Shown here: positions 1 to 64,000 of the stretch, one piece after another
Layout: the number at the start of each line of letters is the position of its first letter
How positions within the stretch are numbered: position 1 is the stretch's first letter
Assembly: GCF_030811455.1 (NCBI RefSeq)
Contig: NZ_JAUSQU010000001.1
Coordinates: 8,556,001 to 8,620,000, forward strand
Direction: 5' to 3'
DNA length: 64,000 nt
Origin: Streptosporangium lutulentum
GTDB lineage: Bacteria > Actinomycetota > Actinomycetes > Streptosporangiales > Streptosporangiaceae
The notes under the pieces: model-generated
What the model saw: the letters and a program-made list of their open reading frames with translations, nothing else
Told to the model about the DNA's origin: nothing
The model's database searches: none
Made by a program: the position numbers and the translations under genes

Positions 1-246
1 CGCCGCGAGAAGCCGCGGGAGAGAGCGCGTCAGGACGGCGAGCAGGGACGAGCTGACCACCGCCAGGGCCATCATCGTCTGCATGACGAGGCCGTTCACC
101 CCCATCAGCGCCGTGTGGAACGTGAATCGCACATCGAGGGGAACGGCCCGGAACGCGTAAACGACGTTCACGGCGCCATAGCCGAACGCACCCGCGAGCA
201 AGCCCGTGGACAGAAGCGCGAACGTTTTGACAGGTCGGACCAGCAT
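1..246 (-). CDS. DUF1772 (anthrone-oxygenase-like) membrane protein, 3' end cut by window edge
   Basis: The 82 visible codons begin MLVRPVKTFALL and contain two hydrophobic helices, at about residues 8-30 and 48-72. This matches the start of small four-helix DUF1772 proteins, a family related to anthrone oxygenases and often annotated only as integral membrane proteins. The start is chosen because AGGAG lies 8 bases upstream of the ATG on the minus strand. The remaining helices would lie left of the window. Upstream of the gene the plus strand shows a short GAGGAT run. The substrate is unknown; family assignment is by pattern recognition only. Confidence 0.7.
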   Translation of the reverse strand, partial: MLVRPVKTFALLSTGLLAGAFGYGAVNVVYAFRAVPLDVRFTFHTALMGVNGLVMQTMMALAVVSSSLLAVLTRSLPRLLAA

Positions 247-604
247 GACGAGATCTCCTGTGAGGATGAGGATGAGGATGAGGAAGAGGGGTGCGCCCGG
301 CGGTCTGGGCCGCCTTGATGCGGCGGCTCACCACGTTCTCGCGGGCGGCACGCCGCAGCGATCGCCCCCGAAGAGATCACGCGGCTCCCCCGTCGAGGAT
401 TCCGTCTGAATCGTTCTCATGCCGAGATCGTTGCTTCTGTCATCGTTCGCGGTCGTCCTGCCCGGGGCGACTTTTCCGGCTACGTCGCGGAACGCAGAAA
501 CGGGTGGAACTACCGCGCGGGGAGTAGCGCGGATTCCAACCTGGTGCGGAGGAGGGCGACCGGCGTGCGTGCCGCCGTCCGAACCGGAGTGAAGGTGAGC
601 GTGG
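247..604. other. Intergenic stretch without a convincing gene
   Basis: Reading frames here are low in complexity and are shadows. The stretch holds the ribosome-binding site of the DUF1772 gene and a triple GAGGAT run at about 262-282. No tRNA, terminator or clear promoter is seen. Confidence 0.5.
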
Positions 605-1012
605 TCACGTGCGGGGGCGTTTGGGCCTGGGCGGCGGGCCGTAGGCCCGGATGAGGGCGTCGCGGACGGCAAGGCGTCCGGCCATCCGAAACGACCGGTC
701 GCTTGAGTCGATGAGGTGGACGCCGATGCCCCGCAGGACGACCGCCACCGCCACGGTGGTCCCGGTTCCCTGATCGGCCAGTTCCTCGCCCATGCCCGCG
801 GCGACCGCCGCGTGGAACCCGTCCAGCTCGTCCTCGAAGTGAGTGCCCTTGACGACGGCGTCGCCGGCGACCTCGAACGTGAAACCGTCCTCCCAGGGTT
901 CGAAGTCCGCGGTGACCTCCGCGAAGTCGGAGGGGCACCCGGCTTGGCGGGCGTACACCGCCCGGACGCCTCGGATCGGACGGGGTGGGAACGTCCTGGG
1001 CTCGAGGTCCAT
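605..1012 (-). CDS. Stand-alone protein resembling elongation factor G domain IV
   Basis: The product is 135 residues. The stretch from about residue 58 to 120 (AVVKGTHFEDELDGFHAAV, then VHLIDSSDRSFRMAGRLAV) has the layout of EF-G domain IV: a conserved helix, a beta strand ending in VDSSDxxF, and a following Ala-rich helix. No GTPase domain is present, so it is not a translation factor as such. Short proteins of this kind occur in actinomycetes without a known role. The start is uncertain: no clear Shine-Dalgarno precedes the ATG, and the frame stays open upstream. The tail is Pro/Arg rich. Family resemblance is seen by eye only. Confidence 0.55.
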   Translation of the reverse strand: MDLEPRTFPPRPIRGVRAVYARQAGCPSDFAEVTADFEPWEDGFTFEVAGDAVVKGTHFEDELDGFHAAVAAGMGEELADQGTGTTVAVAVVLRGIGVHLIDSSDRSFRMAGRLAVRDALIRAYGPPPRPKRPRT

Positions 1013-1191
1013 GAGGAAACGGTAGCCCGCCGAGCGCGAACACGGCGCGCGGGCCGGTCGGACGAGAACCGGCAGCGGACGGCTCCCCGTACGCCGCTAT
1101 TGGACCGTGCCAATTGATGACCTTGATATCCGCTTATAGGTTGATCCGCGCCATCGCCGGGGGAGCGATGCGCGTAATCGGAGGTCAACGG

Positions 1192-3051
1192 GTGTTGGTA
1201 AGACGAATTTCACTTCTTCTCACGGCAGGGCTTCTTGCCGCCACGGGGCTCGTCGGAGGTGGTCTGGCCGCCTCCCCCGTGGGAGCGGCGGCGATCGCCC
1301 CGTGTCCCGGGGTCAAGGGCCTGCCCGATCCGGCGCTCTGCAGCACCCATGAGGACATGTTCCCCGGCGCGCGGACCGGGGTGCGGACCGGCCCGGAGGC
1401 GGCCGGGCCTCGGCTCACCGCGCGGCAGGCCGACGCGGCGGCCGATGCGGCGCCCGCCCAGATCGCCTGTGAGGGCGACGGGGTGAGCGGCAAGCGCCTC
1501 CAGATGCTGTACGTCCGCGAGCCGAGCATGCCCGACCGCTACAGCCAGTTCATGCCCGTGTTCCAGGCGTGGCTCGCCAGCGCCGACGACGTCTACAACG
1601 ACGCCGCCGCCGAGAAGGGGCAGAGCAGGCACATCCGCTTCGTCACGAAGGAGGTCCCCGGCGGGTGCCAGATCGTGATCGAGCCGGTCGTGGTGCCCGC
1701 GGGCTCGCTGGCCACCTTCGCGAGCGGCAACGCCGCGGTGAAGAGCCTGGGATACAACCTGCCGGACCGGAAGTACTTCATGCTCACCGAGTCGACCGCC
1801 ATCTGCGGAGTGGCTCAGCTTTTCCAGGACGATCGGCCCGGCCCGGAGAACTACAACAACTACGTCACCAGCTACGGGCGGGTTGACGCGACCCCCAACT
1901 GCTTCGGAGCCAACGCCTTCACCCACGAGCTGGGCCACGCGCTGGGCGCGGTGCAGTTGACCGCCCCGAACAGCGACGGCAAGGGGCACTGCTCGGACCT
2001 GTACAGCACGATGTGTTACGGCGGAACCCCGACCTGGTCGTGCCCGGAGTGGAAGAGCAACCTGGTCCCCGACTGCAACCACGACGACTACTTCAACATG
2101 GCCCCGGAGCCCGGCAGCTATCTCGACACCCACTGGAACATCGCGAACAACGACTTCCTGATCAAGGGGAACACCGCCGAGCCCGCCTCGCACCCCACGA
2201 TCGGCCTCACCTATGTGATCACGAACGTGTCGACCGGGGGAGCCATCGAGCCGGTCGGCGGCTCCGTCGCCAGCCTGAGCAGGCTCAGCCAGCGGGCCCG
2301 GACCAACACGCCGAGCCAGAAATGGCTGATGGGCTACAAGACCGGCCTCCAGTTCGTCAACGTGAACAGCCGGATGTGCGTGGACAGCGCCTACGAGGGG
2401 ACCGTCCCCGGGACCCAGACGCTGCAGTACGGCTGCAAGGGCTCGGACGCCATGCGGTGGACGTACCTGTCGCACGCGGACGGCAGCCACTCCATCATCA
2501 ACTGGAAGTCCGGGCTGGCCCTGACGGCCGTGGGCGCGTATCCGGCTCCGTTGGAGCAGCAGCCCTACACCGGTGCGGCCAACCAGCGGTGGAGGTTCGA
2601 CCAGATGGCCGACGCCGGTCCGGTCGACGGCGCGACCTACCACCTGATGGGCACCGGCACCCGTGAGAACGTCGAGGTCCTCAACGGGTCGTCGGCCTCC
2701 GGCGCGGCGGTCACGCACGCGGCGCCTTCGAGTGCGAAGAGCCAGCAGTGGACGTTGCGCAAGCAGGCCGCGCCCGGCGTCTGGAGGCTGGTCAACGTCA
2801 ACAGCGGCATGTGCCTGAACGTGCCGCGGACACCCGCGACCATACCGCCCCAGGTCGTGCAGACGGCCTGTGGCGCGGCGTTGTCCAAGGACCTGTGGAC
2901 ACTGCGTCGCGTGGCGGACGGGACGTACCTCGTCGTCAACGCGGCCACCCAGCTGGTGCTCAGCATGACCACCGGCGCGCTGTCCACCCTGACCCAGCAG
3001 GCCCTCGCGGCCGACCAGAGCAGCCAGATCTGGGCGCTCAGGCCGCTGTAG
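1192..3051 (+). CDS. Secreted zinc metalloprotease with C-terminal ricin-type (beta-trefoil) lectin repeats
   Basis: The protein is 619 residues from a GTG preceded by GGAGG seven bases upstream; this start gives a clean signal peptide (MLVRRISLLL..., then an Ala-rich cleavage region). The catalytic region carries HELGHALGAVQ followed by HCSDLYSTMCYGG. The first gives two zinc His and the catalytic Glu, and the Met-turn-like TMCY suggests a metzincin-type fold. The usual third His after LGxxx is replaced by Gln, so a later His may complete the site. From about residue 325 there are two beta-trefoil blocks with repeated QxW-like turns (SQKWLM, NQRWRF, SQQWTL, SQIWAL), typical of carbohydrate-binding ricin lectins. 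It is probably exported and binds polysaccharide or glycoprotein. A hairpin terminator follows. Confidence 0.8.
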   Translation: MLVRRISLLLTAGLLAATGLVGGGLAASPVGAAAIAPCPGVKGLPDPALCSTHEDMFPGARTGVRTGPEAAGPRLTARQADAAADAAPAQIACEGDGVSGKRLQMLYVREPSMPDRYSQFMPVFQAWLASADDVYNDAAAEKGQSRHIRFVTKEVPGGCQIVIEPVVVPAGSLATFASGNAAVKSLGYNLPDRKYFMLTESTAICGVAQLFQDDRPGPENYNNYVTSYGRVDATPNCFGANAFTHELGHALGAVQLTAPNSDGKGHCSDLYSTMCYGGTPTWSCPEWKSNLVPDCNHDDYFNMAPEPGSYLDTHWNIANNDFLIKGNTAEPASHPTIGLTYVITNVSTGGAIEPVGGSVASLSRLSQRARTNTPSQKWLMGYKTGLQFVNVNSRMCVDSAYEGTVPGTQTLQYGCKGSDAMRWTYLSHADGSHSIINWKSGLALTAVGAYPAPLEQQPYTGAANQRWRFDQMADAGPVDGATYHLMGTGTRENVEVLNGSSASGAAVTHAAPSSAKSQQWTLRKQAAPGVWRLVNVNSGMCLNVPRTPATIPPQVVQTACGAALSKDLWTLRRVADGTYLVVNAATQLVLSMTTGALSTLTQQALAADQSSQIWALRPL

Positions 3052-3072
3052 CGTCCGGCACCCTTCGGCGCC

Positions 3073-3114
3073 GTGGAGTGAGATCGCTTCTCCGGGCGGG
3101 CGTTCTCACTCCAC
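3073..3114. terminator. Hairpin terminator between convergent genes
   Basis: A perfect 11-bp stem (GTGGAGTGAGA / TCTCACTCCAC, 3073-3083 and 3104-3114) encloses a 20-base loop. It lies just after the metalloprotease stop and reaches the stop codon of the convergent gene at 3106, so it could end transcription in both directions. Confidence 0.6.
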
Positions 3115-3432
3115 CTGCAGATCACACGGCGTCCTGGCGGGCAGCTGGGATCGCCGCGCTCCCGGCGCGACGGTGTCCGAGGCGGTCGGCTTCGCGCGGC
3201 CGCGCCGTACAGGGCGGCTCACGTCGGCTTTCTCTAGCATCCGGTCCAGGGCCGCGTCGACGAGTTCGCCCAGCTCCTCCACGGACCGGCGCTGCCGCAG
3301 GGCCTCCTTGGCCTCCCAGTCCTTGATGGCGGCCTCGATGTCGCCGAAGCGTCCCGGGGTGACCGTGATCTGTTTCCCGTTGATCTGCCGCAGGGCCACG
3401 CCGCCTACGATGTCCCAGTCGCGCACGCTCAT
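3106..3432 (-). CDS. Hypothetical protein, second gene of a two-gene operon
   Basis: The product is 108 residues starting MSVRDWDIVGGVAL. It has a strand-rich N-terminus, a helical middle (residues 35-70, with EELGELVDAALDRML) and a basic, probably disordered C-terminal tail. The start overlaps the upstream stop as ATGA, so the two genes are translationally coupled. I do not recognise the family. The converging terminator overlaps its stop codon. Confidence 0.55.
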   Translation of the reverse strand: MSVRDWDIVGGVALRQINGKQITVTPGRFGDIEAAIKDWEAKEALRQRRSVEELGELVDAALDRMLEKADVSRPVRRGRAKPTASDTVAPGARRSQLPARTPCDLQVE

Positions 3433-3821
3433 GTCTCGTCACCCGGCTGAGCCGCGCAGATCAGGTTCGCGACCCTTTCGGGCCGCTCGCGCCTCACCGT
3501 CTGGGGGTCGGAACCGTTCCGCAGGGACACCAGGTAGCAGCCCGAGCGTGGCCCCATGGTCACCGTGGCGGCCGCCGATCCCGCGGCGTCGTGGACGGTC
3601 AGCTCGGGGGCATGCAGGATGTGGTGCCCCAGGGGGTACGGCCTGCCGTCGCCGAACAGCTTCAGATCGACCGTGTGAACGACACGGGAGCGCACTTCTC
3701 GCGCCTTCAACAGCCGCTGCACGACAGCCAGGTCCCTGTCGGGTCTCTTCACCGTCGCGTCCGTCACCGCATCGTCTGAGGGTGCTTTGTCGGATTGTGT
3801 AGTCGTCTGTATGGAGGTCAT
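3429..3821 (-). CDS. Hypothetical protein, first gene of a two-gene operon
   Basis: The product is 130 residues from the ATG at 3821 (MTSIQTTTQSD); a TTG at 3857 would add 12 residues. The second half alternates hydrophobic and charged residues (VVHTVDLKLFGDGRPYPLG), suggesting a small beta-rich domain. It is coupled to the next gene by an ATGA overlap. No family is recognised. Because the pair is small and ends at a strong terminator, it looks like a self-contained unit rather than the end of a longer operon. Confidence 0.5.
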   Translation of the reverse strand: MTSIQTTTQSDKAPSDDAVTDATVKRPDRDLAVVQRLLKAREVRSRVVHTVDLKLFGDGRPYPLGHHILHAPELTVHDAAGSAAATVTMGPRSGCYLVSLRNGSDPQTVRRERPERVANLICAAQPGDET

Positions 3822-4025
3822 ACGGCGACGGTAGAAGTCGGCGGTCCTGGGGCTCAATGATGTTGGTTGAAGTTGCCCTATAACTCTTAAAACCGTCCAA
3901 TACGGCAGTAATCAATCACCTCGCCTCGCCGATCGCCATGAGTGGCGTGAGTGGACAGTGCCGCGAGGATGACGACCCCGATTGCCACGATTGCCACGCC
4001 CCGGGTAGCGCCCACCAGGACCGGC

Positions 4026-4140
4026 CGCAGCGCGTTCGGTTCCGTTTGACCTCCGGGAAGAGGCGAGAGGCGTTGGCGTGGCCCTCGGTCCGGCGTTGGC
4101 GCAGGTAGGGTTCGAATTCGTCGCCGACGCCGGTGATGTG
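4026..4140 (-). pseudogene. Possible remnant of an ISL3-type transposase, in the 3822-4231 gap
   Basis: One minus-strand frame reads EFEPYLRQRRTEGHANASRL followed by FPEVK. This resembles the PYLxxRWxxGxxNAxxLxxEI segment of ISL3-family transposases. The homology stops on both sides, so only a scrap remains. The rest of the gap up to 4231 holds no gene I can support. It must contain the promoters for the operon at 3429-3821 and the toxin operon at 4232, and the sequence around 4160-4215 is AT-rich for this genome. Confidence 0.35.
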
Positions 4141-4231
4141 TGGTACCCCGCCTTTGCAACTCGCGAGTACTTATGTGAACCCTTGAATAATGTGGTGTTA
4201 ATCTTTCCTGCATGGAACGGGAAGTGTTCGA

Positions 4232-4615
4232 ATGACGGATGCGTTCCAAATGACCGTCGAAGGACTGGCTGGTCAGGTCAATCAGCAGGTGGAGCGCGTG
4301 CGCGAGACGTACGAAGCGCTCAACTCGATCGAGTCCACGATGGGCTCCTCCGACGGGATGATCAGCGTGGTCGTGGGGCCGCAGGGCCAAGTCCGCGACA
4401 TCGAGCTGGACCCGCGCGTTTACCGCAAGCTCTCCGCCACCGAGCTGGCCGACGCCATCATGGAGCAGATCAATCGCGCCGCGGCGGCCGTCTCGGAGCA
4501 ACGCCGGCACCTGCTGGAGCCGCTCATGCCCGACGGGCTCCGCTACGACCAGGTCTTCGGTGAGAATGTCACGCTCGACGCGTTCCTGCCCTCCCCCGTG
4601 GATCCGGACGTATGA
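4232..4615 (+). CDS. YbaB/EbfC-like protein, first gene of a type VII-linked toxin operon
   Basis: The product is 127 residues. The N-terminal helix is followed by ISVVVGPQGQVRDIELDPRV and a C-terminal helix, the pattern of YbaB/EbfC small dimeric nucleoid-associated proteins. In actinobacteria such proteins (for example EspL of ESX-1) are encoded beside type VII secretion substrates, where they act as accessory or chaperone-like partners rather than general nucleoid proteins. The gene overlaps the next one by ATGA (4612-4615). The 3' end has a short tail rich in Pro and Asp. The operon continues through 9838, so its most likely role is to assist expression or export of the large toxin. Confidence 0.7.
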   Translation: MTDAFQMTVEGLAGQVNQQVERVRETYEALNSIESTMGSSDGMISVVVGPQGQVRDIELDPRVYRKLSATELADAIMEQINRAAAAVSEQRRHLLEPLMPDGLRYDQVFGENVTLDAFLPSPVDPDV

Positions 4616-4923
4616 GTGACCCCTACGGCGGCTACTACGTCCGCCCTGACGCGCCGCGCCGGCAGGCCCACGTCTATGACGAGCAGCGCGTCAACGTGAC
4701 GAAGGTGCGCGACGAACTGATGGCGGCCTTCGACCGCGACCGGAACACGCTGGGCAACGACGAGTACGGTGCCGAGTTGGCCAAGAAGCTCCCCGGGATA
4801 GAGGAGCGCATCTTCTCGGACCTGAAGGCCTTCATCACCAACCTGGAAGGCGCGACCTCCGGCCTGCACACCACCGCCGGCAATTACGAGCAGGCCGAGC
4901 CGCCCTGGGCCTCCGGCTCCTGA
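4612..4923 (+). CDS. Small WXG100/ESX-type helical secretion partner
   Basis: The product is 103 residues. After a Tyr/Pro-rich N-terminus (MSDPYGGYYVRPDAPRRQ), residues 25-95 form one long helical region with a Gly-Asn-Asp break, like the helical hairpin of WXG100/ESX proteins. The C-terminal GNYEQAEPPW includes a YxxxxxxW-like tail. There is no classical central W-x-G, so assignment rests on size, helix content and position between a YbaB-like gene and a WXG-containing toxin. It is coupled to the preceding gene by ATGA and ends 9 bases before the toxin start. It probably pairs with the N-terminal domain of the toxin for secretion. Confidence 0.6.
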   Translation: MSDPYGGYYVRPDAPRRQAHVYDEQRVNVTKVRDELMAAFDRDRNTLGNDEYGAELAKKLPGIEERIFSDLKAFITNLEGATSGLHTTAGNYEQAEPPWASGS

Positions 4924-4932
4924 TCATCGTCC

Positions 4933-7900
4933 ATGGGATTCGACGGGCTACTGGTGCCGGACTGGGCCAAGCCGTACGTCGGCTGGGTCGTCGGCATGGA
5001 CTGGCCGGAGGGCGACGAGACCGGCTGTTTCCGGCTCGCCGACGCGTGCGTGACCGCCGCGCACCGCATCGTCGAGGGCACCGCCGCCGACCAGCCGTGG
5101 ACCGCGGACAAGATCGGCTCTGAGTGGGACGGCGCCGCTCACCTGGCCTTCACCGAGCACGTCAGTAAGATGGCCGGCCGGCAGGTCGCCGATCTGGTCA
5201 ACCGGCTGATCAACACCGCCGTCGCGCTCAACGGCGTGGGCGTACAGATCCAGTACGCCAAGTACATGATCGAGGTCACCGTCTGGTTGCTGATCGCGCA
5301 GCTCGCGTACCTGATAGCGGCCGCTCTGGCCAGCGGCGGAGCGAGCCTGGCGCTCATCCCGCCGCGCGTGCAACTCGCCCGCATGACGGTCGCGCAGATC
5401 GCCAAACGGACGCTGCTCAACATCGCGCTGTTCGCTGGGATCGTGGGCGGCATGGACGGCGGCATCCAGCTCACACAGATGGTGCAGGGGCGCAGGGATG
5501 AGTTCGACCTGCGGCAGCTCGGGGTGTCCGCGCTCAGCGGCGGCGCGATGGGCGGGCTCATGGGGCTGCTGAGCGGCGGGCTCACCCGGCTGGCCACGCC
5601 CGCCCTGCGCGCGGGGCTGACCAGGGCGGAGATGGACATGGCCGAGCGGCTGCTGGCGGCCGCCAGCTCCTCCATCTATGGGCAGGCCGCTCAGTACGCG
5701 GTGACCGGCGGCATCACCACGGCCGGGACCATGCTGGCGCAGGGCAACTTCAGCTGGGATCTCCTGGCCAAGGGCATCACCTCCAGCGCGCTCGGCGCGG
5801 ACGGCCAGCACCTGACCGCGGCCCTGCCGACCCACGGCGGCGGCACACCGTCTCCCAACGGCGACCCGTCCCCCGGCCCGTTCAATGGTCCCGACCCCGG
5901 CCCGTTCAACGGTCCCGACCCCGGCCCGTTCAATGGTCCCGATCCCGGCCCGTTCAATGGTCCCGATCCCGGCCCGTTCAATGGTCCCGATCCCGGCCCG
6001 GGCTCCAGCTCACGCCCGGACGCCGATTCGCGTCCGAATCCGGACCAGGCTCCCCGGAGCGGCGCGGATCCGGTGCCCGATCAGGGAGTGGGACCGCGCG
6101 TGGAGCCCGGGTCCGACCCCGGTACCGGCTCCGTCCCCGATCGCGGCACCACGCTGAGCCAGGTGGCCGATACCGCGTCCACGGCCGGACCCACCACCGG
6201 ACCTGAGGCCGCCCGCCAGGGCTCCGTCCCGCACGACCTACCGGATCGGCAGGCGCAGGGGCCGCAGGGAGAGGCTCGGACGCAGGCGGCGCAGCAGGGC
6301 CCGATGCCCGTGCACGGTGAGGCGCCACCGCGCCCTCGAATGCCCGAGCAGAGCACGCTTCCCCCGGCTCGCAGCACGCCGGACCACGCGGCCGACGGCG
6401 CACCCCGCCAGCCGGGCGATCGGGCGTCCGGTGGCGCGCCTGACCGGACGCAGGGTGGCACGTCTCACGCGGCGGGGCATCCGGTTGGAAGCACACCGCA
6501 TCAGGCGCCGGAGCGTGCCATTGGCGGCGCGCCTCCGCATCAGACGCTGGAGGGGACGGGCGGTGGCGTGGCACAGCCGGCGAATGAGCGTGGGCCCGGG
6601 AGCTCGTCCGCCGACACAGCGGGACGTAGCGGCGGGGCCGAGCCGGGCGTGCCGGTGCGGCAGGGGACGTCCGGCGAGACGCCTCCGGTGAGCAGGATCG
6701 AGGGGCTGCTCAACCACGTCCCTGATTCCGGCGACACCACCCCATCACCCCAGGCACCGGACCGGGCCGGACAGGCGGCCGACGGCACACCGCCGCCGCC
6801 CCGCCCGGGCTACCCCTCGGCCGGGCCGTCCCAAGGCGGGCCCGATTCGCCGAACAGCACGTCGTCGCGGGTTCCGTTCGACTTCCAACGCTTCCACAAC
6901 GACTCCCGCTGGACGGCGGAGGCCACGAGGTTCGAGCAGAGCCTGGGCGCGCACTACTTCAACAACCCGCAGACCGTGGACGCCGCCCGCGCCGCGCTGG
7001 GCAAATTGCGGGACGTCCTCCTGGACCTCACTTCGAGGCAGCCCGGCGAGAGTCCTGAGGCCTTCGCCCGCCGCGTCGAGAGCGTCTTCTTCAAGGACGA
7101 CGCGGCCAGCGCCGGTCAGGTGGGCACCCGCTCTGGCGTGACCGTGGACGACCTGATCGCACACGGGAACCTGCGCGAGTTGGTGACGGCCTTCTACAAC
7201 GGCGCCTACTACAACCGCGCCAACCCGCTCATCTTCGGCAACGCCCTGCTCAACATCATGGACACCGGCGGCTGGGACCGGGCTCGCGAGGTCGGTCTCG
7301 ACGTCGGCGAGGTGCAGCGGGCGCACCACCAGCTCGACGAGCGGCCGCACCGCTCGCGGCTCGGGCGGCTGGAGGCCAGGTTCATGCCGAACATGTACAC
7401 CTTCAACCGCGATCCGTTCGGCACGGGAAACGTCGGCATGCTCTCCGAGCGCGGGGCCAGGGATGTGGCGGAGATGATCCAGAGCCAGTTCAGCCGGCAG
7501 GACCGTACGGAAGCGCAGATCCAGGAGCTCGGCCTCAACACGACCCCCGGTCACTACGACCGGTTGGGGGCGCCGTTGGGCAGGTTCGAGCGGGCGTTCG
7601 TGGAGGAGAGCGTCCACGGGCGGCTCGACCCGGACGCGCCGCTGCCCTGGCGGGAGGGCGTGACCATGCACGACACAACGGGAAGCCGGTGGGCCAGGAA
7701 GATCACCAGCGAGGGTTTCCCCGTGATCGACGGGGTCTCCGGCACCACCGCCAAGATGCTCACCGCGGTCAAGTTCCTCAACCTCGGCCCCAGCACGACC
7801 GAGCACTTCCTGGGCGCGCTCATGGGATGGATGCTGCCGAGCCTGGACCACTCCCTGTTCGAGATCGCCAGAGGCGCGCAGATCGCCGATGTGGGCGGGA

Positions 7901-9147
7901 TGAGGCTGGAGCCCGGCTCTCGGCCCAACGTGGTGGACTTCTACCGGAACCTGCCCGGCATGGACCTCGCCACGCTGCGGCGAGAGATCCTGTCAGACGG
8001 CATGTTCCCGCACGAGTCCAGATACACCGTGAACGCCAGGGACATAGCAGGTTTCTCCGAGACGCAGCATCCCAAAGTGGGCGAGACCGTTGACCGTCTC
8101 TGGCCGCAGCTCGAAAGCGGCCGGGTCACCGATCCGGATCTCGCCGGCTGGTTGGACCGCTCGGGCATCGACCCGAGTGACCCGGCCCAGGTACGGGCGC
8201 TGGGCGAGCGGCTGTCACCCGCACACGTGATGGCGCTGACCGTCTACACCAGGCACGGCCACTACCTGATCAACAATGTGACGCGTACCCAGCTCTGGAC
8301 CGGCGGGGTGTCGGAGTCGATGGTCCGGAACCGCATGGTGGACAAGGTCAACCAGCTCGTCGGTAGCTACCTGGACAACCTCGCCGCGAACACCAAGGCC
8401 CTGCCGCTGCCGATGGCCCTGCGCCCGCTGCTGCACGTGGGCGACGGTCATCTGGACTCCAGGTCGCCGCTGAACGCGCTGTCCGACTCCTACGTCGACG
8501 CGGCCCGCCGTACGGAAGAGGCCAAGCAGCGCTTCGCCGAAGCGCGGGACGAGGGCCGCAAGGACGAGGCCAGGCAGGCCGGGCAGGACCTCAGGCAGGC
8601 CCGGCGGGACGGGCAGGAGGCGTGGAAGGCACTCAAGGAGCAGCTCGGCCGGGCCACGCCGCGACTTTGGGACGAGATGCGCTGGCACGCCGACATGGTG
8701 CACGACGCGATGGCGCAGCTTCCGGGAGTCGGCTCGCCTGAGCGGCCCGTGCAGGCGTACCGCGGGGACTGGATGACGCCGGTGCACTCGCCGATCTACG
8801 GCTCCAAGTTGCACCCGTACGGGACGGCCCGCGAATTCCTCAGCGTGAGCAAGCTGCTGGAGGTGGCGATCAGGTTCATGGCCGAGAACCCGGCCAGTGA
8901 CCGCAAGGTCCTCGTGGCCTACCAGCTCACCGGGCAGCAGGCCAAGGACATCTCGATCTTCTCCTCCTTCGCCGAGGACCAGGAGGCCGTCTTCCCGCCG
9001 CATTCGCGCATGCACCGGGAGAACTCCCCGGAGCTGGCTGCGAGCCTGCGAGACGAGGTGGACCGGCTCGCGGCGGACATGGTCGAGCGCGGCGTCATCC
9101 CAGAGGTGCCACGCTCGTATGAAATCATCGTGATGGAGGAAGGCTGA
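4933..9147 (+). CDS. Large polymorphic toxin: WXG-like N-terminus, Pro-rich repeats, C-terminal ADP-ribosyltransferase-like domain
   Basis: The protein is 1,404 residues. Residues 1-100 form a WXG100-like helical domain with SEWDGAAHLAF (W65-D66-G67), the type VII entry module. Hydrophobic helices follow at about 110-140 and 155-180, with a Gly-rich stretch to about 300. Residues 300-645 are a Pro/Gly-rich linker that begins with five FNGPDPGP repeats. Residues 645-1404 are a large globular region. Its last 130 residues show the hallmarks of R-S-E mono-ADP-ribosyltransferases: Arg1277 in AYRGD, FLSVSK with S1304/S1306 as the STS-like motif, and D1349-Q-E1351 followed by AVFPP, which is where the (E/Q/D)-x-E catalytic turn sits. 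It would transfer ADP-ribose from NAD to an unknown target in a rival or host cell. The next gene probably encodes immunity. The middle region (645-1270) is unrecognised. Confidence 0.7.
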   Translation: MGFDGLLVPDWAKPYVGWVVGMDWPEGDETGCFRLADACVTAAHRIVEGTAADQPWTADKIGSEWDGAAHLAFTEHVSKMAGRQVADLVNRLINTAVALNGVGVQIQYAKYMIEVTVWLLIAQLAYLIAAALASGGASLALIPPRVQLARMTVAQIAKRTLLNIALFAGIVGGMDGGIQLTQMVQGRRDEFDLRQLGVSALSGGAMGGLMGLLSGGLTRLATPALRAGLTRAEMDMAERLLAAASSSIYGQAAQYAVTGGITTAGTMLAQGNFSWDLLAKGITSSALGADGQHLTAALPTHGGGTPSPNGDPSPGPFNGPDPGPFNGPDPGPFNGPDPGPFNGPDPGPFNGPDPGPGSSSRPDADSRPNPDQAPRSGADPVPDQGVGPRVEPGSDPGTGSVPDRGTTLSQVADTASTAGPTTGPEAARQGSVPHDLPDRQAQGPQGEARTQAAQQGPMPVHGEAPPRPRMPEQSTLPPARSTPDHAADGAPRQPGDRASGGAPDRTQGGTSHAAGHPVGSTPHQAPERAIGGAPPHQTLEGTGGGVAQPANERGPGSSSADTAGRSGGAEPGVPVRQGTSGETPPVSRIEGLLNHVPDSGDTTPSPQAPDRAGQAADGTPPPPRPGYPSAGPSQGGPDSPNSTSSRVPFDFQRFHNDSRWTAEATRFEQSLGAHYFNNPQTVDAARAALGKLRDVLLDLTSRQPGESPEAFARRVESVFFKDDAASAGQVGTRSGVTVDDLIAHGNLRELVTAFYNGAYYNRANPLIFGNALLNIMDTGGWDRAREVGLDVGEVQRAHHQLDERPHRSRLGRLEARFMPNMYTFNRDPFGTGNVGMLSERGARDVAEMIQSQFSRQDRTEAQIQELGLNTTPGHYDRLGAPLGRFERAFVEESVHGRLDPDAPLPWREGVTMHDTTGSRWARKITSEGFPVIDGVSGTTAKMLTAVKFLNLGPSTTEHFLGALMGWMLPSLDHSLFEIARGAQIADVGGMRLEPGSRPNVVDFYRNLPGMDLATLRREILSDGMFPHESRYTVNARDIAGFSETQHPKVGETVDRLWPQLESGRVTDPDLAGWLDRSGIDPSDPAQVRALGERLSPAHVMALTVYTRHGHYLINNVTRTQLWTGGVSESMVRNRMVDKVNQLVGSYLDNLAANTKALPLPMALRPLLHVGDGHLDSRSPLNALSDSYVDAARRTEEAKQRFAEARDEGRKDEARQAGQDLRQARRDGQEAWKALKEQLGRATPRLWDEMRWHADMVHDAMAQLPGVGSPERPVQAYRGDWMTPVHSPIYGSKLHPYGTAREFLSVSKLLEVAIRFMAENPASDRKVLVAYQLTGQQAKDISIFSSFAEDQEAVFPPHSRMHRENSPELAASLRDEVDRLAADMVERGVIPEVPRSYEIIVMEEG
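5881..6000 (+). repeat. Five exact-length 24-bp tandem repeats in the toxin linker
   Basis: Five contiguous units of 24 bp (5881-5904, 5905-5928, 5929-5952, 5953-5976, 5977-6000) encode FNGPDPGP each. The units differ only at synonymous third positions (for example aat/aac, gac/gat), so the array is young and in frame. It forms the start of the flexible Pro-rich linker between the secretion module and the toxin domain; copy number changes would only lengthen or shorten the linker. Confidence 0.9.
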
Positions 9148-9148
9148 C

Positions 9149-9838
9149 GTGAGCGCCGAATGGGCTGAGCTGGACGACAGGGCACGGCAGCTCTACGGGG
9201 GCGTGCACCGGCTGCTGCTGCGACTGGCCGGCCAGCTTCCGGACGAGCTGATCACTCGGGCCCGCACCATGCTGGCCGAGGGCGACCTGGCCTACCTGCC
9301 CGACGCGGTGATGATCGCCGCGGCGGAGGGCGGGGTCGGGCTGACGGCCCAGGAGGTCGGGGTCCTGCGCGAGGTGTTCGCGGCGCTCGGCCTGGAGGGC
9401 GAGCCGACGGCAGCCGACGAGGTCACGCTCACCACGAGCACCCCCGTGACCGGCCACACCTTCTCCCCCGAGAAGGTCCGGCCCGCGCGCGTGCCCGCCG
9501 GGCTCGACCTGACGGACGGCGTCCCCGACGAGCTCGCCGACCTGGAGGACGACCTGATCGACCTCACCGACCACCTCGTGGTGGACGCGCTGAGCGAGCA
9601 CGCGGGCGTCGTCGCGGTGCGGCGCGCCTGGCGCGACGGTTCTGGGGAGACGCGGCGGGTCTATCTGACCGAGGTGGATCCGGGGGTGCCCGCCTGGGAG
9701 CTGGCGCTGGAGGGGCAAACGGAGGCGGAACAGATGGGCGAGAGCGATCCGCAGGTCGAGGTCTATTGGAGCGGCGACGACCTGCCGCCCTACCACCGCT
9801 CGGCGATCGAGGCCGCGACCCTCTTGTGGCGGCGCTAG
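9149..9838 (+). CDS. Probable immunity or accessory protein for the upstream toxin
   Basis: The product is 229 residues, acidic, from a GTG that starts one base after the toxin stop, with GGAGGAAGG about 6 bases upstream. The N-terminus is helical (residues 1-80), then a Thr/Val-rich segment and a beta-rich C-terminus (VVAVRRAWRDGSGETRRVYL, then PQVEVYWSGDDLPPYHR). I do not recognise a family. Its tight spacing after a polymorphic toxin, single-copy position and acidic character fit an immunity protein that masks the ADP-ribosyltransferase domain; a secretion chaperone is the alternative. Confidence 0.55.
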   Translation: MSAEWAELDDRARQLYGGVHRLLLRLAGQLPDELITRARTMLAEGDLAYLPDAVMIAAAEGGVGLTAQEVGVLREVFAALGLEGEPTAADEVTLTTSTPVTGHTFSPEKVRPARVPAGLDLTDGVPDELADLEDDLIDLTDHLVVDALSEHAGVVAVRRAWRDGSGETRRVYLTEVDPGVPAWELALEGQTEAEQMGESDPQVEVYWSGDDLPPYHRSAIEAATLLWRR

Positions 9839-9943
9839 GCGCTGTCCAGGCTCGGGCGGGTTCCACGAATGTACCCACTGCATCGGCCGCCTTCGCCCTG
9901 GCCCCTGAGATTGCCGCGACGTACGGCGGCAGCCCGTTCACTT

Positions 9944-11101
9944 TCACGTGCTGAAGCCGTGAACCGGACCGGCCACCGCGGGCGAGGGAGAGAGCAGGCC
10001 GACCGTGACGCGCAGGCCGCCCTCGGGACGTGCGGCGGCGGTGACCGTACCGCCGTGGGCGTCCACGATGGCGCGGACGATCGACAACCCGAGCCCCGCG
10101 CCGCGTGCGGAGCGGACGCGGTCGCCCTGGAGTCGTCTGAAGGGCTCGAAGAGATCCTCCACCTCGTACGGCGGGACCGGCTGTCCGGTGTTCTCCACGA
10201 CCAGGCCGCTCTCCCCGCAGGAGATCCAGACCTGCCCGTCCCGCACGTTGTACTTGATCGCGTTCTCCACCAGGTTGAAGACGGCGCGCTCCAGGAAGAG
10301 CGGGTCGCCGTCGACCGTCACCGGGCGCAGGTCCCGGTGGATGGTGACGGGTCGTTTGCGAGGTTGCAGGTCGAGCTGGTCGAGGGCGGCACGCACGACC
10401 TGGTCGAGCTCCAGGGACTTGCGCGAGGCCGGCTCCTGCTCCGACTGGGCCAGCAGGAGCAGTCCCTCGATCATCCGCTCGTAGCGGGAGTTGGTGCCCA
10501 GCAGCGTACGGGCCAGCGCCTTGAGGTCCGGTGAGGCGTCGGGCTCCTCCAGCGACACCTCCAGGACCGTGCGATTGATCGCCAGTGGGGTGCGCAGCTC
10601 GTGCGAGGCGTTGGCGATGAACCTGCGCTGGGCGTCGAACACCTTGTGCAGCCGGTCGAGCATCGCGTCGAAGGTGTCGGCCAGCCGTTTGATCTCGTCC
10701 TGGGGCCGCCCGCGAAGGGCGATCCGCTCGTGGAGGTTGCTCTCCGACAGCCGTTGCGCGGTCTCGGTGACCCGGTCGAGAGGGCGCAGCGCGCGGTCGG
10801 CGATCAGGTAGCCGACCACCACCGCGACGATCCCGACGAGCACCATGATCAGGAGTGAGGAGCGCAGCATCTCGTCGAGGACGCCGGTCGCCCGCTCCTC
10901 CACGTCCTTCTCCAGGATCCGCATGACGGTGTCGGGAGGCAGTTCCCCGGTCGGGAGGGCCGTCTTCCGGCTCACCACGGTGAACCGCTGGTTCAGGGTC
11001 TTGGCGGTCAGCAGGTAGGTGAACCAGACCAGCATCGACCCGGCGACGAAGAACAGCGCGCCGTACAGCAGGGTGAGCCGCATGCGCAGGCCGAGCCTCA
11101 C
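9944..11101 (-). CDS. Two-component sensor histidine kinase
   Basis: The protein is 385 residues. TM1 spans about 7-31, an extracytoplasmic loop follows to about 78, and TM2 spans about 80-101. A HAMP domain lies at about 103-155, then the H-box FIANASHELRTPLA with phospho-acceptor His167. The N-box NLVENAIKYN and G-box GAGLGLSIVRAI form the ATP-binding domain. This is the common EnvZ/BaeS-like architecture. It overlaps the response regulator by ATGA (11098-11101), so the two are made together. The divergent lipoprotein/efflux operon at 12153 is the obvious target, which suggests it senses an envelope or antibiotic stress. The ligand cannot be read from the sequence. Confidence 0.9.
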   Translation of the reverse strand: MRLGLRMRLTLLYGALFFVAGSMLVWFTYLLTAKTLNQRFTVVSRKTALPTGELPPDTVMRILEKDVEERATGVLDEMLRSSLLIMVLVGIVAVVVGYLIADRALRPLDRVTETAQRLSESNLHERIALRGRPQDEIKRLADTFDAMLDRLHKVFDAQRRFIANASHELRTPLAINRTVLEVSLEEPDASPDLKALARTLLGTNSRYERMIEGLLLLAQSEQEPASRKSLELDQVVRAALDQLDLQPRKRPVTIHRDLRPVTVDGDPLFLERAVFNLVENAIKYNVRDGQVWISCGESGLVVENTGQPVPPYEVEDLFEPFRRLQGDRVRSARGAGLGLSIVRAIVDAHGGTVTAAARPEGGLRVTVGLLSPSPAVAGPVHGFST

Positions 11102-11916
11102 AGCCGGACCCCCTCGCCTGACGCGTCCGCCGGCACCGCGGGTTTCACGGCCGGTGCCTTGCCGGACGCGTTTTCCAGCACCGTGGGTTTCACGGTCGGT
11201 CCCTTGCCTGACGCGTTCTCCGGCACCGTGGGTTTCACGGTCGCTCCCTCGCCGGGCGCGTTCTCCGGCGACGCGAGCCTGTACCCCTTGCCGGGTACGT
11301 TCTCCAGCACCGCGGGAGCACCGAGCTTCCTGCGCAGCGAGGTGATCGTGACGCGCAGCACGCCCGTGCCTCCCTCCGCGTACTCGTCCCAGACCCTCCT
11401 GCGCAGCTCGGCGGAGGTGACCAGGGCTCCGCCTGCGTCCAGGAGCTCCCGCAGCAGGTCGAACTCCTTGCGGTTCAGGGTGATCCGCCGCCCGTCCCTG
11501 GTGACCGTACGGCGGGCGGGGTCGAGCCTGATCCCCGATCGCTCAAGGGCCGGCACGACCGTACGGAAGGAGCGGCGGGCCAGCGTCCTGACCCTGGCGA
11601 CCAGCTCGGCGAACGCGAACGGCTTGACCAGGTAGTCGTCCGCGCCCAGGGACAGCCCGTCGATCCTGTCGCGGATCTGCCCCGCCGCGGTCAGCATGAG
11701 GATGCGGCTCCTGTGCCTGAGCTCGCCGCACACGTCGTCGCCGTGCACCTCGGGCAGGTCGCGGTCCAGGACGACGACGTCGTAGTCGACGTACCCGGCC
11801 AGCTCCAGCGCCTCCTGGCCGTCGTAGGCCACGTCCACGGCCATGGCGTGCAGCCGCAGGCCCCGCGCGACGGCGTCGGCCAGCTGTTCCTCGTCCTCCA
11901 CGATCAGCACTCGCAT
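11098..11916 (-). CDS. OmpR-family response regulator with a repetitive C-terminal tail
   Basis: The protein is 272 residues from the ATG at 11916 (MRVLIVEDEEQ). The receiver domain has the acidic pocket E8-D9-E10 region, the phospho-acceptor D51 (VVLDRDLP) and the conserved Lys in DDYLVKPF. The OmpR-type winged helix follows (about 125-215), ending with the family's KGYRL. Normal members end there; this one carries about 57 more residues made of four degenerate 15-residue units (ENASGKGPTVKPTV-like). A frame extension upstream of 11916 runs into the intergenic repeats and is not credible as protein. It is co-translated with the kinase and probably regulates the divergent efflux operon. Confidence 0.88.
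   Translation of the reverse strand: MRVLIVEDEEQLADAVARGLRLHAMAVDVAYDGQEALELAGYVDYDVVVLDRDLPEVHGDDVCGELRHRSRILMLTAAGQIRDRIDGLSLGADDYLVKPFAFAELVARVRTLARRSFRTVVPALERSGIRLDPARRTVTRDGRRITLNRKEFDLLRELLDAGGALVTSAELRRRVWDEYAEGGTGVLRVTITSLRRKLGAPAVLENVPGKGYRLASPENAPGEGATVKPTVPENASGKGPTVKPTVLENASGKAPAVKPAVPADASGEGVRL
11120..11290 (-). repeat. 45-bp degenerate tandem repeats in the response-regulator tail
   Basis: Three 45-bp units lie at 11120-11164, 11165-11209 and 11210-11254, with partial units on both sides (to about 11290). Each encodes a 15-residue Pro/Lys/Thr-rich unit. The central 21 bases around gggtttcacgg are nearly unchanged between units. Confidence 0.85.
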
Positions 11917-12030
11917 GCTGCTGAGCGTGACGCACCGGGTGTTAGCACCGGGTAAGGCAGAAGGCTCCCGATCAACGCTCCTCAGCGGCTTATCCGGGTT
12001 TAGCACCGCCTCCGTTGAAGTTGGCCTCGC

Positions 12031-12139
12031 AACCAACCCTCGTAACCAATACCCGGAACCAACCCCACGACCAACCCCACGACCAACCCTCGTAACCAAC
12101 CCCGCGATCAATCCTCGCGGCCAACCTCGGTAACCGACC
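12031..12139. repeat. Array of 12-14 bp ACCAACCC-type repeats in a divergent intergenic region
   Basis: About nine degenerate copies of aaccaaccc(c/t)(a/c)cg follow one another between the response regulator start (11916) and the lipoprotein start (12153). Their spacing of 12-14 bp is near one helical turn. OmpR-type regulators bind direct repeats at such spacing, so this may be a multi-site operator for the adjacent regulator; it could also be a neutral repeat. The lipoprotein ribosome-binding site GGGAGAG follows directly. Confidence 0.6.
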
Positions 12140-12152
12140 AAGGGAGAGCGTC

Positions 12153-12665
12153 ATGAAGGCTCGACTGCTGTTACTCGCCGTACCGCTGCTGCTGGCAGGG
12201 TGCGGCGCGGCTCCGACCACCTCGGGCGTCGCCAGCGTGGGAGACGCCGGCCGGCCCACCGCCTCGGCCTCGGCCTCGGCCCCGGTGGATCGGGCGGAGG
12301 CGCAGTTGAAGTTCGCCCAGTGCATGCGCGAGAACGGCGTCGACATGCCCGACCCCGGTGACGACGGGACGGTTCGCATCCAGACCAGGAAGGGGGAGGG
12401 GGCCAAGACGGAGAAGGCGATGGAGGAGTGCCGGCACCTCATGAAAGACGCGGCCGGCGACAGGAACGCGGCCCCCGACCCGAAGCGGCTCGACGAAATG
12501 GTCAAGTTCGCGCGGTGCATGCGGGAGCAGGGCATCGACATGCCCGACCCCGAGCCGGGCGGCGGAATCAGGCTCACGATGCCCAAGGGCGGAGAGCAGA
12601 AGATGCGGGCGGCCCAGGAGGCCTGCGAGGAGTTCGCACCCGAGATGAAGAAGAGCGGGCAGTGA
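12153..12665 (+). CDS. Lipoprotein with duplicated CMRExGxDMPDP motif
   Basis: The product is 170 residues. A type II signal peptide ends in LLLAGCG, so Cys17 is lipidated. After a Ser/Ala-rich spacer the mature protein contains the same motif twice: FAQCMRENGVDMPDP (about 50-64) and FARCMREQGIDMPDP (about 112-126), each followed by a basic/Gly turn and a helix. The paired Cys suggest two related lobes. Such proteins accompany MacB-type ABC systems in actinomycetes. It is the first gene of the operon opposite the two-component system, overlaps the adaptor by four bases, and probably works at the cell surface with that transporter. Confidence 0.8.
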   Translation: MKARLLLLAVPLLLAGCGAAPTTSGVASVGDAGRPTASASASAPVDRAEAQLKFAQCMRENGVDMPDPGDDGTVRIQTRKGEGAKTEKAMEECRHLMKDAAGDRNAAPDPKRLDEMVKFARCMREQGIDMPDPEPGGGIRLTMPKGGEQKMRAAQEACEEFAPEMKKSGQ

Positions 12666-13708
12666 GAAGAGGGCTCGTCCTGTCGGGGGCGACTCTTCTC
12701 GCGGTCGTGGCCGCGGGGACGGTGGCGGCCGTACTGGTCGATGGCGGCACCGGGGTGGCCGTGCCCGTCCGGGCGAGTGTCGCCGCCACGGCGGCGATCA
12801 CCAGGCAGGACCTGGTGGACACCAAGACCGTGACCGGCGCGCTGACCTACTCGGGCCGGCGCGGGCTCACCGTCGGCGCGGCGGGAACGGTGACGTGGGC
12901 GCCTGAGGAGGGTGCGGTCGTACGGCGGGGCCGCTCCCTGCTCAAGGTCGACCGCGAGCCGGTCACCCTGATGTACGGCGCGCTGCCCCTCTACCGGCCG
13001 TTGGGCGTGGGCGTCTCCGACGGACCCGACGTCGAGCAGTTGGAGCGCAACCTCAGGGTGCTGGGCCACGGCGAGGACCTCACCGTGGACGACCACTTCA
13101 GCTACGCCACCTCCCTCGCGGTGCGGGAGTGGCAGGACGACCGGGGGCTGACCGAGACCGGGCAGGTGGACGACACGCAGGTGGTGTTCCTGCCCTCGGC
13201 GGTCAGGGTGACCGAGACGAAGGCGGTGGTCGGCGGCAGGACCGCGCCGGGACAGCAGGTTCTCGCGGTCAGCGACCTGAACCGGCTGGTCCACCTCGAC
13301 CTCGACAGCGCCGACCAGACGCTGGCCGAGAAGGGCGCGAAGGTCACCGTGGAGCTGCCGGGCGGGGAGAAGGCGGCAGGGAAGATCACAGAGGTGGGCA
13401 CGGTGGCCAGGAGCAAGGAGGACGGCACGACCGTCGACGTCGAGATCGCGCTCACCAAGGACCCGAAGACCAGGCTGGACCAGGCCCCCGTCGAGGTCGA
13501 GCTGGTGAGCGAGCGACGCGAGAACGTGCTCGCCGTACCGGTGGAGGCGCTGCTCGCGCTGCGCGAGGGCGGGTTCGGCGTCGAGATCGTCGAAGGCTCC
13601 GGCACCCGGCTGGCGTCGGTGGAGGTCGGGGCGTTCGGCGGCGGCATGGTCGAGATCACCGGCGACGGGCTCAGAGAAGGCATGAAGGTCGGGGTGCCGT
13701 CGCAATGA
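12662..13708 (+). CDS. Membrane-anchored efflux adaptor (HlyD/MacA-like) with peptidoglycan-binding-like insert
   Basis: The protein is 348 residues from a GTG that overlaps the lipoprotein stop (GTGA). One N-terminal transmembrane helix (about 4-24) precedes a lipoyl-like barrel half (LTVGAAGTVTWAPEEGAVVRRG). Residues about 115-165 (VEQLERNLRVLG...AVREWQDDRGLTETGQVD) form a peptidoglycan_binding_1-like helical insert, common in actinobacterial adaptors. A beta-barrel domain and a C-terminal membrane-proximal domain follow. It would link the ATPase/permease pair to substrates outside the membrane. It overlaps the ATPase gene by ATGA. Confidence 0.85.
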   Translation: MRRGLVLSGATLLAVVAAGTVAAVLVDGGTGVAVPVRASVAATAAITRQDLVDTKTVTGALTYSGRRGLTVGAAGTVTWAPEEGAVVRRGRSLLKVDREPVTLMYGALPLYRPLGVGVSDGPDVEQLERNLRVLGHGEDLTVDDHFSYATSLAVREWQDDRGLTETGQVDDTQVVFLPSAVRVTETKAVVGGRTAPGQQVLAVSDLNRLVHLDLDSADQTLAEKGAKVTVELPGGEKAAGKITEVGTVARSKEDGTTVDVEIALTKDPKTRLDQAPVEVELVSERRENVLAVPVEALLALREGGFGVEIVEGSGTRLASVEVGAFGGGMVEITGDGLREGMKVGVPSQ

Positions 13709-14364
13709 GCATCATCGAGCTTCGCGAGGTGACCAAGACCTACAACGGGCACGTCCAGGCGCTGCGCGGAGTGGACCTGCTGGTGGAGGAGGGCGAGCTG
13801 CTGGCCATCATCGGCCCCTCGGGTTCGGGCAAGTCCACCATGCTGCACATGATCGGGACCCTGGACCGGCCCACCTCGGGGACCGTCCGCATCGCGGGCC
13901 ACGACATCGCCGCGCTGTCGGACCGCGAACTGTCGGCGCTGCGGGCCCGCCACCTCGGGTTCGTCTTCCAGCAGTTCCACCTGGCGCCGGGGGTGAGCGC
14001 CCTGGACAACGTGGCCGACGGGCTGCTCTACACCGGGACGCCGCTGCGGGCCAGACGCGACCGGGCGTCGGAGGCTCTGGAGCGGGTGGGCCTCGGGCAC
14101 CGGCTCGACCACCGGCCCAACCAGCTCTCCGGCGGTGAACAGCAGCGGGTGGCCCTGGCCAGGGCGATCGTCGGCGATCCCCCGCTGCTGCTGGCCGACG
14201 AGCCGACCGGCAACCTGGACTCCGCCTCGGGGTCGGAGGTGCTCAAGATCCTGCGTGGGCTCCACGAGGGCGGGACCACGATCGCGATCATCACGCACGA
14301 CGACGAGATCGCCGAGTGGTGCCCGCGGCGGGTACGGGTCCGGGACGGGAAGGTGCTGACGTGA
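13705..14364 (+). CDS. MacB/LolD-type ABC transporter ATP-binding protein
   Basis: The protein is 219 residues. Walker A GPSGSGKST (37-45), the Q-loop VFQQFHLAP, signature LSGGEQQRVALARA, Walker B LLLADEPTGNLD and switch His in IITHDD are all present. This is the MacB/LolD (type VII ABC) subclass, which powers mechanotransmission rather than classical transport. It overlaps both neighbours by four bases, so ATPase and permease are made in step. The preceding adaptor and lipoprotein suggest a tripartite system for export or protection against antibiotics. Confidence 0.92.
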   Translation: MSIIELREVTKTYNGHVQALRGVDLLVEEGELLAIIGPSGSGKSTMLHMIGTLDRPTSGTVRIAGHDIAALSDRELSALRARHLGFVFQQFHLAPGVSALDNVADGLLYTGTPLRARRDRASEALERVGLGHRLDHRPNQLSGGEQQRVALARAIVGDPPLLLADEPTGNLDSASGSEVLKILRGLHEGGTTIAIITHDDEIAEWCPRRVRVRDGKVLT

Positions 14365-15542
14365 AGCCCGCCAGGCTCAGCCCCTCCGACGTGCTGCGAG
14401 TCGGCGCGGCGGGGCTCAGGAGCCGCCCGACCAGGGTGATCCTGTCCGCGCTCGGCATCGCCATCGGCATCGCCACGATGATCGCGGTGATCGGCATCTC
14501 CTCCTCCTCGCGGGAGGATCTGCTGCGACGGCTCGACCGGCTGGGCACCAACCTGCTGACGGTGGCGCCGGGACAGACGATCTTCGGACAGGAGGCCAGG
14601 CTTCCCGAGGAGGCGGTCGCCATGGTCAAGCGCATCGGCCCGGTGAGCACCGCCGCGGCCACCGGACTCGTCGGGACGTCCGTGCGGCGGACCGGCTACA
14701 TCTCCGAAGCGGTCACCGGGGGCATCGCCGTACAGGCCGCCACCACCGAGTTGCTCCGTACGCTGGAGGGCGGCGTCCGGAGCGGCACCTGGTTGAACGC
14801 CGCCACCGAACGGCAACCGGTGGTCGTCCTGGGCGCGGTGGCCGCCGAGCGGCTGGGCATCACCAGGACCGGTGTGCAGGTGTGGATGGGCGATCGCTGG
14901 TTCACCGTCATCGGGGTCCTCGGCCCGGTGCCGCTCGCACCCGAGATCGACCGGTCGGCGCTCGTCGGGTTCCCCGCGGCGGAGGAACTGCTGGGCTTCG
15001 ACGGTCACCCCACCACGCTCTACGAGCGGTCGGCCGAGGAGGCGGTGACGGACGTGCGTTCCGTCCTGCCGCGTACGGTGAACCCGGAGAATCCCTCGGA
15101 GGTGAATGTCAGCAGGCCCTCCGACGCGCTGGCCGCCAGGGCCGCCGCCGACGGGGCCTTCACCAACCTGCTGCTCGGCCTCGGCGCGGTCGCACTGCTG
15201 GTCGGCGGGGTGGGCGTGGCGAACACCATGGTGATCTCGGTGCTGGAACGGCGGCGGGAGATCGGCCTGCGCCGTTCCCTGGGCGCCACCCGCGGACAGG
15301 TGCGTGTCCAGTTCCTATCGGAATCCCTGCTTCTATCCACCTTGGGGGGCATCGTGGGGGCCGCCCTGGGCGCTCTCGCCACCGTCGGCTACGCCCTGTA
15401 CCGCGACTGGCCGGCCGTCGTGCCGCCGTGGGCGATCGGCGGCGCGGTCGGCGCCACCCTGGTCATCGGCACCGTCGCCGGGATCTACCCCGCCATGCGC
15501 GCCGCCCGCCTGTCCCCGACCGTCGCGCTGTCCACCACCTGA
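14361..15542 (+). CDS. MacB/FtsX-like ABC transporter permease
   Basis: The protein is 393 residues from GTG overlapping the ATPase stop. TM1 lies at about 23-45, then a large extracytoplasmic MacB-core-like domain (about 60-265). Three C-terminal helices follow (about 272-295, 325-350, 355-378), with the family's ERRREIGLRRSLGATRGQVRVQF cytosolic loop and a terminal R-A-A-R-L-S-P-T-x-A-L motif. Length and layout are typical. It is the last gene of the operon begun at 12153. Confidence 0.9.
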   Translation: MKPARLSPSDVLRVGAAGLRSRPTRVILSALGIAIGIATMIAVIGISSSSREDLLRRLDRLGTNLLTVAPGQTIFGQEARLPEEAVAMVKRIGPVSTAAATGLVGTSVRRTGYISEAVTGGIAVQAATTELLRTLEGGVRSGTWLNAATERQPVVVLGAVAAERLGITRTGVQVWMGDRWFTVIGVLGPVPLAPEIDRSALVGFPAAEELLGFDGHPTTLYERSAEEAVTDVRSVLPRTVNPENPSEVNVSRPSDALAARAAADGAFTNLLLGLGAVALLVGGVGVANTMVISVLERRREIGLRRSLGATRGQVRVQFLSESLLLSTLGGIVGAALGALATVGYALYRDWPAVVPPWAIGGAVGATLVIGTVAGIYPAMRAARLSPTVALSTT

Positions 15543-15546
15543 CCCG

Positions 15547-15699
15547 CTACAGGGAGCCCACCAGTGCCACGGCCTCGCCGAGGCGTTGTTTCTCGGCCTG
15601 ACTCAGCGTCGGATTGGCGGCCCGGATCGCCAGAGCCCCTTCGAGGTCGATCGCCTGGTCGATCTCCCTGAGCAGGGAGGCCAGGATCGTGCGGGCCAT
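15547..15699 (-). CDS. Possible 50-residue helical protein
   Basis: The frame MARTILASLLREIDQ... encodes a strongly helical, charge-balanced peptide ending EAVALVGSL. It stops four bases beyond the convergent permease stop. The frame extends to another ATG at 15741. No family is recognised, and no good ribosome-binding site is seen, so it may be spurious or the tail of a lost gene. The rest of 15543-15860 holds nothing else I can support. Confidence 0.3.
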   Translation of the reverse strand: MARTILASLLREIDQAIDLEGALAIRAANPTLSQAEKQRLGEAVALVGSL

Positions 15700-15860
15700 G
15701 GACGCCTCGACCCGCGGCGGGAGAGTGTGCAGACGACGCACAAAAAGACACAGCGGCCGAGCGTGCCTGACCGTCCGGCGGCACTCTACGGATCACCACC
15801 GGGTCGTCGCCGAACGCGGCGGCGGGGAATCATCGTCTACGGCCCGTGGTTCCAGCGGGT

Positions 15861-16778
15861 ATGAAGGCAGTCACGATTAACGCATACGGGGAGTCCCCGC
15901 AGGTCACCGAGCAGCCCGAGCCCAAGATCGGCCCGGACTCCGTGCTCGTCCGCATCAAGGCGGCCGGGGTGAACCCGGTGGACTGGAAGATAGCGGCGGG
16001 TTATCTCGACCAGATCATGTACGTCCACTTCCCGCTGATCCCCGGCTGGGACCTGGCCGGAGTGGTGGAACAGGTCGGCGCCGCGGTCACCGAGTTCGCC
16101 CCCGGTGACGAGGTGATCGGCTACAACCGGCAGGACACCGTGCAGAGCGGCACCTACGCCGAACTGGTCGCCGCACCCGTTCGCACGCTCGCGCGCAAGC
16201 CCGCCTCTCTGAGCTGGCAGCAGGCCGGGGGACTGCCACTGGTCGGGCTGACCGCCTACCAGTCGCTGCGTGCCGTGGGCGTCGGGAAGGGCGACACGGT
16301 GCTGGTGCACGCGGCGGCGGGCGGTGTCGGCTCGCTCGCCGTACAGATCGCGGTCGCCTGGGGGGCGCGCGTGATCGGTACGGCGAGCGAGTCCAAGCAC
16401 GACTTCCTGCGTTCGCTGGGCGCGGAGCCCGTGGCGTACGGCGACGGGCTCGTCGAGCGGGTGAGGGCGCTGGCTCCCGAGGGCGTCGACGCGGCCCTCG
16501 ACTTCGTCGGCGGCGATGCCATCCCCGCCTCCTTCGAGCTTGCCACCTCCCCGTCCCGCGTGGTGTCCATCGTCGACGGCGGGGTCAAGGAGCACGGCGG
16601 ACAGTACGTCTTCGTCCGGCCCGACGCCGCAGACCTGACCGCGCTCGGCGACCTCGCCGACGAGGGGAAGCTCACGGTCCACATCGACACGGAGCTTCCG
16701 CTGTCGGAGACGGCCGAGGCGTTCCGGCTCAGCGCGGAAGGCCGTACGCGCGGGAAGATCGTTCTGCTGGTCCCCTGA
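15861..16778 (+). CDS. NADP-dependent zinc-free alcohol dehydrogenase / quinone oxidoreductase (MDR family)
   Basis: The protein is 305 residues from MKAVTINAYGESP. The N-terminal GroES-like domain includes AAGVNPVDWKI and IPGWDLAGVVE; the Rossmann domain has VLVHAAAGGVGSLAVQIA, a NADPH-binding AAxGGVG motif. No structural or catalytic zinc cysteines are present, so it belongs with the quinone oxidoreductases. The C-terminal GRTRGKIVLLV is the family ending. It would reduce small quinones or enals in the cytosol. It stands alone. Confidence 0.88.
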   Translation: MKAVTINAYGESPQVTEQPEPKIGPDSVLVRIKAAGVNPVDWKIAAGYLDQIMYVHFPLIPGWDLAGVVEQVGAAVTEFAPGDEVIGYNRQDTVQSGTYAELVAAPVRTLARKPASLSWQQAGGLPLVGLTAYQSLRAVGVGKGDTVLVHAAAGGVGSLAVQIAVAWGARVIGTASESKHDFLRSLGAEPVAYGDGLVERVRALAPEGVDAALDFVGGDAIPASFELATSPSRVVSIVDGGVKEHGGQYVFVRPDAADLTALGDLADEGKLTVHIDTELPLSETAEAFRLSAEGRTRGKIVLLVP

Positions 16779-16780
16779 GG

Positions 16781-16860
16781 CCGGTCGAGCCCGGTGGCAG
16801 CGGCGGCCCCGGTCGTCCTGCCGGCCGCCTGGGACCGGTCGAGCCCCGTGGCAGCGGCGG
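16781..16860. repeat. Direct repeat pair after the oxidoreductase gene
   Basis: A 26-bp sequence at 16781-16806 recurs at 16835-16860 with one mismatch. It lies between convergent genes. No function is evident. Confidence 0.75.
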
Positions 16861-16895
16861 ACCCCGCCGGAGGCCGGGCTCGGTGAGGAATCTCC

Positions 16896-17405
16896 TCACA
16901 CTTTCCGGAGGTGGGCCAGGGCGGTCCGCACGTTGCCGGTCAACGGAGCGGTGGAGTCGAGCACAAGGCGATCCTCGCGCCAGGCGTCGAAGCTCGCGCG
17001 TCTCGACTCCACCGACGCCCAGGCCGGCTCGACGAAGCCGTCGATGTCACGCCGGCGGCCTTCGAGCCGTCGCCGGTGCAGAGCCCGATCGGAGCAGACC
17101 ACCTCGATGTGGCGCAGTGCCACGCTCCGGCGGACGGCGAGACGGCGCCACTGCTCCCGTGCCTCCTCCGCGTCGTTCACCGCGTCGACGACGACCGTCT
17201 GCCCGAGCGCGAGAACCTCGGAGGCCAGCGCCTCCACCACGACGTAGGCGGCCAGCCCGGTCGGCTGGTCGCGGTCGACCCCCGCCCTCCACATCGCGGC
17301 CTCCACCGGATCGACCGACAGCACCGGTGCCGGAAGCAGCCGCCCCAGCTCCTGGGCCACGGAGCTCTTGCCCGCACCCGGTAGGCCGCTCATCACGATC
17401 AGCAT
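16896..17405 (-). CDS. P-loop kinase of the zeta-toxin/AAA_33 type
   Basis: The protein is 169 residues from MLIVMSGLPGAGKSS; the Walker A GLPGAGKSS sits at residues 7-15. Other marks are SVDPVEAAMW, a DAVNDAEEAREQW segment with the Walker-B-like VVVDAVND, and a lid with paired Arg (RRRLEGRRRDI). These are AAA_33 small-molecule kinases (for example of aminoglycosides or nucleosides). An ATG 33 bases upstream is possible but neither start has a strong ribosome-binding site. The substrate is unknown. No antitoxin-like gene is adjacent, so a toxin role is not suggested. Confidence 0.75.
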   Translation of the reverse strand: MLIVMSGLPGAGKSSVAQELGRLLPAPVLSVDPVEAAMWRAGVDRDQPTGLAAYVVVEALASEVLALGQTVVVDAVNDAEEAREQWRRLAVRRSVALRHIEVVCSDRALHRRRLEGRRRDIDGFVEPAWASVESRRASFDAWREDRLVLDSTAPLTGNVRTALAHLRKV

Positions 17406-17681
17406 GGCCGGAACACTGCCACACGGATCCGACCTCATCCGAGATCAGCGGTTGGACGGTGCCGTCGGGGGCGTGGATGTTCTCCTCCGCGATCAGGTCC
17501 CAGGCCCGCGTCAGCGCGAACCCGGGCGAATCTCAAGCGTGTCGCCCTACCGGATCCAGCTCCGGAAGTGAGGGGACGCGTGCCCGGCCGATCCGGCGGG
17601 GCGAGCCACCGGCGATCGGGAAAGCGAATCGGTCCATCGGGTGATATCCCATGACCGACATTCGCCCACGAGGGGTTCTCG
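17406..17681. other. Intergenic region with a possible gene scrap
   Basis: One minus-strand frame at about 17435-17525 reads ALTRAWDLIAEENIHAPDGT then VQPLISDE, protein-like but without start or end, so it may be a fragment of a lost gene. The part nearest 17682 should hold the sigma factor promoter, but no consensus is clear. Confidence 0.3.
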
Positions 17682-18242
17682 ATGACAACCACGCCGGTCG
17701 AACGGCCGCCGGACCGGTCGCTCGACGACTTCTCCGCCGTCTTCGACGCCTACTCCAGAGAGATTCACAACTACGTCACCCAGCGGCTCGGGCACGGACA
17801 CGCCGATGACGTGGTGGCCGAGACGTTCCTGACGGCGTTCCGCAAGCGAGCGCGATACGACCCCGCCAGGGCCGGCATCAGAACCTGGCTGTACGGCATC
17901 GCCACCAACCTCATTCACAAACACCGCAGAGCCGAGGTCCGCGCGCTGCGCGCCATGGACAGGTACGGTCCCCCGGCTGACTCACCCGGCCACGAGGAAC
18001 GCGTGGCGGCGCGGGTCAGTGCCGAGAGCCTGCGCCCCGCTCTCGCCGAGGCCATCGCCCGTCTCAGCCGGGGCCAGCGTGACGTGCTGCTCCTGACGGC
18101 CCTGGCGGGACTGAGCCACGAGGAGATCGCCGCCGCGCTCGGCATCTCCTACGGCACGGTCGGCTCGCGGCTGAACCGTGCCAGAACCAAGATCCGCGCC
18201 GCCCTGGGCGACGCCGACCCGATGGGGGCCAACCATGGATGA
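17682..18242 (+). CDS. ECF-type RNA polymerase sigma factor
   Basis: The protein is 186 residues. Region 2 covers about 18-85 (FSAVFDAYSREIHNYV... DDVVAETFLTAF, then RYDPARAGIRTWLYGIATN), and region 4 about 120-175 (LSRGQRDVLLLTALAGLSHE and a helix-turn-helix ALGISYGTVGSRLNRARTKI). This is an extracytoplasmic-function sigma factor. Its end overlaps the next gene by 8 bases. The partner encodes a membrane protein, as in ECF groups paired with CU044_5270-type proteins that probably serve as anti-sigma or signal sensors. Confidence 0.9.
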   Translation: MTTTPVERPPDRSLDDFSAVFDAYSREIHNYVTQRLGHGHADDVVAETFLTAFRKRARYDPARAGIRTWLYGIATNLIHKHRRAEVRALRAMDRYGPPADSPGHEERVAARVSAESLRPALAEAIARLSRGQRDVLLLTALAGLSHEEIAAALGISYGTVGSRLNRARTKIRAALGDADPMGANHG

Positions 18243-19227
18243 ACTCACCAGGGTCCGCGAGCTGTACGGCTCGCCCGACCACGACCCGTTCATGAAGCCC
18301 AGGGTGCGGGCGCTCATGAGCGCGGCACCCAGGCGGCGCCTTCCGTGGCGGGCCGGCGTCGCGGGACTCGCCGCGGCGGCCGCGGTCGCCGCGGTCGCGA
18401 TCTCCGTACCCGGCCTGGTCGCCTCCACCGCCGCTCCTTCTCCCTCTCACGGGCACAGCGCGACCTCCCTGTCCGGGCACTCGATCCTGCTGGCTGCGGC
18501 GGACAGAGCCGAGGCCGCGCCCGAAGGCGCCTACTGGCACGTCAAGCGGCTGTACTCGATCCGGTGGGCCAAGCCGTACGGCAAGCCGGGCGACACGTAC
18601 CGGCTGGAGAGCTCCAACATCATCGAGGACTGGATCTCCGAGGAGGGCCGGGCCTGGCTCGGCTCCAAGAGCCTGGCCATCCGTCCCCTCGATGCGGAGG
18701 CCTGGCGCCGCGACGGCTCGCCGACCGAATGGGAGGGTTTCGCCACCACGCCGACCGAAGGGATTCTGATCCCGTACGAGGGCAACAAGAAGTTTCAGCT
18801 CGGCGGCGCGGCGCTGACCCTGGAAGAGGTCAAGGCGCTGCCCTCCGACCCCGAAGCTCTGACGAACCGGACACTGGAGGCGATCCGCGCCAACGAGGAC
18901 CTCGTGGACGACGACCTGCCGAGGGTGCTGGCGTCCCTGCTGTACGAACTGCCCACCACTCCGGAGGTGCGGGGCGCCGCCTACCGGGCGCTGGCGGCGC
19001 TGCCCGCCGTGCGGGTCGAGGGTGACACCACGGACCCGCGGGGCAGGCCGGGCGTCGCGATCACGTACCCTCTCCAGCAGGGCCAGGGCAGGTTGATCAT
19101 CGACCCGGGCACCTCGATGGTGCTGGCCTTCCTGGTCACCGGCATGCCGGACAAGGACGTACGTACCGAGGTGATGCTGGAGGCCGGCTGGACCGACTCC
19201 AAGCCGGTGGCGCCCTCGGACGAATAG
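18235..19227 (+). CDS. CU044_5270-family membrane protein, likely regulator of the adjacent sigma factor
   Basis: The protein is 330 residues. The N-terminal 30 residues are cytoplasmic and short (MDELTRVRELYGSPDHDPFM), followed by a single transmembrane helix (about 39-62) and an extracytoplasmic domain with the family marks ILLAAADRAEAAP, YWHVKRLYS and a C-terminal YPLQQGQGRLIIDPGTSMVL. This family is always encoded after an ECF sigma gene in actinomycetes. No zinc anti-sigma (HxxxCxxC) motif is present. It probably senses an envelope signal and restrains the sigma factor, which is inference from gene order. Confidence 0.8.
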   Translation: MDELTRVRELYGSPDHDPFMKPRVRALMSAAPRRRLPWRAGVAGLAAAAAVAAVAISVPGLVASTAAPSPSHGHSATSLSGHSILLAAADRAEAAPEGAYWHVKRLYSIRWAKPYGKPGDTYRLESSNIIEDWISEEGRAWLGSKSLAIRPLDAEAWRRDGSPTEWEGFATTPTEGILIPYEGNKKFQLGGAALTLEEVKALPSDPEALTNRTLEAIRANEDLVDDDLPRVLASLLYELPTTPEVRGAAYRALAALPAVRVEGDTTDPRGRPGVAITYPLQQGQGRLIIDPGTSMVLAFLVTGMPDKDVRTEVMLEAGWTDSKPVAPSDE

Positions 19228-19244
19228 GGGGTCTGCCCGACCTC

Positions 19245-19285
19245 GTGGTCTCGGCCTGAGCGCGGGGCGCTCAGGCCGAGACCAC
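19245..19285. terminator. Strong bidirectional hairpin terminator
   Basis: A perfect 18-bp stem (19245-19262 with 19268-19285) closes a 5-base GC loop. It sits between the convergent CU044_5270 gene and the amidohydrolase. The right arm overlaps the last five codons and stop of the amidohydrolase, so the same bases encode protein and fold the terminator. Confidence 0.75.
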
Positions 19286-20479
19286 CTCGCCCGCCTGCAC
19301 GACGTGGCGGAGGTGCTTGGGGTCGGCGAGGACTCCGATGTCCCGCAGAGGGTCGCCGTCGAGGACCAGCAGGTCGGCGTGGGCGCCCACGGCGAGCGTG
19401 CCGATCAGGCCGGCCATGCCGACGAGGTCCGCCGCGTTGACGGTCGCCGCGCGGATCACGTCGATGGGCTCCTGGACCTCGCGGCGCAGGCGGAACTCCT
19501 GGTTCTGGTGCCGGTGCATGCCGCCGAGCAGGTCGGTTCCGAAAGCCAGCCGCACCCCGCCGCGGGCCGCGCGCTCCAGCGCCTCGACGCCCGCGCCGAG
19601 CACGTCGTCGACCTTGCGCCAGTTCGCCTCCGGCAGCCCGAAGGACCTGCCCTCCTCCTTGAGCGCCCAGTAGGTCACCAGGGTCGGGACGAGGTAGGCG
19701 TCGTGCTCCAGGAACAGCTCCACGCTGCGGTCGTCGATCAGGTTGCCGTGCTCGACGGATCGCACGCCCGCCTCCAGCGCGCGGTTGACGGCCCGCGCGG
19801 TGTAGGCGTGCGCGGCGACGTAGCGGTTGGACGCCTCGGCCTCCTCGACGACCGCCCGCAGTTCGTCCATGGAGTACTGGGTGGAGTCGATCCGGTCGGT
19901 GGGTGAGCTGACACCCCCGGACGCCATGACCTTGAGGTGATGGGCGCCCTTGCGCAGCTCGTCACGGGCGGCGACGCGGACCGCGTCCACGCCGTCGGCG
20001 ACCCGGCCGAGACCGGCGCAGCACGGGTGGTCGTCGTGCTTGTTCGTGCCGCGGTTACGCGTGTCGCCGTGACCGCCCGTCTGGCTCAGCGCCTTGCCGC
20101 AGAACAGCAGCCGAGGCCCGCGGACCAGGCCCTCGGCCTGCGCGTCGGCGAGCCCGTGATCGGCGCCGGAGGCGTCGCGGACCGTGGTGAAGCCGCGGTC
20201 GAGCATCTGCCCCATGATCCGCGCGCTGTGCGCGGCGACGTAGGACGGGGACAGCGAGGTGAGGGCGGTGAGATCGGCGGTGCACGCCGTGACGTGCACG
20301 TGCGCGTCGATCAGGCCGGGGACGACCACGGCGCCGCCGACGTCGATCACTCGCGCGTCCGGCGCGCTCAGGCCGTGGCCCGACTCGACGATCCGGCCGT
20401 CCTCGCAGCGCAGGTCGCCCTCGGCGTAGTCACCGCTGACCACGTCGAGGATCAGGGCGTTGCGCAGAAGCAGGCTCAC
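19271..20479 (-). CDS. Metal-dependent amidohydrolase (imidazolonepropionase / Xaa-Pro dipeptidase-like)
   Basis: The protein is 402 residues from the GTG at 20479, preceded by GGAGG six bases upstream; the longer frame has no such site. The beta/alpha barrel signature begins with H60-V-H62. Later come the carboxylated Lys candidate in HHLKVMASGG, His in AAHAYT, His in VEHGN and the catalytic Asp in AFGTD. The beta-sandwich segments are at both ends (MSLLLRNALILD..., HADLLVLDGDPL). The layout is of the prolidase/imidazolonepropionase-like amidohydrolases; the substrate cannot be told. It stands alone, with a terminator overlapping its end. Confidence 0.87.
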   Translation of the reverse strand: MSLLLRNALILDVVSGDYAEGDLRCEDGRIVESGHGLSAPDARVIDVGGAVVVPGLIDAHVHVTACTADLTALTSLSPSYVAAHSARIMGQMLDRGFTTVRDASGADHGLADAQAEGLVRGPRLLFCGKALSQTGGHGDTRNRGTNKHDDHPCCAGLGRVADGVDAVRVAARDELRKGAHHLKVMASGGVSSPTDRIDSTQYSMDELRAVVEEAEASNRYVAAHAYTARAVNRALEAGVRSVEHGNLIDDRSVELFLEHDAYLVPTLVTYWALKEEGRSFGLPEANWRKVDDVLGAGVEALERAARGGVRLAFGTDLLGGMHRHQNQEFRLRREVQEPIDVIRAATVNAADLVGMAGLIGTLAVGAHADLLVLDGDPLRDIGVLADPKHLRHVVQAGEVVSA

Positions 20480-20584
20480 GTGCGACCTCCGTGGGTGAAC
20501 TCGCGCGACCCGGGGACGGCGAGCGTGGCGGGGGGAAGGGGAGGCGGCCGGGGCCGCGGGTGCCCGGCCCGAACCATACACCGG

Positions 20585-21103
20585 CTACGGCAGGCGTTCG
20601 TGCCCCGACCAGACGCTGCCTCCACGCCACGCGGACCCGTCGTGGACCTGCGCGTAGGCCCGCGTTCCGTAGAAGCCCGGCCCGCATGACGACGAACCGC
20701 CGTAGTCGAAGACCTGGCTGGGTCCGTAGGGGCCGCCGACGTCGCCCCCGCTGATGCCGGTGGGGCCGTACTTCCAGGCGGTGCTTCGGCACACGTTCCA
20801 GGTGGATCCGTTCCACTTGAGCACTTCGAGCCGCACGCGGGCCGAACCGTCCGGCTTGGTCAAGCCGGTGCCGCACCCCCCGCTCCGCGCGTAGGTGTTC
20901 GCATATGCGAGGTTGCCGGAAAAGTTGCCGGGAATGCGATGGTCGATTCCCGCGGTGCCTTGGACGCACAGGCCTTGGCCGTTGTACACGGTGACGTTGC
21001 TGGCCCAGGTCCATGCGTATGCCGGCTGAGTCCACGTCACTGCGAGCAGCAAAGCGAAGATCCCGGGAAGCGTGAATTTCAGAGCCGGGCGAGATTTTTT
21101 CAT
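20585..21103 (-). CDS. Small secreted protein of unknown function
   Basis: The product is 172 residues with a signal peptide (MKKSRPALKFTLPGIFALLL..., cleavage near AYA-WTW). The mature part is rich in Gly, Ser, Tyr and Trp with four Cys (LCVQ, GGCGTG, NVCRS, SSCGPG), suggesting two disulfides and a small beta-rich fold. The ATG at 21103 has GGGAG 5 bases upstream; the longer in-frame extension is not credible. No family recognised. Confidence 0.7.
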   Translation of the reverse strand: MKKSRPALKFTLPGIFALLLAVTWTQPAYAWTWASNVTVYNGQGLCVQGTAGIDHRIPGNFSGNLAYANTYARSGGCGTGLTKPDGSARVRLEVLKWNGSTWNVCRSTAWKYGPTGISGGDVGGPYGPSQVFDYGGSSSCGPGFYGTRAYAQVHDGSAWRGGSVWSGHERLP

Positions 21104-21523
21104 GGTCTCCCTGTTCCTTGGGTTGCCTGAAGTTCGGAACGATGAGGGGAAGGAGGTCGTGTCCGGCGAAATGGCATGCGTGAAGTGGTCTCCGTATGAT
21201 CCATTTCCGCAGGCCGGACGGCTGGTTCTTGGAGTCGGCGATTTCGAGTGTTCGTGATATCGCGCGGCTCCAGAGAAGAAAGTGCTCCTTGACATGGAAT
21301 TATCTTGATGATTCTGCAGGCTTGTACTCGCCTGGAGGATACAAAACGTTTTCCCCGGATGTTCGCAAACGCGATCTGGATCAATGGTCAAAGCCTGTGA
21401 AGTGATCCCAATGATAAATAAAAGGCCAAGTGGGATTTTAAGGATAAAGCGGATTTATCAGGACGCGCCGGAGATTAGCCGGTTGTCGTTGCTTGGGATT
21501 CATCCGATTCGCCTCGGCCGGAC
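21104..21523. other. AT-richer intergenic region before the IS island
   Basis: GC drops clearly here (for example aatgataaataaaaggc near 21410). It must carry the promoter of the secreted protein, but no consensus -35/-10 pair is convincing. It marks the edge of the atypical region 21.2-23.2 kb. No gene is supported. Confidence 0.5.
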
Positions 21524-21712
21524 CAGGGTCGAAGGCTCTTGCTTCATGAGACCGAGTAGCTGAAAACCGTCTGCGGGATGGCTGCGGTAGTGATCGGTAG
21601 CGGCGGCGATGTTGGTCCAGCCGATCAGGCGGGCCAAGCCGATGACCAGGTTCCAGAAGCCGGCCTCGTCAAGCCCGCGTGTGTCCCACCAGCCGAGAAC
21701 GCTTCGGCCCTG
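21524..21712 (-). mobile_element. 189-bp internally deleted ISAs1-type element (MITE-like)
   Basis: The minus strand begins at 21712 with CAGGGCCGAAGCGTTCTC, identical to the right-end repeat of the complete element at 23495-24845. It ends at 21524 with the related CAGGGTCGAAGGC. Between them one frame keeps the last 35 or so residues of the transposase ([20 protein letters not shown] and LLGL). The internal gene body is gone. No matching target duplication is seen outside the ends. It could still be moved by the transposase at 23642, which is inference. Confidence 0.75.
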
Positions 21713-21889
21713 CCGTATGAGATGACACCATATTTGACACCCACAGGGCGTAGCCGGGGTGAGCTGGCCAGCGCCCCTATTGCCCTTTTTCGGGCTAAGG
21801 GAGGTAATTGCCGCAGATATCTCGGATAGGAAGGCGTTGACGAACGTCAACACCCCTGGGAAGCTCGAAACAAGAGGTGAGGAGGAGCG

Positions 21890-22543
21890 ATGGAGTACGA
21901 GTTCCGGTTCGTAGTCACAGGTGCATCCGTGGACGACGTCGGGATCGTAGACCTGCTCTGCCGTGATCTTGACGCGATGCTGTTCCGCGGGGGAGGCGTT
22001 GATCTGCTCGACATCGCCATGAACGGGGAGAACGTCCTAGAAGCTGCGATGGCGGCTGCTCGAACGGTTGTCGAACTTGTACCAAGTATGCGCTTGCTGC
22101 ATCTCCATAGGGATCTGGTCGGCATACCCGAGATCGCCGAGCGTGTTGGGGTAACGAGGCAAAATGTTCACCAGTGGGTTAATGGTGAGCGACGCAATGA
22201 CGCCTCCCCATTTCCATCGCCCGAAGGTACGGCAGGCCGCGCATCGGTATGGCTCTGGGTAGAAGTAAACAACTGGCTGAAGCAGCACAGGATGGGCGAC
22301 GAGGTCAACCTACCAAATCGTTACGAGATGTCCGATATCGATTCGGCGCTTAATCATGAACTGCATCTCAGGACCAAGCTCTCCATAGATCGATGGCGCC
22401 GGAATCGACTCTTTGGCGTAGCGACCCTCTATAGCGCGAATCTAGAGATCGACGAAACCGAAGATGAGCTTCAAGTCGAAGATGAGTTTCAGCTGACATG
22501 GGGCGTCGACGCATCTGTTAAGTATAAGGCTGCCATGCAATGA
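21890..22543 (+). CDS. Helix-turn-helix protein, first gene of a pair with a SecB-like chaperone
   Basis: The protein is 217 residues; GTGAGGAGGAGCG precedes the ATG. The N-terminus ([20 protein letters not shown]..., FRGGGVDLL) is a ferredoxin-like domain seen in small actinobacterial DNA-binding proteins. Residues 80-125 ([20 protein letters not shown] then WVNGE) form a helix-turn-helix of the MerR/AlpA type with [10 protein letters not shown] at its end. The C-terminal 60 residues ([17 protein letters not shown]...) are unusual, acidic and beta-like. GC is well below the window average, and IS sequences flank the pair. It overlaps the next gene by ATGA. It may be the regulator or antitoxin component of the module. 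Confidence 0.75.
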
Positions 22544-23064
22544 GCGCCGAGGGCAACGCAAGGAAATTAACGGCAGAGGAGCTTGAGTCAGTACTTGAGC
22601 TCCGACAGATTTACTTCTTCGAAATTTCCAGCCGACGCTGGGGGTCGAACCCAGGGTCCGCGGAAGTTGCACCCGAAGCCGACGAACACAACCTACAGGT
22701 CATGAATAAATTAGAAAAGGAGCGCCTATCCGTCCGGGCCAGAATGGAAATCAAGACTACGCAGGCCCAGATCATTGTTGACGTTGCCGCAATCTTCTCG
22801 CTGGAGGAGGGCGGTTTATTCCTATCTGCGGAAGAAGATGGACCCGACGAGCCCTCCGAATCTGACGTCTTCCTAGAAGAGGAGACCCTCAAGCAATTCA
22901 TGGAGGAAGTGGGAGTTCCGGCACTGTTTCCGTTCATCAGAGAATCTGTCCATAGTGCGGCAAGGAGAATCGGAGTAAAGGCGCCCATAATTGGCCTGTT
23001 GAAGCCTGGTGGAGTGACGCTGAAAGCAAACGCTCTAAAACATGATTTAGATTCATTGTCATGA
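22540..23064 (+). CDS. SecB-like chaperone protein
   Basis: The protein is 174 residues. The core has the SecB layout: a long strand pair (LSVRARMEIKTTQAQIIVDV), a third strand with AAIFSLEEG, then FMEEVGVPALFPFIRESV, the helix that in SecB reads CPNILFPYAREC, and finally the proline-rich VKAPIIGLLKPGGV, corresponding to SecB's LNLAPVNF. SecB is a proteobacterial export chaperone; actinobacterial SecB-like proteins (Rv1957) protect antitoxins in toxin-antitoxin-chaperone systems. This gene is coupled to a helix-turn-helix gene (ATGA) and no HigB-type toxin is adjacent, so it is either a variant TAC system or a new pair. Low GC and IS flanks suggest acquisition. Confidence 0.65.
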   Translation: MSAEGNARKLTAEELESVLELRQIYFFEISSRRWGSNPGSAEVAPEADEHNLQVMNKLEKERLSVRARMEIKTTQAQIIVDVAAIFSLEEGGLFLSAEEDGPDEPSESDVFLEEETLKQFMEEVGVPALFPFIRESVHSAARRIGVKAPIIGLLKPGGVTLKANALKHDLDSLS

Positions 23065-23494
23065 TGATTGATTCAAATCAAACTTTCCTGCCAGAACCTC
23101 AGTGCCTGTACACGGGCTCTTCCCGCCCTCGCAGGTGAGCTAATCCGGACTAGCTATGAGTGGGCACCGTACCCTGCATGGCACCAGGGCCCCGGCGTAT
23201 CGAGGATTTGATGCGTTGAGGGTTGGTTGTTCATAGGGAGAACAGGGTCAAGAGGCGGTGTGGGGCGTAGCCGTAGTGGCGGCGGGCGTGTGCGATATTG
23301 CTGTGGCCTTGTTGCCGGAATGCGCCGATGACCAGGTTGCGGATCGCGGCCATGACGTGCGGGAGCTGTCCGGTGCGGACCTGGCCGGCGTCTTCGCCAA
23401 AGGTGACATCACGGACGTAATGCTCGCGATTTTCTACGCCCCAATGCGATCGGACGTAATGATTGAGGTGCTCGGGTCCGGCCAGGTCGGCGGG

Positions 23495-24845
23495 CAAGGC
23501 TGAGGCGTTCTCGGCTGCTGAGACGGTCGCAGCCCTGCAGCGGGCTGGCAGTAGAGGCCACCCCGATGCGGAGATGACAAACGCGACCCCTGATGATCGT
23601 CGGTGTCTAGCCAGTCGATCAAGAACAGGGGCCGCGTTCGCGTGCCATCATTCCCGATCAACGTGCTCGCCCGCCACTTGGAGCACGTCCCCGCTTTCGA
23701 CCCATCGACCGATCTGCCCGCGCTGGCCGAGGTACTGGGCACCCTGCCCGACCCACGCAGCCACCGCGGACGTCGCTACCGACTCGGCCCACTGCTGGCC
23801 CTAACCCTGCTCGCCGTACTCAGCGGAGCCACCTCCATAGCGGCGATCAACAGATCCATCCACGGATACGACCCGGACATCCTGTCTCGTGCCGGGCTCC
23901 CCGGCACCGTTCGCCTGGCCGCCAGCACCCTGCGGCGACTACTCGCCCGCCTGGACGGCGACGCCTTCGACACCGCGACCGGCACCTACCTGGCCACCCT
24001 CGCCGCCGGCGGCCCGCCCGCCACCGACCACCCCGAAAGCCGACCACCGCTGACCGGCCTGGCCATCGACGGCAAGACCCTACGCGGCAGTCGCACCGCC
24101 AACGGCACGGTGCACCTGCTGGCCGCCTTGCGCCACGACACCCAGACCGTCGTCGCCCAACGCCAGGTCACCGCCAAGAGCAACGAGATCCCTGCAGTTG
24201 CGCCCCTGCTGTCCGGCCTGGACCTGTCCGACGTGGTAGTCACCGCCGACGCCCTGCATACCCAGCACGCCCATGCCCGCCAGATCATCGACTCCGGCGG
24301 CCATTACCTATTCATCGTCAAAGGCAACCAGCCCACCTTGCACCGCCGGCTCAAGGCTCTGCCCTGGCGCCACGCCCTGCTCAACGACCGCACCGATACC
24401 CGCGGCCACGGCCGCCGCGAGATCCGCCGCATGAAGATCTGCACCGTCCGGCCCGGCCTGCCCTTCCCCCACGCCGCCCAGGCCATCCAGGTCAAACGCC
24501 GCCGCACCGACCGCCGCACCGGCAAAACCACCATCGTCACGATCTACGCGATCACCAGCCTGCCGCCCGGCCGCGTCACCCACGCCCACCTCGCCACACT
24601 GATCCGCGGCCACTGGAGTATCGAGGCCCTGCACCACATCCGCGACGTCACCTACCGCGAAGACGCCTCACGCGTTCGGACCGGCACCGCCCCACGGGTC
24701 ATGGCGAGCCTGCGTAACCTGGCCATCGGCCTGGCCCGCTTGATCGGCTGGACCAACATCGCCGCCGCCACCGATCACTACCGCAGCCACCCCACGGACG
24801 GTCTTCAGCTACTCGGTCTCACAACATGAGAACGCTTCGGCCCTG
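23495..24845 (+). mobile_element. Complete 1,351-bp ISAs1-type insertion sequence
   Basis: Ends are imperfect inverted repeats: CAAGGCTGAGGCGTTCTC at 23495 and CAGGGCCGAAGCGTTCTC reading inward from 24845 (22 of 30 bases agree over the longer ends). The target GGTCGGCGGG is duplicated exactly at 23485-23494 and 24846-24855. It carries one intact transposase and inserted into the related transposase gene of the outer element. Confidence 0.9.
23642..24829 (+). CDS. ISAs1-family DDE transposase, intact
   Basis: The protein is 395 residues from the GTG giving [17 protein letters not shown]; a GTG at 23603 would add 13 residues. The N-terminal domain ([20 protein letters not shown]) is the DDE_Tnp_1-associated domain. 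The catalytic triad is in [19 protein letters not shown] and [18 protein letters not shown]. The C-terminus [20 protein letters not shown] is the family ending also found in the 189-bp derivative upstream. No frameshift is seen, so it is probably active, and it may act on the small derivative in trans. Confidence 0.9.
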
Positions 24846-26113
24846 GGTCGGCGGGCAGGCTGGTGAGCCCGAACACGACCTCCTTGCTGATACGGACCCC
24901 ATCCAGGCCACCGCGATAACGCAGGATCCGAAAGAGTTGGGCGGCGCCGGGGAAGCCGACATCGACAGCGGGCGCGGTCCGGATCGTGCGGGTCTCGGTC
25001 CGGCCATGGCCGCGATCGGTCATCGTGTGAGTACGCGTGGCGAAATCGGTGTCGGTCCCGCTCAGTGCCCTGATCGCCGCGGCCAGCAGGGTGGGCTGAT
25101 TGTCCTTGAGAAGCAAGACGTAGTGGGCGCGGTGGTCGCCGGTCAGATGCCGGGCGCTTTCGCGGACGGTGTGCAGTGCGTCGCCGGTCAAGACCATCCC
25201 GGCCAGGTCGAGTCCGGTCAGCAGCGGCGCCAGTTCAGGCACTTCGGTGCTCTTGGCCCCGATCTGCCGCTGCGCCACGACGGTGCCGCCGGTGGTGTCG
25301 AACAGCGATAGCAGGCGGACCTGCCCCCCGCCGGGCAGCCGCGCACCGCGCAGTACCTTGCCATCGAACGCCGCTGACGGCAACAGCCCCTCGGGCATGA
25401 GCTGTCGCCGTTGCCGCCGGGCGGCACGGCGGGCCTCGCGCTCGCGCGGCATTGGTGAGCCGGGCGGGTCGCCGGCAGGTTGTCCTTCCCGATCATCGGG
25501 CGATTCGGCCAGGTAGGCGGCGGCGTGCCGGTCCACCTCGTTGCCGTCGACGTCGGCCAGGACCCGACGCAGGGTCCGTTCGCTGGGCGGCAGACACCGG
25601 CCGGTGAGCGGATCACGCCAGCAGCCCAAGGCGGCGAGCACGTCCTGGGGTGCCTCATGGGCCCAGTGACTGATCGCGGTGATCGAGTTACCGCCGACCG
25701 TGGCCGAGCCGAAGGCCATCACCCCCAAGATCGCCTCCAGAGTGTGCCGGACCTTGCTCGCGCACCGGTTGTCCTCGATCGAGGAGAATCTGGCCAGAAG
25801 TCCAGGCCGATGCCTGACCCGCGATCGCGTGTCCTTGGCAATCTCGCCCTCTCCGGGCGTATGGATCAGTGATGATGGGGCGACGGGCACGGTTTCCTCC
25901 GAGGATCGCACGGCGTAAGACACCGCTGATCTTCAGGGACCGTGCCCTTCCTCATGCGCGAACTGAGCCAGCCATTACCCAGCCCGTACCGCCGTTCCTG
26001 GCCCGCGCCTCACGCCCGGCTATGCCAAAGAAATCAAACCCGGACGAATTCTCGATGTGCCGGGGCCCTGTGCATGGCACCTCGCACCGTATCGCCATCA
26101 CACCGACGTGATC

Positions 26114-26545
26114 TCAGTGAATCCCCGGTAGGTGGTTGTGCTCGAAGTGGGTGAGGACAAGCGCTGCGCGGGCGAGGTCGCTGATTTTTCTGGGGCTGAT
26201 GGTGATGTGCTGGAGGGTCCGCCAGCGGCTTTTGAGCAGGGCGAATCCGCGCTCGCCGAGACAGCGCAGGGCGCGCGGGAGCCGGTTGTAGGTGCGATTG
26301 CCGGGGCTGAGCATCTGGTTGTCGGCGGGGTTGTCTGATCGGCGTGTGGACGCCGACTTCGGCGCCGTCGTAGCCGTTATCGGCAAGGGTGGGCAGGCCG
26401 CGCGGCAGCGGCGTACAACGCGACCAAACGTGCGTCAGGGCAGCGGACAGGTCATGGACGGAGCCAGGCTCGACCTCGGTGATCCACAAGGGCAGCCCGC
26501 CTGGTGCCGACAGCGCCTGCAGATCGCCGGCGCGCTGGTGGGCCT
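26114..26545 (-). pseudogene. IS5-type (DDE_Tnp_4) transposase remnant with a one-base frameshift
   Basis: The frame from 26545 reads QAHQRAGDLQALSAPGGLPL and SVHDLSAAL, then LADNGYDGAEVGVHTP. After that, the expected continuation QPADNQM... lies in the next frame: an extra base in the run at 26327-26330 shifts the reading. The second frame then reads NRTYNRLPRALRCLGERGFA and RAALVLTHFEHNHLPG to a stop at 26114. Start and N-terminal half are missing. It is a decayed element. Confidence 0.8.
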
Positions 26546-26549
26546 GTCG

Positions 26550-26616
26550 ACGATCCAGCCTGCCGGTGGGCCGGGCCACCCACGCCCGGCTCGCCGCGTT
26601 GATCAGCGGCCACGGG
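26550..26616 (+). pseudogene. Fragment of an ISAs1-type transposase gene
   Basis: The plus-strand frame reads SLPVGRATHARLAALISGHG, close to [20 protein letters not shown] of the intact transposase at 23642. Only about 20 codons match. It abuts the IS5-type remnant, so two transposase scraps meet here near 26545-26550. The sequence beyond, up to 26733, holds the promoter region of the Lrp-type regulator. Confidence 0.55.
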
Positions 26617-26733
26617 GACTCCTCATGGTGGATCCGATCGATGAGGTCTCAGTGGCTCACCGCGCAACTCGGTGATAGAACTAGTCAAACAGCTCCGTAT
26701 CTCTTTATGTTTGCGACACGAAGACGAGTCAAC

Positions 26734-27726
26734 GTGACCACTTTGGATGTTCTCGACCGCCGTCTGGTCGCCGCCCTCCAGGTCAGCCCCCGCGCGACCT
26801 GGGGTGAGATCGGTACCGCCGTCGGCGAGCACGAGCGGACCGTGGCCCGTCGCCTCCAGCGACTCCTGTCCACCGGCACCGTACGGGTCACCGCCATCCT
26901 CGACGAGTTGCGCTGCGGGCTCGGCACGCCGGTTCACCTGCACGTCCAGGTCCGGCCCGTCACGGTCGAGCGGGTCGCTGAGGCCCTCTCCCTGCGGGCC
27001 GACACCCGCTCCGTCTACGCGCTGACGGGGACCGCCGACGTCGGCTGCGAGCTGGTGGCCCCCTCCAGGGAGCTCATGCACGACATCCTGACCGCGCAGA
27101 TCCCCGCCACGCCGGGCATCATCCAGACCCAGACCCAGGTCGTGCTGTACGCCTTCCAGACGGTGGCCGAGTGGCACGCGCCGTACCTCACGGAGGAGCA
27201 GGTCGCGCTGCTGAGGGCCGCGGCTCCGCCGCCGGCCGGTCCGCCCGGGGAACGGATCGAGCTGACCGAGGCCGAGCGGGACGTCGCCGCGCTGCTGACC
27301 GCCGACGGCCGCATCGGGTTCACCGCGATCGCCGAACGGCTGGACATGTCCGTGCCGACCGCCCGCCGCCGGGTCACGGCGCTCCTCGACCGCGGGGTCG
27401 TGCACCTGCGCGCCGAGGTGGAGCCCATGCTGCTCGGCCTGGAGGTGGAGGCCCAGCTCTGGCTCTCGGTCCGCGCCCACGGCCTGGACAAGGTGGGCAG
27501 GACGCTCGCCGCGCATCCGAGCGTGCGCTACTGCGCGGCCACCTCGGGCGCCCACACCATGATCGTTCAGGTCGCCGTGGCCCACGAGACGGAGCTCTAC
27601 CGTTTCCTCACCACGGTTCTCGGCCCGCTCGACGACGTCACCGACGTCAACGTCACCCTCATCACCCGTGCCTACAAGCGTGGTCACCTGCGCAAGTCGG
27701 GCCTGCTCACCCTGGAGTACCAATGA
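26734..27726 (+). CDS. Double-domain Lrp/AsnC-family regulator
   Basis: The protein is 330 residues from the GTG giving MTTLDVLDRRLVAALQ; an ATG at 26707 would add 9 residues. Two full Lrp/AsnC modules follow one another: helix-turn-helix 1 (about 3-55), ligand domain 1 (about 65-150), helix-turn-helix 2 (about 172-225, RIGFTAIAERLDMSVPTARR) and ligand domain 2 (about 232-310). Tandem Lrp proteins act as pseudo-dimers on DNA. It overlaps the M20 peptidase by ATGA, so it probably senses an amino acid or dipeptide handled by that enzyme and controls the operon. Confidence 0.85.
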   Translation: MTTLDVLDRRLVAALQVSPRATWGEIGTAVGEHERTVARRLQRLLSTGTVRVTAILDELRCGLGTPVHLHVQVRPVTVERVAEALSLRADTRSVYALTGTADVGCELVAPSRELMHDILTAQIPATPGIIQTQTQVVLYAFQTVAEWHAPYLTEEQVALLRAAAPPPAGPPGERIELTEAERDVAALLTADGRIGFTAIAERLDMSVPTARRRVTALLDRGVVHLRAEVEPMLLGLEVEAQLWLSVRAHGLDKVGRTLAAHPSVRYCAATSGAHTMIVQVAVAHETELYRFLTTVLGPLDDVTDVNVTLITRAYKRGHLRKSGLLTLEYQ

Positions 27727-29027
27727 CCCCCGCCGAGATCGAGATAGCCGAGCTCTGCAGCGAGCTCATTCGCGTCGACACCAGCAACTACGGGGACGGC
27801 AGCGGCCCCGGCGAGCGCGTCGCGGCCGAGGTCGTCATGGCCAGGCTCGCGGAGGTCGGCGTGGAGGCGACCTACGTGGAGAGCGCGCCGACCCGGGGCA
27901 ACGTCGTGACCAGGATCGAGGGCTCCGACCCCGGGCTGCCCGCGCTGCTGGTCCACGGTCACCTGGACGTCGTGCCCGCCGACGCCGCCGACTGGAGCGT
28001 CGACCCGTTCTCCGGGGAGATCCGGGACGGCTACATCTGGGGCCGGGGCGCGGTCGACATGAAGGACATGGACGCCATGATGCTGGCGGTCCTGCGGCAG
28101 ATGAAGACCGAGGGCCGCAAGCCCAGGCGCGACATCGTCTTCGCCTGGCTGGCCGATGAGGAGGCGGGCGGCGAGTACGGCGCCAAGTACCTCACCTCCA
28201 AGCACCCCGAGCTGTTCGACGGGGTCGGCAACGCCATCAGCGAGGTCGGCGGCTACTCCCTGGAGGTCGATCCCTCGCTGCGGCTCTACCTGATCGAGAC
28301 CGCGCAGAAGGGCCTGGCCTGGATGCGCCTGGTCGCCGACGGCACCGCCGGTCACGGCTCCATGCTCAACGCGGACAACGCGGTCACCGAGGTCGCCAAG
28401 GCGGTGGCCAGGATCGGCTCGCACGAGTGGCCGCTCAGGCTGACGCCGACCGTGCGCCGGTTCCTGTCCGAGGTGGCCGACGCCTTCGGGCTGCCCTTCG
28501 ACCCGGAGAACCCGGCGCCGGTCATCGACGCCATCGGCCCGCTGGCCAAGTTCGTCGGAGCGACCCTGCACCACACGGCCAACCCGAGCATGCTCTCCGC
28601 GGGGTACAAGGCGAACGTGATCCCCGGCCAGGCCAGCGCCGTGGTGGACGGCCGGTTCCTGCCCGGCCTGGAGGAGGACTTCATGGCCACGGTCGACGAG
28701 CTGATCGGGCCGAACGTCCGCCGCGAGCAACTCGTCCACGACATCGCGCTGGAGACGACGTTCGACGGCGACCTGGTCGAGTCGATGATCGCGGCGCTGA
28801 AGGCGGAAGACCCGAGCGCCCGCGCGGTGCCGTACTGCCTGTCGGGCGGCACCGACAACAAGACGTTCTTCGCCGATCTGGACATCAGGGGGTTCGGGTT
28901 CGTCCCGCTGCGGCTGCCCGCCGACATGGACTTCGCCGGGATGTTCCACGGGGTGGACGAGCGGGTTCCCGTGGACGCGCTGCAGTTCGGCACCCGGGTC
29001 CTCGACCGGCTGCTGATGACCTACTGA
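27723..29027 (+). CDS. M20 family metallopeptidase
   Basis: The protein is 434 residues. The zinc ligands are in LLVHGHLDVVP (His, Asp), GRGAVDMKD (bridging Asp), WLADEEAGGEYG (catalytic Glu and ligand Glu) and the C-terminal MFHGVDERVPV (His). The dimerisation lid lies between about residues 195 and 310 (AGHGSMLN and NVIPGQASAVVDGR). The family covers acyl-amino-acid hydrolases, dipeptidases and desuccinylases. Coupling to the Lrp-type regulator points to a role in peptide or acyl-amino-acid turnover, perhaps with broad specificity. No signal peptide, so it is cytosolic. Confidence 0.9.
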   Translation: MTPAEIEIAELCSELIRVDTSNYGDGSGPGERVAAEVVMARLAEVGVEATYVESAPTRGNVVTRIEGSDPGLPALLVHGHLDVVPADAADWSVDPFSGEIRDGYIWGRGAVDMKDMDAMMLAVLRQMKTEGRKPRRDIVFAWLADEEAGGEYGAKYLTSKHPELFDGVGNAISEVGGYSLEVDPSLRLYLIETAQKGLAWMRLVADGTAGHGSMLNADNAVTEVAKAVARIGSHEWPLRLTPTVRRFLSEVADAFGLPFDPENPAPVIDAIGPLAKFVGATLHHTANPSMLSAGYKANVIPGQASAVVDGRFLPGLEEDFMATVDELIGPNVRREQLVHDIALETTFDGDLVESMIAALKAEDPSARAVPYCLSGGTDNKTFFADLDIRGFGFVPLRLPADMDFAGMFHGVDERVPVDALQFGTRVLDRLLMTY

Positions 29028-29035
29028 GACGCGCC

Positions 29036-29109
29036 GGGCCGGTGGCGGTGGTGACCGGCCCGTGATGAACCACTGAGACGTGCGACGGGCCGGTGGCGGT
29101 GACCGGCCC
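29036..29109. terminator. Two tandem hairpins after the M20 gene
   Basis: The stem GGGCCGGT / ACCGGCCC occurs twice, at 29036-29061 (10-base loop) and 29087-29109 (7-base loop), as part of a duplicated 50-bp unit. Both follow the peptidase stop directly and have no U-run, as is usual for actinomycete terminators. The rest of the interval to 29245 holds a repeated ggcctcgtccgggac and no gene. Confidence 0.6.
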
Positions 29110-29245
29110 GTGGCGAATCACCGGGACGTGCGCGGGTGGGCCGGCCACCGCCCGCCGGAGTGCCGCCCGGCCGGTGAGACCCGCCGAGGCCTCGTCCGGG
29201 ACACCACGGACCGTGGCCTCGTCCGGGACGGACCGAGAAGGAGGG

Positions 29246-30091
29246 TCACGGCCCCGGCCGGGGCGAACCCGTGGTCGCGGTCCGCGCGTCGACGAGGCGG
29301 ACCAGCTCCGGAAGGACCGTGCCCAGCGGGGCGTCGATGGCGAGCGTCGCGTGGTCGTCGCCCCGGGTCGGGCCCTGATTGACGATCACCACGGGAATGC
29401 CGAGTTTCGTGGCGCGCAGCACGAACCGGCGGCCCGACATCACCGTCAACGACGACCCGAGGACCAGGAGCAGGCGTGCTCCCTCCACGAGGGCGAAGCA
29501 CTCGCGCACCCGCTCCGCGGGGACGGTCTCCCCGAAGAAGACGACGTCGGGCTTCAGCGTCCCCCCGCCGCAGGCCAGGCATCCGACCACCTGGAACCCG
29601 TCGACCTCCTCGTCTCCCAGCTCGGCGTCGCCGTCGGGGTTGACCACGGTGGCGAGGGCGCCGAACCACGGATTCGCCAGGGTCAGGCGCCGGTCCAGCT
29701 CCTCGCGCGAGCTCAGGTCGCCGCAGTCCAGGCAGACCACCTGATGCAGGCTGCCGTGCAGTTCGACGACCGATCGGGCGCCGCCCGCCTGGTGCAGGCC
29801 GTCGACGTTCTGCGTCACGATGCCGGTCACCAGGTCCCGCCGCTGGAGCTGCGCGATCGCGTGGTGGCCGCTGTTCGGCGCCGCCCGGGTCATCGTCCGC
29901 CACCCGACGTAACTCCGGGCCCAGTAACGCCGCCTGGCCGCCGGGTCGCCGGTGAAGGTCTGGTAGGTCATGGGGCTGTGCTTGGTCAAGGCCCCGCTCG
30001 GTCCCCGGTAGTCCGGGATCCCCGACTCCGTCGAGATCCCGGCCCCGCTCAGGACCACGACATCGCCTTCGGTCAACAGCCGCGCCAGCAT
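29246..30091 (-). CDS. Sir2-family NAD-dependent protein deacylase (sirtuin)
   Basis: The protein is 281 residues from MLARLLTEGD, with GAGGGT 6 bases before the ATG; a GTG 18 bases upstream is possible. Motifs are GAGISTESGIPDYR (NAD binding), TQNVDGLHQAGG, catalytic His in ELHGS, and four Cys (VVCLDCGD, GCLACGG) for structural zinc. KPDVVFFGE and the GSSLTVMS motif complete the set. It removes acyl groups from Lys using NAD, giving nicotinamide and O-acyl-ADP-ribose. It stands alone. Confidence 0.92.
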   Translation of the reverse strand: MLARLLTEGDVVVLSGAGISTESGIPDYRGPSGALTKHSPMTYQTFTGDPAARRRYWARSYVGWRTMTRAAPNSGHHAIAQLQRRDLVTGIVTQNVDGLHQAGGARSVVELHGSLHQVVCLDCGDLSSREELDRRLTLANPWFGALATVVNPDGDAELGDEEVDGFQVVGCLACGGGTLKPDVVFFGETVPAERVRECFALVEGARLLLVLGSSLTVMSGRRFVLRATKLGIPVVIVNQGPTRGDDHATLAIDAPLGTVLPELVRLVDARTATTGSPRPGP

Positions 30092-30344
30092 GTTCGTACC
30101 CTCGCTCACCCCTCCATGCTGCCTCACTTCAGGCGGCCGGGCTCCGCCGCCCCTCCTCGGCGTCCATGATCGCGGGGGCTTCGCCGTTCTCCTCGGTATC
30201 CATCGTCGTGAGAGCCTCGGCCGGTGCCGGTCATCGTGAGGGGGAGACAGAAGGGGTCGTCCGGAGGGCAGACGAGAGTCGGCGAGATCGATATCTTGTC
30301 CTGGAAGAAACCGGATTCCGACTGCCAAAACCCGAGGAATCATC

Positions 30345-31268
30345 GTGGAGCGCTGGACAGCGGACAACATTCCCGACCAGGCCGGCAGGACTTTTGTCGT
30401 GACCGGAGCCAACAGCGGCCTGGGGTTGGAGACCACCCGGGAGCTCGTCCGCCGCGGCGCGAAAGTGATCATGGCGGTGCGTGACCCGGGCAGGGGGCGG
30501 AAGGCGCTGGACGAGCTGAGCGCCGAGCAGCCCAAGGGCGCTCTCGAGCTACGGCCCCTCGACCTCTCCGACCTCGACTCGGTGCGTTCCTTCGCCGAGG
30601 CGGTCATCGCCGACGGCACACCGGTGGATGTGCTGGTCAACAACGCCGGGGTGATGATGTGCCCGCGGACCTCGACCAAACAGGGCTTCGAGCTGCAGTT
30701 CGCGACCAACCACCTGGGGCATTTCGCCCTCACCGGACTGCTGCTCGGCACGCTGAGAGCCGCTCGCGACGCGCGGGTCGTCACCGTCAGTTCGGGCCTG
30801 CACCGGCGCGGGGTCATCGACTTCGACGACATCAACGGCGAGCGGAAGTACTCGCCGTCGGGGGCGTACGCCCAGTCGAAACTCGCCAACGTCCTTTTCG
30901 CCCTGGAGCTGGACCGGCGGGTGCGCGCCGCCGGGATCCCGGTGAAGAGCATCCTCGCCCACCCGGGCTACTCGGCCACGAACCTCCAGTCCAGCGGGCC
31001 GACCGGCCTGCTCAACCTCCTGATGAAGATCAGTAACAGGCTCGTCGCGCAGGACGTCCGGATGGGGGCGCTGAACCAGCTGTACGCCGCCACGGATCCG
31101 AACGCCGCCACCGGCCAGTTCATCGGCCCGGACGGGCGCGGCGAGTCCAAGGGCCACCCGACGCTCGTACGGCCCAGCGAGGCGGGCCAGGACGTCGAGG
31201 TCGCCAGGCGGCTCTGGGACCTGTCCGAACGGCTCACCGGCGTCCGCTTCGATCTCGCCGGCGACTGA
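30345..31268 (+). CDS. Short-chain dehydrogenase/reductase (oxidoreductase-type)
   Basis: The protein is 307 residues from a GTG with GAGGAA upstream. Cofactor motif TGANSGLGLE (about 20-29), NNAG, catalytic Ser in VTVSSG and YAQSK (Tyr-x-x-x-Lys) are present. The long C-terminal tail and ATNHLGHFALTGLLL are typical of retinol-dehydrogenase-like actinobacterial SDRs. NADP preference is likely from the Arg in AVRDPGRG. Substrate unknown; it forms a lone gene. Confidence 0.9.
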   Translation: MERWTADNIPDQAGRTFVVTGANSGLGLETTRELVRRGAKVIMAVRDPGRGRKALDELSAEQPKGALELRPLDLSDLDSVRSFAEAVIADGTPVDVLVNNAGVMMCPRTSTKQGFELQFATNHLGHFALTGLLLGTLRAARDARVVTVSSGLHRRGVIDFDDINGERKYSPSGAYAQSKLANVLFALELDRRVRAAGIPVKSILAHPGYSATNLQSSGPTGLLNLLMKISNRLVAQDVRMGALNQLYAATDPNAATGQFIGPDGRGESKGHPTLVRPSEAGQDVEVARRLWDLSERLTGVRFDLAGD

Positions 31269-31349
31269 GCGGTTCCCGGATTCCCGGGTCTCCGGGCTTC
31301 CGGAGCCGTGCCGGCGTGGGAGGGCAAGGCTCCGGCCGGCGAAGCGTTT

Positions 31350-31378
31350 TTGACAACTTCAAGACGACCGGTCATATT
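31350..31378 (+). promoter_or_regulatory. Candidate promoter
   Basis: TTGACA (31350-31355) and CATATT (31373-31378) are 17 bases apart, in a short AT-richer patch. The alcohol dehydrogenase gene starts 207 bases on. The region 31269-31584 holds no supported gene; a short frame from 31384 (MARTGATQRLLE...) is not convincing. Confidence 0.5.
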
Positions 31379-31584
31379 GGAGTCATGGCACGGACCGGTG
31401 CCACGCAGCGGCTTCTCGAAGACGTGGTCGAGATCCCGTGGTCGGCTTCGACGATGCGGCGTGCGGGACATCGCCGAGCCGTCCGGAGAGCGGATCACGC
31501 CGGACCCTTCCCCCGTCGTCGACGAACGCCCTTCGCCGCCCATCGTGATCGATGGCGAGAATCCGAACCCCTGTGAGGAAAACG

Positions 31585-32601
31585 ATGTCCACCTATCGCG
31601 CCGTCGAGGTAACCGGATCGCGAAAGTTCAAGCTCGTGACCCGCGAACTCCAGCAGCCACGCGCGGGGCACGTGCGGATCAACGTCGAGAGCTGCGGAGT
31701 CTGCCATTCCGACGCCCTCGCCGTCGAGGGACTTCGGGCCGACCCGTCCCAGTCCGTCGTCCCGGGCCACGAGATCGTCGGCGTCATCGACGCGGTCGGC
31801 GACGGTGTGACGGGCTGGCAGGTGGGGGAACGCGTGGGCGTCGGCTATCTCGGCGGCCACTGCGGTCAGTGCGAACGCTGCCGGCGGGGCGATTTCACCG
31901 GTTGTACCGACCAGCCCCAGATGGGGACCACCGTGGACGGTGGATACGCGGAGGTCACCTTCGCCAGGGCCAGCGGGCTCGTCCGCATCCCGGCGGGCAT
32001 GAACCCCGTCGAGGCGGCGCCGCTCCTGTGCGCCGGCATCACGGTGTTCAAGGCGCTGCAGCAAATAGACAGCCGCCCGGGAGCCCTGGTGGCCGTCCAG
32101 GGAATCGGCGGTCTCGGCCATCTCGGCCTGCAGTACGCCGGCAAGCTCGGCTATCGCGTCGCCGCCATCGCCCGCGGGACCGACAAGGCCGACCTGGCGC
32201 GGCGGCTGGGGGCGGACCACTACATCGACAGCTCCAGTGAGGACCCCGGCGCCGCTTTGCAGAAACTCGGCGGCGCCGCCGCGATCATAGCGACGGCCGC
32301 CAACGGCGCCTCGATGTCACCGCTGGTCGCCGGCCTCGAACCCGGCGGCGGCATGGTGGTCGTCGGAATCTCCATGGACCCCTTCTCGGTCAGCACCGTG
32401 GACCTCGCCGTCCAGAACCGCACGATCAGGGGGAGCTTCGTCGGCACGTCGATCGAGAACGAGGACGGCCTCGCGTTCAGCGAGCGTCACGGCGTTCGCG
32501 CGATGATCGAGACCATGCCGCTGACCGACGCGCCGAAGGCGTACGACCACATGATGTCCGGTCAGGCCCGGTTCCGCGTCGTCCTGGACCTGACGTCCTG
32601 A
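31585..32601 (+). CDS. Zinc-dependent alcohol dehydrogenase
   Basis: The protein is 338 residues from ATG preceded by GAGGAAAACG. Catalytic zinc ligands are Cys in ESCGVCHSD, His in VVPGHEIVG, and later Cys; structural zinc uses the four Cys of GGHCGQCERCRRGDFTGC. Cofactor motif GIGGLGHLGLQYA. This is the class of Adh resembling AdhA/AdhT of Gram-positives. It oxidises or reduces alcohols/aldehydes with NAD(P). A consensus promoter lies 200 bases upstream. Confidence 0.9.
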   Translation: MSTYRAVEVTGSRKFKLVTRELQQPRAGHVRINVESCGVCHSDALAVEGLRADPSQSVVPGHEIVGVIDAVGDGVTGWQVGERVGVGYLGGHCGQCERCRRGDFTGCTDQPQMGTTVDGGYAEVTFARASGLVRIPAGMNPVEAAPLLCAGITVFKALQQIDSRPGALVAVQGIGGLGHLGLQYAGKLGYRVAAIARGTDKADLARRLGADHYIDSSSEDPGAALQKLGGAAAIIATAANGASMSPLVAGLEPGGGMVVVGISMDPFSVSTVDLAVQNRTIRGSFVGTSIENEDGLAFSERHGVRAMIETMPLTDAPKAYDHMMSGQARFRVVLDLTS

Positions 32602-32809
32602 GCCGGGGGTGCGTGAGCCGGCGGGGGAGTTCGCGGGCTCCCGCTCATCCGCCCGAGTCCGGCCCGACGGGTTCGCCGCATCTTTTTTCCCGCCGGACCA
32701 ATCCGACCGGGCGGCCGGCACGTATCTCCTGATGCCGGGGCGACAGGGTTCCGGTAGCTCGCCGCTGGTCGTCTCACCGCACGGCGCGATGGGAGGTACG
32801 GCCGGAAGG

Positions 32810-32855
32810 GGGCCGCGTGGCTCGGAAGCTGGAGGGCTCCGGAGCCACGCGGCCC
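32810..32855. terminator. Hairpin terminator between Adh and TetR genes
   Basis: A perfect 14-bp stem (GGGCCGCGTGGCTC at 32810-32823 with GAGCCACGCGGCCC at 32842-32855) lies 5 bases beyond the TetR stop. It can serve both convergent transcripts. Confidence 0.7.
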
Positions 32856-32860
32856 GCCTC

Positions 32861-33529
32861 TCACCCGCGGGCGCCCTCTCCGGCGCCGGGAGCGGGACGG
32901 CCGTCGTCCTCGCGGAAGAGGCGGGTGGCCGAGGGAGCGGGGAGCGGCTCGGCCGACGGACGGATGCCGTCCAGGAGAAGTGCCAGGTAGCGCCGCTGGT
33001 CGGCGCCGTCGAGGTCTGCCCGGTGGACGGTCGCCAGCACCATCACCACGATCGCCGCCAGGTCGCGGACCAGCAGATCGGCACGGACCAGCCCTCGCCG
33101 CCGGGCGTCGTCCAGCACCTCGCCGAACGGCTCCGCGAACCGTTCGGCGACGGCGACCGTGAACGCGCCGGCCTCCCGCGCGGCGGTGAGAAGGGACCGA
33201 TGGGCGGCCAGCGTGCCGATGACGGCGTCCAGCGCCTCGGCGAGCCCCTGGCGGGGGTCGGCGGCCTCGCGGGCGGCCAGCGCGAGAGGCTCCACCTCCT
33301 CGGTGAAGTACGTCTCGAAACAGGCCCGGATCACACCGTCGCGATCGCCGAACCGCCGGTAGACGGTGGCGATCCCGACGCCCGCCCGACGGGCGATCTC
33401 CTCCAGGGGGACGGCCACGCCGGACTCCCGCAGCGCCGTGATCGCCGCCCGGACGATCCTGTCGGAGTTGCGCAGGGCATCGGCTCGGGGCCGGTGCTCC
33501 GGCACCCGACGAACGCCGGTGGTTCGCAT
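32861..33529 (-). CDS. TetR-family regulator, partner of the P450 gene
   Basis: The protein is 222 residues. The N-terminal helix-turn-helix (VPLEEIARRAGVGIATVYRR then FGDRDGVI) is typical; the C-terminal ligand domain runs from about 75 to 200 and ends in a Pro/Gly-rich tail. It starts 18 bases after the P450 stop on the same strand, so both are one operon. The palindrome at 34789-34804 upstream of the P450 gene may be its operator. Confidence 0.88.
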   Translation of the reverse strand: MRTTGVRRVPEHRPRADALRNSDRIVRAAITALRESGVAVPLEEIARRAGVGIATVYRRFGDRDGVIRACFETYFTEEVEPLALAAREAADPRQGLAEALDAVIGTLAAHRSLLTAAREAGAFTVAVAERFAEPFGEVLDDARRRGLVRADLLVRDLAAIVVMVLATVHRADLDGADQRRYLALLLDGIRPSAEPLPAPSATRLFREDDGRPAPGAGEGARG

Positions 33530-33547
33530 ACGGTCATCCCGGGACGG

Positions 33548-34744
33548 TCACCACGCGACCTGCAGGGACGCCAGGCCGTAGATGGCGTGGAAGGAGCGGA
33601 AGTGCGCGTCGGGCTCGGCCACGCGCAGCTCCGGGAAGCGCTGCAGCAGCGCCGGGAAGGCGATGCGCATCTCCATCCGCGCCAGCGGGGCGCCCAGGCA
33701 GTGGTGCACGCCGTGACCGAAGGCCACGTGGCCGGCCGCGCCCCGGGTGATGTCCAGCGCCTCCGGGTCGGGCATGAACGAGGGGTCGCGGTTGGCGGTG
33801 GGCAGGGCGCACATCACCATCTCTCCGGGCCCGATGGTGTGGCCGGAGAGCTCGACCTCCGTGGTGGTCACCTTGGAGGTGCCGGAGTGGACGATGCTGA
33901 GCCAGCGCAGCAACTCCTCGACCGTGGCGTCGATGCGCTCGGGCTCCTTCCGGAGCAGTTCCAGCTGGTCGGGATGGCGCAGCAGGGCCAGCGTGCCCAG
34001 CCCGAGCATGTTGGCGGTGGTCTCGTGACCGGCCAGCAGCAGCAGGCTGCCGATGCCGACGAGCTCGTCCGCCGTCAGGTCGTCGCCGTGCTCGCGTACC
34101 AGCATGCCGAGCAGTTCCTCGCCCGGGTCGGCCTGGGCGCGGGCGACCAGCTCGGCCATGTAGGCGCGCGACTCCCTCTGCATCGCCATGCGCTCCTCCG
34201 GGGGCGCCGACACGTCGAGCAGCCGGCTGGTCCGGCGCTGGAAGCCCTCCCGGTCGGCGTACGGCACGCCCAGCAGCTCGCAGATCACCAGCGACGGGAC
34301 CGGCAGCGCGAACGACGACACCAGGTCGGCCGGGGACCCGGCGCGTTCCATCGCGTCCAGGTGTTCCTCGACGATGCCGACGATCCGCGGCTCCAGCCGG
34401 CGCATCCGGCGGATGGTGAACTCCGGCGTCAGCATCCGGCGCAGACGGGTGTGCTCGGGAGGGTCGAAGGCGAGCAGGTTGCCCGCTCGCAGTTCGGCGC
34501 GCTCCTTCTCGCTCATCTCCAGGGCGCCGGGCAGGCGGATGCCGCCCTTCCAGGCGGTGCTGAACCGCTCGGCGTCGCCCATCACCGTGCGCACGTCCTC
34601 GTGGCGGGTCACCAGCCAGGCGTCGATGCCCAGCGGCGTGCTGACACGTCTGACGCCCTCCCCGTCTCGCAGTGCCTCCAGCTCCGGATCGGGACCGAAC
34701 TCCGCCCGCCGCATGTACAGCGGTAGTGCCGAAGACTCGCTCAT
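33548..34744 (-). CDS. Cytochrome P450
   Basis: The protein is 398 residues from the ATG at 34744 with GGGAGG upstream. I-helix AGHETTANM with the acid-alcohol pair, the K-helix ExxR in EELLRWLS, and the haem loop FGHGVHHCLGAPLAR with the thiolate Cys are all present. Length and motifs fit soluble actinobacterial CYP105/107-like enzymes that use ferredoxin; no ferredoxin gene is adjacent. It may modify a natural product or xenobiotic whose presence is sensed by the downstream TetR protein. Confidence 0.92.
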   Translation of the reverse strand: MSESSALPLYMRRAEFGPDPELEALRDGEGVRRVSTPLGIDAWLVTRHEDVRTVMGDAERFSTAWKGGIRLPGALEMSEKERAELRAGNLLAFDPPEHTRLRRMLTPEFTIRRMRRLEPRIVGIVEEHLDAMERAGSPADLVSSFALPVPSLVICELLGVPYADREGFQRRTSRLLDVSAPPEERMAMQRESRAYMAELVARAQADPGEELLGMLVREHGDDLTADELVGIGSLLLLAGHETTANMLGLGTLALLRHPDQLELLRKEPERIDATVEELLRWLSIVHSGTSKVTTTEVELSGHTIGPGEMVMCALPTANRDPSFMPDPEALDITRGAAGHVAFGHGVHHCLGAPLARMEMRIAFPALLQRFPELRVAEPDAHFRSFHAIYGLASLQVAW

Positions 34745-34788
34745 ACAACCTCCCGGATGACTCACCGCCCTGACCGATCTGACAAAAA

Positions 34789-34804
34789 CGATAACAACCT
34801 ATCG
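34789..34804. promoter_or_regulatory. Candidate TetR operator upstream of the P450 gene
   Basis: CGATA-ACAACC-TATCG is a 5+6+5 palindrome in an AT-rich patch (gacaaaaacgataacaacc), 45 bases upstream of the P450 start. The P450 operon includes a TetR gene. Confidence 0.4.
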
Positions 34805-34914
34805 CTTACGCGCAAGGGATCCCGGCGACGGAATGAGCGCCCGAACGATCGGCCGGGACCCGCGCGTCCTGGCGTGCGGATCCCCTCCGGCAGGGACGCG
34901 GGCTTCCTGCGAGG

Positions 34915-35892
34915 CTAATCGGGAAGGGCGGGCCTGGTGCCGATGACGACGGTGGCGTCCAGCGTTCCGATGACGACGGTGGCCTCCAGTTCGTCGGAAC
35001 CGGCCACCCGCGCGATCAGCCCGTTGCGGGTGAAGGTCTCGACGGTCTGCGGGGCCTGGCGCTCACTCGTCTCGACCAGCAGGTGACCACCCGGGGCCAG
35101 CCACTGTGGCGCATCGGCGATCACCCGCCGCACGATGTCGAGCCCGTCCGCGCCACCGTCGAGCGCCACCCACGGCTCGTACACGCGGGCTTCCGCGGGG
35201 AGCAGGCCGATCGCCTCGGTGGGTACGTAGGGCGCGCTGGCGACCAGGACGTCGACGCGGCCCCGCAGCGTGTCGGGCAGCGGCTCGTAGAGGTCGCCTT
35301 CGTACACCTGGCCACCGGCGGCGGCGACGTTGCGGCGGGCGCACCGCACCTCGGCGGGATCGATGTCGACGGCGTGCAACTCGACCCGGTCCAGGGCCGC
35401 GACCAGTGCGGCGCCCACCGCGCCCGAGCCGCAGCACAGGTCGACGACGACCGTGCGCGGCGGGACGGGAGCCGGGTCGGCGGCCAGGTGTGCGGAGTCG
35501 GCGGCCCGGTCGGTGGGGCCGGCGGTCTGACCGGCGGTCTGGCGGGCGAGGCCGATGGCCTGGTGGGCGGCGACGGTCTGGCGGGCGATGGCGGTGGCCT
35601 GGCGGGCGAGGAACTCGGTGCGCCGGCGGGGCACGAAGACCCCGGGGTTCACGGCTATCCGCAGGCCGCAGAACTCCGCCCAGCCCAGGACGTGTTCGAG
35701 GGGCAGCCCGGCCACTCGCCGGTCCACCATGGCGGCGAGGTCGGCAGGGGTCGGCGCCGTGGAGATGAGCAGCTCCGCCTCGTCCTCGGCGAAGACGCAG
35801 CCGGCGGCTCGGAGCGTGGTGACGATGACGGATCGCGTGAGAGGCGCGGGGGAGGCGAGGGGTCGGGAGAGAGGTGACGGGGAAGCCGACAT
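34915..35892 (-). CDS. PrmC/HemK-like protein methyltransferase, SAPY variant
   Basis: The protein is 325 residues. The N-terminal helical domain (residues 15-100, LEHVLGWAEFCGLRI and VFVPRRRTEFLA) and the SAM motif VVVDLCCGSGAVGAAL are those of N5-glutamine methyltransferases. The catalytic NPPY is changed to SAPY (VASAPYVPTEAI), the form found in the TIGR03704-type 'putative protein N(5)-glutamine methyltransferase' group. A 40-residue Gln/Ala/Thr-rich insert sits at about 100-145. The last 20 residues repeat ATVVIGT twice, matching a direct repeat at 34935-34990. Whether it methylates release factors is doubtful. Confidence 0.8.
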   Translation of the reverse strand: MSASPSPLSRPLASPAPLTRSVIVTTLRAAGCVFAEDEAELLISTAPTPADLAAMVDRRVAGLPLEHVLGWAEFCGLRIAVNPGVFVPRRRTEFLARQATAIARQTVAAHQAIGLARQTAGQTAGPTDRAADSAHLAADPAPVPPRTVVVDLCCGSGAVGAALVAALDRVELHAVDIDPAEVRCARRNVAAAGGQVYEGDLYEPLPDTLRGRVDVLVASAPYVPTEAIGLLPAEARVYEPWVALDGGADGLDIVRRVIADAPQWLAPGGHLLVETSERQAPQTVETFTRNGLIARVAGSDELEATVVIGTLDATVVIGTRPALPD

Positions 35893-36523
35893 GGGGAGCC
35901 TTTCGAGATGCCTGTGGGCGCTCCCTCGGTCACCTATGTCGGTTGGACCGCACGGCCGTGAGATGGGAGCACCCGACCTGATACAGCGGTAATGGGTCCC
36001 ACCTCCTCAATCCGTTCACTGCTGGAGCTCGCCACATTACATGAGCCGAATTCCGGCCCGCCAATGAGGGTGAGGCGACGAAGACCTCCTCCACCGCCAG
36101 GACTCCGGCTCACCCCCGCACTCGGGCCTCGACCGAGCCGGCGCCGCGGTCGAGGATCTCCCGAACGTGACGACCACGCGTACAGGAGCCGGCACAGACC
36201 GGGATCGCAACGACCACAGGCGCGGAGGCCGTGGGTCCGCCGCCCACGGCGGGGGCACGGATTTCTGGAGCCGCCGTGGAACTCATCTCCGCATAGGACG
36301 CCGTGACCCATTCGCGCAGCTGAGAAGCCCCGTAATGGATGGGATCCCGCGCCGCGGTTTCCACTGACAGGAAGCTCGATTCCAGTATCGATCACAACTG
36401 TCCATCCAAAAGGGAATGTTGCGGGATTTTATGGACAAGATATTGATTTCCGGCAACAATGAGCGGCTCGCCTATATCCTCGACCAGGCAACTTTCCTGG
36501 TTGGCTGAAACGATTGAGGCAAG
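35893..36523. other. 630-bp region with no firm gene; a 25-codon leader-like ORF
   Basis: A minus-strand frame at 36110-36364 reads DPIHYGASQLREWVTASYAE, protein-like but without a recognisable family, perhaps a remnant. At 36431-36508 a short frame MDKILISGNNERLAYILDQA ends 15 bases before the DUF4365 gene and could be a leader peptide. GC is lower from about 36380 onward, marking the start of the 36.4-38.3 kb atypical segment. Confidence 0.35.
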
Positions 36524-37075
36524 ATGGTCTCTGCGCGCGAGCAGGAGCAGAACACTTTGCAGGGGGATTTCGGAGAGGCGTGGCTTGAGGTGGTGGCCGC
36601 GGGTTGCGGTCTGCTACACGGACGGCCCGCCACTCTGGACCTGCAGAAGGCGGACGTGCAGCTTTTTTCCCGAGGCATTGAAAACGGTACGTACAACCCA
36701 GCTGTCCTCATTCAGGTCAAAACTACGGTGGATCTTCGTCGGCAGGCCAATGGTGACTACAGCTATGACGTGGACATCGAGACCTACGATGTGTTGAGGC
36801 GGGATGATCATTCGATCAGACGGATACTTGCCGTCATCGGTGTGTCGAAAGACGGTGAGAACGTGCGCCTTCACGCCGATGGAACGCTTCTTGTCGGACG
36901 CGGAGCGTGGGTTTCGCTGGAAGGGCTCCCCGCGTCCGGCAACGCCAAGACTCAGGTCGTACGTCTTCCAGGTGCCAACACCTTGGATTCTCCCGGGCTT
37001 CGCCTGATGCTGAGAACCTATGGAGTTCGCAGGTCCACCCCCGTACCGGACGTTGACGCGTGGGGGCTATCGTGA
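36524..37075 (+). CDS. DUF4365 (nuclease-like) protein, first gene of a two-gene module
   Basis: The protein is 183 residues. The pattern LQGDFGEAWLEVVAAGCGL, KADVQLF and VLIQVKTTVDL gives E, D and Q-x-K in the order of the PD-(D/E)xK nuclease fold, as in DUF4365. DUF4365 proteins occur in restriction-like, anti-phage and retron-type settings. The remaining half is strand-rich (YSYDVDIETYDVL) with a C-terminal tail. GC and codon use are lower than the neighbours. Its stop lies 33 bases before the partner start. Likely role: DNA or RNA cleavage in defence, which is inference. Confidence 0.65.
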   Translation: MVSAREQEQNTLQGDFGEAWLEVVAAGCGLLHGRPATLDLQKADVQLFSRGIENGTYNPAVLIQVKTTVDLRRQANGDYSYDVDIETYDVLRRDDHSIRRILAVIGVSKDGENVRLHADGTLLVGRGAWVSLEGLPASGNAKTQVVRLPGANTLDSPGLRLMLRTYGVRRSTPVPDVDAWGLS

Positions 37076-37107
37076 GCGGTTCGAGCAATAATCCAGGGGA
37101 GGGGGCC

Positions 37108-38250
37108 ATGACGATTCCCGGACTGGCGGCCTTCGTCGATTATCTGCAAGGTGCTGGTTGGGTCCTCGATGACGACGACGGCCGGACCACGTTGTGGCGG
37201 CCCCGGTTTTCCGATGTGGAAACAAACATGCGGGTCGTCCTTCCGGTCAGCCAAGAGGTTCGCGATTACGCCGAGCGTATGAACGAAGCGTTGAGGACAC
37301 TGGCTTACATGGAGCAGCGCCTTCCACGGGAGATCGCCGTCGATATGAGTTTCGGCGGTGCGGATAACGTATCCGTACGCCTGAACCCGGATGCTCCGGC
37401 TGGAGAAGCCCCTTTGCTTCTGGCGCATGCCGCGGTATCCGCGCTACGGAATTACGTGGTCGCGTCGGCCGCGGCCCTGGATGCCAATTCCTTGGTGCTT
37501 CCTCATCGGCGCCCGCAGCGAGCGGAATCCTACGCTGCTCAAGCTCGAATTTCCACGCAACCCGGAAGTTTCATTCTCTCCCTGGCTCTTCCTCTGGTTG
37601 ATGCTTACACGGAATCATCAACGGCGCCGGCGGCCGGGCAAGAGTCCTTACTTGAGATTCGTCCGCTGCCCTTTGGTCGTAAAGTCACGAGCAGGATGCT
37701 TTCCGCTGCTCAAAGGGCTCAAAGCCTCGCACAGGAGGTCGGTGAAGGAGACAAGCCTCTGTCGTCCTTCGGGCAGCCCGGTCAAAGCGCCGCGAACGCG
37801 ACCGAGCTGGAAGCATTGAGCTCTCTGGGCGGACCGGATCATGACGTGTATCAAATCCGTTTTTCGCAGTCTCCGCTCGCTTCGGGATCTCACGAACCGA
37901 CTCGCCTGAAGATCACACCCAGCCAGCAGAGAATCCTGGGCGAAGCCGCGGACTTTTTGCGGACGAGACAGCCAAGGGCCGGTGTCACGGTCATCGGTTT
38001 GGTGGTTCGCCTATTTCGAGAGGGAAAGTTGGGAAAGGGCGAGGTGGTCATACAAGGGGTCGATGACGATACGGGCAATCCAAGGAGATTCCGCGTCGAG
38101 CTGGACGAGTCTGACTACAGCATGGCGGTGCGTGCACATGGAATCGGTCTCCAGGTCACCGCTACCGGCGATCTTGACATTCGTGGAACGCGTCGTTCGC
38201 TTCATCGGCTGACCTCTTTCTCGGTGCTACCCGGAATCGAAGACGATTGA
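37108..38250 (+). CDS. Unknown 380-residue partner of the DUF4365 protein
   Basis: The start is taken as the ATG at 37108 because GGGGAGGG lies 5 bases upstream; a GTG at 37072 overlapping the DUF4365 stop is the alternative (+12 residues). No domain is recognised. The N-terminal 130 residues alternate helices and strands (AFVDYLQGAGWVLDDDDG...), the middle has a Ser/Gly-rich linker (about 200-240), and the C-terminal 120 residues (RLKITPSQQRILGEAADFLR then VTVIGLVVRLFREGKLGKGE) form a mixed alpha/beta unit. Gene spacing and shared low GC suggest function with the nuclease-like protein. Confidence 0.65.
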   Translation: MTIPGLAAFVDYLQGAGWVLDDDDGRTTLWRPRFSDVETNMRVVLPVSQEVRDYAERMNEALRTLAYMEQRLPREIAVDMSFGGADNVSVRLNPDAPAGEAPLLLAHAAVSALRNYVVASAAALDANSLVLPHRRPQRAESYAAQARISTQPGSFILSLALPLVDAYTESSTAPAAGQESLLEIRPLPFGRKVTSRMLSAAQRAQSLAQEVGEGDKPLSSFGQPGQSAANATELEALSSLGGPDHDVYQIRFSQSPLASGSHEPTRLKITPSQQRILGEAADFLRTRQPRAGVTVIGLVVRLFREGKLGKGEVVIQGVDDDTGNPRRFRVELDESDYSMAVRAHGIGLQVTATGDLDIRGTRRSLHRLTSFSVLPGIEDD

Positions 38251-38498
38251 GACTTCCGGTGTGGCTCGTCGGTGGCTCTTCCGGCGCCCTCGGTCTCGAC
38301 CGACGTGCCGTATCGAAAGCTTCAGGGGTGAGGGATGCACCGCACCCTCGTTCGCTCGGCTGATCACGTCGTTGAACGATTCCACCGACGCCCGGGTACG
38401 ACTCCGTTCCATGAAACTTCTCATCCGGTTGGCCTGGTGCGGCAGGCCCGCGGGGAACGGTGCCCCCGTGGGGCCGGCGGAGCCTGCAGCGGAGTGAT

Positions 38499-38538
38499 CC
38501 ACCGGCCGCGGCCGACTCGCGGGGGTCGCGGCCGGTGG
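38499..38538. terminator. Hairpin terminator between convergent genes
   Basis: CCACCGGCCGCG (38499-38510) pairs perfectly with CGCGGCCGGTGG (38527-38538). It lies 8 bases beyond the DUF6461 stop on one side and 250 bases beyond the module on the other. The stretch 38251-38498 holds no gene I can support. Confidence 0.7.
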
Positions 38539-38545
38539 GTTCTGC

Positions 38546-39196
38546 TCAGCTCGATCTGAGAACGGATCCGCACAGGTAGGTGGACTCCTCCAGCAGCTGC
38601 GGCGTCATCGTGATCCCGGTGAGGCGCTCGGTCAGGAGGAACGCCGGCCCTTCGTTGGGGTAGGTGTGCGGTGGGTAGACGGAGTCGATCCGCTTCATGG
38701 TCTCCGCGAGTTCGTCCGGCATCTCCTCCGAGTAGCCGTCCTGGTGCGGGAACTCACGCTGGATCTTTCCGTTTTTGATCCAGTGGGAGTAGCCGTCCTG
38801 GTTCAGGTAATCGAATCGGGTCTTTCCGTCTTCGAGCCAGTGGAAGTAGTCCATGTCCTTGATGTCGAGGTAGTACTGGGAGACGAGGCGGGTGCCCGCC
38901 GACAGCGGCACGATGATCTCTTCGGTGACGCCGAGCCCGCCGAGGACCTCGACGATGAGTACCCAGTCGCCTACAGCCGTGACGCCGAAGAACATGCTCT
39001 CCCCGTCGTAGCCGGAGTAGGCGGTACTCGTCAGCTCATCAAGCGTCATGTGAGAGCAGTCTTCGACCCGGACGCCGAGCCGGGTCACCAGTTTCTCAGG
39101 CGTCAGGCCGCGGACGTAGGTGAAGCAGTAGGCACCCCCCAGGTCGGGGAGGTGCTCGGAGGGGAACCGGGAGTGGTCGTCAGGGGTCGCGATCAT
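38546..39196 (-). CDS. DUF6461 domain-containing protein
   Basis: The protein is 216 residues. Marks of the family are AYCFTYVRGLTPEKLVTRLG, a GDWVLIVEVLGGLGVT strand-turn, and LSAGTRLVSQYY, followed by a WxxDG-type repeat (FHWLEDGKTRFDYLNQDGYS, HWIKNGK) and MPDEL. The function of this family is unknown; it is common beside regulators in actinomycetes. No regulatory site seen. It stands alone, so its role cannot be deduced from context. Confidence 0.65.
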   Translation of the reverse strand: MIATPDDHSRFPSEHLPDLGGAYCFTYVRGLTPEKLVTRLGVRVEDCSHMTLDELTSTAYSGYDGESMFFGVTAVGDWVLIVEVLGGLGVTEEIIVPLSAGTRLVSQYYLDIKDMDYFHWLEDGKTRFDYLNQDGYSHWIKNGKIQREFPHQDGYSEEMPDELAETMKRIDSVYPPHTYPNEGPAFLLTERLTGITMTPQLLEESTYLCGSVLRSS

Positions 39197-39419
39197 CCCG
39201 TCATGCTCGCAGCGCCCACCGACACGATGAGCATTGTCATTACTGTCGATTCCGAAGGAGCGGCCCTCTTCTCACCGGGGCTCTTCATGCCCATCGTGAC
39301 CAGTGCCGTCAGGGTGGAAAAGGTTCAACGATCCAGGCAGGGAAGACCACCGGGGAATCGGACGTCGTCGGCCGGGGCGCGGCCTGATCCCGGCGGCGGC
39401 CGTCACGGGGGGAGGCCGC

Positions 39420-40028
39420 TCACCGGCGCGGACGTAGTCCGTTGAGGGCGGTCTCGACGACGGCGTCGGCGTACTCGGAGGTGAGCGGTCCACCGCGCTG
39501 CAGCCATCGGTTGAGCAGCGGGCCCCACAGCATCTCGACGGCCACGTCGAGGTCGAGGTCGTCGGCCAGTTGCCCGGCTCGCTGGGCGTCGCGCAGGCGT
39601 TGCCTCTTGAGCTCCTTCATCGGCCCGTCCAGCCGTTCGGCGTAGGCGGCGGCCAGTGCCGGATCGTGCATGATCTCGGTGTTGAGCGCACGCATCGGCT
39701 CGTCGTAGCGCGGGTCGTTCAACTCCGCCACAGTGGCGCGCAGAACCGCCTTCAGGTCGGCCTCCAGATCGCCGGTGTCGGGCAGGACGGCCTCGCCGTC
39801 CGATCCCTCACCGAGCATGAGGAAGGCGTCGAAGAGCACCATCCCCTTGGAGGGCCACCAGCGATAGATCGTCTGCTTGCCGACACCGGCCCGCGCGGCG
39901 ATGCCCTCAATGCTTAGCTTGGCGTATCCGACCTCGTTGACCAGATCGAACGCTGCGGTGAGGATGGCCTGCCGGGAGGCTTCGCTGCGGCGGGCCGCAT
40001 TGGAGGAGGCCTTGCGGAGTGTCGTCAT
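39420..40028 (-). CDS. TetR-family repressor of the divergent SDR gene
   Basis: The protein is 202 residues. Helix-turn-helix: LSIEGIAARAGVGKQTIYRW followed by WPSKGMVLFDAF. The C-terminal domain is of the TetR_C type seen in actinobacterial regulators with short ligands. It is divergent from the SDR gene at 40169, with a 13-bp palindrome between them. The role is probably to repress the SDR and itself until a substrate appears. Confidence 0.88.
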   Translation of the reverse strand: MTTLRKASSNAARRSEASRQAILTAAFDLVNEVGYAKLSIEGIAARAGVGKQTIYRWWPSKGMVLFDAFLMLGEGSDGEAVLPDTGDLEADLKAVLRATVAELNDPRYDEPMRALNTEIMHDPALAAAYAERLDGPMKELKRQRLRDAQRAGQLADDLDLDVAVEMLWGPLLNRWLQRGGPLTSEYADAVVETALNGLRPRR

Positions 40029-40056
40029 GCGGCCAAACCTAACAAACGCCTAGACG

Positions 40057-40069
40057 AGACGGACCGTCT
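40057..40069. promoter_or_regulatory. TetR operator
   Basis: AGACGG-A-CCGTCT is a perfect 6+1+6 palindrome, midway between the divergent TetR and SDR genes and overlapping the -35 of the promoter at 40069. Confidence 0.65.
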
Positions 40070-40096
40070 TGACTTGTTGAACGCGAGTCGCATATG
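40069..40096 (+). promoter_or_regulatory. Candidate promoter of the SDR gene
   Basis: TTGACT (40069-40074) and CATATG (40091-40096) are 16 bases apart; the -35 touches the operator palindrome, so repressor binding would block polymerase. Confidence 0.5.
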
Positions 40097-40168
40097 GTCG
40101 TCACCACGAAGCGAGACGAACCGTATCGCCTCGACTTGATGGCGGAACGAACAAAAGGAGTCCCGCAT

Positions 40169-41029
40169 ATGCGAACCCCGTCTCCCACCCCCTCCCGCAC
40201 CTGGTTCATCACCGGGGCCGGCCGCGGTCTGGGCCGCGCGTTCGCCCTGGCCGCGCTGGAGCGCGGCGATCGGGTGGTCGCCGCCGCCCGCACCGTCACC
40301 TCCCAGGACTTCGACGACCGGTACGGAGACCGGCTGCTGGTTCTTCCCCTGGACGTGACTGACCGCGACGCGGTGTTCGCCGCCGTGGACACCGCCGTCG
40401 CGCACTTCGGCAAGCTCGACATCGTGGTCAACAACGCCGGAATCATGTCCTCGGGCATGATCGAGGAGTTCACGGAGGCCGAGGCCCGCGCCCAGATGGA
40501 GGTCAACTTCTTCGGGGCGATGTGGGTCTGCCAGGCCGTACTGCCGCACCTGCGCGCGCAGGGCTCGGGTCACATCGTGCAGATCTCCAGCATCGCCGCC
40601 CTCGGCGGCTTCCCGACCACCGGGATGTACAGCGCGAGCAAGTTCGCGCTGGAGGGCATGAGCGAGGCACTGGCCCTGGAGGCCGCGTCGTTCGGCGTCA
40701 AGCTCACCATCGTCCAGCCCGGCGGCTACTGGACCGACCTCTACACCGGCATGACCTCGACCTCGCCTTCGGAACCGTACGCTTCGCTGCGCGCCGAGAT
40801 GGAGAAGATGTGGGCCGAGGGTTCGATCGACAGCGAGCCGCGCCTGGCCGCCGAAGCGGTGCTGAAGCTGGTCGACAGCGAGGACCCGCCCCTGCGGCTG
40901 CTGCTCGGCAGCATGGTCTACGACCTGGCCTTCGACGTCTCCCGCCGGCGGATGGACACCTGGGCGGGCTGGGAGCAGGTCAGCCGCGCCGCCGAACACG
41001 CCGTCCCCGCCCCTGGGACCACCGCCTGA
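40169..41029 (+). CDS. Short-chain dehydrogenase/reductase
   Basis: The protein is 286 residues from MRTPSP, with AAAGGAG 8 bases upstream (the longer frame lacks this). Motifs: TGAGRGLGRA, NNAGIMSSG, SSIAALGG and YSASKFALEG (Tyr-x-x-x-Lys). It belongs to the classical SDRs that prefer NADP (AAARTVT). Control by the divergent TetR repressor suggests an inducible detoxification role; substrate unknown. Confidence 0.9.
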   Translation: MRTPSPTPSRTWFITGAGRGLGRAFALAALERGDRVVAAARTVTSQDFDDRYGDRLLVLPLDVTDRDAVFAAVDTAVAHFGKLDIVVNNAGIMSSGMIEEFTEAEARAQMEVNFFGAMWVCQAVLPHLRAQGSGHIVQISSIAALGGFPTTGMYSASKFALEGMSEALALEAASFGVKLTIVQPGGYWTDLYTGMTSTSPSEPYASLRAEMEKMWAEGSIDSEPRLAAEAVLKLVDSEDPPLRLLLGSMVYDLAFDVSRRRMDTWAGWEQVSRAAEHAVPAPGTTA

Positions 41030-41216
41030 CCGGTTCCGGCCCTTCTTCAGAGTCGTTCACCCGTGACAGGCGCCTTCGCGACGGGACCGCCGCCGGGCTC
41101 CGGCCACCGGTACACGGCGAGCACGCGGGCCGCGCCCGGTCCGGGCGGGCCAGGAAGACAAGAGGCGGGCCGGGGCGCGGCCGTGCCTGCTCGCCCCCTG
41201 GATAGCATGCTCCGTC

Positions 41217-41696
41217 ATGGCAGATCTGCATGAGGTGCTCATAACCGCCGAACTTCGGGCCGATCTCTCGGACGCTGAGATCTCAGAACTTCGCTGGCAT
41301 CTCGGGCTCGGCCCGGAGCCGGAGACGTTCACCGTCGTGACCGATGACCTCCCCCTGGTGACCGTCGACGACGATGGCGAACCGTTGCCCGAAGATCGGT
41401 GGGAGGTCGACAGGTATCCGCTGCTGGCGGCGCGCGGTCCGGCCGATCCGAGGGTCGGCGGAGTGCTCTTCTCCGAGCTGGCGCGTCGCGAGGAACCGGC
41501 TGACGCCGGGTGGGCTCTGTCCTCACGCCAGGTCGTCCACGGCGATGACCTCACCACACTGACCCAGCTGCTTCGGTGGCTGCGGGAACGGGCGGTCGGC
41601 CACGGGGGAGGCCCGGCCTGTTTCAGCTGCCACACCCGCTTCTACGAGGACGATCTCGTCCTGAAGCCGATGTCCCCCGACGAGGAGGACTGGTGA
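41217..41696 (+). CDS. Hypothetical protein, 159 residues
   Basis: The protein starts MADLHEVLITAELR and is acidic. The first half predicts a small alpha/beta unit with LPLVTVDDDGEPLPEDRW; the C-terminal part has a CFSCHTRFYEDD segment with two Cys. No family recognised. It is followed by a 133-bp gap and the convergent corA. The preceding gap 41030-41216 holds nothing. Confidence 0.6.
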   Translation: MADLHEVLITAELRADLSDAEISELRWHLGLGPEPETFTVVTDDLPLVTVDDDGEPLPEDRWEVDRYPLLAARGPADPRVGGVLFSELARREEPADAGWALSSRQVVHGDDLTTLTQLLRWLRERAVGHGGGPACFSCHTRFYEDDLVLKPMSPDEEDW

Positions 41697-41829
41697 TCCA
41701 CGAGGTCACGGCGCTTCGGCGATCCTGACGGCGACCGAGCGCGGGTGTCCCGTCGCCAGGTCGCGCCGGAGTCGCAGACCGGCGTCCGGCCGCTTGCGCG
41801 CCGGGTTCGGCGTGCCGGCAGCGGGGAGA

Positions 41830-42987
41830 TCAGAGCCAGTTGCGACGCTTGAAGATCACGTACAGGCTCACGCAGGTCAGGGCCATCAGTGCCAGGGCGA
41901 GGGGGTAGCCGAAGATCCAGTGCAGCTCCGGCATGGAGGCGAAGTTCATCCCGTAGACGGTGCCGATCAGGGTGGGCGCGAACAGGATGGCCGCCCACGA
42001 GGAGATCCTTTTGATCTCCTCGTTCTGGGTGTAGCTGGCCCGGGTGAGGTGGCGCATCTCCTCGTTCTGGGCCTGGTTCACCAGCGTGGCGTTCACGGTC
42101 AGGATGTCCTGCAGCATCTGCCGGAACCCGTCCACCCGCTCCACCACCGTGGTGAGATGGTCGATCACGTCACGCAGGTAGCGGCGCAGCTCGTCATCGA
42201 TGCCGTACTTGTCGAACCCCGCGGACAGCGATTCCAGCATGCCCATCAGGGGGCGCGTGGCCCGCTGAAACTCGATCACCTCACGTGACAGCTCGTAGAT
42301 CCGGCGCGAGGCGCTGGGATCGCCGCGGAACACCTCGGTCTCGATCTCGTCGATGTCGTTCTGCAGGCCCGCGACCACCGGCGCGTACCCGTCCACGACC
42401 GCGTCGACGATGGCGTACAGGATGGCCTCGGGCCCCCGGGCCAGCAGCTGCGGGTCCGCCTCCATCCGGCGGCGGACCGGCGACAGGTTCGGAGCCTCGC
42501 CATGCCGGACGGTGAGCACGAAGTCCGGGCCGACGAACACGTGCAGCTCGCCGAAGTCGACCTCCTCGCTCTCGTCGAGGTAGCGGGCCGCGCGCAGCAC
42601 CACGAACAGCGTGTCGCCGTAGCGTTCCAGCTTGGGCCGCTGATGGGCGACGATGGCGTCCTCGACGGCCAGCTCGTGCAACCCGAACTCGCGGCCCAGC
42701 GACAGCAGTTGCGCCTCCGCCGGCCGGTACAGGCCGATCCAGGCGACGCTGCCGGCCCTGTCGCGCAGGCAGTGGTAGGTGTGGGCCAGCGTGGTCGGAG
42801 ATTCGGCGCGCCGGCCGCCGACGTAGACGGCGCAGTCGATGATGCTGTTCTCCACGGGGACGTCGACGGTCGTCGCCCGCGGATCCATCGACCGTTCGGG
42901 GGCCTCCTCGGGTCCCTGTACGGCTTGGTCGTTGTTCTGGGCGGCGCGCCTGAGAGAACGTAGGGCACGTGAACGCAGCTCGGACAT
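41830..42987 (-). CDS. corA: CorA-family magnesium/divalent cation transporter
   Basis: The protein is 385 residues. A large N-terminal cytosolic domain of mixed alpha/beta (residues 40-270) and a long helix lead to two C-terminal transmembrane helices (about 330-350 and 358-378). The signature YGMNF lies at the end of the first, and the loop MPELHW links to the second. The basic C-terminus FKRRNWL is usual. A homopentamer would import Mg2+. No magnesium riboswitch is visible upstream. Confidence 0.92.
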   Translation of the reverse strand: MSELRSRALRSLRRAAQNNDQAVQGPEEAPERSMDPRATTVDVPVENSIIDCAVYVGGRRAESPTTLAHTYHCLRDRAGSVAWIGLYRPAEAQLLSLGREFGLHELAVEDAIVAHQRPKLERYGDTLFVVLRAARYLDESEEVDFGELHVFVGPDFVLTVRHGEAPNLSPVRRRMEADPQLLARGPEAILYAIVDAVVDGYAPVVAGLQNDIDEIETEVFRGDPSASRRIYELSREVIEFQRATRPLMGMLESLSAGFDKYGIDDELRRYLRDVIDHLTTVVERVDGFRQMLQDILTVNATLVNQAQNEEMRHLTRASYTQNEEIKRISSWAAILFAPTLIGTVYGMNFASMPELHWIFGYPLALALMALTCVSLYVIFKRRNWL

Positions 42988-43087
42988 GGTGAGCCCCCGA
43001 ATCGGTCGGCTCCCGACGGTCTGCCAATGCTCATTCCAATGTACTGCGCGCCGGTGAGGAGGCCTCGGGAGGGGCTCGTGGCTCGGT

Positions 43088-43121
43088 GCACGGGGTCTCC
43101 CGGTGGTGGGAGACCCCGTGC
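43088..43121. terminator. Terminator of the ABC exporter operon
   Basis: A perfect 13-bp stem (CACGGGGTCTCCC with GGGAGACCCCGTG, 43089-43101 and 43108-43120, extended by one G-C pair) has a 6-base loop. It lies 23 bases after the ABC stop and separates the operon from corA. Confidence 0.8.
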
Positions 43122-43143
43122 GGGGGTTCGAGGTTCGCCGCGG

Positions 43144-45177
43144 TTATCCCTTCGGCCCCTGCGCCACGGCCAGGTTCCCGCCGGGCGTCTCCTCGCCGGG
43201 TGTCTCCTCGTCGAGCGGGACCGCGGCGCCGCTGAACTGCGCGGCGTACAACCGGTGGTAGGCGCCCTGGGCGGCGAGGAGCTGCTCGTGGGTGCCGTGC
43301 TCGACGATGCTCCCGGACTCCATCACCAGGATGAGGTCCGCGTCGCGGATGGTGGACAGCCGGTGGGCGATGACGAAGCTGGTGCGGTCCGAGCGCAGCG
43401 CGGCCATCGCGTGCTGCACCAGGACCTCGGTCCGGGTGTCGACCGAGCTGGTGGCCTCGTCGAGGATGAGCAGGGACGGGTCGGCGAGGAAGGCGCGGGC
43501 GATGGTCAGCAACTGCTTCTCGCCGGCGCTGACATTGCTCCCCTCGTCGTCGATCACGGTGTCGTAGCCGTCGGGCAGGGTGCGCACGAACCGGTCGACG
43601 AACGTGGCCCGCGCGGCGGCCTGGATCTGCTCCTCGGTGGCCTTGGGGTTGCCGTAGGCGAGGTTGTCGCGGATGGTGCCGCCGAACAGCCAGGTGTCCT
43701 GCAGCACCATGCCGATGTGCGAGCGCAGGTCGTCGCGGCTCATCGCGGTGATGTCGACGCCGTCGAGGGTGATGCGGCCGGCGTTCAGCTCGTAGAAGCG
43801 CATGACCAGGTTGACGAGGGTGGTCTTGCCCGCGCCGGTCGGTCCGACGATCGCGACGGTGTGCCCGGGTTCGGCCACCAGCGACAGGTCCTCGATGAGG
43901 GGCTGATCCTCGTTGTAGCGGAAGGACACGTGCTCGAACTCGACGCGGCCCCGCCGGGCGGTGGGCAGCACCGGGGTGGCGGGGTCCGGCTCCTGCTCCT
44001 CGGCGTCCAGCAGCTCGAAGACCCGCTCGGCCGACGCCACCCCCGACTGCAGGAGGTTGGCCATCGAGGCGACCTGGGTCAGAGGCTGGGTGAACTGCCG
44101 CGAGTACTGGATGAACGCCTGGACGTCGCCCAGGCTCATCGACCCGGTGGCGACCCGCAGGCCTCCGACGACGGCGATGGCGACGTAGTTGAGGTTCCCG
44201 ATGAACATCATCATCGGCATGATGATCCCGGAGATGAACTGGGCGCCGAAGCTGGCCTTGAAGAGCTTCTCGTTCCTGTCGCGGAACACCTCCTCGACCT
44301 CGGGACGGCGTCCGAACACCTTCACCAGCTCGTGGCCGGTGAACGCCTCCTCGATGTGGGCGTTCAGGGCGCCGGTGTGGGACCACTGCGCGACGAACTG
44401 CTTCTGCGAGCGCTTCGCGATCTGCCCGGTGGCGATCACCGACAGCGGGATGGTCACCAGGGCGATCAGCGCGAGCATCGGCGAGATCACGAACATCATC
44501 GCCAGCACGCCGATCAGGGTCAGCACCGAGGTCAGCAGCTGGCTCAGCGTCTGCTGCAGGGTCTGGGACACGTTGTCGATGTCGTTGGTGACCCGGCTGA
44601 GCAGCTCGCCGCGCGGCTGGCCGTCGAAGAACCGCAGGGGAAGCCGGTTGATCTTGTCCTCGACGTCCGACCGCAGCCGGAACACGGTGCGCTGCACCAC
44701 GCCGTTGAACAGGTAGCCCTGCATCCAGGCGAAGACCGACGCCGCGACGAAGAGCACCAGAGCCCACATCAGGACCGTGCCCAGCGCGCCGAAGTCGATC
44801 CCGTGACCGGGTACGACGTCCATCCCCGTGAGCAGGCCGGCGAAGTTGTCGTTGCCCGACGCGCGGGCGGCCTCGACCGCCTGCTCCTTGGTCGCTCCGA
44901 GGGGCAACTGCTTGCCGATCACGCCGGTGAAGATCAGGTCCGTCGCGTGGCCGAGGATCTTCGGTCCTATGACGGAGAACACCACGCTGATCACGCCGAG
45001 GCAGATCACGGCCAGGACCTTCATGCGTTCGGGGGCCAGCCGCCGCATCAGCCGCCGGGTGGACGGCCCGAAGTTCATCGACTTCTCCGCGGGCATCCCG
45101 CCTGCGAACGGCCCCCGTCCGAAGCCTCCGCCTCCCACGGGCGGTCGCGGCCGCGTGGGTGTCGTGGGGGTGCTCAT
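43144..45177 (-). CDS. ABC exporter half, NBD with canonical Walker B and degenerate signature
   Basis: The protein is 677 residues. A Pro/Gly-rich N-terminus precedes six transmembrane helices (about 50-370, with a large loop at 80-135). The NBD has Walker [10 protein letters not shown], Walker [13 protein letters not shown] with catalytic Glu and the switch His in VIAHRLST. The signature is NVSAGEKQ rather than LSGGQ. Together with the upstream partner it forms a heterodimer whose catalytic site combines this Walker A/B with the partner's intact signature. The C-terminus ends in a short [12 protein letters not shown] duplication. It overlaps the partner by ATGA. Confidence 0.93.
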
Positions 45178-46907
45178 GCCGCGCTCTCCATGGCTAGTTG
45201 GGACTCGACGATCTCGATGTAGGTCGGGCAGGAATCCAGGAGTTCCTCGTGGGTTCCCTTGCCGACGATCAGGCCGTCGTCGAGGACGACGATCTGGTCG
45301 GCGTCGGCGATGGTGGAGATCCGCTGGCCGACGATGACGACGGCGGCCTGGGCGATGTGCGGACGCAGGGCGGCGCGCAGCCGGGCGTCGGTGGACAGGT
45401 CGAGCGCCGAGAACGAGTCGTCGAACAGGTAGATCTCAGGCTTGCTGACCAGGGCCCGGGCGATGGAGAGCCGCTGCCGTTGCCCGCCGGACACGTTCGT
45501 GCCGCCCTGGGCGATGGGCGCGTCCAGACCCTCGGGCATCGCCTCGACGAAGTCGCGGGCCTGGGCGACCTCCAGCGCCTCCCACAGCTCCTCGTCGCTG
45601 GCGTCCGGCTTGCCGTACCGCAGGTTGCTCGCGACGGTGCCGCTGAACAGGTACGGCTTCTGCGGCACCAGGCCGATGCGCGTCCAGAGCATCTGGGGGT
45701 CGAGGTCGCGGACGTCGACGCCGTCGACCGACACCGTGCCGGAGGTGGCGTCGAACAGCCGGGGGATCAGGGAGACCAGCGTCGTCTTGCCCGACCCCGT
45801 GCTGCCGATGACGGCGGTGGTCTGTCCCGCGCTGACGCGGAAGGAGATGCCGGACAGCACCGGCGCCGCCGCGCCCGGGTAGCGGAACTCGACGTCGCGC
45901 ATCTCCAGCTCGCCGCGAGTGTGCACCTCCCGCACGGGGTTCTCGGGAGGGACCACCGACGACTCGGTGTCCAGCACCTCGACGATGCGCTCGGCGCAGA
46001 CCGCGGCGCGCGGAATCATGATCGAGATGAAGGTGGCCATCATCACCGAGGTGAGGATCTGCATCAGATACATGAGGAACGCCGTGAGGGCGCCGATCTG
46101 CATCTCGCCGCTGTCCACCCGGCCGGAGCCGAACCAGAGCACGGCGACGCTGGAGGCGTTGAGGATCAGCATCACGATGGGGAAGATCAGTGCGCTCAGC
46201 CGCCCGACGCGCAGCGAGGTGTCGGTCAGCGCGGTGTTCGCCACGGCGAACCGCTGGGTCTCCTCACGCTCGCGGACGAAGGCGCGGACGACGCGAATGC
46301 CGGACAGCTGCTCGCGCATCACCTGGTTGACCGTGTCGATGCGGGTCTGCAGCGCGCGGAACTGGGGAACCATCCGGAAGACGATCAGGCCGATCGACAC
46401 CAGCAGGGCGGGGACGCAGACGAGCATGAGCCAGGACAGGCCGACGTCCTGCCGCAACGCCATGATGATGCCGCCGACGCACATGATCGGCGCGGAGATC
46501 AGCATCGTGCAGGTCATCACCACGAGGATCTGGACCTGCTGCACGTCGTTGATGCTGCGGGTGATCAACGAGGGTGCTCCGAACTGGGAGACCTCCCGGG
46601 CGGAGAACCCGCCCACCTGGTGGAATACGGCTGAGCGGACGTCACGTCCGAATCCCATCGCCGCGTAGGCGCCGTGGTAGACCGCCGCGATCGAGCAGCC
46701 GATCTGCACGAGGGACACGGCCAGCATCCAGCCGCCGGTGGACAGGATGTAGCCGGTGTCGCCGGTGGCGACGCCGTGGTCGATGATGTCGGCGTTCAGG
46801 CTGGGCAGGTACAGCGAGGCCATGGTGCCGACCAGCTGCAACACCACCACGATGATCAATGTTGACGAGTATGGCTTGAGGTAGGTGCGTAGCAACCGAC
46901 TCAGCAT
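45174..46907 (-). CDS. ABC exporter half, NBD with degenerate Walker B and canonical signature
   Basis: The protein is 577 residues. Six transmembrane helices (about 15-310) and one NBD. Walker [10 protein letters not shown] is complete, but Walker B reads [11 protein letters not shown] (Asp for the catalytic Glu) and the switch His is Gln (IVGQRIST). The signature [10 protein letters not shown] is canonical. This mirrors the partner: its own site is degenerate, and its signature serves the partner's. Such exporters (LmrCD, BmrCD, TM287/288 type) expel drugs. It follows the TetR gene by 84 bases on the same strand. Confidence 0.93.
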
Positions 46908-46991
46908 GGGGGTTCTCCACTTGAGGCGTCCGGGCGGGGCGCGTCTGGGCGTCCGCGCGGAGCGCGTCGTGTTCAGGGGGAAGGTCGTGCT

Positions 46992-47705
46992 CTAGGGCGA
47001 GGTCGTGTTCGGGGGGTTCGGAGGGAGGGCCGGGTTCGGGGTGTGGGCGGATTGCGTGGGTTCGGGGAAAAGGCCGTGTTCGGGGCTCGGATCGTGTCCG
47101 AGGCTCGGCTCGGATTCGGGTCGCAGGCGGATTCCGTCCAGCAACATGGAGACGATCTCCGGAGGCGACAGCGGATTGCCCTCGACGATCCGGGGATGGC
47201 TGCCCGCGGTGGTCATCAGTTGCAGCCGGCGTGCGGCCTCCAGCGGCTCGCATCGCAGCCGGTCGGGGCCGGGCTCGATCAGCTCGGCGAGCGCCTGCCG
47301 GATGACGTTGCCCTGATCGGTGCGGGCCCGGGGATTACGACCGGCCTTGGCGAGCCAGGGCGGTCCCAGCGCGTCCACCAGCCGGAAGATGCGCGTCGTG
47401 TGCTGCTGCAGGATCTCGACCGCCGCGACGAGCCTGACCTGCAGGGGAGCCGTGCGGTCTATGGCCGTCAGGTCACCCAGGAGCGGGGAGAGATCGAAGG
47501 CGCTGGCCACGGCCGCGTCCACGAGTTCTTCCTTGGTGGTGAAGACCCGGAAGATCGTCCCCTCCGCCACACCGGCGGCCTGCGCGATCTGCCGGGTGCT
47601 CACGTCGGGGCCGTGGGCGAGCACCAGCGACAGGGTGGACGCGACGAGTGCGGCCCGCCGTTCGTCCGGTGGGAGGGGGGCGGCACGCTGGGAGGTCGAA
47701 GTCAC
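46992..47705 (-). CDS. TetR-family repressor of the ABC exporter operon
   Basis: The protein is 237 residues from the GTG at 47705 (MTSTSQRAAPLPPDERR). The helix-turn-helix is STRQIAQAAGVAEGTIFRVF. The C-terminal domain spans about 65-190; the last 45 residues are repetitive Pro/Glu/His-rich (PSLGHDPSPEHGLFPEPTQS), and the repetition continues as DNA into the 84-bp gap before the exporter. The start is set here because the perfect palindrome 47724-47748 lies just upstream. It probably releases its operator when it binds an exported compound. Confidence 0.88.
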   Translation of the reverse strand: MTSTSQRAAPLPPDERRAALVASTLSLVLAHGPDVSTRQIAQAAGVAEGTIFRVFTTKEELVDAAVASAFDLSPLLGDLTAIDRTAPLQVRLVAAVEILQQHTTRIFRLVDALGPPWLAKAGRNPRARTDQGNVIRQALAELIEPGPDRLRCEPLEAARRLQLMTTAGSHPRIVEGNPLSPPEIVSMLLDGIRLRPESEPSLGHDPSPEHGLFPEPTQSAHTPNPALPPNPPNTTSP

Positions 47706-47723
47706 ACGGCCCACTCTATATGA

Positions 47724-47748
47724 GTGAGTGAGTGGCTCACTCACTCAC
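47724..47748. promoter_or_regulatory. 25-bp perfect palindromic operator
   Basis: GTGAGTGAGTG (47724-47734), GCT, CACTCACTCAC (47738-47748). It lies 19 bases upstream of the TetR GTG, covering the expected -35 of the promoter whose -10-like TATAGA (minus strand) is at 47715-47720. TetR autoregulators commonly bind TGAGTGA-type sites. Confidence 0.75.
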
Positions 47749-48164
47749 GTGGACGGCTGTGCCGTGGCGGCTCGGACGGACGTCGGAGCCGGACCCCTCC
47801 GGCCCGGACGACGAGGACCCGGGAGCGGGGCCACGAAGACCCGAAAGCGGGGCCACGAAGACCCGGGAGCGGGGCCACGAGGACCCGAAAGCGGGGCCGT
47901 GCCGCTCGCCGGGTCGTACGGCTTCCCGGGCCGTGCCGACCTGGGGATGCGCGGGCCGCCCGGCCGGGCCGTACCGCTTCGCCGTCCTGGCCGGGGAGAC
48001 CGAGGAAGCGTTTGACCAGCGGGTTTGTTAGTGCGGCGAGGGCCGGGGTATGGCGGCCTGCGTCTGTCTCGTCGGGCGTCCGATGGCGGAGATCGGATCC
48101 GCCGCCCTCACCGGTCCGCATCCGGTGACCTGGCCGTCCGGCCTGACGTGGAGAGGAGAGAACG
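47749..48164. repeat. Gap with four 22-bp repeats
   Basis: Four units at 47810-47831, 47832-47853, 47854-47875 and 47876-47897 share cacgaagacccgaaagcggggc; units alternate between ggg and aaa in the middle, so the array is two copies of a 44-bp pair. No credible gene is found in the interval; the frames are shadows of the repeats. Confidence 0.75.
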
Positions 48165-48515
48165 GTGGCCGAGAGTTCGGATCTGATCTTCGATCTGGTG
48201 TGGCAGGAGTTTCACGAAATCGTGAACATGACCTCGGAGGAGTTACGGGCCTTCCTGCTGGCGTCCGGCTCGGGAGAGACCTTCTCCGGGGATCCCGAGT
48301 CGCAGATGCCGGAACTCGGGCGTCAGGTACTGCAGGTTCTCGGCAAGCGCCGGGTCGACCTCACCCAGGACGACATCGAGACGATGCAGCGGGCCATCGA
48401 TCGGGTCGAGGACGCGCTGACCGACGATTCCTTCGACGCCGAGGACGACGACCGGCGGCGGGCACTGCTGGAGGTCGGCCACAATCCGCTCAGGCCGTCG
48501 CGGATGGGAATCTGA
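48165..48515 (+). CDS. DUF3140 family protein
   Basis: The protein is 116 residues from a GTG with GGAGAGGAG 6-10 bases upstream. Family marks: FHEIVNMTSEELRAFL, the region GRQVLQVLGKRRVDLTQDDI and the C-terminal VGHNPLR. Other members read AVNMTAAELxxWL and RKRKADLTDDDYAHM with GHDPLK. The function is unknown; the family is common in actinomycetes and cyanobacteria. A terminator hairpin follows. Confidence 0.75.
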   Translation: MAESSDLIFDLVWQEFHEIVNMTSEELRAFLLASGSGETFSGDPESQMPELGRQVLQVLGKRRVDLTQDDIETMQRAIDRVEDALTDDSFDAEDDDRRRALLEVGHNPLRPSRMGI

Positions 48516-48573
48516 CCTCCGGGAATCCGGCCGGTCCGGCTCTGGGCGGCCGTTCGGAAAGGACAGGGGGAAG

Positions 48574-48604
48574 CGCGGTCGCGCGAGGTGGCGGCGCGAC
48601 CGCG
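48574..48604. terminator. Hairpin terminator
   Basis: CGCGGTCGCGC (48574-48584) and GCGCGACCGCG (48594-48604) form a perfect 11-bp stem with a 9-base loop, 58 bases after the DUF3140 stop. The rest of 48516-48825 has no supported gene. Confidence 0.65.
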
Positions 48605-48825
48605 GGCGACGGCGGTCGAGAGGCGGTCCGCGGACCGTCGTCCACCGCGCGGCAGGAAGCGCGCGGCCGTCTCGCCACCGGCAGGGGACGCGCGGGCATC
48701 CCGCTGTCCGGCGGGGAGAGGAGAGGGCCGTCGACGCGGCCCCGGCCGAGGTCCGGTTCGGTCAACCGGTTCCGCGGCCTACGGGGCGACGTCCGTCATC
48801 CGGCGCCGCGCCGTACGAGGCGGAG

Positions 48826-49797
48826 CTACTGCTGCGCTCCCCAGCGGGACAGGAGGTCGGCCTCCCGGTCCGGGGTGATCGTGGTGTCCGTCGAGAAGGA
48901 GGCGTCCGCGTCGCGGATCTCGCGGATCGACGTGCCGAGGGGACGCGGGCTGAGCCCCGCGGCGTAGGCCGCCGCCGGGTTCGCGGTGTTGGTCGCGCTT
49001 CCGTTCCCGCCCTGCGACCAGAGCGGCAGCGACCGGCCGGTCTCGCCCTCGGCCAGCAGGAAGTCCTGCCCGACCCAGGTCAGAGTGGTTCCGGGGGGTC
49101 CGACCTCGGCCACGATCGCCTCCAGCATGTCGCCGAAGGTGAACGAGGAGGTGGGGCTGACCGCGTGGAAGGTGCCCGGGGCCTTCTTCTCGATCATGGC
49201 GATCATCCAGGAGGCCATGTCGCGCCCGTCGATCACCTGGACGAGGTCGTCGGGGTTGCCGGGCGCGAGGACCTCGCCGCCGCGCGCGATCCGGTTCACC
49301 CAGTAGGTGAAGCGGCCGGTGTAGTCGTACGGGCCGATCACGTAGGTGGGCCGCACGATCAGCGTCGCGGAGCCGAACGCGTCGACGGCCGCCCGCTCGC
49401 ACAGGACCTTCAGCGGGCCGTAGCTCTTGCCGGTCACCTCTTCGGTGACCGGTCCGTCGAACTCGGCCAGGGGCGCGTCCTCGGTGAAGTTCGGCGTCTT
49501 CGGGTCGTACACCGCGACGGTGGAGACGAAGACGTACTGGTCGGTGGCGAGCGCGCCGGCGAGATGGGTGACCTGCGACGGGAGGTAGGCGCTGACGTCG
49601 ATCGTCGCGTCCCACCGCCGGCCGCTCAGGATCGACAGGTCCGCGTCGCGATCGGCCAGCAGGTGTTCGGCCTCGGGGAACAGGTCCGGGCCCGTCTTCC
49701 CGCGGTGGATCAGGGAGACCTCGTGTCCAGCCGCGAGCGCGGCCTCGGTGATGTGACGGCCGACAAATCGCGTTCCGCCAATGATCAGAATCCTCAT
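48826..49797 (-). CDS. NAD-dependent epimerase/dehydratase (extended SDR)
   Basis: The protein is 323 residues from MRILIIGGTRFVG; an ATG 9 bases upstream adds three. The Rossmann motif GGTRFVGRH is that of the extended SDR group related to chloroplast RNA-binding (CSP41-like) and 2-alkyl-3-oxoalkanoate reductase-like proteins. The middle has VSTVAVYDP; the classical YxxxK is represented by SYGPLKVLCE. Substrate unknown. The stop is close to the terminator region of the convergent gene. Confidence 0.85.
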   Translation of the reverse strand: MRILIIGGTRFVGRHITEAALAAGHEVSLIHRGKTGPDLFPEAEHLLADRDADLSILSGRRWDATIDVSAYLPSQVTHLAGALATDQYVFVSTVAVYDPKTPNFTEDAPLAEFDGPVTEEVTGKSYGPLKVLCERAAVDAFGSATLIVRPTYVIGPYDYTGRFTYWVNRIARGGEVLAPGNPDDLVQVIDGRDMASWMIAMIEKKAPGTFHAVSPTSSFTFGDMLEAIVAEVGPPGTTLTWVGQDFLLAEGETGRSLPLWSQGGNGSATNTANPAAAYAAGLSPRPLGTSIREIRDADASFSTDTTITPDREADLLSRWGAQQ

Positions 49798-50057
49798 GTA
49801 TGCCATTTTGTCGTATATGGGTGGCTTGATTTACCGCCACCGGCTTGAGGTGAAGACGTTCGCGCCGCAGGTTTCGAGGTTCCGGTCGCGTGGAATGTTC
49901 GCGCCGCGTACTTCGAGGTCACGGTCGTGGCGGTCTCCTCGTGGTACCGCCCGTACTCCTCCGGCTTTCTGCTGAAAGCGGGTACTTTGTAAGAGTCCAT
50001 CATCGACTTCAGGGTGGTCACAGTGTTGATCCGGCCAGAGCCGGGACCTCCCGGGCC

Positions 50058-50111
50058 GGCTTCCGCGACGACGCCGGCTTCCGCGACGATGCCGGTTTCC
50101 GCGATGACGCA
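50058..50111. repeat. Three 18-bp tandem repeats upstream of the MEDS gene
   Basis: Units ggcttccgcgacgacgcc, ggcttccgcgacgatgcc and ggtttccgcgatgacgca lie in tandem. A further pair of related 30-bp stretches lies near 49860-49930 (ttcgcgccgc...ttcgaggt). No gene is supported between 49798 and 50255. Confidence 0.7.
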
Positions 50112-50255
50112 GGCGGTGAGGGCCGACGGTCCGGCGTCCTGCGTTCACGGGCCGGACGCCGAGGCTCTCCGCATCGACGGTCGTTTCCCATACCGTCTGA
50201 GATCCGTACTCACCTTGATCGGCTCAGATCCTTGCCCGATCGAAGTGGAGACCAG

Positions 50256-51194
50256 GTGAGCATGGCGGACACCGAGGCGGAACCGTTCGCTCATCCGGCG
50301 CTGTTCTACCGGGGGAGCCGGCAGTATCTCGACGGCGTCGTGCCCTTCGTCCGTGAGGGTCTGGAGGCGGGTGAGCCGGTCGCGGTGGCCGTGCCCGGTC
50401 GCAATCTGGAACCGCTCCGGGCCGAACTGGGTGAGATGGCCTCCGAGGTGCGGTTCTTCGACATGGCGGAGGCCGGTCGCAATCCAGGGCGCATCATTCC
50501 CGGGGTCCTGCGCGCCTTCGCCGACCCGCACCCCTCCGGCGGGGTCCGCATCGTCAGCGAGTCGATCTGGCCCGGCCGGTCGGCGGTGGAGTATCCGGCG
50601 TGCGTGCAGCACGAGGCTCTGATCAACCTCGCGTTCTCGGGGCGGGCCGTCACCGTCCTGTGCCCCTACGACCTCGAAGGACTGGACCCGGAGGTCATCA
50701 AGGACGCCGAGGCGACCCACCCCGTCCTCCTCGACGACTCCGGCTCGCGTTCCAGCGGCGACTACGCGCCCGAACGCATCGTGCGGGATTACAACCGGCC
50801 GCTGCTCGACCCGCCTCCGGCCGTCGCCGTCTTCGCCTTCGGCCACGGGGCACTGGCGCTCGTGCGCACGTTCGCCGTCGACCACGCCGCCCGGGCGGGG
50901 CTCGCCGGAGAACGCCTTGAGGACCTGCGGCTGATCGTCAGCGAGCTGGCCGCCAACAGCCTCGACCACGGGGGTGGGGCGGGGGTCCTGCGCGTGTGGC
51001 CGGAGGGCCGGCAGGTGATCTTCGACATCAGTGACGCCGGTCACATCACCGACCCCCTCGCCGGGCGTCGCCCGGTCACTCCCCGGCAGCGGGGCTGCCG
51101 CGGCCTGCTCGTGACCAATCTTCTCGGCGATCTCGTCCGCGTCCACACCGGCCCGGACGGCACCACCGTTCGCGTCCACTTCGACCTCCGCTGA
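50256..51194 (+). CDS. MEDS-domain sensor with anti-sigma-type (HATPase) domain
   Basis: The protein is 312 residues. The N-terminal 170 residues form a MEDS domain (HPALFYRGSRQYLDGVVPFV, VRIVSESIWPGRS and CPYDLEGL), a sensory domain named from methanogen/methylotroph DcmR. The C-terminal 120 residues are an RsbW-like histidine-kinase-type ATPase: LIVSELAANSLDHGGG (N-box), DAG in ISDAGHI, and GCRGLLVTNLLGD. It lacks the phospho-His domain, so it acts as a Ser-kinase or anti-sigma switch. The ATG at 50262 is the alternative start. Downstream lies a STAS protein, its likely partner. Confidence 0.85.
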   Translation: MSMADTEAEPFAHPALFYRGSRQYLDGVVPFVREGLEAGEPVAVAVPGRNLEPLRAELGEMASEVRFFDMAEAGRNPGRIIPGVLRAFADPHPSGGVRIVSESIWPGRSAVEYPACVQHEALINLAFSGRAVTVLCPYDLEGLDPEVIKDAEATHPVLLDDSGSRSSGDYAPERIVRDYNRPLLDPPPAVAVFAFGHGALALVRTFAVDHAARAGLAGERLEDLRLIVSELAANSLDHGGGAGVLRVWPEGRQVIFDISDAGHITDPLAGRRPVTPRQRGCRGLLVTNLLGDLVRVHTGPDGTTVRVHFDLR

Positions 51195-51230
51195 CCTGCT
51201 CTCCGGTGAACGGCGGAGGAGCCTCCCGGC

Positions 51231-51265
51231 GCATCGGGCGCGGAGCGTGTCTCACCGCCCGATGC
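51231..51265. terminator. Hairpin terminator between the MEDS and STAS genes
   Basis: GCATCGGGCG (51231-51240) pairs perfectly with CGCCCGATGC (51256-51265) across a 15-base loop. This separates the two genes into different transcripts. Confidence 0.6.
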
Positions 51266-51389
51266 CCTGCGCCGACCTCGACCTTGGATCGAGCCGGGGT
51301 ACGGTGAACGCGGAAGAATTCGATCCGGTGACCGATGACACCTGCATTCTGGTCACACGGGTTACATCGCCCACCCAGGAGAGCGGCTG

Positions 51390-51764
51390 ATGTCCGAGCT
51401 TCATCTGAAGACGACGGCCGCTGAGTTCTGGGCCACCGCCACCGAAGGCGCGGGGGTCGTGGTGATCCGGGGAAGCCTCGACTTCTCGATCCACGACCTC
51501 GCCGGTGACTTCATCGACGAGGCTTTCGCCCTGTTCGGCTCGGACCTGATCGTGGATCTCTCGGGTCTCGACCTCCTGGACTCCCGGGCGACCGGTCTCA
51601 TCGTCACCTCCTGGAAGCAGGCCCTCGGCCAGGACGGCTGGTTCGCCCTGGTGGCCACCGAACGCGGCGCCACCCGCATCCTCTGGATCACCGGGCTGAC
51701 GATGCGCATCCCCGTCTTCCCCACCCTCCGGGACGCCCTGGACGCCCGGCCCGCCCGCTCCTGA
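51390..51764 (+). CDS. STAS-domain anti-sigma-factor antagonist
   Basis: The protein is 124 residues. The STAS fold of SpoIIAA/RsbV: VVVIRGSLDFSIHDLAGDFI, DLIVDLSGLDLLDSRATGLI (phosphorylatable Ser in DSRAT) and a C-terminal helix. It would free a sigma factor by binding a kinase/anti-sigma such as the MEDS protein upstream, depending on its phosphorylation state. AGGAGAGC precedes the ATG. Confidence 0.85.
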   Translation: MSELHLKTTAAEFWATATEGAGVVVIRGSLDFSIHDLAGDFIDEAFALFGSDLIVDLSGLDLLDSRATGLIVTSWKQALGQDGWFALVATERGATRILWITGLTMRIPVFPTLRDALDARPARS

Positions 51765-51767
51765 ACC

Positions 51768-52268
51768 TCAGTAGCCGCCGAACCAGCCGGGCACGTCGAG
51801 CCGGAAGACGTCCGCCGGGGTCACCGCGCGCAGATCGGCCTCCAGGGCGTGCAGGCGTTCACGCCCGAGAGTCTTCGCCCAGCCCGCCCGCAGGTCGTCG
51901 AAGATGCGCGCCGACCGCACCAGGCTGTCCACGCCCCGCTCCGTCAGTCGTATGATCTTGCGCCGCGCGTCGGCGGGGTCGGAGCCGCGCTGGACGTAGC
52001 CCAGGTGCTCCAGGGTGTCGACCGTCTTGCCCGCCGCCTGCTTGGAGACCCCCAGTCGCCTGCCGAGTTCGACGGCGGTCGTGCCGCGAGAGCCGATCGC
52101 CTGGAGGACGAAGCCGTGCATCGGCCGCAGATCGGGGTGACCCTGGCGGGCGAGCTCGGTGTGGAGTGCGTCGATGAGCACCCGGAAGCCGAAGAAGAGC
52201 CGGAGCGGAAGCTCGAAGCCGGGAGTGTCATCCGGCACGATTGACGGCCTGACGTGCTGTTTCGACAA
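51768..52268 (-). CDS. MarR-family regulator
   Basis: The protein is 166 residues from a TTG; a GTG 33 bases on (MPDDTPGFEL) may be the true start, since the operator-like palindrome overlaps the TTG. Winged helix: TTAVELGRRLGVSKQAAGKT and the wing RGSDPADARRKIIRLT. The C-terminal helices form the dimer. It lies convergent to the STAS gene with 3 bases between the stops. Confidence 0.8.
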   Translation of the reverse strand: MSKQHVRPSIVPDDTPGFELPLRLFFGFRVLIDALHTELARQGHPDLRPMHGFVLQAIGSRGTTAVELGRRLGVSKQAAGKTVDTLEHLGYVQRGSDPADARRKIIRLTERGVDSLVRSARIFDDLRAGWAKTLGRERLHALEADLRAVTPADVFRLDVPGWFGGY

Positions 52269-52278
52269 CCATATTGTC
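52264..52278. promoter_or_regulatory. Candidate MarR operator
   Basis: GACAA-CCATA-TTGTC, a 5+5+5 palindrome overlapping the TTG start of the MarR gene, as for an autoregulator. Confidence 0.45.
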
Positions 52279-52298
52279 CAGTTTAGCGGTCGGCGAGG

Positions 52299-52742
52299 TC
52301 ATCGGGAACGACGGCGATCGTGGAGCCAGACATCGGTCTGACGGCTCCTGACGGGCCCGGACGGGGTGGCGGCCGAGCGACGGGTGGCCCGGGTCTCGGT
52401 GACGACGAAGCTGGTGACCACGTGCCGGTTGTGCAGCAGGAAACCGACCACGCCCGCGATCGCCTGCACGCTGTCGACGGCGCGGGCGTGACCGGTCAGG
52501 AGATAGACCAGCGGAGTGGACGGCTGGTCGAGGGCGAAGCGGCGGCCGTGGTGGTGGACATCTTGGAGGGTCCTGATGGGGATCGGCCGGTCGGTGGTGA
52601 ACCACGCGACGACCTCCCAGAACGACAGTTCCGGGTCGGCGTCGGTCGATTCCTCGTAGCATGCCACACAGCCTCGGCGGGCGTCCTGCCCATGAGGGCA
52701 CGCCCAAGCGCTGGGGTCGTGCGGCATACTGCGCTCGGACAT
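52299..52742 (-). CDS. Hypothetical protein, tandem paralogue A
   Basis: The protein is 147 residues: a Cys/His-rich N-terminus (WACPHGQDARRGCVACYEES), then FWEVVAWFTTDRPIPIRTLQ and DVHHHGRRFALDQPS, ending in a basic tail. About 80 percent identical by eye to the gene at 52953. The Cys-x-His...Cys-x-x-Cys could bind zinc. The family is unknown. The conserved GGTACGGTCxGCTC just before both ATGs shows that the duplicated unit includes the upstream region. Confidence 0.7.
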   Translation of the reverse strand: MSERSMPHDPSAWACPHGQDARRGCVACYEESTDADPELSFWEVVAWFTTDRPIPIRTLQDVHHHGRRFALDQPSTPLVYLLTGHARAVDSVQAIAGVVGFLLHNRHVVTSFVVTETRATRRSAATPSGPVRSRQTDVWLHDRRRSR

Positions 52743-52952
52743 GAGCTGACCGTACCTTCCTGGGGTGGAGTACCAAAGTTCCCCCAGAGCACGGCATCAA
52801 TCAAGTCCGGGTGCCTTCGTCCCCTTCGTGACCTTGTGGTTCTCGCCGTTCCGGCGGCTCCCGGCGCGGGCGGAAGGCGCCCGCTCCGTTCCGCCGCCTT
52901 CCGCCCCGCGCCGGGAGCTCGGCTCGGCGACCGCCGGGGCCCGGAGCGCCCG

Positions 52953-53393
52953 TCAGGGGTTCGCGCGCTCGTGAAGCCAGGTGTCCGTCTGACGGGTCGT
53001 CTTGGGCTTGGCGGGGGTGGCCGGTGAGCGATGGGTGGCCCGGGTCTCGGTGACGGTGAAGTCGGCGATCACGTGCCGGTTCTGCAGGAGGAAGCCGATC
53101 ACGCTCGCCACGGCCTGAACGCCGTCGCGGGCGTGGGCTTCGCCGGTCAGAAGGTAGACCAGCGGGGCGGACGGCTGGTCGAGGGCGAAATGGCGGCCGT
53201 GGTGGTGGACGTCCTGGAGGGTCCTGATGGGGATCGGCCGGTCGGTGGTGAACCACGCGACGACCTCCCAGAACGACAGCCCCGGACCGGGGGCGGTCGA
53301 TTCCTCGTAGCAGGCCTCGCATCCTCGGCGGGCGTCCTGCCCATGGGGGCACGCCCAGGAAGAGGCGTCGTGGGGCATGCTGCGTTCAGGCAT
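52953..53393 (-). CDS. Hypothetical protein, tandem paralogue B
   Basis: The protein is 146 residues, the upstream copy of the pair. It shares PIPIRTLQDVHHHGR and the N-terminal WACPHGQDARRGCEACYEES with paralogue A, so it is a recent duplication. Differences cluster in the tail (KPKTTRQTDTWLHERANP versus VRSRQTDVWLHDRRRSR). The spacer 52743-52952 holds no gene. Function unknown. Confidence 0.7.
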   Translation of the reverse strand: MPERSMPHDASSWACPHGQDARRGCEACYEESTAPGPGLSFWEVVAWFTTDRPIPIRTLQDVHHHGRHFALDQPSAPLVYLLTGEAHARDGVQAVASVIGFLLQNRHVIADFTVTETRATHRSPATPAKPKTTRQTDTWLHERANP

Positions 53394-53727
53394 GAGCCGA
53401 CCGTACCTCCCGACCCCCGCTGCCAGGGCCCTAGGAGATCACATGTCGGCCGAACCGAGGATGAGTTTGCCGGTCACGGTGGCGTGACGACCCCGTCCGG
53501 CACGCTGCCACCCCTTGGATAATCCCTCTTCGGGAGGCTGTGGACAGTCGAATCGGACATGTCTGATCAGGTGTGCGACTCCTGTGACCGTACTCACACG
53601 GTGTGATCTCTCATGCCCACCGGCGGGCCTCCGGCCCATCCGCCGACGGGGCCGGCGCGGGCCGGGCGGGGTGGAGCGGACAGCGTCCTGACAGCGATCT
53701 GGCAGCGCGGCCGTACACGCTCGTCTC

Positions 53728-53813
53728 CGTGACCACCGAGGAACCCGTGACCACCGGGGACCCGTGACCACCGGGGACCCGTGACCACCGGGGGATCCGT
53801 ATCCACCGAGGGA
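53728..53813. repeat. Five 17-18 bp tandem repeats upstream of the monooxygenase gene
   Basis: Units of cgtgaccaccggggacc follow one another and end in the ribosome-binding site of the FAD monooxygenase gene at 53821. The remaining gap from 53394 holds no gene. A CACAC-G-GTGTG palindrome lies near 53595. Confidence 0.75.
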
Positions 53814-53820
53814 GACAGTG

Positions 53821-55329
53821 ATGAACGAAATCCAGGTACTCATCGTCGGCGCCGGGCCGACGGGACTCACGCTCGCCATCGAGCTGGCCCGGCGCGGAGT
53901 GAGCCTCAGGATCGTGGAGAAGGCTCCGGAACACCCCGTCGGATCGCGCGGCAAGGGCCTGCAGCCGCGAACCCAGGAGGTGTTCGACGACCTCGGCGTG
54001 ATCGACGAGATCGTCGCCACCGGCCGGGTCTACCCGCCCATCCGTTCCTACTCGGGTGACCAGGTGGTCTGGGAGGGCAGGATGCACGAGCTCAGGGAGC
54101 CCGAGGCCGCCGTGCCGTACCCGATGGTCCTCATGCAGCCGCAGTGGCGAGTCGAGCGGATCCTGCGGGAGCGGCTCGCCGAGCTGGGCCACCATGTGGA
54201 GCTCGGCACCGAGGTGATCGCGTTCGAGCAGGACGCGGACGGGGTCACGGTCACCCTGGAGAGCACCGCTCCTGACGGAGCCGGGGGTGGCGCTCCAGGT
54301 GGCGCCCGGCGCGTGCGGTGCGCCTATCTCGCCGGAGCGGACGGCGGGCGCAGTTTCGTGCGCAAGCACCTCGGCGTCGGATTCGAGGGCGACACGTTCG
54401 AAACCGAGCGCATGCTCATCGGGGACGTCAGGACCCCTGACCTGGACCGTGAGCACTGGCACGCCTGGGCCGACATGGCCACCCGTACGATGCGTTTCAC
54501 GCTGTGCCCGCTCCCGGGCACCGACGTGTTCCAGTTCACCATGCCGTTCACCGCGGAGGAGGCCCCCGAGCCGTCCCTGGAATACTTTCAGAAGATCTTC
54601 GACGAGGGCTCCGGGCGTACGGACGTCCGCTTCACCGACCTCACCTGGATGTCGCTCTACCGGGTGAACATCCGGATGGCCGAACGATTCCGCGTGGGCC
54701 GCGTCCTCCTCGCGGGAGACGCCGCCCACGTCCACTCGCCGGCCGGGGGCCAGGGGCTCAACACCGGCGTGCAGGACGCGTACAACCTCGGCTGGAAGCT
54801 CTCGGGTGTCCTCGGCGGCGCTCCCGAACGGCTCCTGGACACCTACGAGGAGGAGCGGCTGCCGGTGGCGGCGGACGTGCTCGGCATCAGCACCAGGCTC
54901 TACGCCAGGGCCAAGCGGAACGAGCAGGACGCTCACGTCCGCGACGAGGAGACGCAGCAACTCCTGCTCGGCTACCGCGACGGCTCGCTGGCCGCCGGTG
55001 AGCGCGGCGGTGAGCGCGTTCCCGACGCGACGCTCGAAGGCGGACGCCTCTTCGACGCCCTGCGCGGGCCTCACTTCACCCTCCTGGCCCTCGGTACGGC
55101 CCACGCCTCGCTCGTCAAGGAGATCAACGCGACGTACGGCGCGGCGGTGCGCGCGCACACCGTGGCCCACCGGGGCGAAGCCGGTGACCTGATCGACGTC
55201 GACGGGCAGGTCCACGACCACTACGGCCGGGGCCTCGTGCTCATCCGCCCCGACGGCTACGTCGGCTACCACGGTGACGAGAGCGGCCTCGGAGACTACC
55301 TGCTCGGGGTGACGGCGGCCGGCGCGTGA
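53821..55329 (+). CDS. FAD-dependent aromatic monooxygenase (class A)
   Basis: The protein is 502 residues from ATG with GGGAG 6 bases upstream. FAD motif GAGPTGL (10-16), the DG motif in AGADGGRSFVR, and GRVLLAGDAAHVHSPAGGQG with LNTGVQDAYNLGWKL (GD motif) place it among the PHBH/PgaE-type hydroxylases. The C-terminal thioredoxin-like domain (residues 385-500) ends with YVGYHGDESGLGDYLL. It would hydroxylate an aromatic polyketide or catabolic aromatic acid with NAD(P)H and O2. Its neighbour is an AfsR-like SARP regulator. Confidence 0.88.
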   Translation: MNEIQVLIVGAGPTGLTLAIELARRGVSLRIVEKAPEHPVGSRGKGLQPRTQEVFDDLGVIDEIVATGRVYPPIRSYSGDQVVWEGRMHELREPEAAVPYPMVLMQPQWRVERILRERLAELGHHVELGTEVIAFEQDADGVTVTLESTAPDGAGGGAPGGARRVRCAYLAGADGGRSFVRKHLGVGFEGDTFETERMLIGDVRTPDLDREHWHAWADMATRTMRFTLCPLPGTDVFQFTMPFTAEEAPEPSLEYFQKIFDEGSGRTDVRFTDLTWMSLYRVNIRMAERFRVGRVLLAGDAAHVHSPAGGQGLNTGVQDAYNLGWKLSGVLGGAPERLLDTYEEERLPVAADVLGISTRLYARAKRNEQDAHVRDEETQQLLLGYRDGSLAAGERGGERVPDATLEGGRLFDALRGPHFTLLALGTAHASLVKEINATYGAAVRAHTVAHRGEAGDLIDVDGQVHDHYGRGLVLIRPDGYVGYHGDESGLGDYLLGVTAAGA

Positions 55330-55560
55330 GCCCCGGAGCCAGGAACGGGCGGGGCGCCGCCCGCTCAGGGTGATCACGATTCGCGCGTGATCCGGGGCGG
55401 CGGCCCGGAGCCCGTGGCGGGAAGAGCGCCGCCCGCTCAAGGCGACCGCGATTCGCGCGTGATCCGGGGCGGCGGCCCGGAGCCCGTGGCGGGAAGAGCG
55501 CCGCCCGCTCAAGGCGACCGCGATTCGCGTGATCCCCGGAGCCGGTGGAGGGCGGGCGTG
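55330..55560. repeat. 72-bp tandem repeat, about 2.9 copies, between convergent genes
   Basis: Full units at 55378-55449 and 55450-55521, with partial units before (from about 55330) and after (to about 55560). The two full units are nearly identical. Each contains gcgccgcccgctc, which can form hairpins, so the array may end transcription of both flanking genes. Confidence 0.85.
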
Positions 55561-55566
55561 GCCCGT

Positions 55567-58500
55567 TCACGACGGCTGTGGTTCGCCGGCGATCATCGTC
55601 AGAGCGAACGACTCGGGACTCGGCAGGGCGGCGCCCCGGTGGTGCGCCACCCGGCGGCGGTCCTCGCCCAGGGCCTCGGCGGCCCTGGCGTCCAGCGAGG
55701 CGACGGCCGGGTCCGAGGTCCGCGTGATGCCGCGAAGCGCGTACGCCGCTCCGATCAGCACGGCTACCCCCTCCAGATCACCGACCGAGGCGGACCACTC
55801 GGCGACCCCCTCCAGGATCGACGCGCGAACGGTCTGATCCCCGCTCGAAGCGATCGCTTCGAGCGCGTGGCGGAGCGGCGAGCGGGCGAGGTCCCGCTCG
55901 CCGCGCAGGCCGAGCACCCTGGACAGCTCGACGTTGATCAGTGCGATCAGCTGGGGGGAGGCCATGACCTGCCCTCGCACGAGCTCCAGCGCTTCGCGGA
56001 GCAGCGCCTCGGCCTCCCCGAGCTCGCCTCGCCGTCGGGCCAGCTCCCCACGGGCATGCCGGACGCGGGCGGCCGCGACCACGTCGCCCGCCCGTTCCAC
56101 CGCCTCTCCGGCCCGATCCAGCTCCGTCTCCGCACCGGTGAGGTCACCGGTGCGGAGACGGAGCTGGCCGAGCCGTACCCGCAACATGATCGGACCCGGG
56201 ATCGTCTCCAGACCGCCGATCTCCGTCGCGGGAGCCACCGACTCCTCCAGCAGCGACAGGGCCTCCGCCGAATCACCGCGATTCTCCGCCACCAGCGACA
56301 GCCAGTAGAGCGCGAGCGACAGCCCCCACCGGTCACCGGTCAGGCGGTAGCCGTCGAGCGCCGGCCACAGCAGGCCCTCCGCCCGGGACACCCCCGCGCG
56401 CCCGTACTCGAACTCGACGATCCCGCCCACCAGCCGGGAGGTCGCCCTCGTCCACGGATCGGGGTGGCCGGCGAACCTCCCGGCCATGGCCGACGCCTGT
56501 TCGAGGACGTCGTCGGTCACGCCGACATAGCCGCCCGCGATCGCCCACGACCCCAGCGCCGCCGGGTGGTCCGCCTCCCTCAGCGTTCGCAGTGCCCGCG
56601 ACAACTCGGCGGGCACGACGCGCGTTCGCGTCAGGTACGGCTCCGCCGGGGCGATCAGCACGCACAGCGCGTGCGCCATCTCCCGGCCCCGGGGCGCCTC
56701 GTCCCCGACGGCCTCCAGCACCGCGGCCGCCCACTTCCCCGCCTCGCGGCTCCGTCCCCGCATCACCCACGGCCACAGCCTGGCCATGATCATTCGTAGT
56801 GCCAGGTCGCCGTCTCCCGAGGAGATCGCGTGGTCGAGGGCGGCGTCCAGGTTTCCCTGCTCGGCGTCGATCACCGCGAGCTCGCGCAGCTGGTCTCCGG
56901 TCCGCAGCGGCGGTCCCGCCGCCTCGATCAGCTCCACGAAGTGAAGGGCGTGCTCCGCCCGCACCCGGTCGGTCTCGCCCGCCTCCTCCAGCTTCTCGGC
57001 GGCGTACTGCCGCAGCGTCTCCAGCAGCCGGTACCGGACGCCGCCCTCACGCCTTTCCGATGAGCCGCGATTCTCGTACGTTTCCGGCAGGCCGCCGTTT
57101 TCGCGATTCTTCGGCGAGCCGCCGTTCTCACGGGTTTCCGATGGGCCGCGGCCTTCGCGTTTCTCCGGAGAGATCGTCACGAGAGACCTGTCGACGAGTG
57201 AGGTGATCTGATCCACCCCGTGCCCGCAGATCCGCCGCACCGCCTCCATGGTCGCGCCTCCGGAGAACACCGACATCCGGCGCAGAAGTTCCTGCTCATC
57301 GGCGTTCAGCAGGTCCCAGCTCCAGTCGATCACCGCTCGCAGCGTGCGGTGTCTCGGCTGTGCCGTACGGCCTCCGCGAAACGCCAGCCGATCACCGATC
57401 ATGTCGGCGAGCTGGCCGGGGGTGAGGGAGCGCAGCCGGGCGGCGGCCAGCTCGATCGCGAGAGGGATGCCGTCGAGCTCCCTGCACACCCGCACCACGT
57501 CGGACAGGTCGGCGCCGTCGAAGCGCAGGCCGGGCAGGGCCGCCTCCGCACGGTCGGCGAACAGCGCCACGGCCGGGCAGGCCAGCGTCTCCTCGACGCC
57601 GGCGTCCGGGGCGGGGAGTTCGAGGGGGAGCACCGGGTGGAGGCTCTCGCCGGTGATGTCCAGGGGTTCCCTGCTCGTGGCGAGGATCCGCAGCCCGCCG
57701 GAGGCGGCCAGCAGCCGGTCGGCGACCCGCGCCACCTCGTCGATCACATGCTCGCAGTTGTCCAGCACCAGCACCGGCGACCTGCCACGGATCGCCGAGG
57801 CCAGCCACTCCAGCGGGCTCTGCGATCCCGCGGGTCCCATGCCGTCCCACGGCGCGCCGACGTGGTCCGTCAGGAGGCCCCCGACCAGCGTGGCCCGTAC
57901 GGCCGCCGCCACGTCGGAGGGATCCGAGAGGGAGGCCAGCTCGACCAGCCAGACGCCGTCCGGCACGTCGAGTGTCGCGGCGGTCTCGATCGCCAGCCTG
58001 GTCTTGCCCGCGCCGCCGGGACCCGTGAGGGTGACCAGCCGGGCGCTCTCCAGCAGCCCTTCGAGCCGGGCCAGATCCGCCTGCCTGCCGACGAAGCTCG
58101 TCAGCGGGGCGGGCAGGTTCCCCCGGGGGCCGAAGGCGGCTCGCCGGGCCGGAACGCCATCACCTCGGGCGGCCGCGTTCCGGCCCGGGGGCGAGATCTC
58201 GGCAGGAGAGGCCGCGTCGCCGCCCGGTGACGGAGCGTCGTCGTGAGGGGCGGCAGCCGTACGGGGCGGTTCGTCGCGCAGGGCGGTGAGATGCGCGGCG
58301 CGGAGCTCGGGGCCGGGGTCCATGCCGAGCCGGTCGGCGAGGCGCAGCCTGATCCGCTCGAAGGTCTCCAGCGCGTCCGCGCGGCGCCCCTCGGCGAGCA
58401 GGGCCAGCACGAGCTGGGCATGGAACGGCTCGCGCAGGGGGTGCGCCGCCGTCACCTCCTCCAGCTCCGCCACCAGGCCGGACGGCGCCGAGCCCGCGCT

Positions 58501-58995
58501 CCACCCGCCGGCCAGGGACAGGTCGGCGTCGAACCGCGCCCGAAGCGCCGACAGCCGCAGCTCCTCCAGACGGGTGGCCGGGGCGAGGGCGAAGGCCAGG
58601 TCCGACGCGTCGGCGAGAGCCGTACCGCGCCAGAGGGACAGCGCCTCGCGCAGCAGGGACGCGGCCAGGACGGGATCGTCCGACGCCGCGCGCCCCTCAC
58701 CGGCCAGCCGCTCGAAGACCCAGGCGTCGATCGCCTGCTGGGGAAGGTCCAGGAGATACCCGGCCGGATGGGACACGATCAGGCCGGGCAGCTCGCGGCG
58801 GAGCCGTGAGACCAGCGACTGCAGGGCGTTCGCCGGATTGGCGGGCGGGCCGTCCGCCCAGAGGTCGTCGATCAGCCGTTCGGTGGTGATCACGCGGCCG
58901 GGGCTGAGGGCGAACCTGACCAGGAGCGCCCTCAGGCGCGCGCCGTGGATCTCGGCGTCGTGTACGTACAGCGGTCCCAGGATCCCGATTCGCAT
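55567..58995 (-). CDS. AfsR/SARP-family transcriptional regulator
   Basis: The protein is 1,142 residues. An OmpR-type DNA-binding domain (1-75), BTAD (about 85-240), then a linker and an NB-ARC ATPase with P-loop GPGGAGKT (325-332), LVLDNCEHV (Walker B) and LPLELP/GIPLAIELAAARL. The C-terminal part (about 690-1140) is TPR-like helices. Residues 606-648 form a low-complexity insert with repeated ENGG units. It resembles AfsR-class global regulators of secondary metabolism, controlled by phosphorylation and ATP. It may control the adjacent monooxygenase gene. Confidence 0.9.
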   Translation of the reverse strand: MRIGILGPLYVHDAEIHGARLRALLVRFALSPGRVITTERLIDDLWADGPPANPANALQSLVSRLRRELPGLIVSHPAGYLLDLPQQAIDAWVFERLAGEGRAASDDPVLAASLLREALSLWRGTALADASDLAFALAPATRLEELRLSALRARFDADLSLAGGWSAGSAPSGLVAELEEVTAAHPLREPFHAQLVLALLAEGRRADALETFERIRLRLADRLGMDPGPELRAAHLTALRDEPPRTAAAPHDDAPSPGGDAASPAEISPPGRNAAARGDGVPARRAAFGPRGNLPAPLTSFVGRQADLARLEGLLESARLVTLTGPGGAGKTRLAIETAATLDVPDGVWLVELASLSDPSDVAAAVRATLVGGLLTDHVGAPWDGMGPAGSQSPLEWLASAIRGRSPVLVLDNCEHVIDEVARVADRLLAASGGLRILATSREPLDITGESLHPVLPLELPAPDAGVEETLACPAVALFADRAEAALPGLRFDGADLSDVVRVCRELDGIPLAIELAAARLRSLTPGQLADMIGDRLAFRGGRTAQPRHRTLRAVIDWSWDLLNADEQELLRRMSVFSGGATMEAVRRICGHGVDQITSLVDRSLVTISPEKREGRGPSETRENGGSPKNRENGGLPETYENRGSSERREGGVRYRLLETLRQYAAEKLEEAGETDRVRAEHALHFVELIEAAGPPLRTGDQLRELAVIDAEQGNLDAALDHAISSGDGDLALRMIMARLWPWVMRGRSREAGKWAAAVLEAVGDEAPRGREMAHALCVLIAPAEPYLTRTRVVPAELSRALRTLREADHPAALGSWAIAGGYVGVTDDVLEQASAMAGRFAGHPDPWTRATSRLVGGIVEFEYGRAGVSRAEGLLWPALDGYRLTGDRWGLSLALYWLSLVAENRGDSAEALSLLEESVAPATEIGGLETIPGPIMLRVRLGQLRLRTGDLTGAETELDRAGEAVERAGDVVAAARVRHARGELARRRGELGEAEALLREALELVRGQVMASPQLIALINVELSRVLGLRGERDLARSPLRHALEAIASSGDQTVRASILEGVAEWSASVGDLEGVAVLIGAAYALRGITRTSDPAVASLDARAAEALGEDRRRVAHHRGAALPSPESFALTMIAGEPQPS

Positions 58996-59094
58996 GACAT
59001 CTTCATTGTCTCCTCCGGGCCCTTACCTGGAGACCATGATCGAACCCCGCGCGGGTGCCGGGGTTGAGGAACGGTGGAACAGCCATTGGGGGAA

Positions 59095-59520
59095 TCAGCC
59101 GACCCGCAGCCCGAAGGCCGACAATCCCTGCTCGTGATGCTCGATCAAGCCGAGCCTTCTGTAGAAGGCGTGATTGGCCGGCCCCTCCTGTGCGGATTCG
59201 TGGTCAGTGGTCAGGACGAAATACCGACAGTGGACGTAGCGGTCCTTGAGGAATTCGAGGAGCCGGCGGCCGATGCCCTGGCCGTGGAACTCCCGGTTGA
59301 CCAGCAATTCCTGGACGTAGCAGATCATCTCGTCGTCGGAGACCGTTCTGGCGAGGCCGAGGAGCTTCCCGGTTTCGTCGCGCGCGGTGAGGACGAGATG
59401 CGACTTCTCCAGGCTCCTGAGGACCTTCGCGATATCGCGAGTCCAGGGCTTCCAGCCCACCGAGTCGTAAAGCTGGAAAATCTCGTTCTCATCGAACGAC
59501 GTCTCCTGGGCGATGAGCAT
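59095..59520 (-). CDS. GNAT-family N-acetyltransferase
   Basis: The protein is 141 residues. Acetyl-CoA motif A: VQELLVNREFHGQGIGRRLLE with the R/Q-x-x-G-x-G/A core (HGQGIGRRL). The C-terminal NHAFYRRLGL is the usual FYxxxGF region. It is a small cytosolic acetyltransferase; the substrate is unknown. A short hairpin (AACCCCG/CGGGGTT, 59043-59065) lies beyond its stop. Confidence 0.85.
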   Translation of the reverse strand: MLIAQETSFDENEIFQLYDSVGWKPWTRDIAKVLRSLEKSHLVLTARDETGKLLGLARTVSDDEMICYVQELLVNREFHGQGIGRRLLEFLKDRYVHCRYFVLTTDHESAQEGPANHAFYRRLGLIEHHEQGLSAFGLRVG

Positions 59521-59673
59521 TCAGTAAGGCTCCATGATCCTGATGAGTGAGAGTAAGGGGGTTTCATGGCCAACCTAGCCGTACAGCCGGGTGCGCGGTG
59601 TGGTCCGGGGGCGTGGCCTGACGTCGGTGGGGGTGGCAATCTTCCATGCCGAGCCCCTTGGGACACTGCCAGC

Positions 59674-60228
59674 ATGCATGGCAACGCGATACGGCTCCTA
59701 CGCCAGCTTGGCGCGGAGACCGTCCCCCACCCCGGTGGCACGCTGCTGGATCATCTGACTCGGGTGCGTGACCGCCTGGCTCGTTGGAAGGCCGCACCCG
59801 CACTGCGGACAGCCGGACTGTGCCACGCCTTCTACGGAACCGACGGCTTCTCGACTGGCCTGCTCGACCTCGCCGAGCGGGACCGGCTCGCGGAGGTCAT
59901 CGGGCCAGAGGCCGAGGAACTGGTCTATCGGTACGGCGCCTGCGACCGTGCGCACGTCTACCCCCAGTTGGGCGTCACCGACCCCGTCGAATTCCGCGAC
60001 CGGTTCACCGACCGGACCGCGCCGATCGCGGCGGCCGAGCCGGCCTGGTTTGCCGAGCTGACCGCGGCCAACGAGCTCGACCTGGCCGACCACGACCCGG
60101 ACTTCGCCGCGAAGTACGGATCTGACCTGCTGACGCTGTTCACTCGCGCCCGGCCGCTGTTGTCGACGGCGGCCTGGGCAGACTGCCAGACGATCCTGGC
60201 AGGAAAGGAGCCGGTCGATGCGGATTGA
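59674..60228 (+). CDS. DUF6817-like HD-type protein
   Basis: The protein is 184 residues from MHGNAIRLLRQLG; the frame extends upstream but the extension is not protein-like. Marks: LLDHLTRVRDRLARW, CHAFYGTDGFSTGLL and PEAEELVYRYGACDR, which resemble the HD-like DUF6817 group. The HD metal residues are partly kept (LLDHL, LCHAFYG). Function unknown. Its stop overlaps the VOC gene by 11 bases. Confidence 0.65.
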   Translation: MHGNAIRLLRQLGAETVPHPGGTLLDHLTRVRDRLARWKAAPALRTAGLCHAFYGTDGFSTGLLDLAERDRLAEVIGPEAEELVYRYGACDRAHVYPQLGVTDPVEFRDRFTDRTAPIAAAEPAWFAELTAANELDLADHDPDFAAKYGSDLLTLFTRARPLLSTAAWADCQTILAGKEPVDAD

Positions 60229-60604
60229 CCGGCTCGATCACTTGGTGTTGACCGTCACCGATCTGGAGGTCACGGTTGACTTCTACACCCGGATACTGGG
60301 AATGACCCCGATCACCTTCGGAGGCGGCCGCCGGGCGCTGGTCTTTGGCCAGTCGAAGATCAACCTGCATCAGGCGGGTCAGGAGTTCGAACCCAAAGCC
60401 ACTCACCCGGTCCCGGGCAGCGCCGATCTGTGCTTGATCACGACGGATTCACTGGAGCAGGTGATCATCGAGCTGACCGCGCACGGTGTGCCGATCGAGG
60501 AAGGACCGGTCCGGCGCACGGGCGCGCTCGGCCCGATCGACAGCGTGTACCTGCGCGATCCCGATGGCAACCTGATCGAGATCAGCGTCTGCTCATCGGG
60601 TTGA
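60218..60604 (+). CDS. VOC (glyoxalase/bleomycin-resistance-like) family protein
   Basis: The protein is 128 residues with two beta-alpha-beta-beta-beta modules: LDHLVLTVTDLEVTVDFYTR (first, with metal His8) and DLCLITTDSLEQVIIELTAH (second), ending PDGNLIEISV (metal Glu). It overlaps the preceding gene. VOC proteins isomerise or bind small molecules; the substrate is unknown. The overlap suggests cooperation with the DUF6817-like protein. Confidence 0.88.
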   Translation: MRIDRLDHLVLTVTDLEVTVDFYTRILGMTPITFGGGRRALVFGQSKINLHQAGQEFEPKATHPVPGSADLCLITTDSLEQVIIELTAHGVPIEEGPVRRTGALGPIDSVYLRDPDGNLIEISVCSSG

Positions 60605-61048
60605 ACGCCCGGGCATCGTATGGTGGCCGGTACTGTCACGGACAGCGTCTTCAGGGCTGGTCGTGGCTGACGGCCCTTTCCACCCGGTGTGCGCTCCAGC
60701 AGATACCAGCGATCGCGCCGACCGGCACCGTCGACCTGGCAAGCAGGCCGGTCACTCCGGGATACCTGATGATCGCGCCAACAGCGCAAAGCCTTTACTC
60801 GGGAACGCGATCGGATCACATCCCCGTCTCCATGGGCGATACCTCTGGATTGCACTGTTTACGCTGTTCAGCGGTGGTGAATTGCGATCTTTTCGGTGTT
60901 TCGGGGGTTCCATCAGGGGCATCGGAACCTCCGGCGGCCAGGAAAGCCGGCTGCGGAACAGGGGGTCCATGAAGCAGAAGCGGGGCACACGCGCCGGTTC
61001 ACCGGTTTCGCCCTCTTGTCGAACTCTTCATCGCCTCTGGAGACAGTG
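60605..61048. other. Intergenic stretch before the diiron oxidase gene
   Basis: No protein-like frame or repeat is seen in these 444 bases. The interval around 60840-60900 is slightly AT-richer and may hold the promoter for the oxidase gene. Confidence 0.5.
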
Positions 61049-62056
61049 ATGCAGCTACCCACCCCTCGGGGGCCTCTCACGGACCTGCTCTTCGAGCACC
61101 TGATGCGCCCGCCGCATCGGCTCGACCTCTTTCCTCCGCGTTCCGTGGAGCCGGTTCTGGAGGATGAGGATCTCCAACTCGCGCTCTTCACCTGTTACGA
61201 GCTGCACTACCAGAGCTTTGACGAGGTGGACGACCGGTGGGAGTGGAACCCGGCGTTGCTGGGAGTACGGGAGATCCTGGAAGGCCGGCTGGAGCACGGC
61301 CTGGCGCGGGCCGTGTCCCGCCCGTCCTTCGCGCCGTCCGCGCAGATGCGCCAGGCCCTGGCCGAGCTGGTGGCCGCCTCCGACGACGGGCCCTCCTTGG
61401 CGAGGTTCCTCCAGAAGGAAGCCGATCTCGACCAGTTCCGTGAGTTCGTCATGCACCGGTCGATCTATCACCTCAAGGAGGCCGATCCTCACACCTGGGC
61501 GATTCCCCGGTTGAGCGGTCCCGCGAAGGCCGCGCTGGTGGAGATCCAGGCGGACGAGTACGGCGGCGGCCGCGTCGAGCGGATGCATTCGGAGCTGTTC
61601 CGGGCCACCATGCGCGGGCTGGAGCTGGACGACTCCTACGGCGCCTACCTCAACCGGGTGCCGGCGATCACGCTGGCGGTGTCCAACACCATGTCGCTGT
61701 TCGGACTCCACCGGCGGCACCGCGGCGCCCTGCTGGGACACCTCGCGGCGTTCGAGATGACCTCCTCGCTTCCCAACCGCAAGTACGGCCTGGGCCTGCG
61801 GCGGCTGGGCGTCGACGAGGCGGCGGCCCGTTTCTACGACGAGCACGTGCAGGCCGACGCCGTCCACGAGCAGATCGCCGCCCACGACATGTGCGGCGGG
61901 TTCGCGCGGCAGTACCCCTCGCAGGTCGGCGACGTCCTCTACGGCGCCGCCTGCGCACTGACCCTTGACCGGCTCTTCGCCGAGCACGTCCTGGGTCGCT
62001 GGCGGGAGGGGACCACCTCCCTGCGGCAGGAGAGCGTGGCGGCGAACCTCCGGTGA
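61049..62056 (+). CDS. Haem-oxygenase-like diiron oxidase (iron-containing redox enzyme family)
   Basis: The protein is 335 residues from ATG with GGAG 6 bases upstream; the longer upstream frame is not protein-like. Helical bundle with metal residues in CYELHYQSF, EIQADEYGGGRVERMHSELF and FYDEHVQADAVHEQ, the pattern of HDO enzymes (UndA/SznF/BesC group). Such enzymes cleave C-C or N-hydroxylate substrates with O2. The CDGSH gene next to it, on the other strand, often accompanies this family. Confidence 0.8.
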   Translation: MQLPTPRGPLTDLLFEHLMRPPHRLDLFPPRSVEPVLEDEDLQLALFTCYELHYQSFDEVDDRWEWNPALLGVREILEGRLEHGLARAVSRPSFAPSAQMRQALAELVAASDDGPSLARFLQKEADLDQFREFVMHRSIYHLKEADPHTWAIPRLSGPAKAALVEIQADEYGGGRVERMHSELFRATMRGLELDDSYGAYLNRVPAITLAVSNTMSLFGLHRRHRGALLGHLAAFEMTSSLPNRKYGLGLRRLGVDEAAARFYDEHVQADAVHEQIAAHDMCGGFARQYPSQVGDVLYGAACALTLDRLFAEHVLGRWREGTTSLRQESVAANLR

Positions 62057-62108
62057 TCCCGGCGGTGTTCGCCGCCTCGGGACGCGTCGGTTCGGGTTGC
62101 CGGGTTCG

Positions 62109-62336
62109 CTAGTTCGGGTTGTCGGGCTCGCTCGAAGCACGGAATCCCGCCGCCTTGTGCGAGCCGTCGCAGAACGGTTTGGTCGCCGACCTGCCGCAGC
62201 GGCACAGTGCCACCGTCGTCCTGCCCGGATCGATGGAACGCCCCTCCTGGGTCAGGATCGTGAACGCCCCGCGCAGCAGGAGCGGGCCGTTCTCGCATGG
62301 GGTCACCGTGACGACGTCATCTGGTTTGTCGTGCAT
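62109..62336 (-). CDS. CDGSH iron-sulfur domain protein
   Basis: The protein is 75 residues. The binding motif is CRCGRSATKPFCDGSH (C-x-C-x2-S-x3-P-x-C-D-G-x-H), which holds a 2Fe-2S cluster with 3 Cys and 1 His. It is convergent with the diiron oxidase gene, 52 bases apart. CDGSH proteins probably deliver electrons or iron; here it may serve the oxidase. A 22-bp tandem repeat (ttcgggttg...) lies at its 3' end, about 62090-62135. Confidence 0.9.
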   Translation of the reverse strand: MHDKPDDVVTVTPCENGPLLLRGAFTILTQEGRSIDPGRTTVALCRCGRSATKPFCDGSHKAAGFRASSEPDNPN

Positions 62337-62486
62337 TCCTGTTCGATGCCCGAGCCGTTCGGAAAGTAACGCCCGCGGTCCGGGCGTGAAACGGAGAACG
62401 CCCTGGTCGAGACCGTTCTCTCCGCAGGGCGCGGCGGTGGTGCTGACCCGTCGATATCGTGACAGCTCGGTGCCGGAACGGCTGAG

Positions 62487-63812
62487 TCATCGGGCCGACC
62501 ACAACATCACGGTATCGCCCAGGTCGCTGCTGCCGGTGGCGAGGGTCGTCCCGTCCGGGCTGAAGGCCACCGAGTGAACAGAGCCGAGGCGGTCGGTGAG
62601 AACAGCGGTGTTTTCGCGACGAGCCACGTCCCACAACAGCACCGTGCGGAAGTCACCTGCGGCGAGGGTCGCCCCGTCCGGGCTGAAGGCCACCGAGTCG
62701 ACATCGTCCCAGTGATCGGCGAGGACGGCGATGTTTTTACGGCCGGCCACGTCCCACAATCGCACCGTGTCGTCCCAGCTGCCGGTGGCGAGGGTCGCTC
62801 CGTCCGGGCTGAAGGCCACCGAGGTGACCTCTTCGGTGTGGCCGGTGAGGGTGGCGGCGGCTTCGCGACGGGCCACGTCCCACAACCGAACCGTTTTGTC
62901 ATCGCTGCCGGTGGCGAGGATCGTCCCGTCCGGGCTGAAGGCCACCGATTGGACAGAGCTCATGTGCTCGGCGAAAGTCGCAATGGTTTCGCGACGGGCC
63001 ACGTCCCACAACCGCACTCTCTTACCGTCGCCGCTGCCCGCGCCGGTGGCGAGGGTTGTCCCGTCCGGGCTGAAGGCCACCGATAAGACAGAGTCGGTGT
63101 GGCCGGTGAGGGTGGCAATGGTTTTGCGACGGGCCACGTCCCACAACCGAACCGTCTTGTCGGAGCTACCGGTGGCGAGGATCGTCCCGTCCGGGCTGAA
63201 GGCCACCGATTGGACAGAGCTCATGTGCTCGGCGAAAGTCGCAATGGTTTCGCGACGGGCCACGTCCCACAACCGCACTCTCTTACCGTCGCCGCTGCCC
63301 GCGCCGGTGGCGAGGGTTGTCCCGTCCGGGCTGAAGGCCACCGATAAGACAGAGTCGGTGTGGCCGGTGAGGGTGGCAATGGTTTTGCGACGGGCCACGT
63401 CCCACAACCGAACCGTCTTGTCGGAGCTACCGGTGGCGAGGATCGTCCCGTCCGGGCTGAAGGCCACCGACCAGATCAAGCCCTTGTGGCCGAGAGTCGC
63501 AATGGTTTCGCGGCCGGCCACGTCCCACAACCGCACCGTTTCGTCGCGGCTACCGGTGGCGAGGATCGTCCCGTCCGGGCTGAAGGCCACCGAGTGAACA
63601 GAGTCGGTGTGGCCGAAGAGGGCGGCAGAGGATTCGCGACGGGCCACGTCCGGCTGTCCCGCCGCCTTATCGTCGCTGCTGGTGAGGGCTATCGTGATCG
63701 GCACGCCGACGGCCGTGAGGGCGCCGAGCCCGGCCAGGAGCAGGACACGGCGCCGTGGCAGCCGGTGTCGTCCGTCGGTGGGTTCGCTGCCCGGCTTGAT
63801 CATTTTCAACAT
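62487..63812 (-). CDS. Membrane-anchored WD40-repeat protein
   Basis: The protein is 441 residues. A short cytoplasmic N-terminus with Arg-rich RRRVLLLAG leads into one transmembrane helix (about 22-45), so the propeller faces outward. Nine WD40 repeats follow, each with SVAFSPDG and LWDVA(R/G)R. An exact 261-bp duplication includes repeats 3-6, so seven blades was probably the earlier number. No enzyme domain. Probably a scaffold for protein complexes at the envelope. Start uncertain; ATG at 63803 is an alternative. Confidence 0.88.
   Translation of the reverse strand: MLKMIKPGSEPTDGRHRLPRRRVLLLAGLGALTAVGVPITIALTSSDDKAAGQPDVARRESSAALFGHTDSVHSVAFSPDGTILATGSRDETVRLWDVAGRETIATLGHKGLIWSVAFSPDGTILATGSSDKTVRLWDVARRKTIATLTGHTDSVLSVAFSPDGTTLATGAGSGDGKRVRLWDVARRETIATFAEHMSSVQSVAFSPDGTILATGSSDKTVRLWDVARRKTIATLTGHTDSVLSVAFSPDGTTLATGAGSGDGKRVRLWDVARRETIATFAEHMSSVQSVAFSPDGTILATGSDDKTVRLWDVARREAAATLTGHTEEVTSVAFSPDGATLATGSWDDTVRLWDVAGRKNIAVLADHWDDVDSVAFSPDGATLAAGDFRTVLLWDVARRENTAVLTDRLGSVHSVAFSPDGTTLATGSSDLGDTVMLWSAR
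62941..63462 (-). repeat. Exact 261-bp tandem duplication in the WD40 gene
   Basis: 62941-63201 and 63202-63462 are identical as read by eye, in frame (87 codons), and each carries two WD40 units. Confidence 0.85.
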
Positions 63813-64000
63813 GATAGGGAGGGCGAGGAACGCCGGAAGGAAAAGTCACGACAAGGGCATGTGATCGTGGCTCTTGGCGTGACGGACCGTGTCGAGGCGC
63901 TCGGACTCGCTGCCGGGTCGGCTCGCCGTTCTCCGAGTCGCCGAACGACGGCCGATCGACTCCCGGTGATTACCGGCGGTCATGATCCGCGTGGGTGATT
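63813..64000. other. Right window edge, no supported gene
   Basis: The sequence upstream of the WD40 gene contains no convincing open frame or repeat up to the window end. Confidence 0.4.

Follow-up and report, generated by a model that had tools for sequence, protein, structure and literature searches.

A helix-turn-helix and SecB-like gene pair of Streptosporangium lutulentum as the probable antitoxin-chaperone half of a PDC-M06-type toxin-antitoxin-chaperone module

Two overlapping genes for a helix-turn-helix (HTH) protein and a SecB-like protein, located in a 64,000-nucleotide stretch of the Streptosporangium lutulentum genome (the window), are probably the antitoxin and chaperone genes of a toxin-antitoxin-chaperone (TAC) module with a toxin and an antitoxin of the PDC-M06 type, of which the toxin gene has disappeared here. 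We rate the module of related loci, in which this toxin-antitoxin type is paired with SecB, as a new TAC variant and the pair in the window as an incomplete member of it. This is the best explanation for the combined observations: the SecB fold closest to Rv1957, the match of the HTH protein to PDC-M06B, the small open reading frame (ORF) upstream of the HTH gene in 11 of 12 loci, the point at which homology with L002, an intact relative, sets in, the palindrome before the HTH gene, the 4-nt overlap of the two genes in all but one of the loci and the sets found on phages.

Table 1. Features of the gene pair and its surroundings (positions within the window)
Feature	Position	Strand	Basis
HTH protein gene, 217 aa, PDC-M06B-like; presumed antitoxin and autorepressor	21890..22543	+	ORF; PDC-M06B match
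SecB-like chaperone gene, 174 aa	22540..23064	+	ORF; 4-nt overlap with HTH gene
C-terminal extension of HTH protein, residues 156-217; possibly the segment bound by the chaperone	22355..22540	+	tails in relatives
Left edge of homology to intact relative L002; corresponds to toxin stop codon in L002	21825..21828	.	blastn
Perfect palindrome GTTGACGAACGTCAAC (GTTGAC-N4-GTCAAC), presumed operator	21836..21851	.	38 bases before HTH ATG
Transposase remnant, 3' end of DDE transposase gene	21523..21664 (approx.)	-	like the gene at 23603-24829: blastn 88% over 133 columns, tblastn 84.6% over 39 residues
Further transposase remnant, 3' of the SecB-like gene	23273..23542 (approx.)	-	tblastn match (43%, 90 columns) to the 408-aa transposase ORF
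DDE transposase ORF, 408 aa	23603-24829		ORF

The earlier note on this DNA, made from the sequence alone, had described a 217-residue HTH ORF overlapping a SecB-like ORF within a low-GC island flanked by insertion sequences, and both descriptions hold. The two genes lie on the same strand and share 4 nt (Table 1), their GC content is 0.55 (HTH gene) and 0.52 (SecB-like gene) compared to 0.69 for the window, and transposase sequence is found on both sides of the pair. The predicted structure of the 174-residue protein is a SecB fold, with the SecB-like chaperone Rv1957 of Mycobacterium tuberculosis as best structural match, and all 18 PDB chains retrieved at E <= 0.001 by a fold search with this model were SecB or Rv1957. 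Structure prediction and fold comparison support the identity suggested before, despite a sub-threshold match to the Pfam SecB family PF02556 (13.6 bits at a cut-off of 26; E 0.065). A PF02556 scan of the SecB-like proteins of L002, L034 and L037 gave no match, the curated cut-off being reached by none of the four members tested, and none of the PADLOC models matches the SecB-like protein. In a PDB sequence search with a profile of the SecB-like proteins, interferon-gamma chains (E 1.9e-5) ranked above Rv1957 (0.027); we treat this as a chance match because it consists of two stretches that are each weak alone (0.45 and 0.59) and because only SecB tops the fold search.

The HTH protein matches the PADLOC candidate defence family PDC-M06B, a model for which PADLOC gives no curated cut-off, with an E value of 6e-16 over residues 39-159; the HTH protein of L034 matches it with 3.7e-10. 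All Pfam HTH families remained below their cut-offs (best PF15943 YdaS, 22.6 of 30 bits; HTH_3, E 0.028), which leaves PDC-M06B as the best family, and HicB models did not match. Beyond the HTH part, a tail of 41-62 residues is present in all nine SecB-linked partners measured among the 12 loci (window, L002, L048, L041, L034, L035, L049, L037 and Horus), whereas the HTH protein of the SecB-less relative L054 (55% identity over residues 1-159) ends at residue 159 without any tail. These lengths fit a role of the tail as the putative segment bound by the chaperone. The SecB-less loci L018, L019 and L022 encode a longer extension, which differs from the SecB-linked tails. The description of the extension as unusual and acidic could not be upheld: an extension is common to the relatives, and its acidity is peculiar to the window, whose last 62 residues contain 12 D+E and 8 K+R, compared to acidic/basic counts of 7/10, 8/9 and 7/8 in the three nearest relatives. 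The motif RWRR-x-R occurs in the tails of the window and these three relatives and is absent from the other five measured; Trp and Arg are named as key ChAD residues in the available part of PMC6377645. At their C-terminal ends, Horus gp52 has LAA and the L049 protein FAA, and the window protein has neither LAA nor AA; an AA end is also found in SecB-less members (e.g. L012, L015, L020). LAA in CmdA has been reported as a ClpXP signal (partial text of PMC11618068).

HTH and SecB-like genes were found together in 12 distinct loci examined, on chromosomes, plasmids and two phages: the window, L002 from the same genus, L041, L048 from [Actinomadura] parvosata subsp. kistnae, L049 from Sanguibacter suaedae, the Rhodococcus plasmids L033-L037, and the Gordonia phages Horus (L067) and Agueybana (L068). 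Such recurrence indicates that the coupling is more than chance, the 12 loci being distinct places and not 12 independent events, as L033 and L034 share one small upstream protein. The 4-nt overlap of the two genes is present in all of them except L037, with L033 counted via an ATG upstream of the annotated start. The viral contig L055 has the same length as Horus and encodes the same three proteins. Searches with the single protein recovered relatives in 2 of 149 genomes (own genome included) and in 8 of 72,556 plasmid records, all of them from Rhodococcus, and none in a scan of genome contigs. With alignment A1, relatives were detected in 9 of 341 genomes of the family and 2 of 396 of the phylum (own genome included in both), in 2 of the 54 genomes searched from a related genus, at four loci in named genome contigs and at one in viral contigs. 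Matches in phages came from 12 of 50,697 records, all Gordonia phages; 5 of the 8 Rhodococcus records and 4 of the 12 phage records were examined.

Horus and Agueybana carry complete sets in the repressor-integrase region of temperate phages. The small ORF of Horus overlaps the repressor gene by 4 nt, which makes expression in the lysogen likely, and according to the available text of PMC6426606 three Gordonia lysogens, including that of Blueberry, express one to five repressor-linked genes. Phages Suerte and Blueberry encode, as judged by eye, an XRE-like antitoxin with a different upstream ORF, and the Blueberry set is TAC-like. The defence genes of phage CarolAnn (PMC6426606) were considered as the same system and not equated with it; neither SecB nor HTH appears in the part of that text available. 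Three Gordonia phage loci have an ImmA/IrrE-like ORF a short way downstream of the SecB-like gene (L067 6454-6876, L068 7049-7474, L070 5430-5867); Horus gp50, scored through its L055 copy, reaches 21.4 of the 22 bits of PF06114, and Agueybana 40 and Blueberry 39 are annotated as metalloproteases. Other SecB-like matches (L042, L043, L045, L047, L050, L051, L052) lie, by eye, behind XRE-like proteins preceded by HigB-like or unknown ORFs; no such partner was seen for L046. In L047 (503-1510) the SecB-like domain is followed by about 190 further C-terminal residues and stands behind an XRE-like ORF. On the Rhodococcus plasmids L033 and L036 (6439-12402), the three genes have TniQ, TniB, transposase and TnsA-like genes as neighbours and are possibly cargo of a Tn7-like element.

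A survey of homologues for neighbouring toxins, as proposed in the earlier note, was informative: a small PDC-M06A-like and HicA-like ORF lies directly upstream of the HTH gene in 11 of the 12 loci, where toxin-like, antitoxin-like and SecB-like genes thus stand in a row, and the window is the exception. The proposed SecB fold is present and the neighbours in the homologues are consistent rather than unrelated. Comparison of 21825-22018 with the toxin-HTH region of L002 (blastn) showed homology from L002 base 788, one base before the end of the toxin ORF at 789, and this edge adjoins a transposase remnant. Left of the edge (21661-21824), local alignment revealed no toxin remnant above shuffles; when L002, L048 and L041 supplied the toxin gene, 303, 160 and 445 of 500 shuffles, respectively, aligned as well, and a six-frame toxin profile search beside the pair gave an E value of 0.6 at best. 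A YCP-like trace noticed on visual inspection was discarded as a toxin remnant. Neither an ORF nor a remnant of a PDC-M06A-like toxin was found adjacent to the pair, and no cognate toxin was found anywhere in the genome, in which the toxin profile had a single clear match, within another PDC-M06 pair. That pair, the second of the PDC-M06 type in this genome (G000 C1:6539245-6539945; L010, L057), encodes proteins of 85 and 181 aa, with no SecB.

The pair in the window thus comprises the SecB-like chaperone of a TAC system but no toxin gene, and the B protein of PDC-M06 with no A beside it; lacking a toxin, it is not classed as a complete TAC. Judged by the relatives, which keep a toxin-like ORF, the absence of the toxin is a local loss in this genome, and a toxin-less, chaperone-dependent regulator is therefore not needed as an explanation. 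The suggestion of a TAC variant with a possible role in defence gains support from the toxin-like ORF in 11 of 12 loci, some of them on temperate phages and plasmids, and falls short for the window, which is toxin-less.

The palindrome between the homology edge and the HTH gene occurs once in the window (0 in 100 shuffles) and at a single place in the 10.6 Mb genome. Exact copies were found in 9 of 65 loci, corresponding to six distinct places: the window (L001, L038), L002 (L039), L048 (L040), L018, L019 and L022, the last five of which have it at the same place, between the toxin-like and HTH genes. L041 shows it with one mismatch within a prolonged toxin ORF, L049 has the variant GTTGTC-N4-GACAAC, and L034, L035, L036 and L055 keep the half site TTGACAAC at that place (2-3 mismatches; weak by itself). 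A half site is also visible by eye in Agueybana. In L037, L053, L016 and L054 the scan, which left out L033, returned nothing at the corresponding position even with 3 mismatches allowed. A unique palindrome at the same position in close relatives is as expected for autorepression, and the HTH protein would bind it as its own operator. A promoter with its -35 element inside the palindrome would drive antitoxin and chaperone apart from the toxin, although a scan of 21400-23300 found no promoter. E. coli hicAB has a HicB-repressed promoter whose transcript gives HicB but not HicA (available text of PMC10865869).

These features might also be taken as those of a self-standing two-gene sensor that is no remnant at all, in which autorepression by the HTH protein is gated by the SecB-like protein through folding state, with no toxin needed. 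Both ORFs and the palindrome are intact despite the loss of the toxin, and antitoxin-chaperone (AC) cases without toxin are mentioned in the available text of PMC4257090. However, 11 of the 12 distinct loci have kept the toxin-like ORF, and with the palindrome occurring only once in the genome no second target gene is in sight, so that we consider this reading unlikely.

The nature of the small upstream protein is decisive for a further alternative. The family was not identified by searches against Pfam, NCBIfam and PDB sequences, and Pfam HicA matched none of the three small ORFs scanned; it was PADLOC that identified it, with PDC-M06A matches for the ORFs of L049 (7.8e-8), L034 (3.1e-4), L002 (0.0013) and L037 (0.0077). 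With a first profile of five sequences, 12 of the 30 loci L003-L032 matched at E <= 1e-3; a broad profile, built in rounds from these same loci and then cleared of doubtful fragments of L006, L007, L012 and L058, matched 16 of 30, a figure that is partly circular. The small protein might be no toxin, and might form with the HTH and SecB-like proteins a regulatory or RNA-binding complex, e.g. a lysogeny or plasmid regulator. Its similarity to HicA is weak, and in the phages the set is part of the immunity region, with repressor and integrase on either side. Yet PADLOC places the family in a candidate defence pair, its HicA-like model matches the small protein of L022 (E 5.3e-7), and the predicted order of elements, helix-strand-strand-strand-helix, is that given for the dsRBD-like HicA in the accessible part of PMC10865869; a complex of this kind is thus quite improbable. 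A role of the SecB-like protein in general chaperoning or in export, with its gene merely adjoining an HTH gene, is very improbable. Although complementation of an E. coli secB mutant has been seen with the TAC SecB proteins tested to date (partial text of PMC5105189) and L018, L019, L022 and L054 have the HTH gene without SecB, the same order recurs in 12 distinct loci, including phages and plasmids, with HTH identities to the window protein down to 28%, and with the genes overlapping by 4 nt in all but one.

The TAC systems named in the available text of PMC5105189 are HigBA1-SecB-TA of M. tuberculosis, HicAB-SecB of M. methanica, MqsRA-SecB of Vibrio and HigBA-SecB of G. lovleyi, and the antitoxins found with SecB-like chaperones belong to HigA, MqsA and HicB. 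Such antitoxins need their own SecB-like chaperone through a C-terminal extension (PMC5105189, PMC6377645 and PMC11618068, each in the part available). The loci analysed here share with these systems a C-terminally extended antitoxin whose gene is followed by a SecB-like one, a closest solved fold in Rv1957 and, in relatives of the window pair, the order toxin, antitoxin, chaperone. They differ in the antitoxin, which is PDC-M06B-like, and in a small toxin-like protein that Pfam HicA does not recognise; the window is without toxin. PDC-M06 is listed by PADLOC as a pair of A and B, to which the small ORF of the relatives and the HTH protein of the window correspond, whereas a SecB-like protein, a tail on the SecB-linked HTH proteins and the lack of A in the window set our loci apart. 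CmdTAC, an anti-phage TAC of E. coli (available text of PMC11618068), likewise has a SecB-like chaperone and a relevant antitoxin C-terminus, with LAA in CmdA as in Horus gp52; but CmdT is an ADP-ribosyltransferase, LAA is missing from the end of the window protein, and an AA end also occurs in some family members without SecB. In hicAB operons (PMC10865869, in part), the small protein encoded upstream of an HTH protein is dsRBD-like, as may be that of our relatives, and a palindrome is likewise present, but our HTH protein matches no HicB model, a SecB-like third gene is added and similarity to HicA is weak; in the text available, that paper does not mention SecB or a chaperone among HicA contexts. 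We found no open-access paper naming PDC-M06 and none on a PDC-M06 and SecB set, though an earlier mention is possible (e.g. Sala et al. 2013).

We infer toxicity, neutralisation, chaperone dependence, DNA binding and phage sensing for the TAC-like module, which in relatives consists of a PDC-M06A/HicA-like protein (presumed RNase toxin), the palindrome, a PDC-M06B-like HTH protein with extension and a SecB-like chaperone. In intact relatives the extension would make the antitoxin dependent on the SecB-like protein. With the chaperone free, the antitoxin would fold, block the toxin and repress its own promoter; with the chaperone occupied by phage or misfolded proteins, it would be degraded and the toxin would arrest growth. 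In CmdTAC, the chaperone is drawn off by a phage capsid protein, which leads to degradation of the antitoxin (partial text of PMC11618068). By analogy, the module may serve in phage defence. In the window genome, where the toxin is gone, a self-repressing antitoxin and its chaperone are what most likely remains.

In a midpoint-rooted FastTree of the HTH proteins (with L001, L026, L029, L033, L039, L040, L056 and L057 left out), the SecB-linked ones fall into one clade (0.99) together with L053, L018, L019, L022, L016 and L054, and form two groups within it, the window group (1.00) and a Rhodococcus-phage-Sanguibacter group including L053 (0.85). SecB would have been either gained early and then lost or replaced, or gained twice. 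In the viral contig L053 (3835-4359), a PDC-M06A-like ORF precedes the HTH gene, and the latter again shares 4 nt with a third gene, whose 174-aa product does not resemble SecB and had no Pfam match at E <= 0.01. L018, L019 and L022 have a PDC-M06A-like ORF and the same palindrome but no SecB, and their HTH proteins carry long C-terminal extensions that resemble one another; the L022 protein had no Pfam match at E <= 0.01. Tandem PDC-M06B-like HTH genes are found in L016 (616-1176 and 1405-2154), where no toxin-like ORF was found. Speculatively, PDC-M06 might be a toxin-antitoxin defence family of which one clade became chaperone-addicted via a phage-sensing SecB-like protein that escapes Pfam, and spread as a tripartite system on temperate phages, plasmids and chromosomes. 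On this view the tail would act as a docking site at which one sensor can be swapped for another, the sensor being replaced by the third gene in L053 and by the fused C-terminal domain in L018, L019 and L022, and the pair in the window could be an anti-addiction or anti-defence element; we regard this extended scenario as possible but doubtful.

The SecB-fold branch described here lies below the Pfam cut-off, and surveys by PF02556, such as that of PMC4257090, in which 52 of 688 cases were with toxin-antitoxin genes or an antitoxin alone (TAC or AC; available text), are expected to miss it. Horus and Agueybana, isolated phages of the laboratory host Gordonia terrae 3612, are natural test cases. 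If our interpretation as a TAC variant is true, it would add one antitoxin class to HigA, MqsA and HicB (PMC5105189) and CmdA (PMC11618068), as listed in the available texts, as partners of SecB-like chaperones. It would also join the candidate defence pair PDC-M06 to the TAC mechanism, suggesting a competitor for the chaperone as its trigger.
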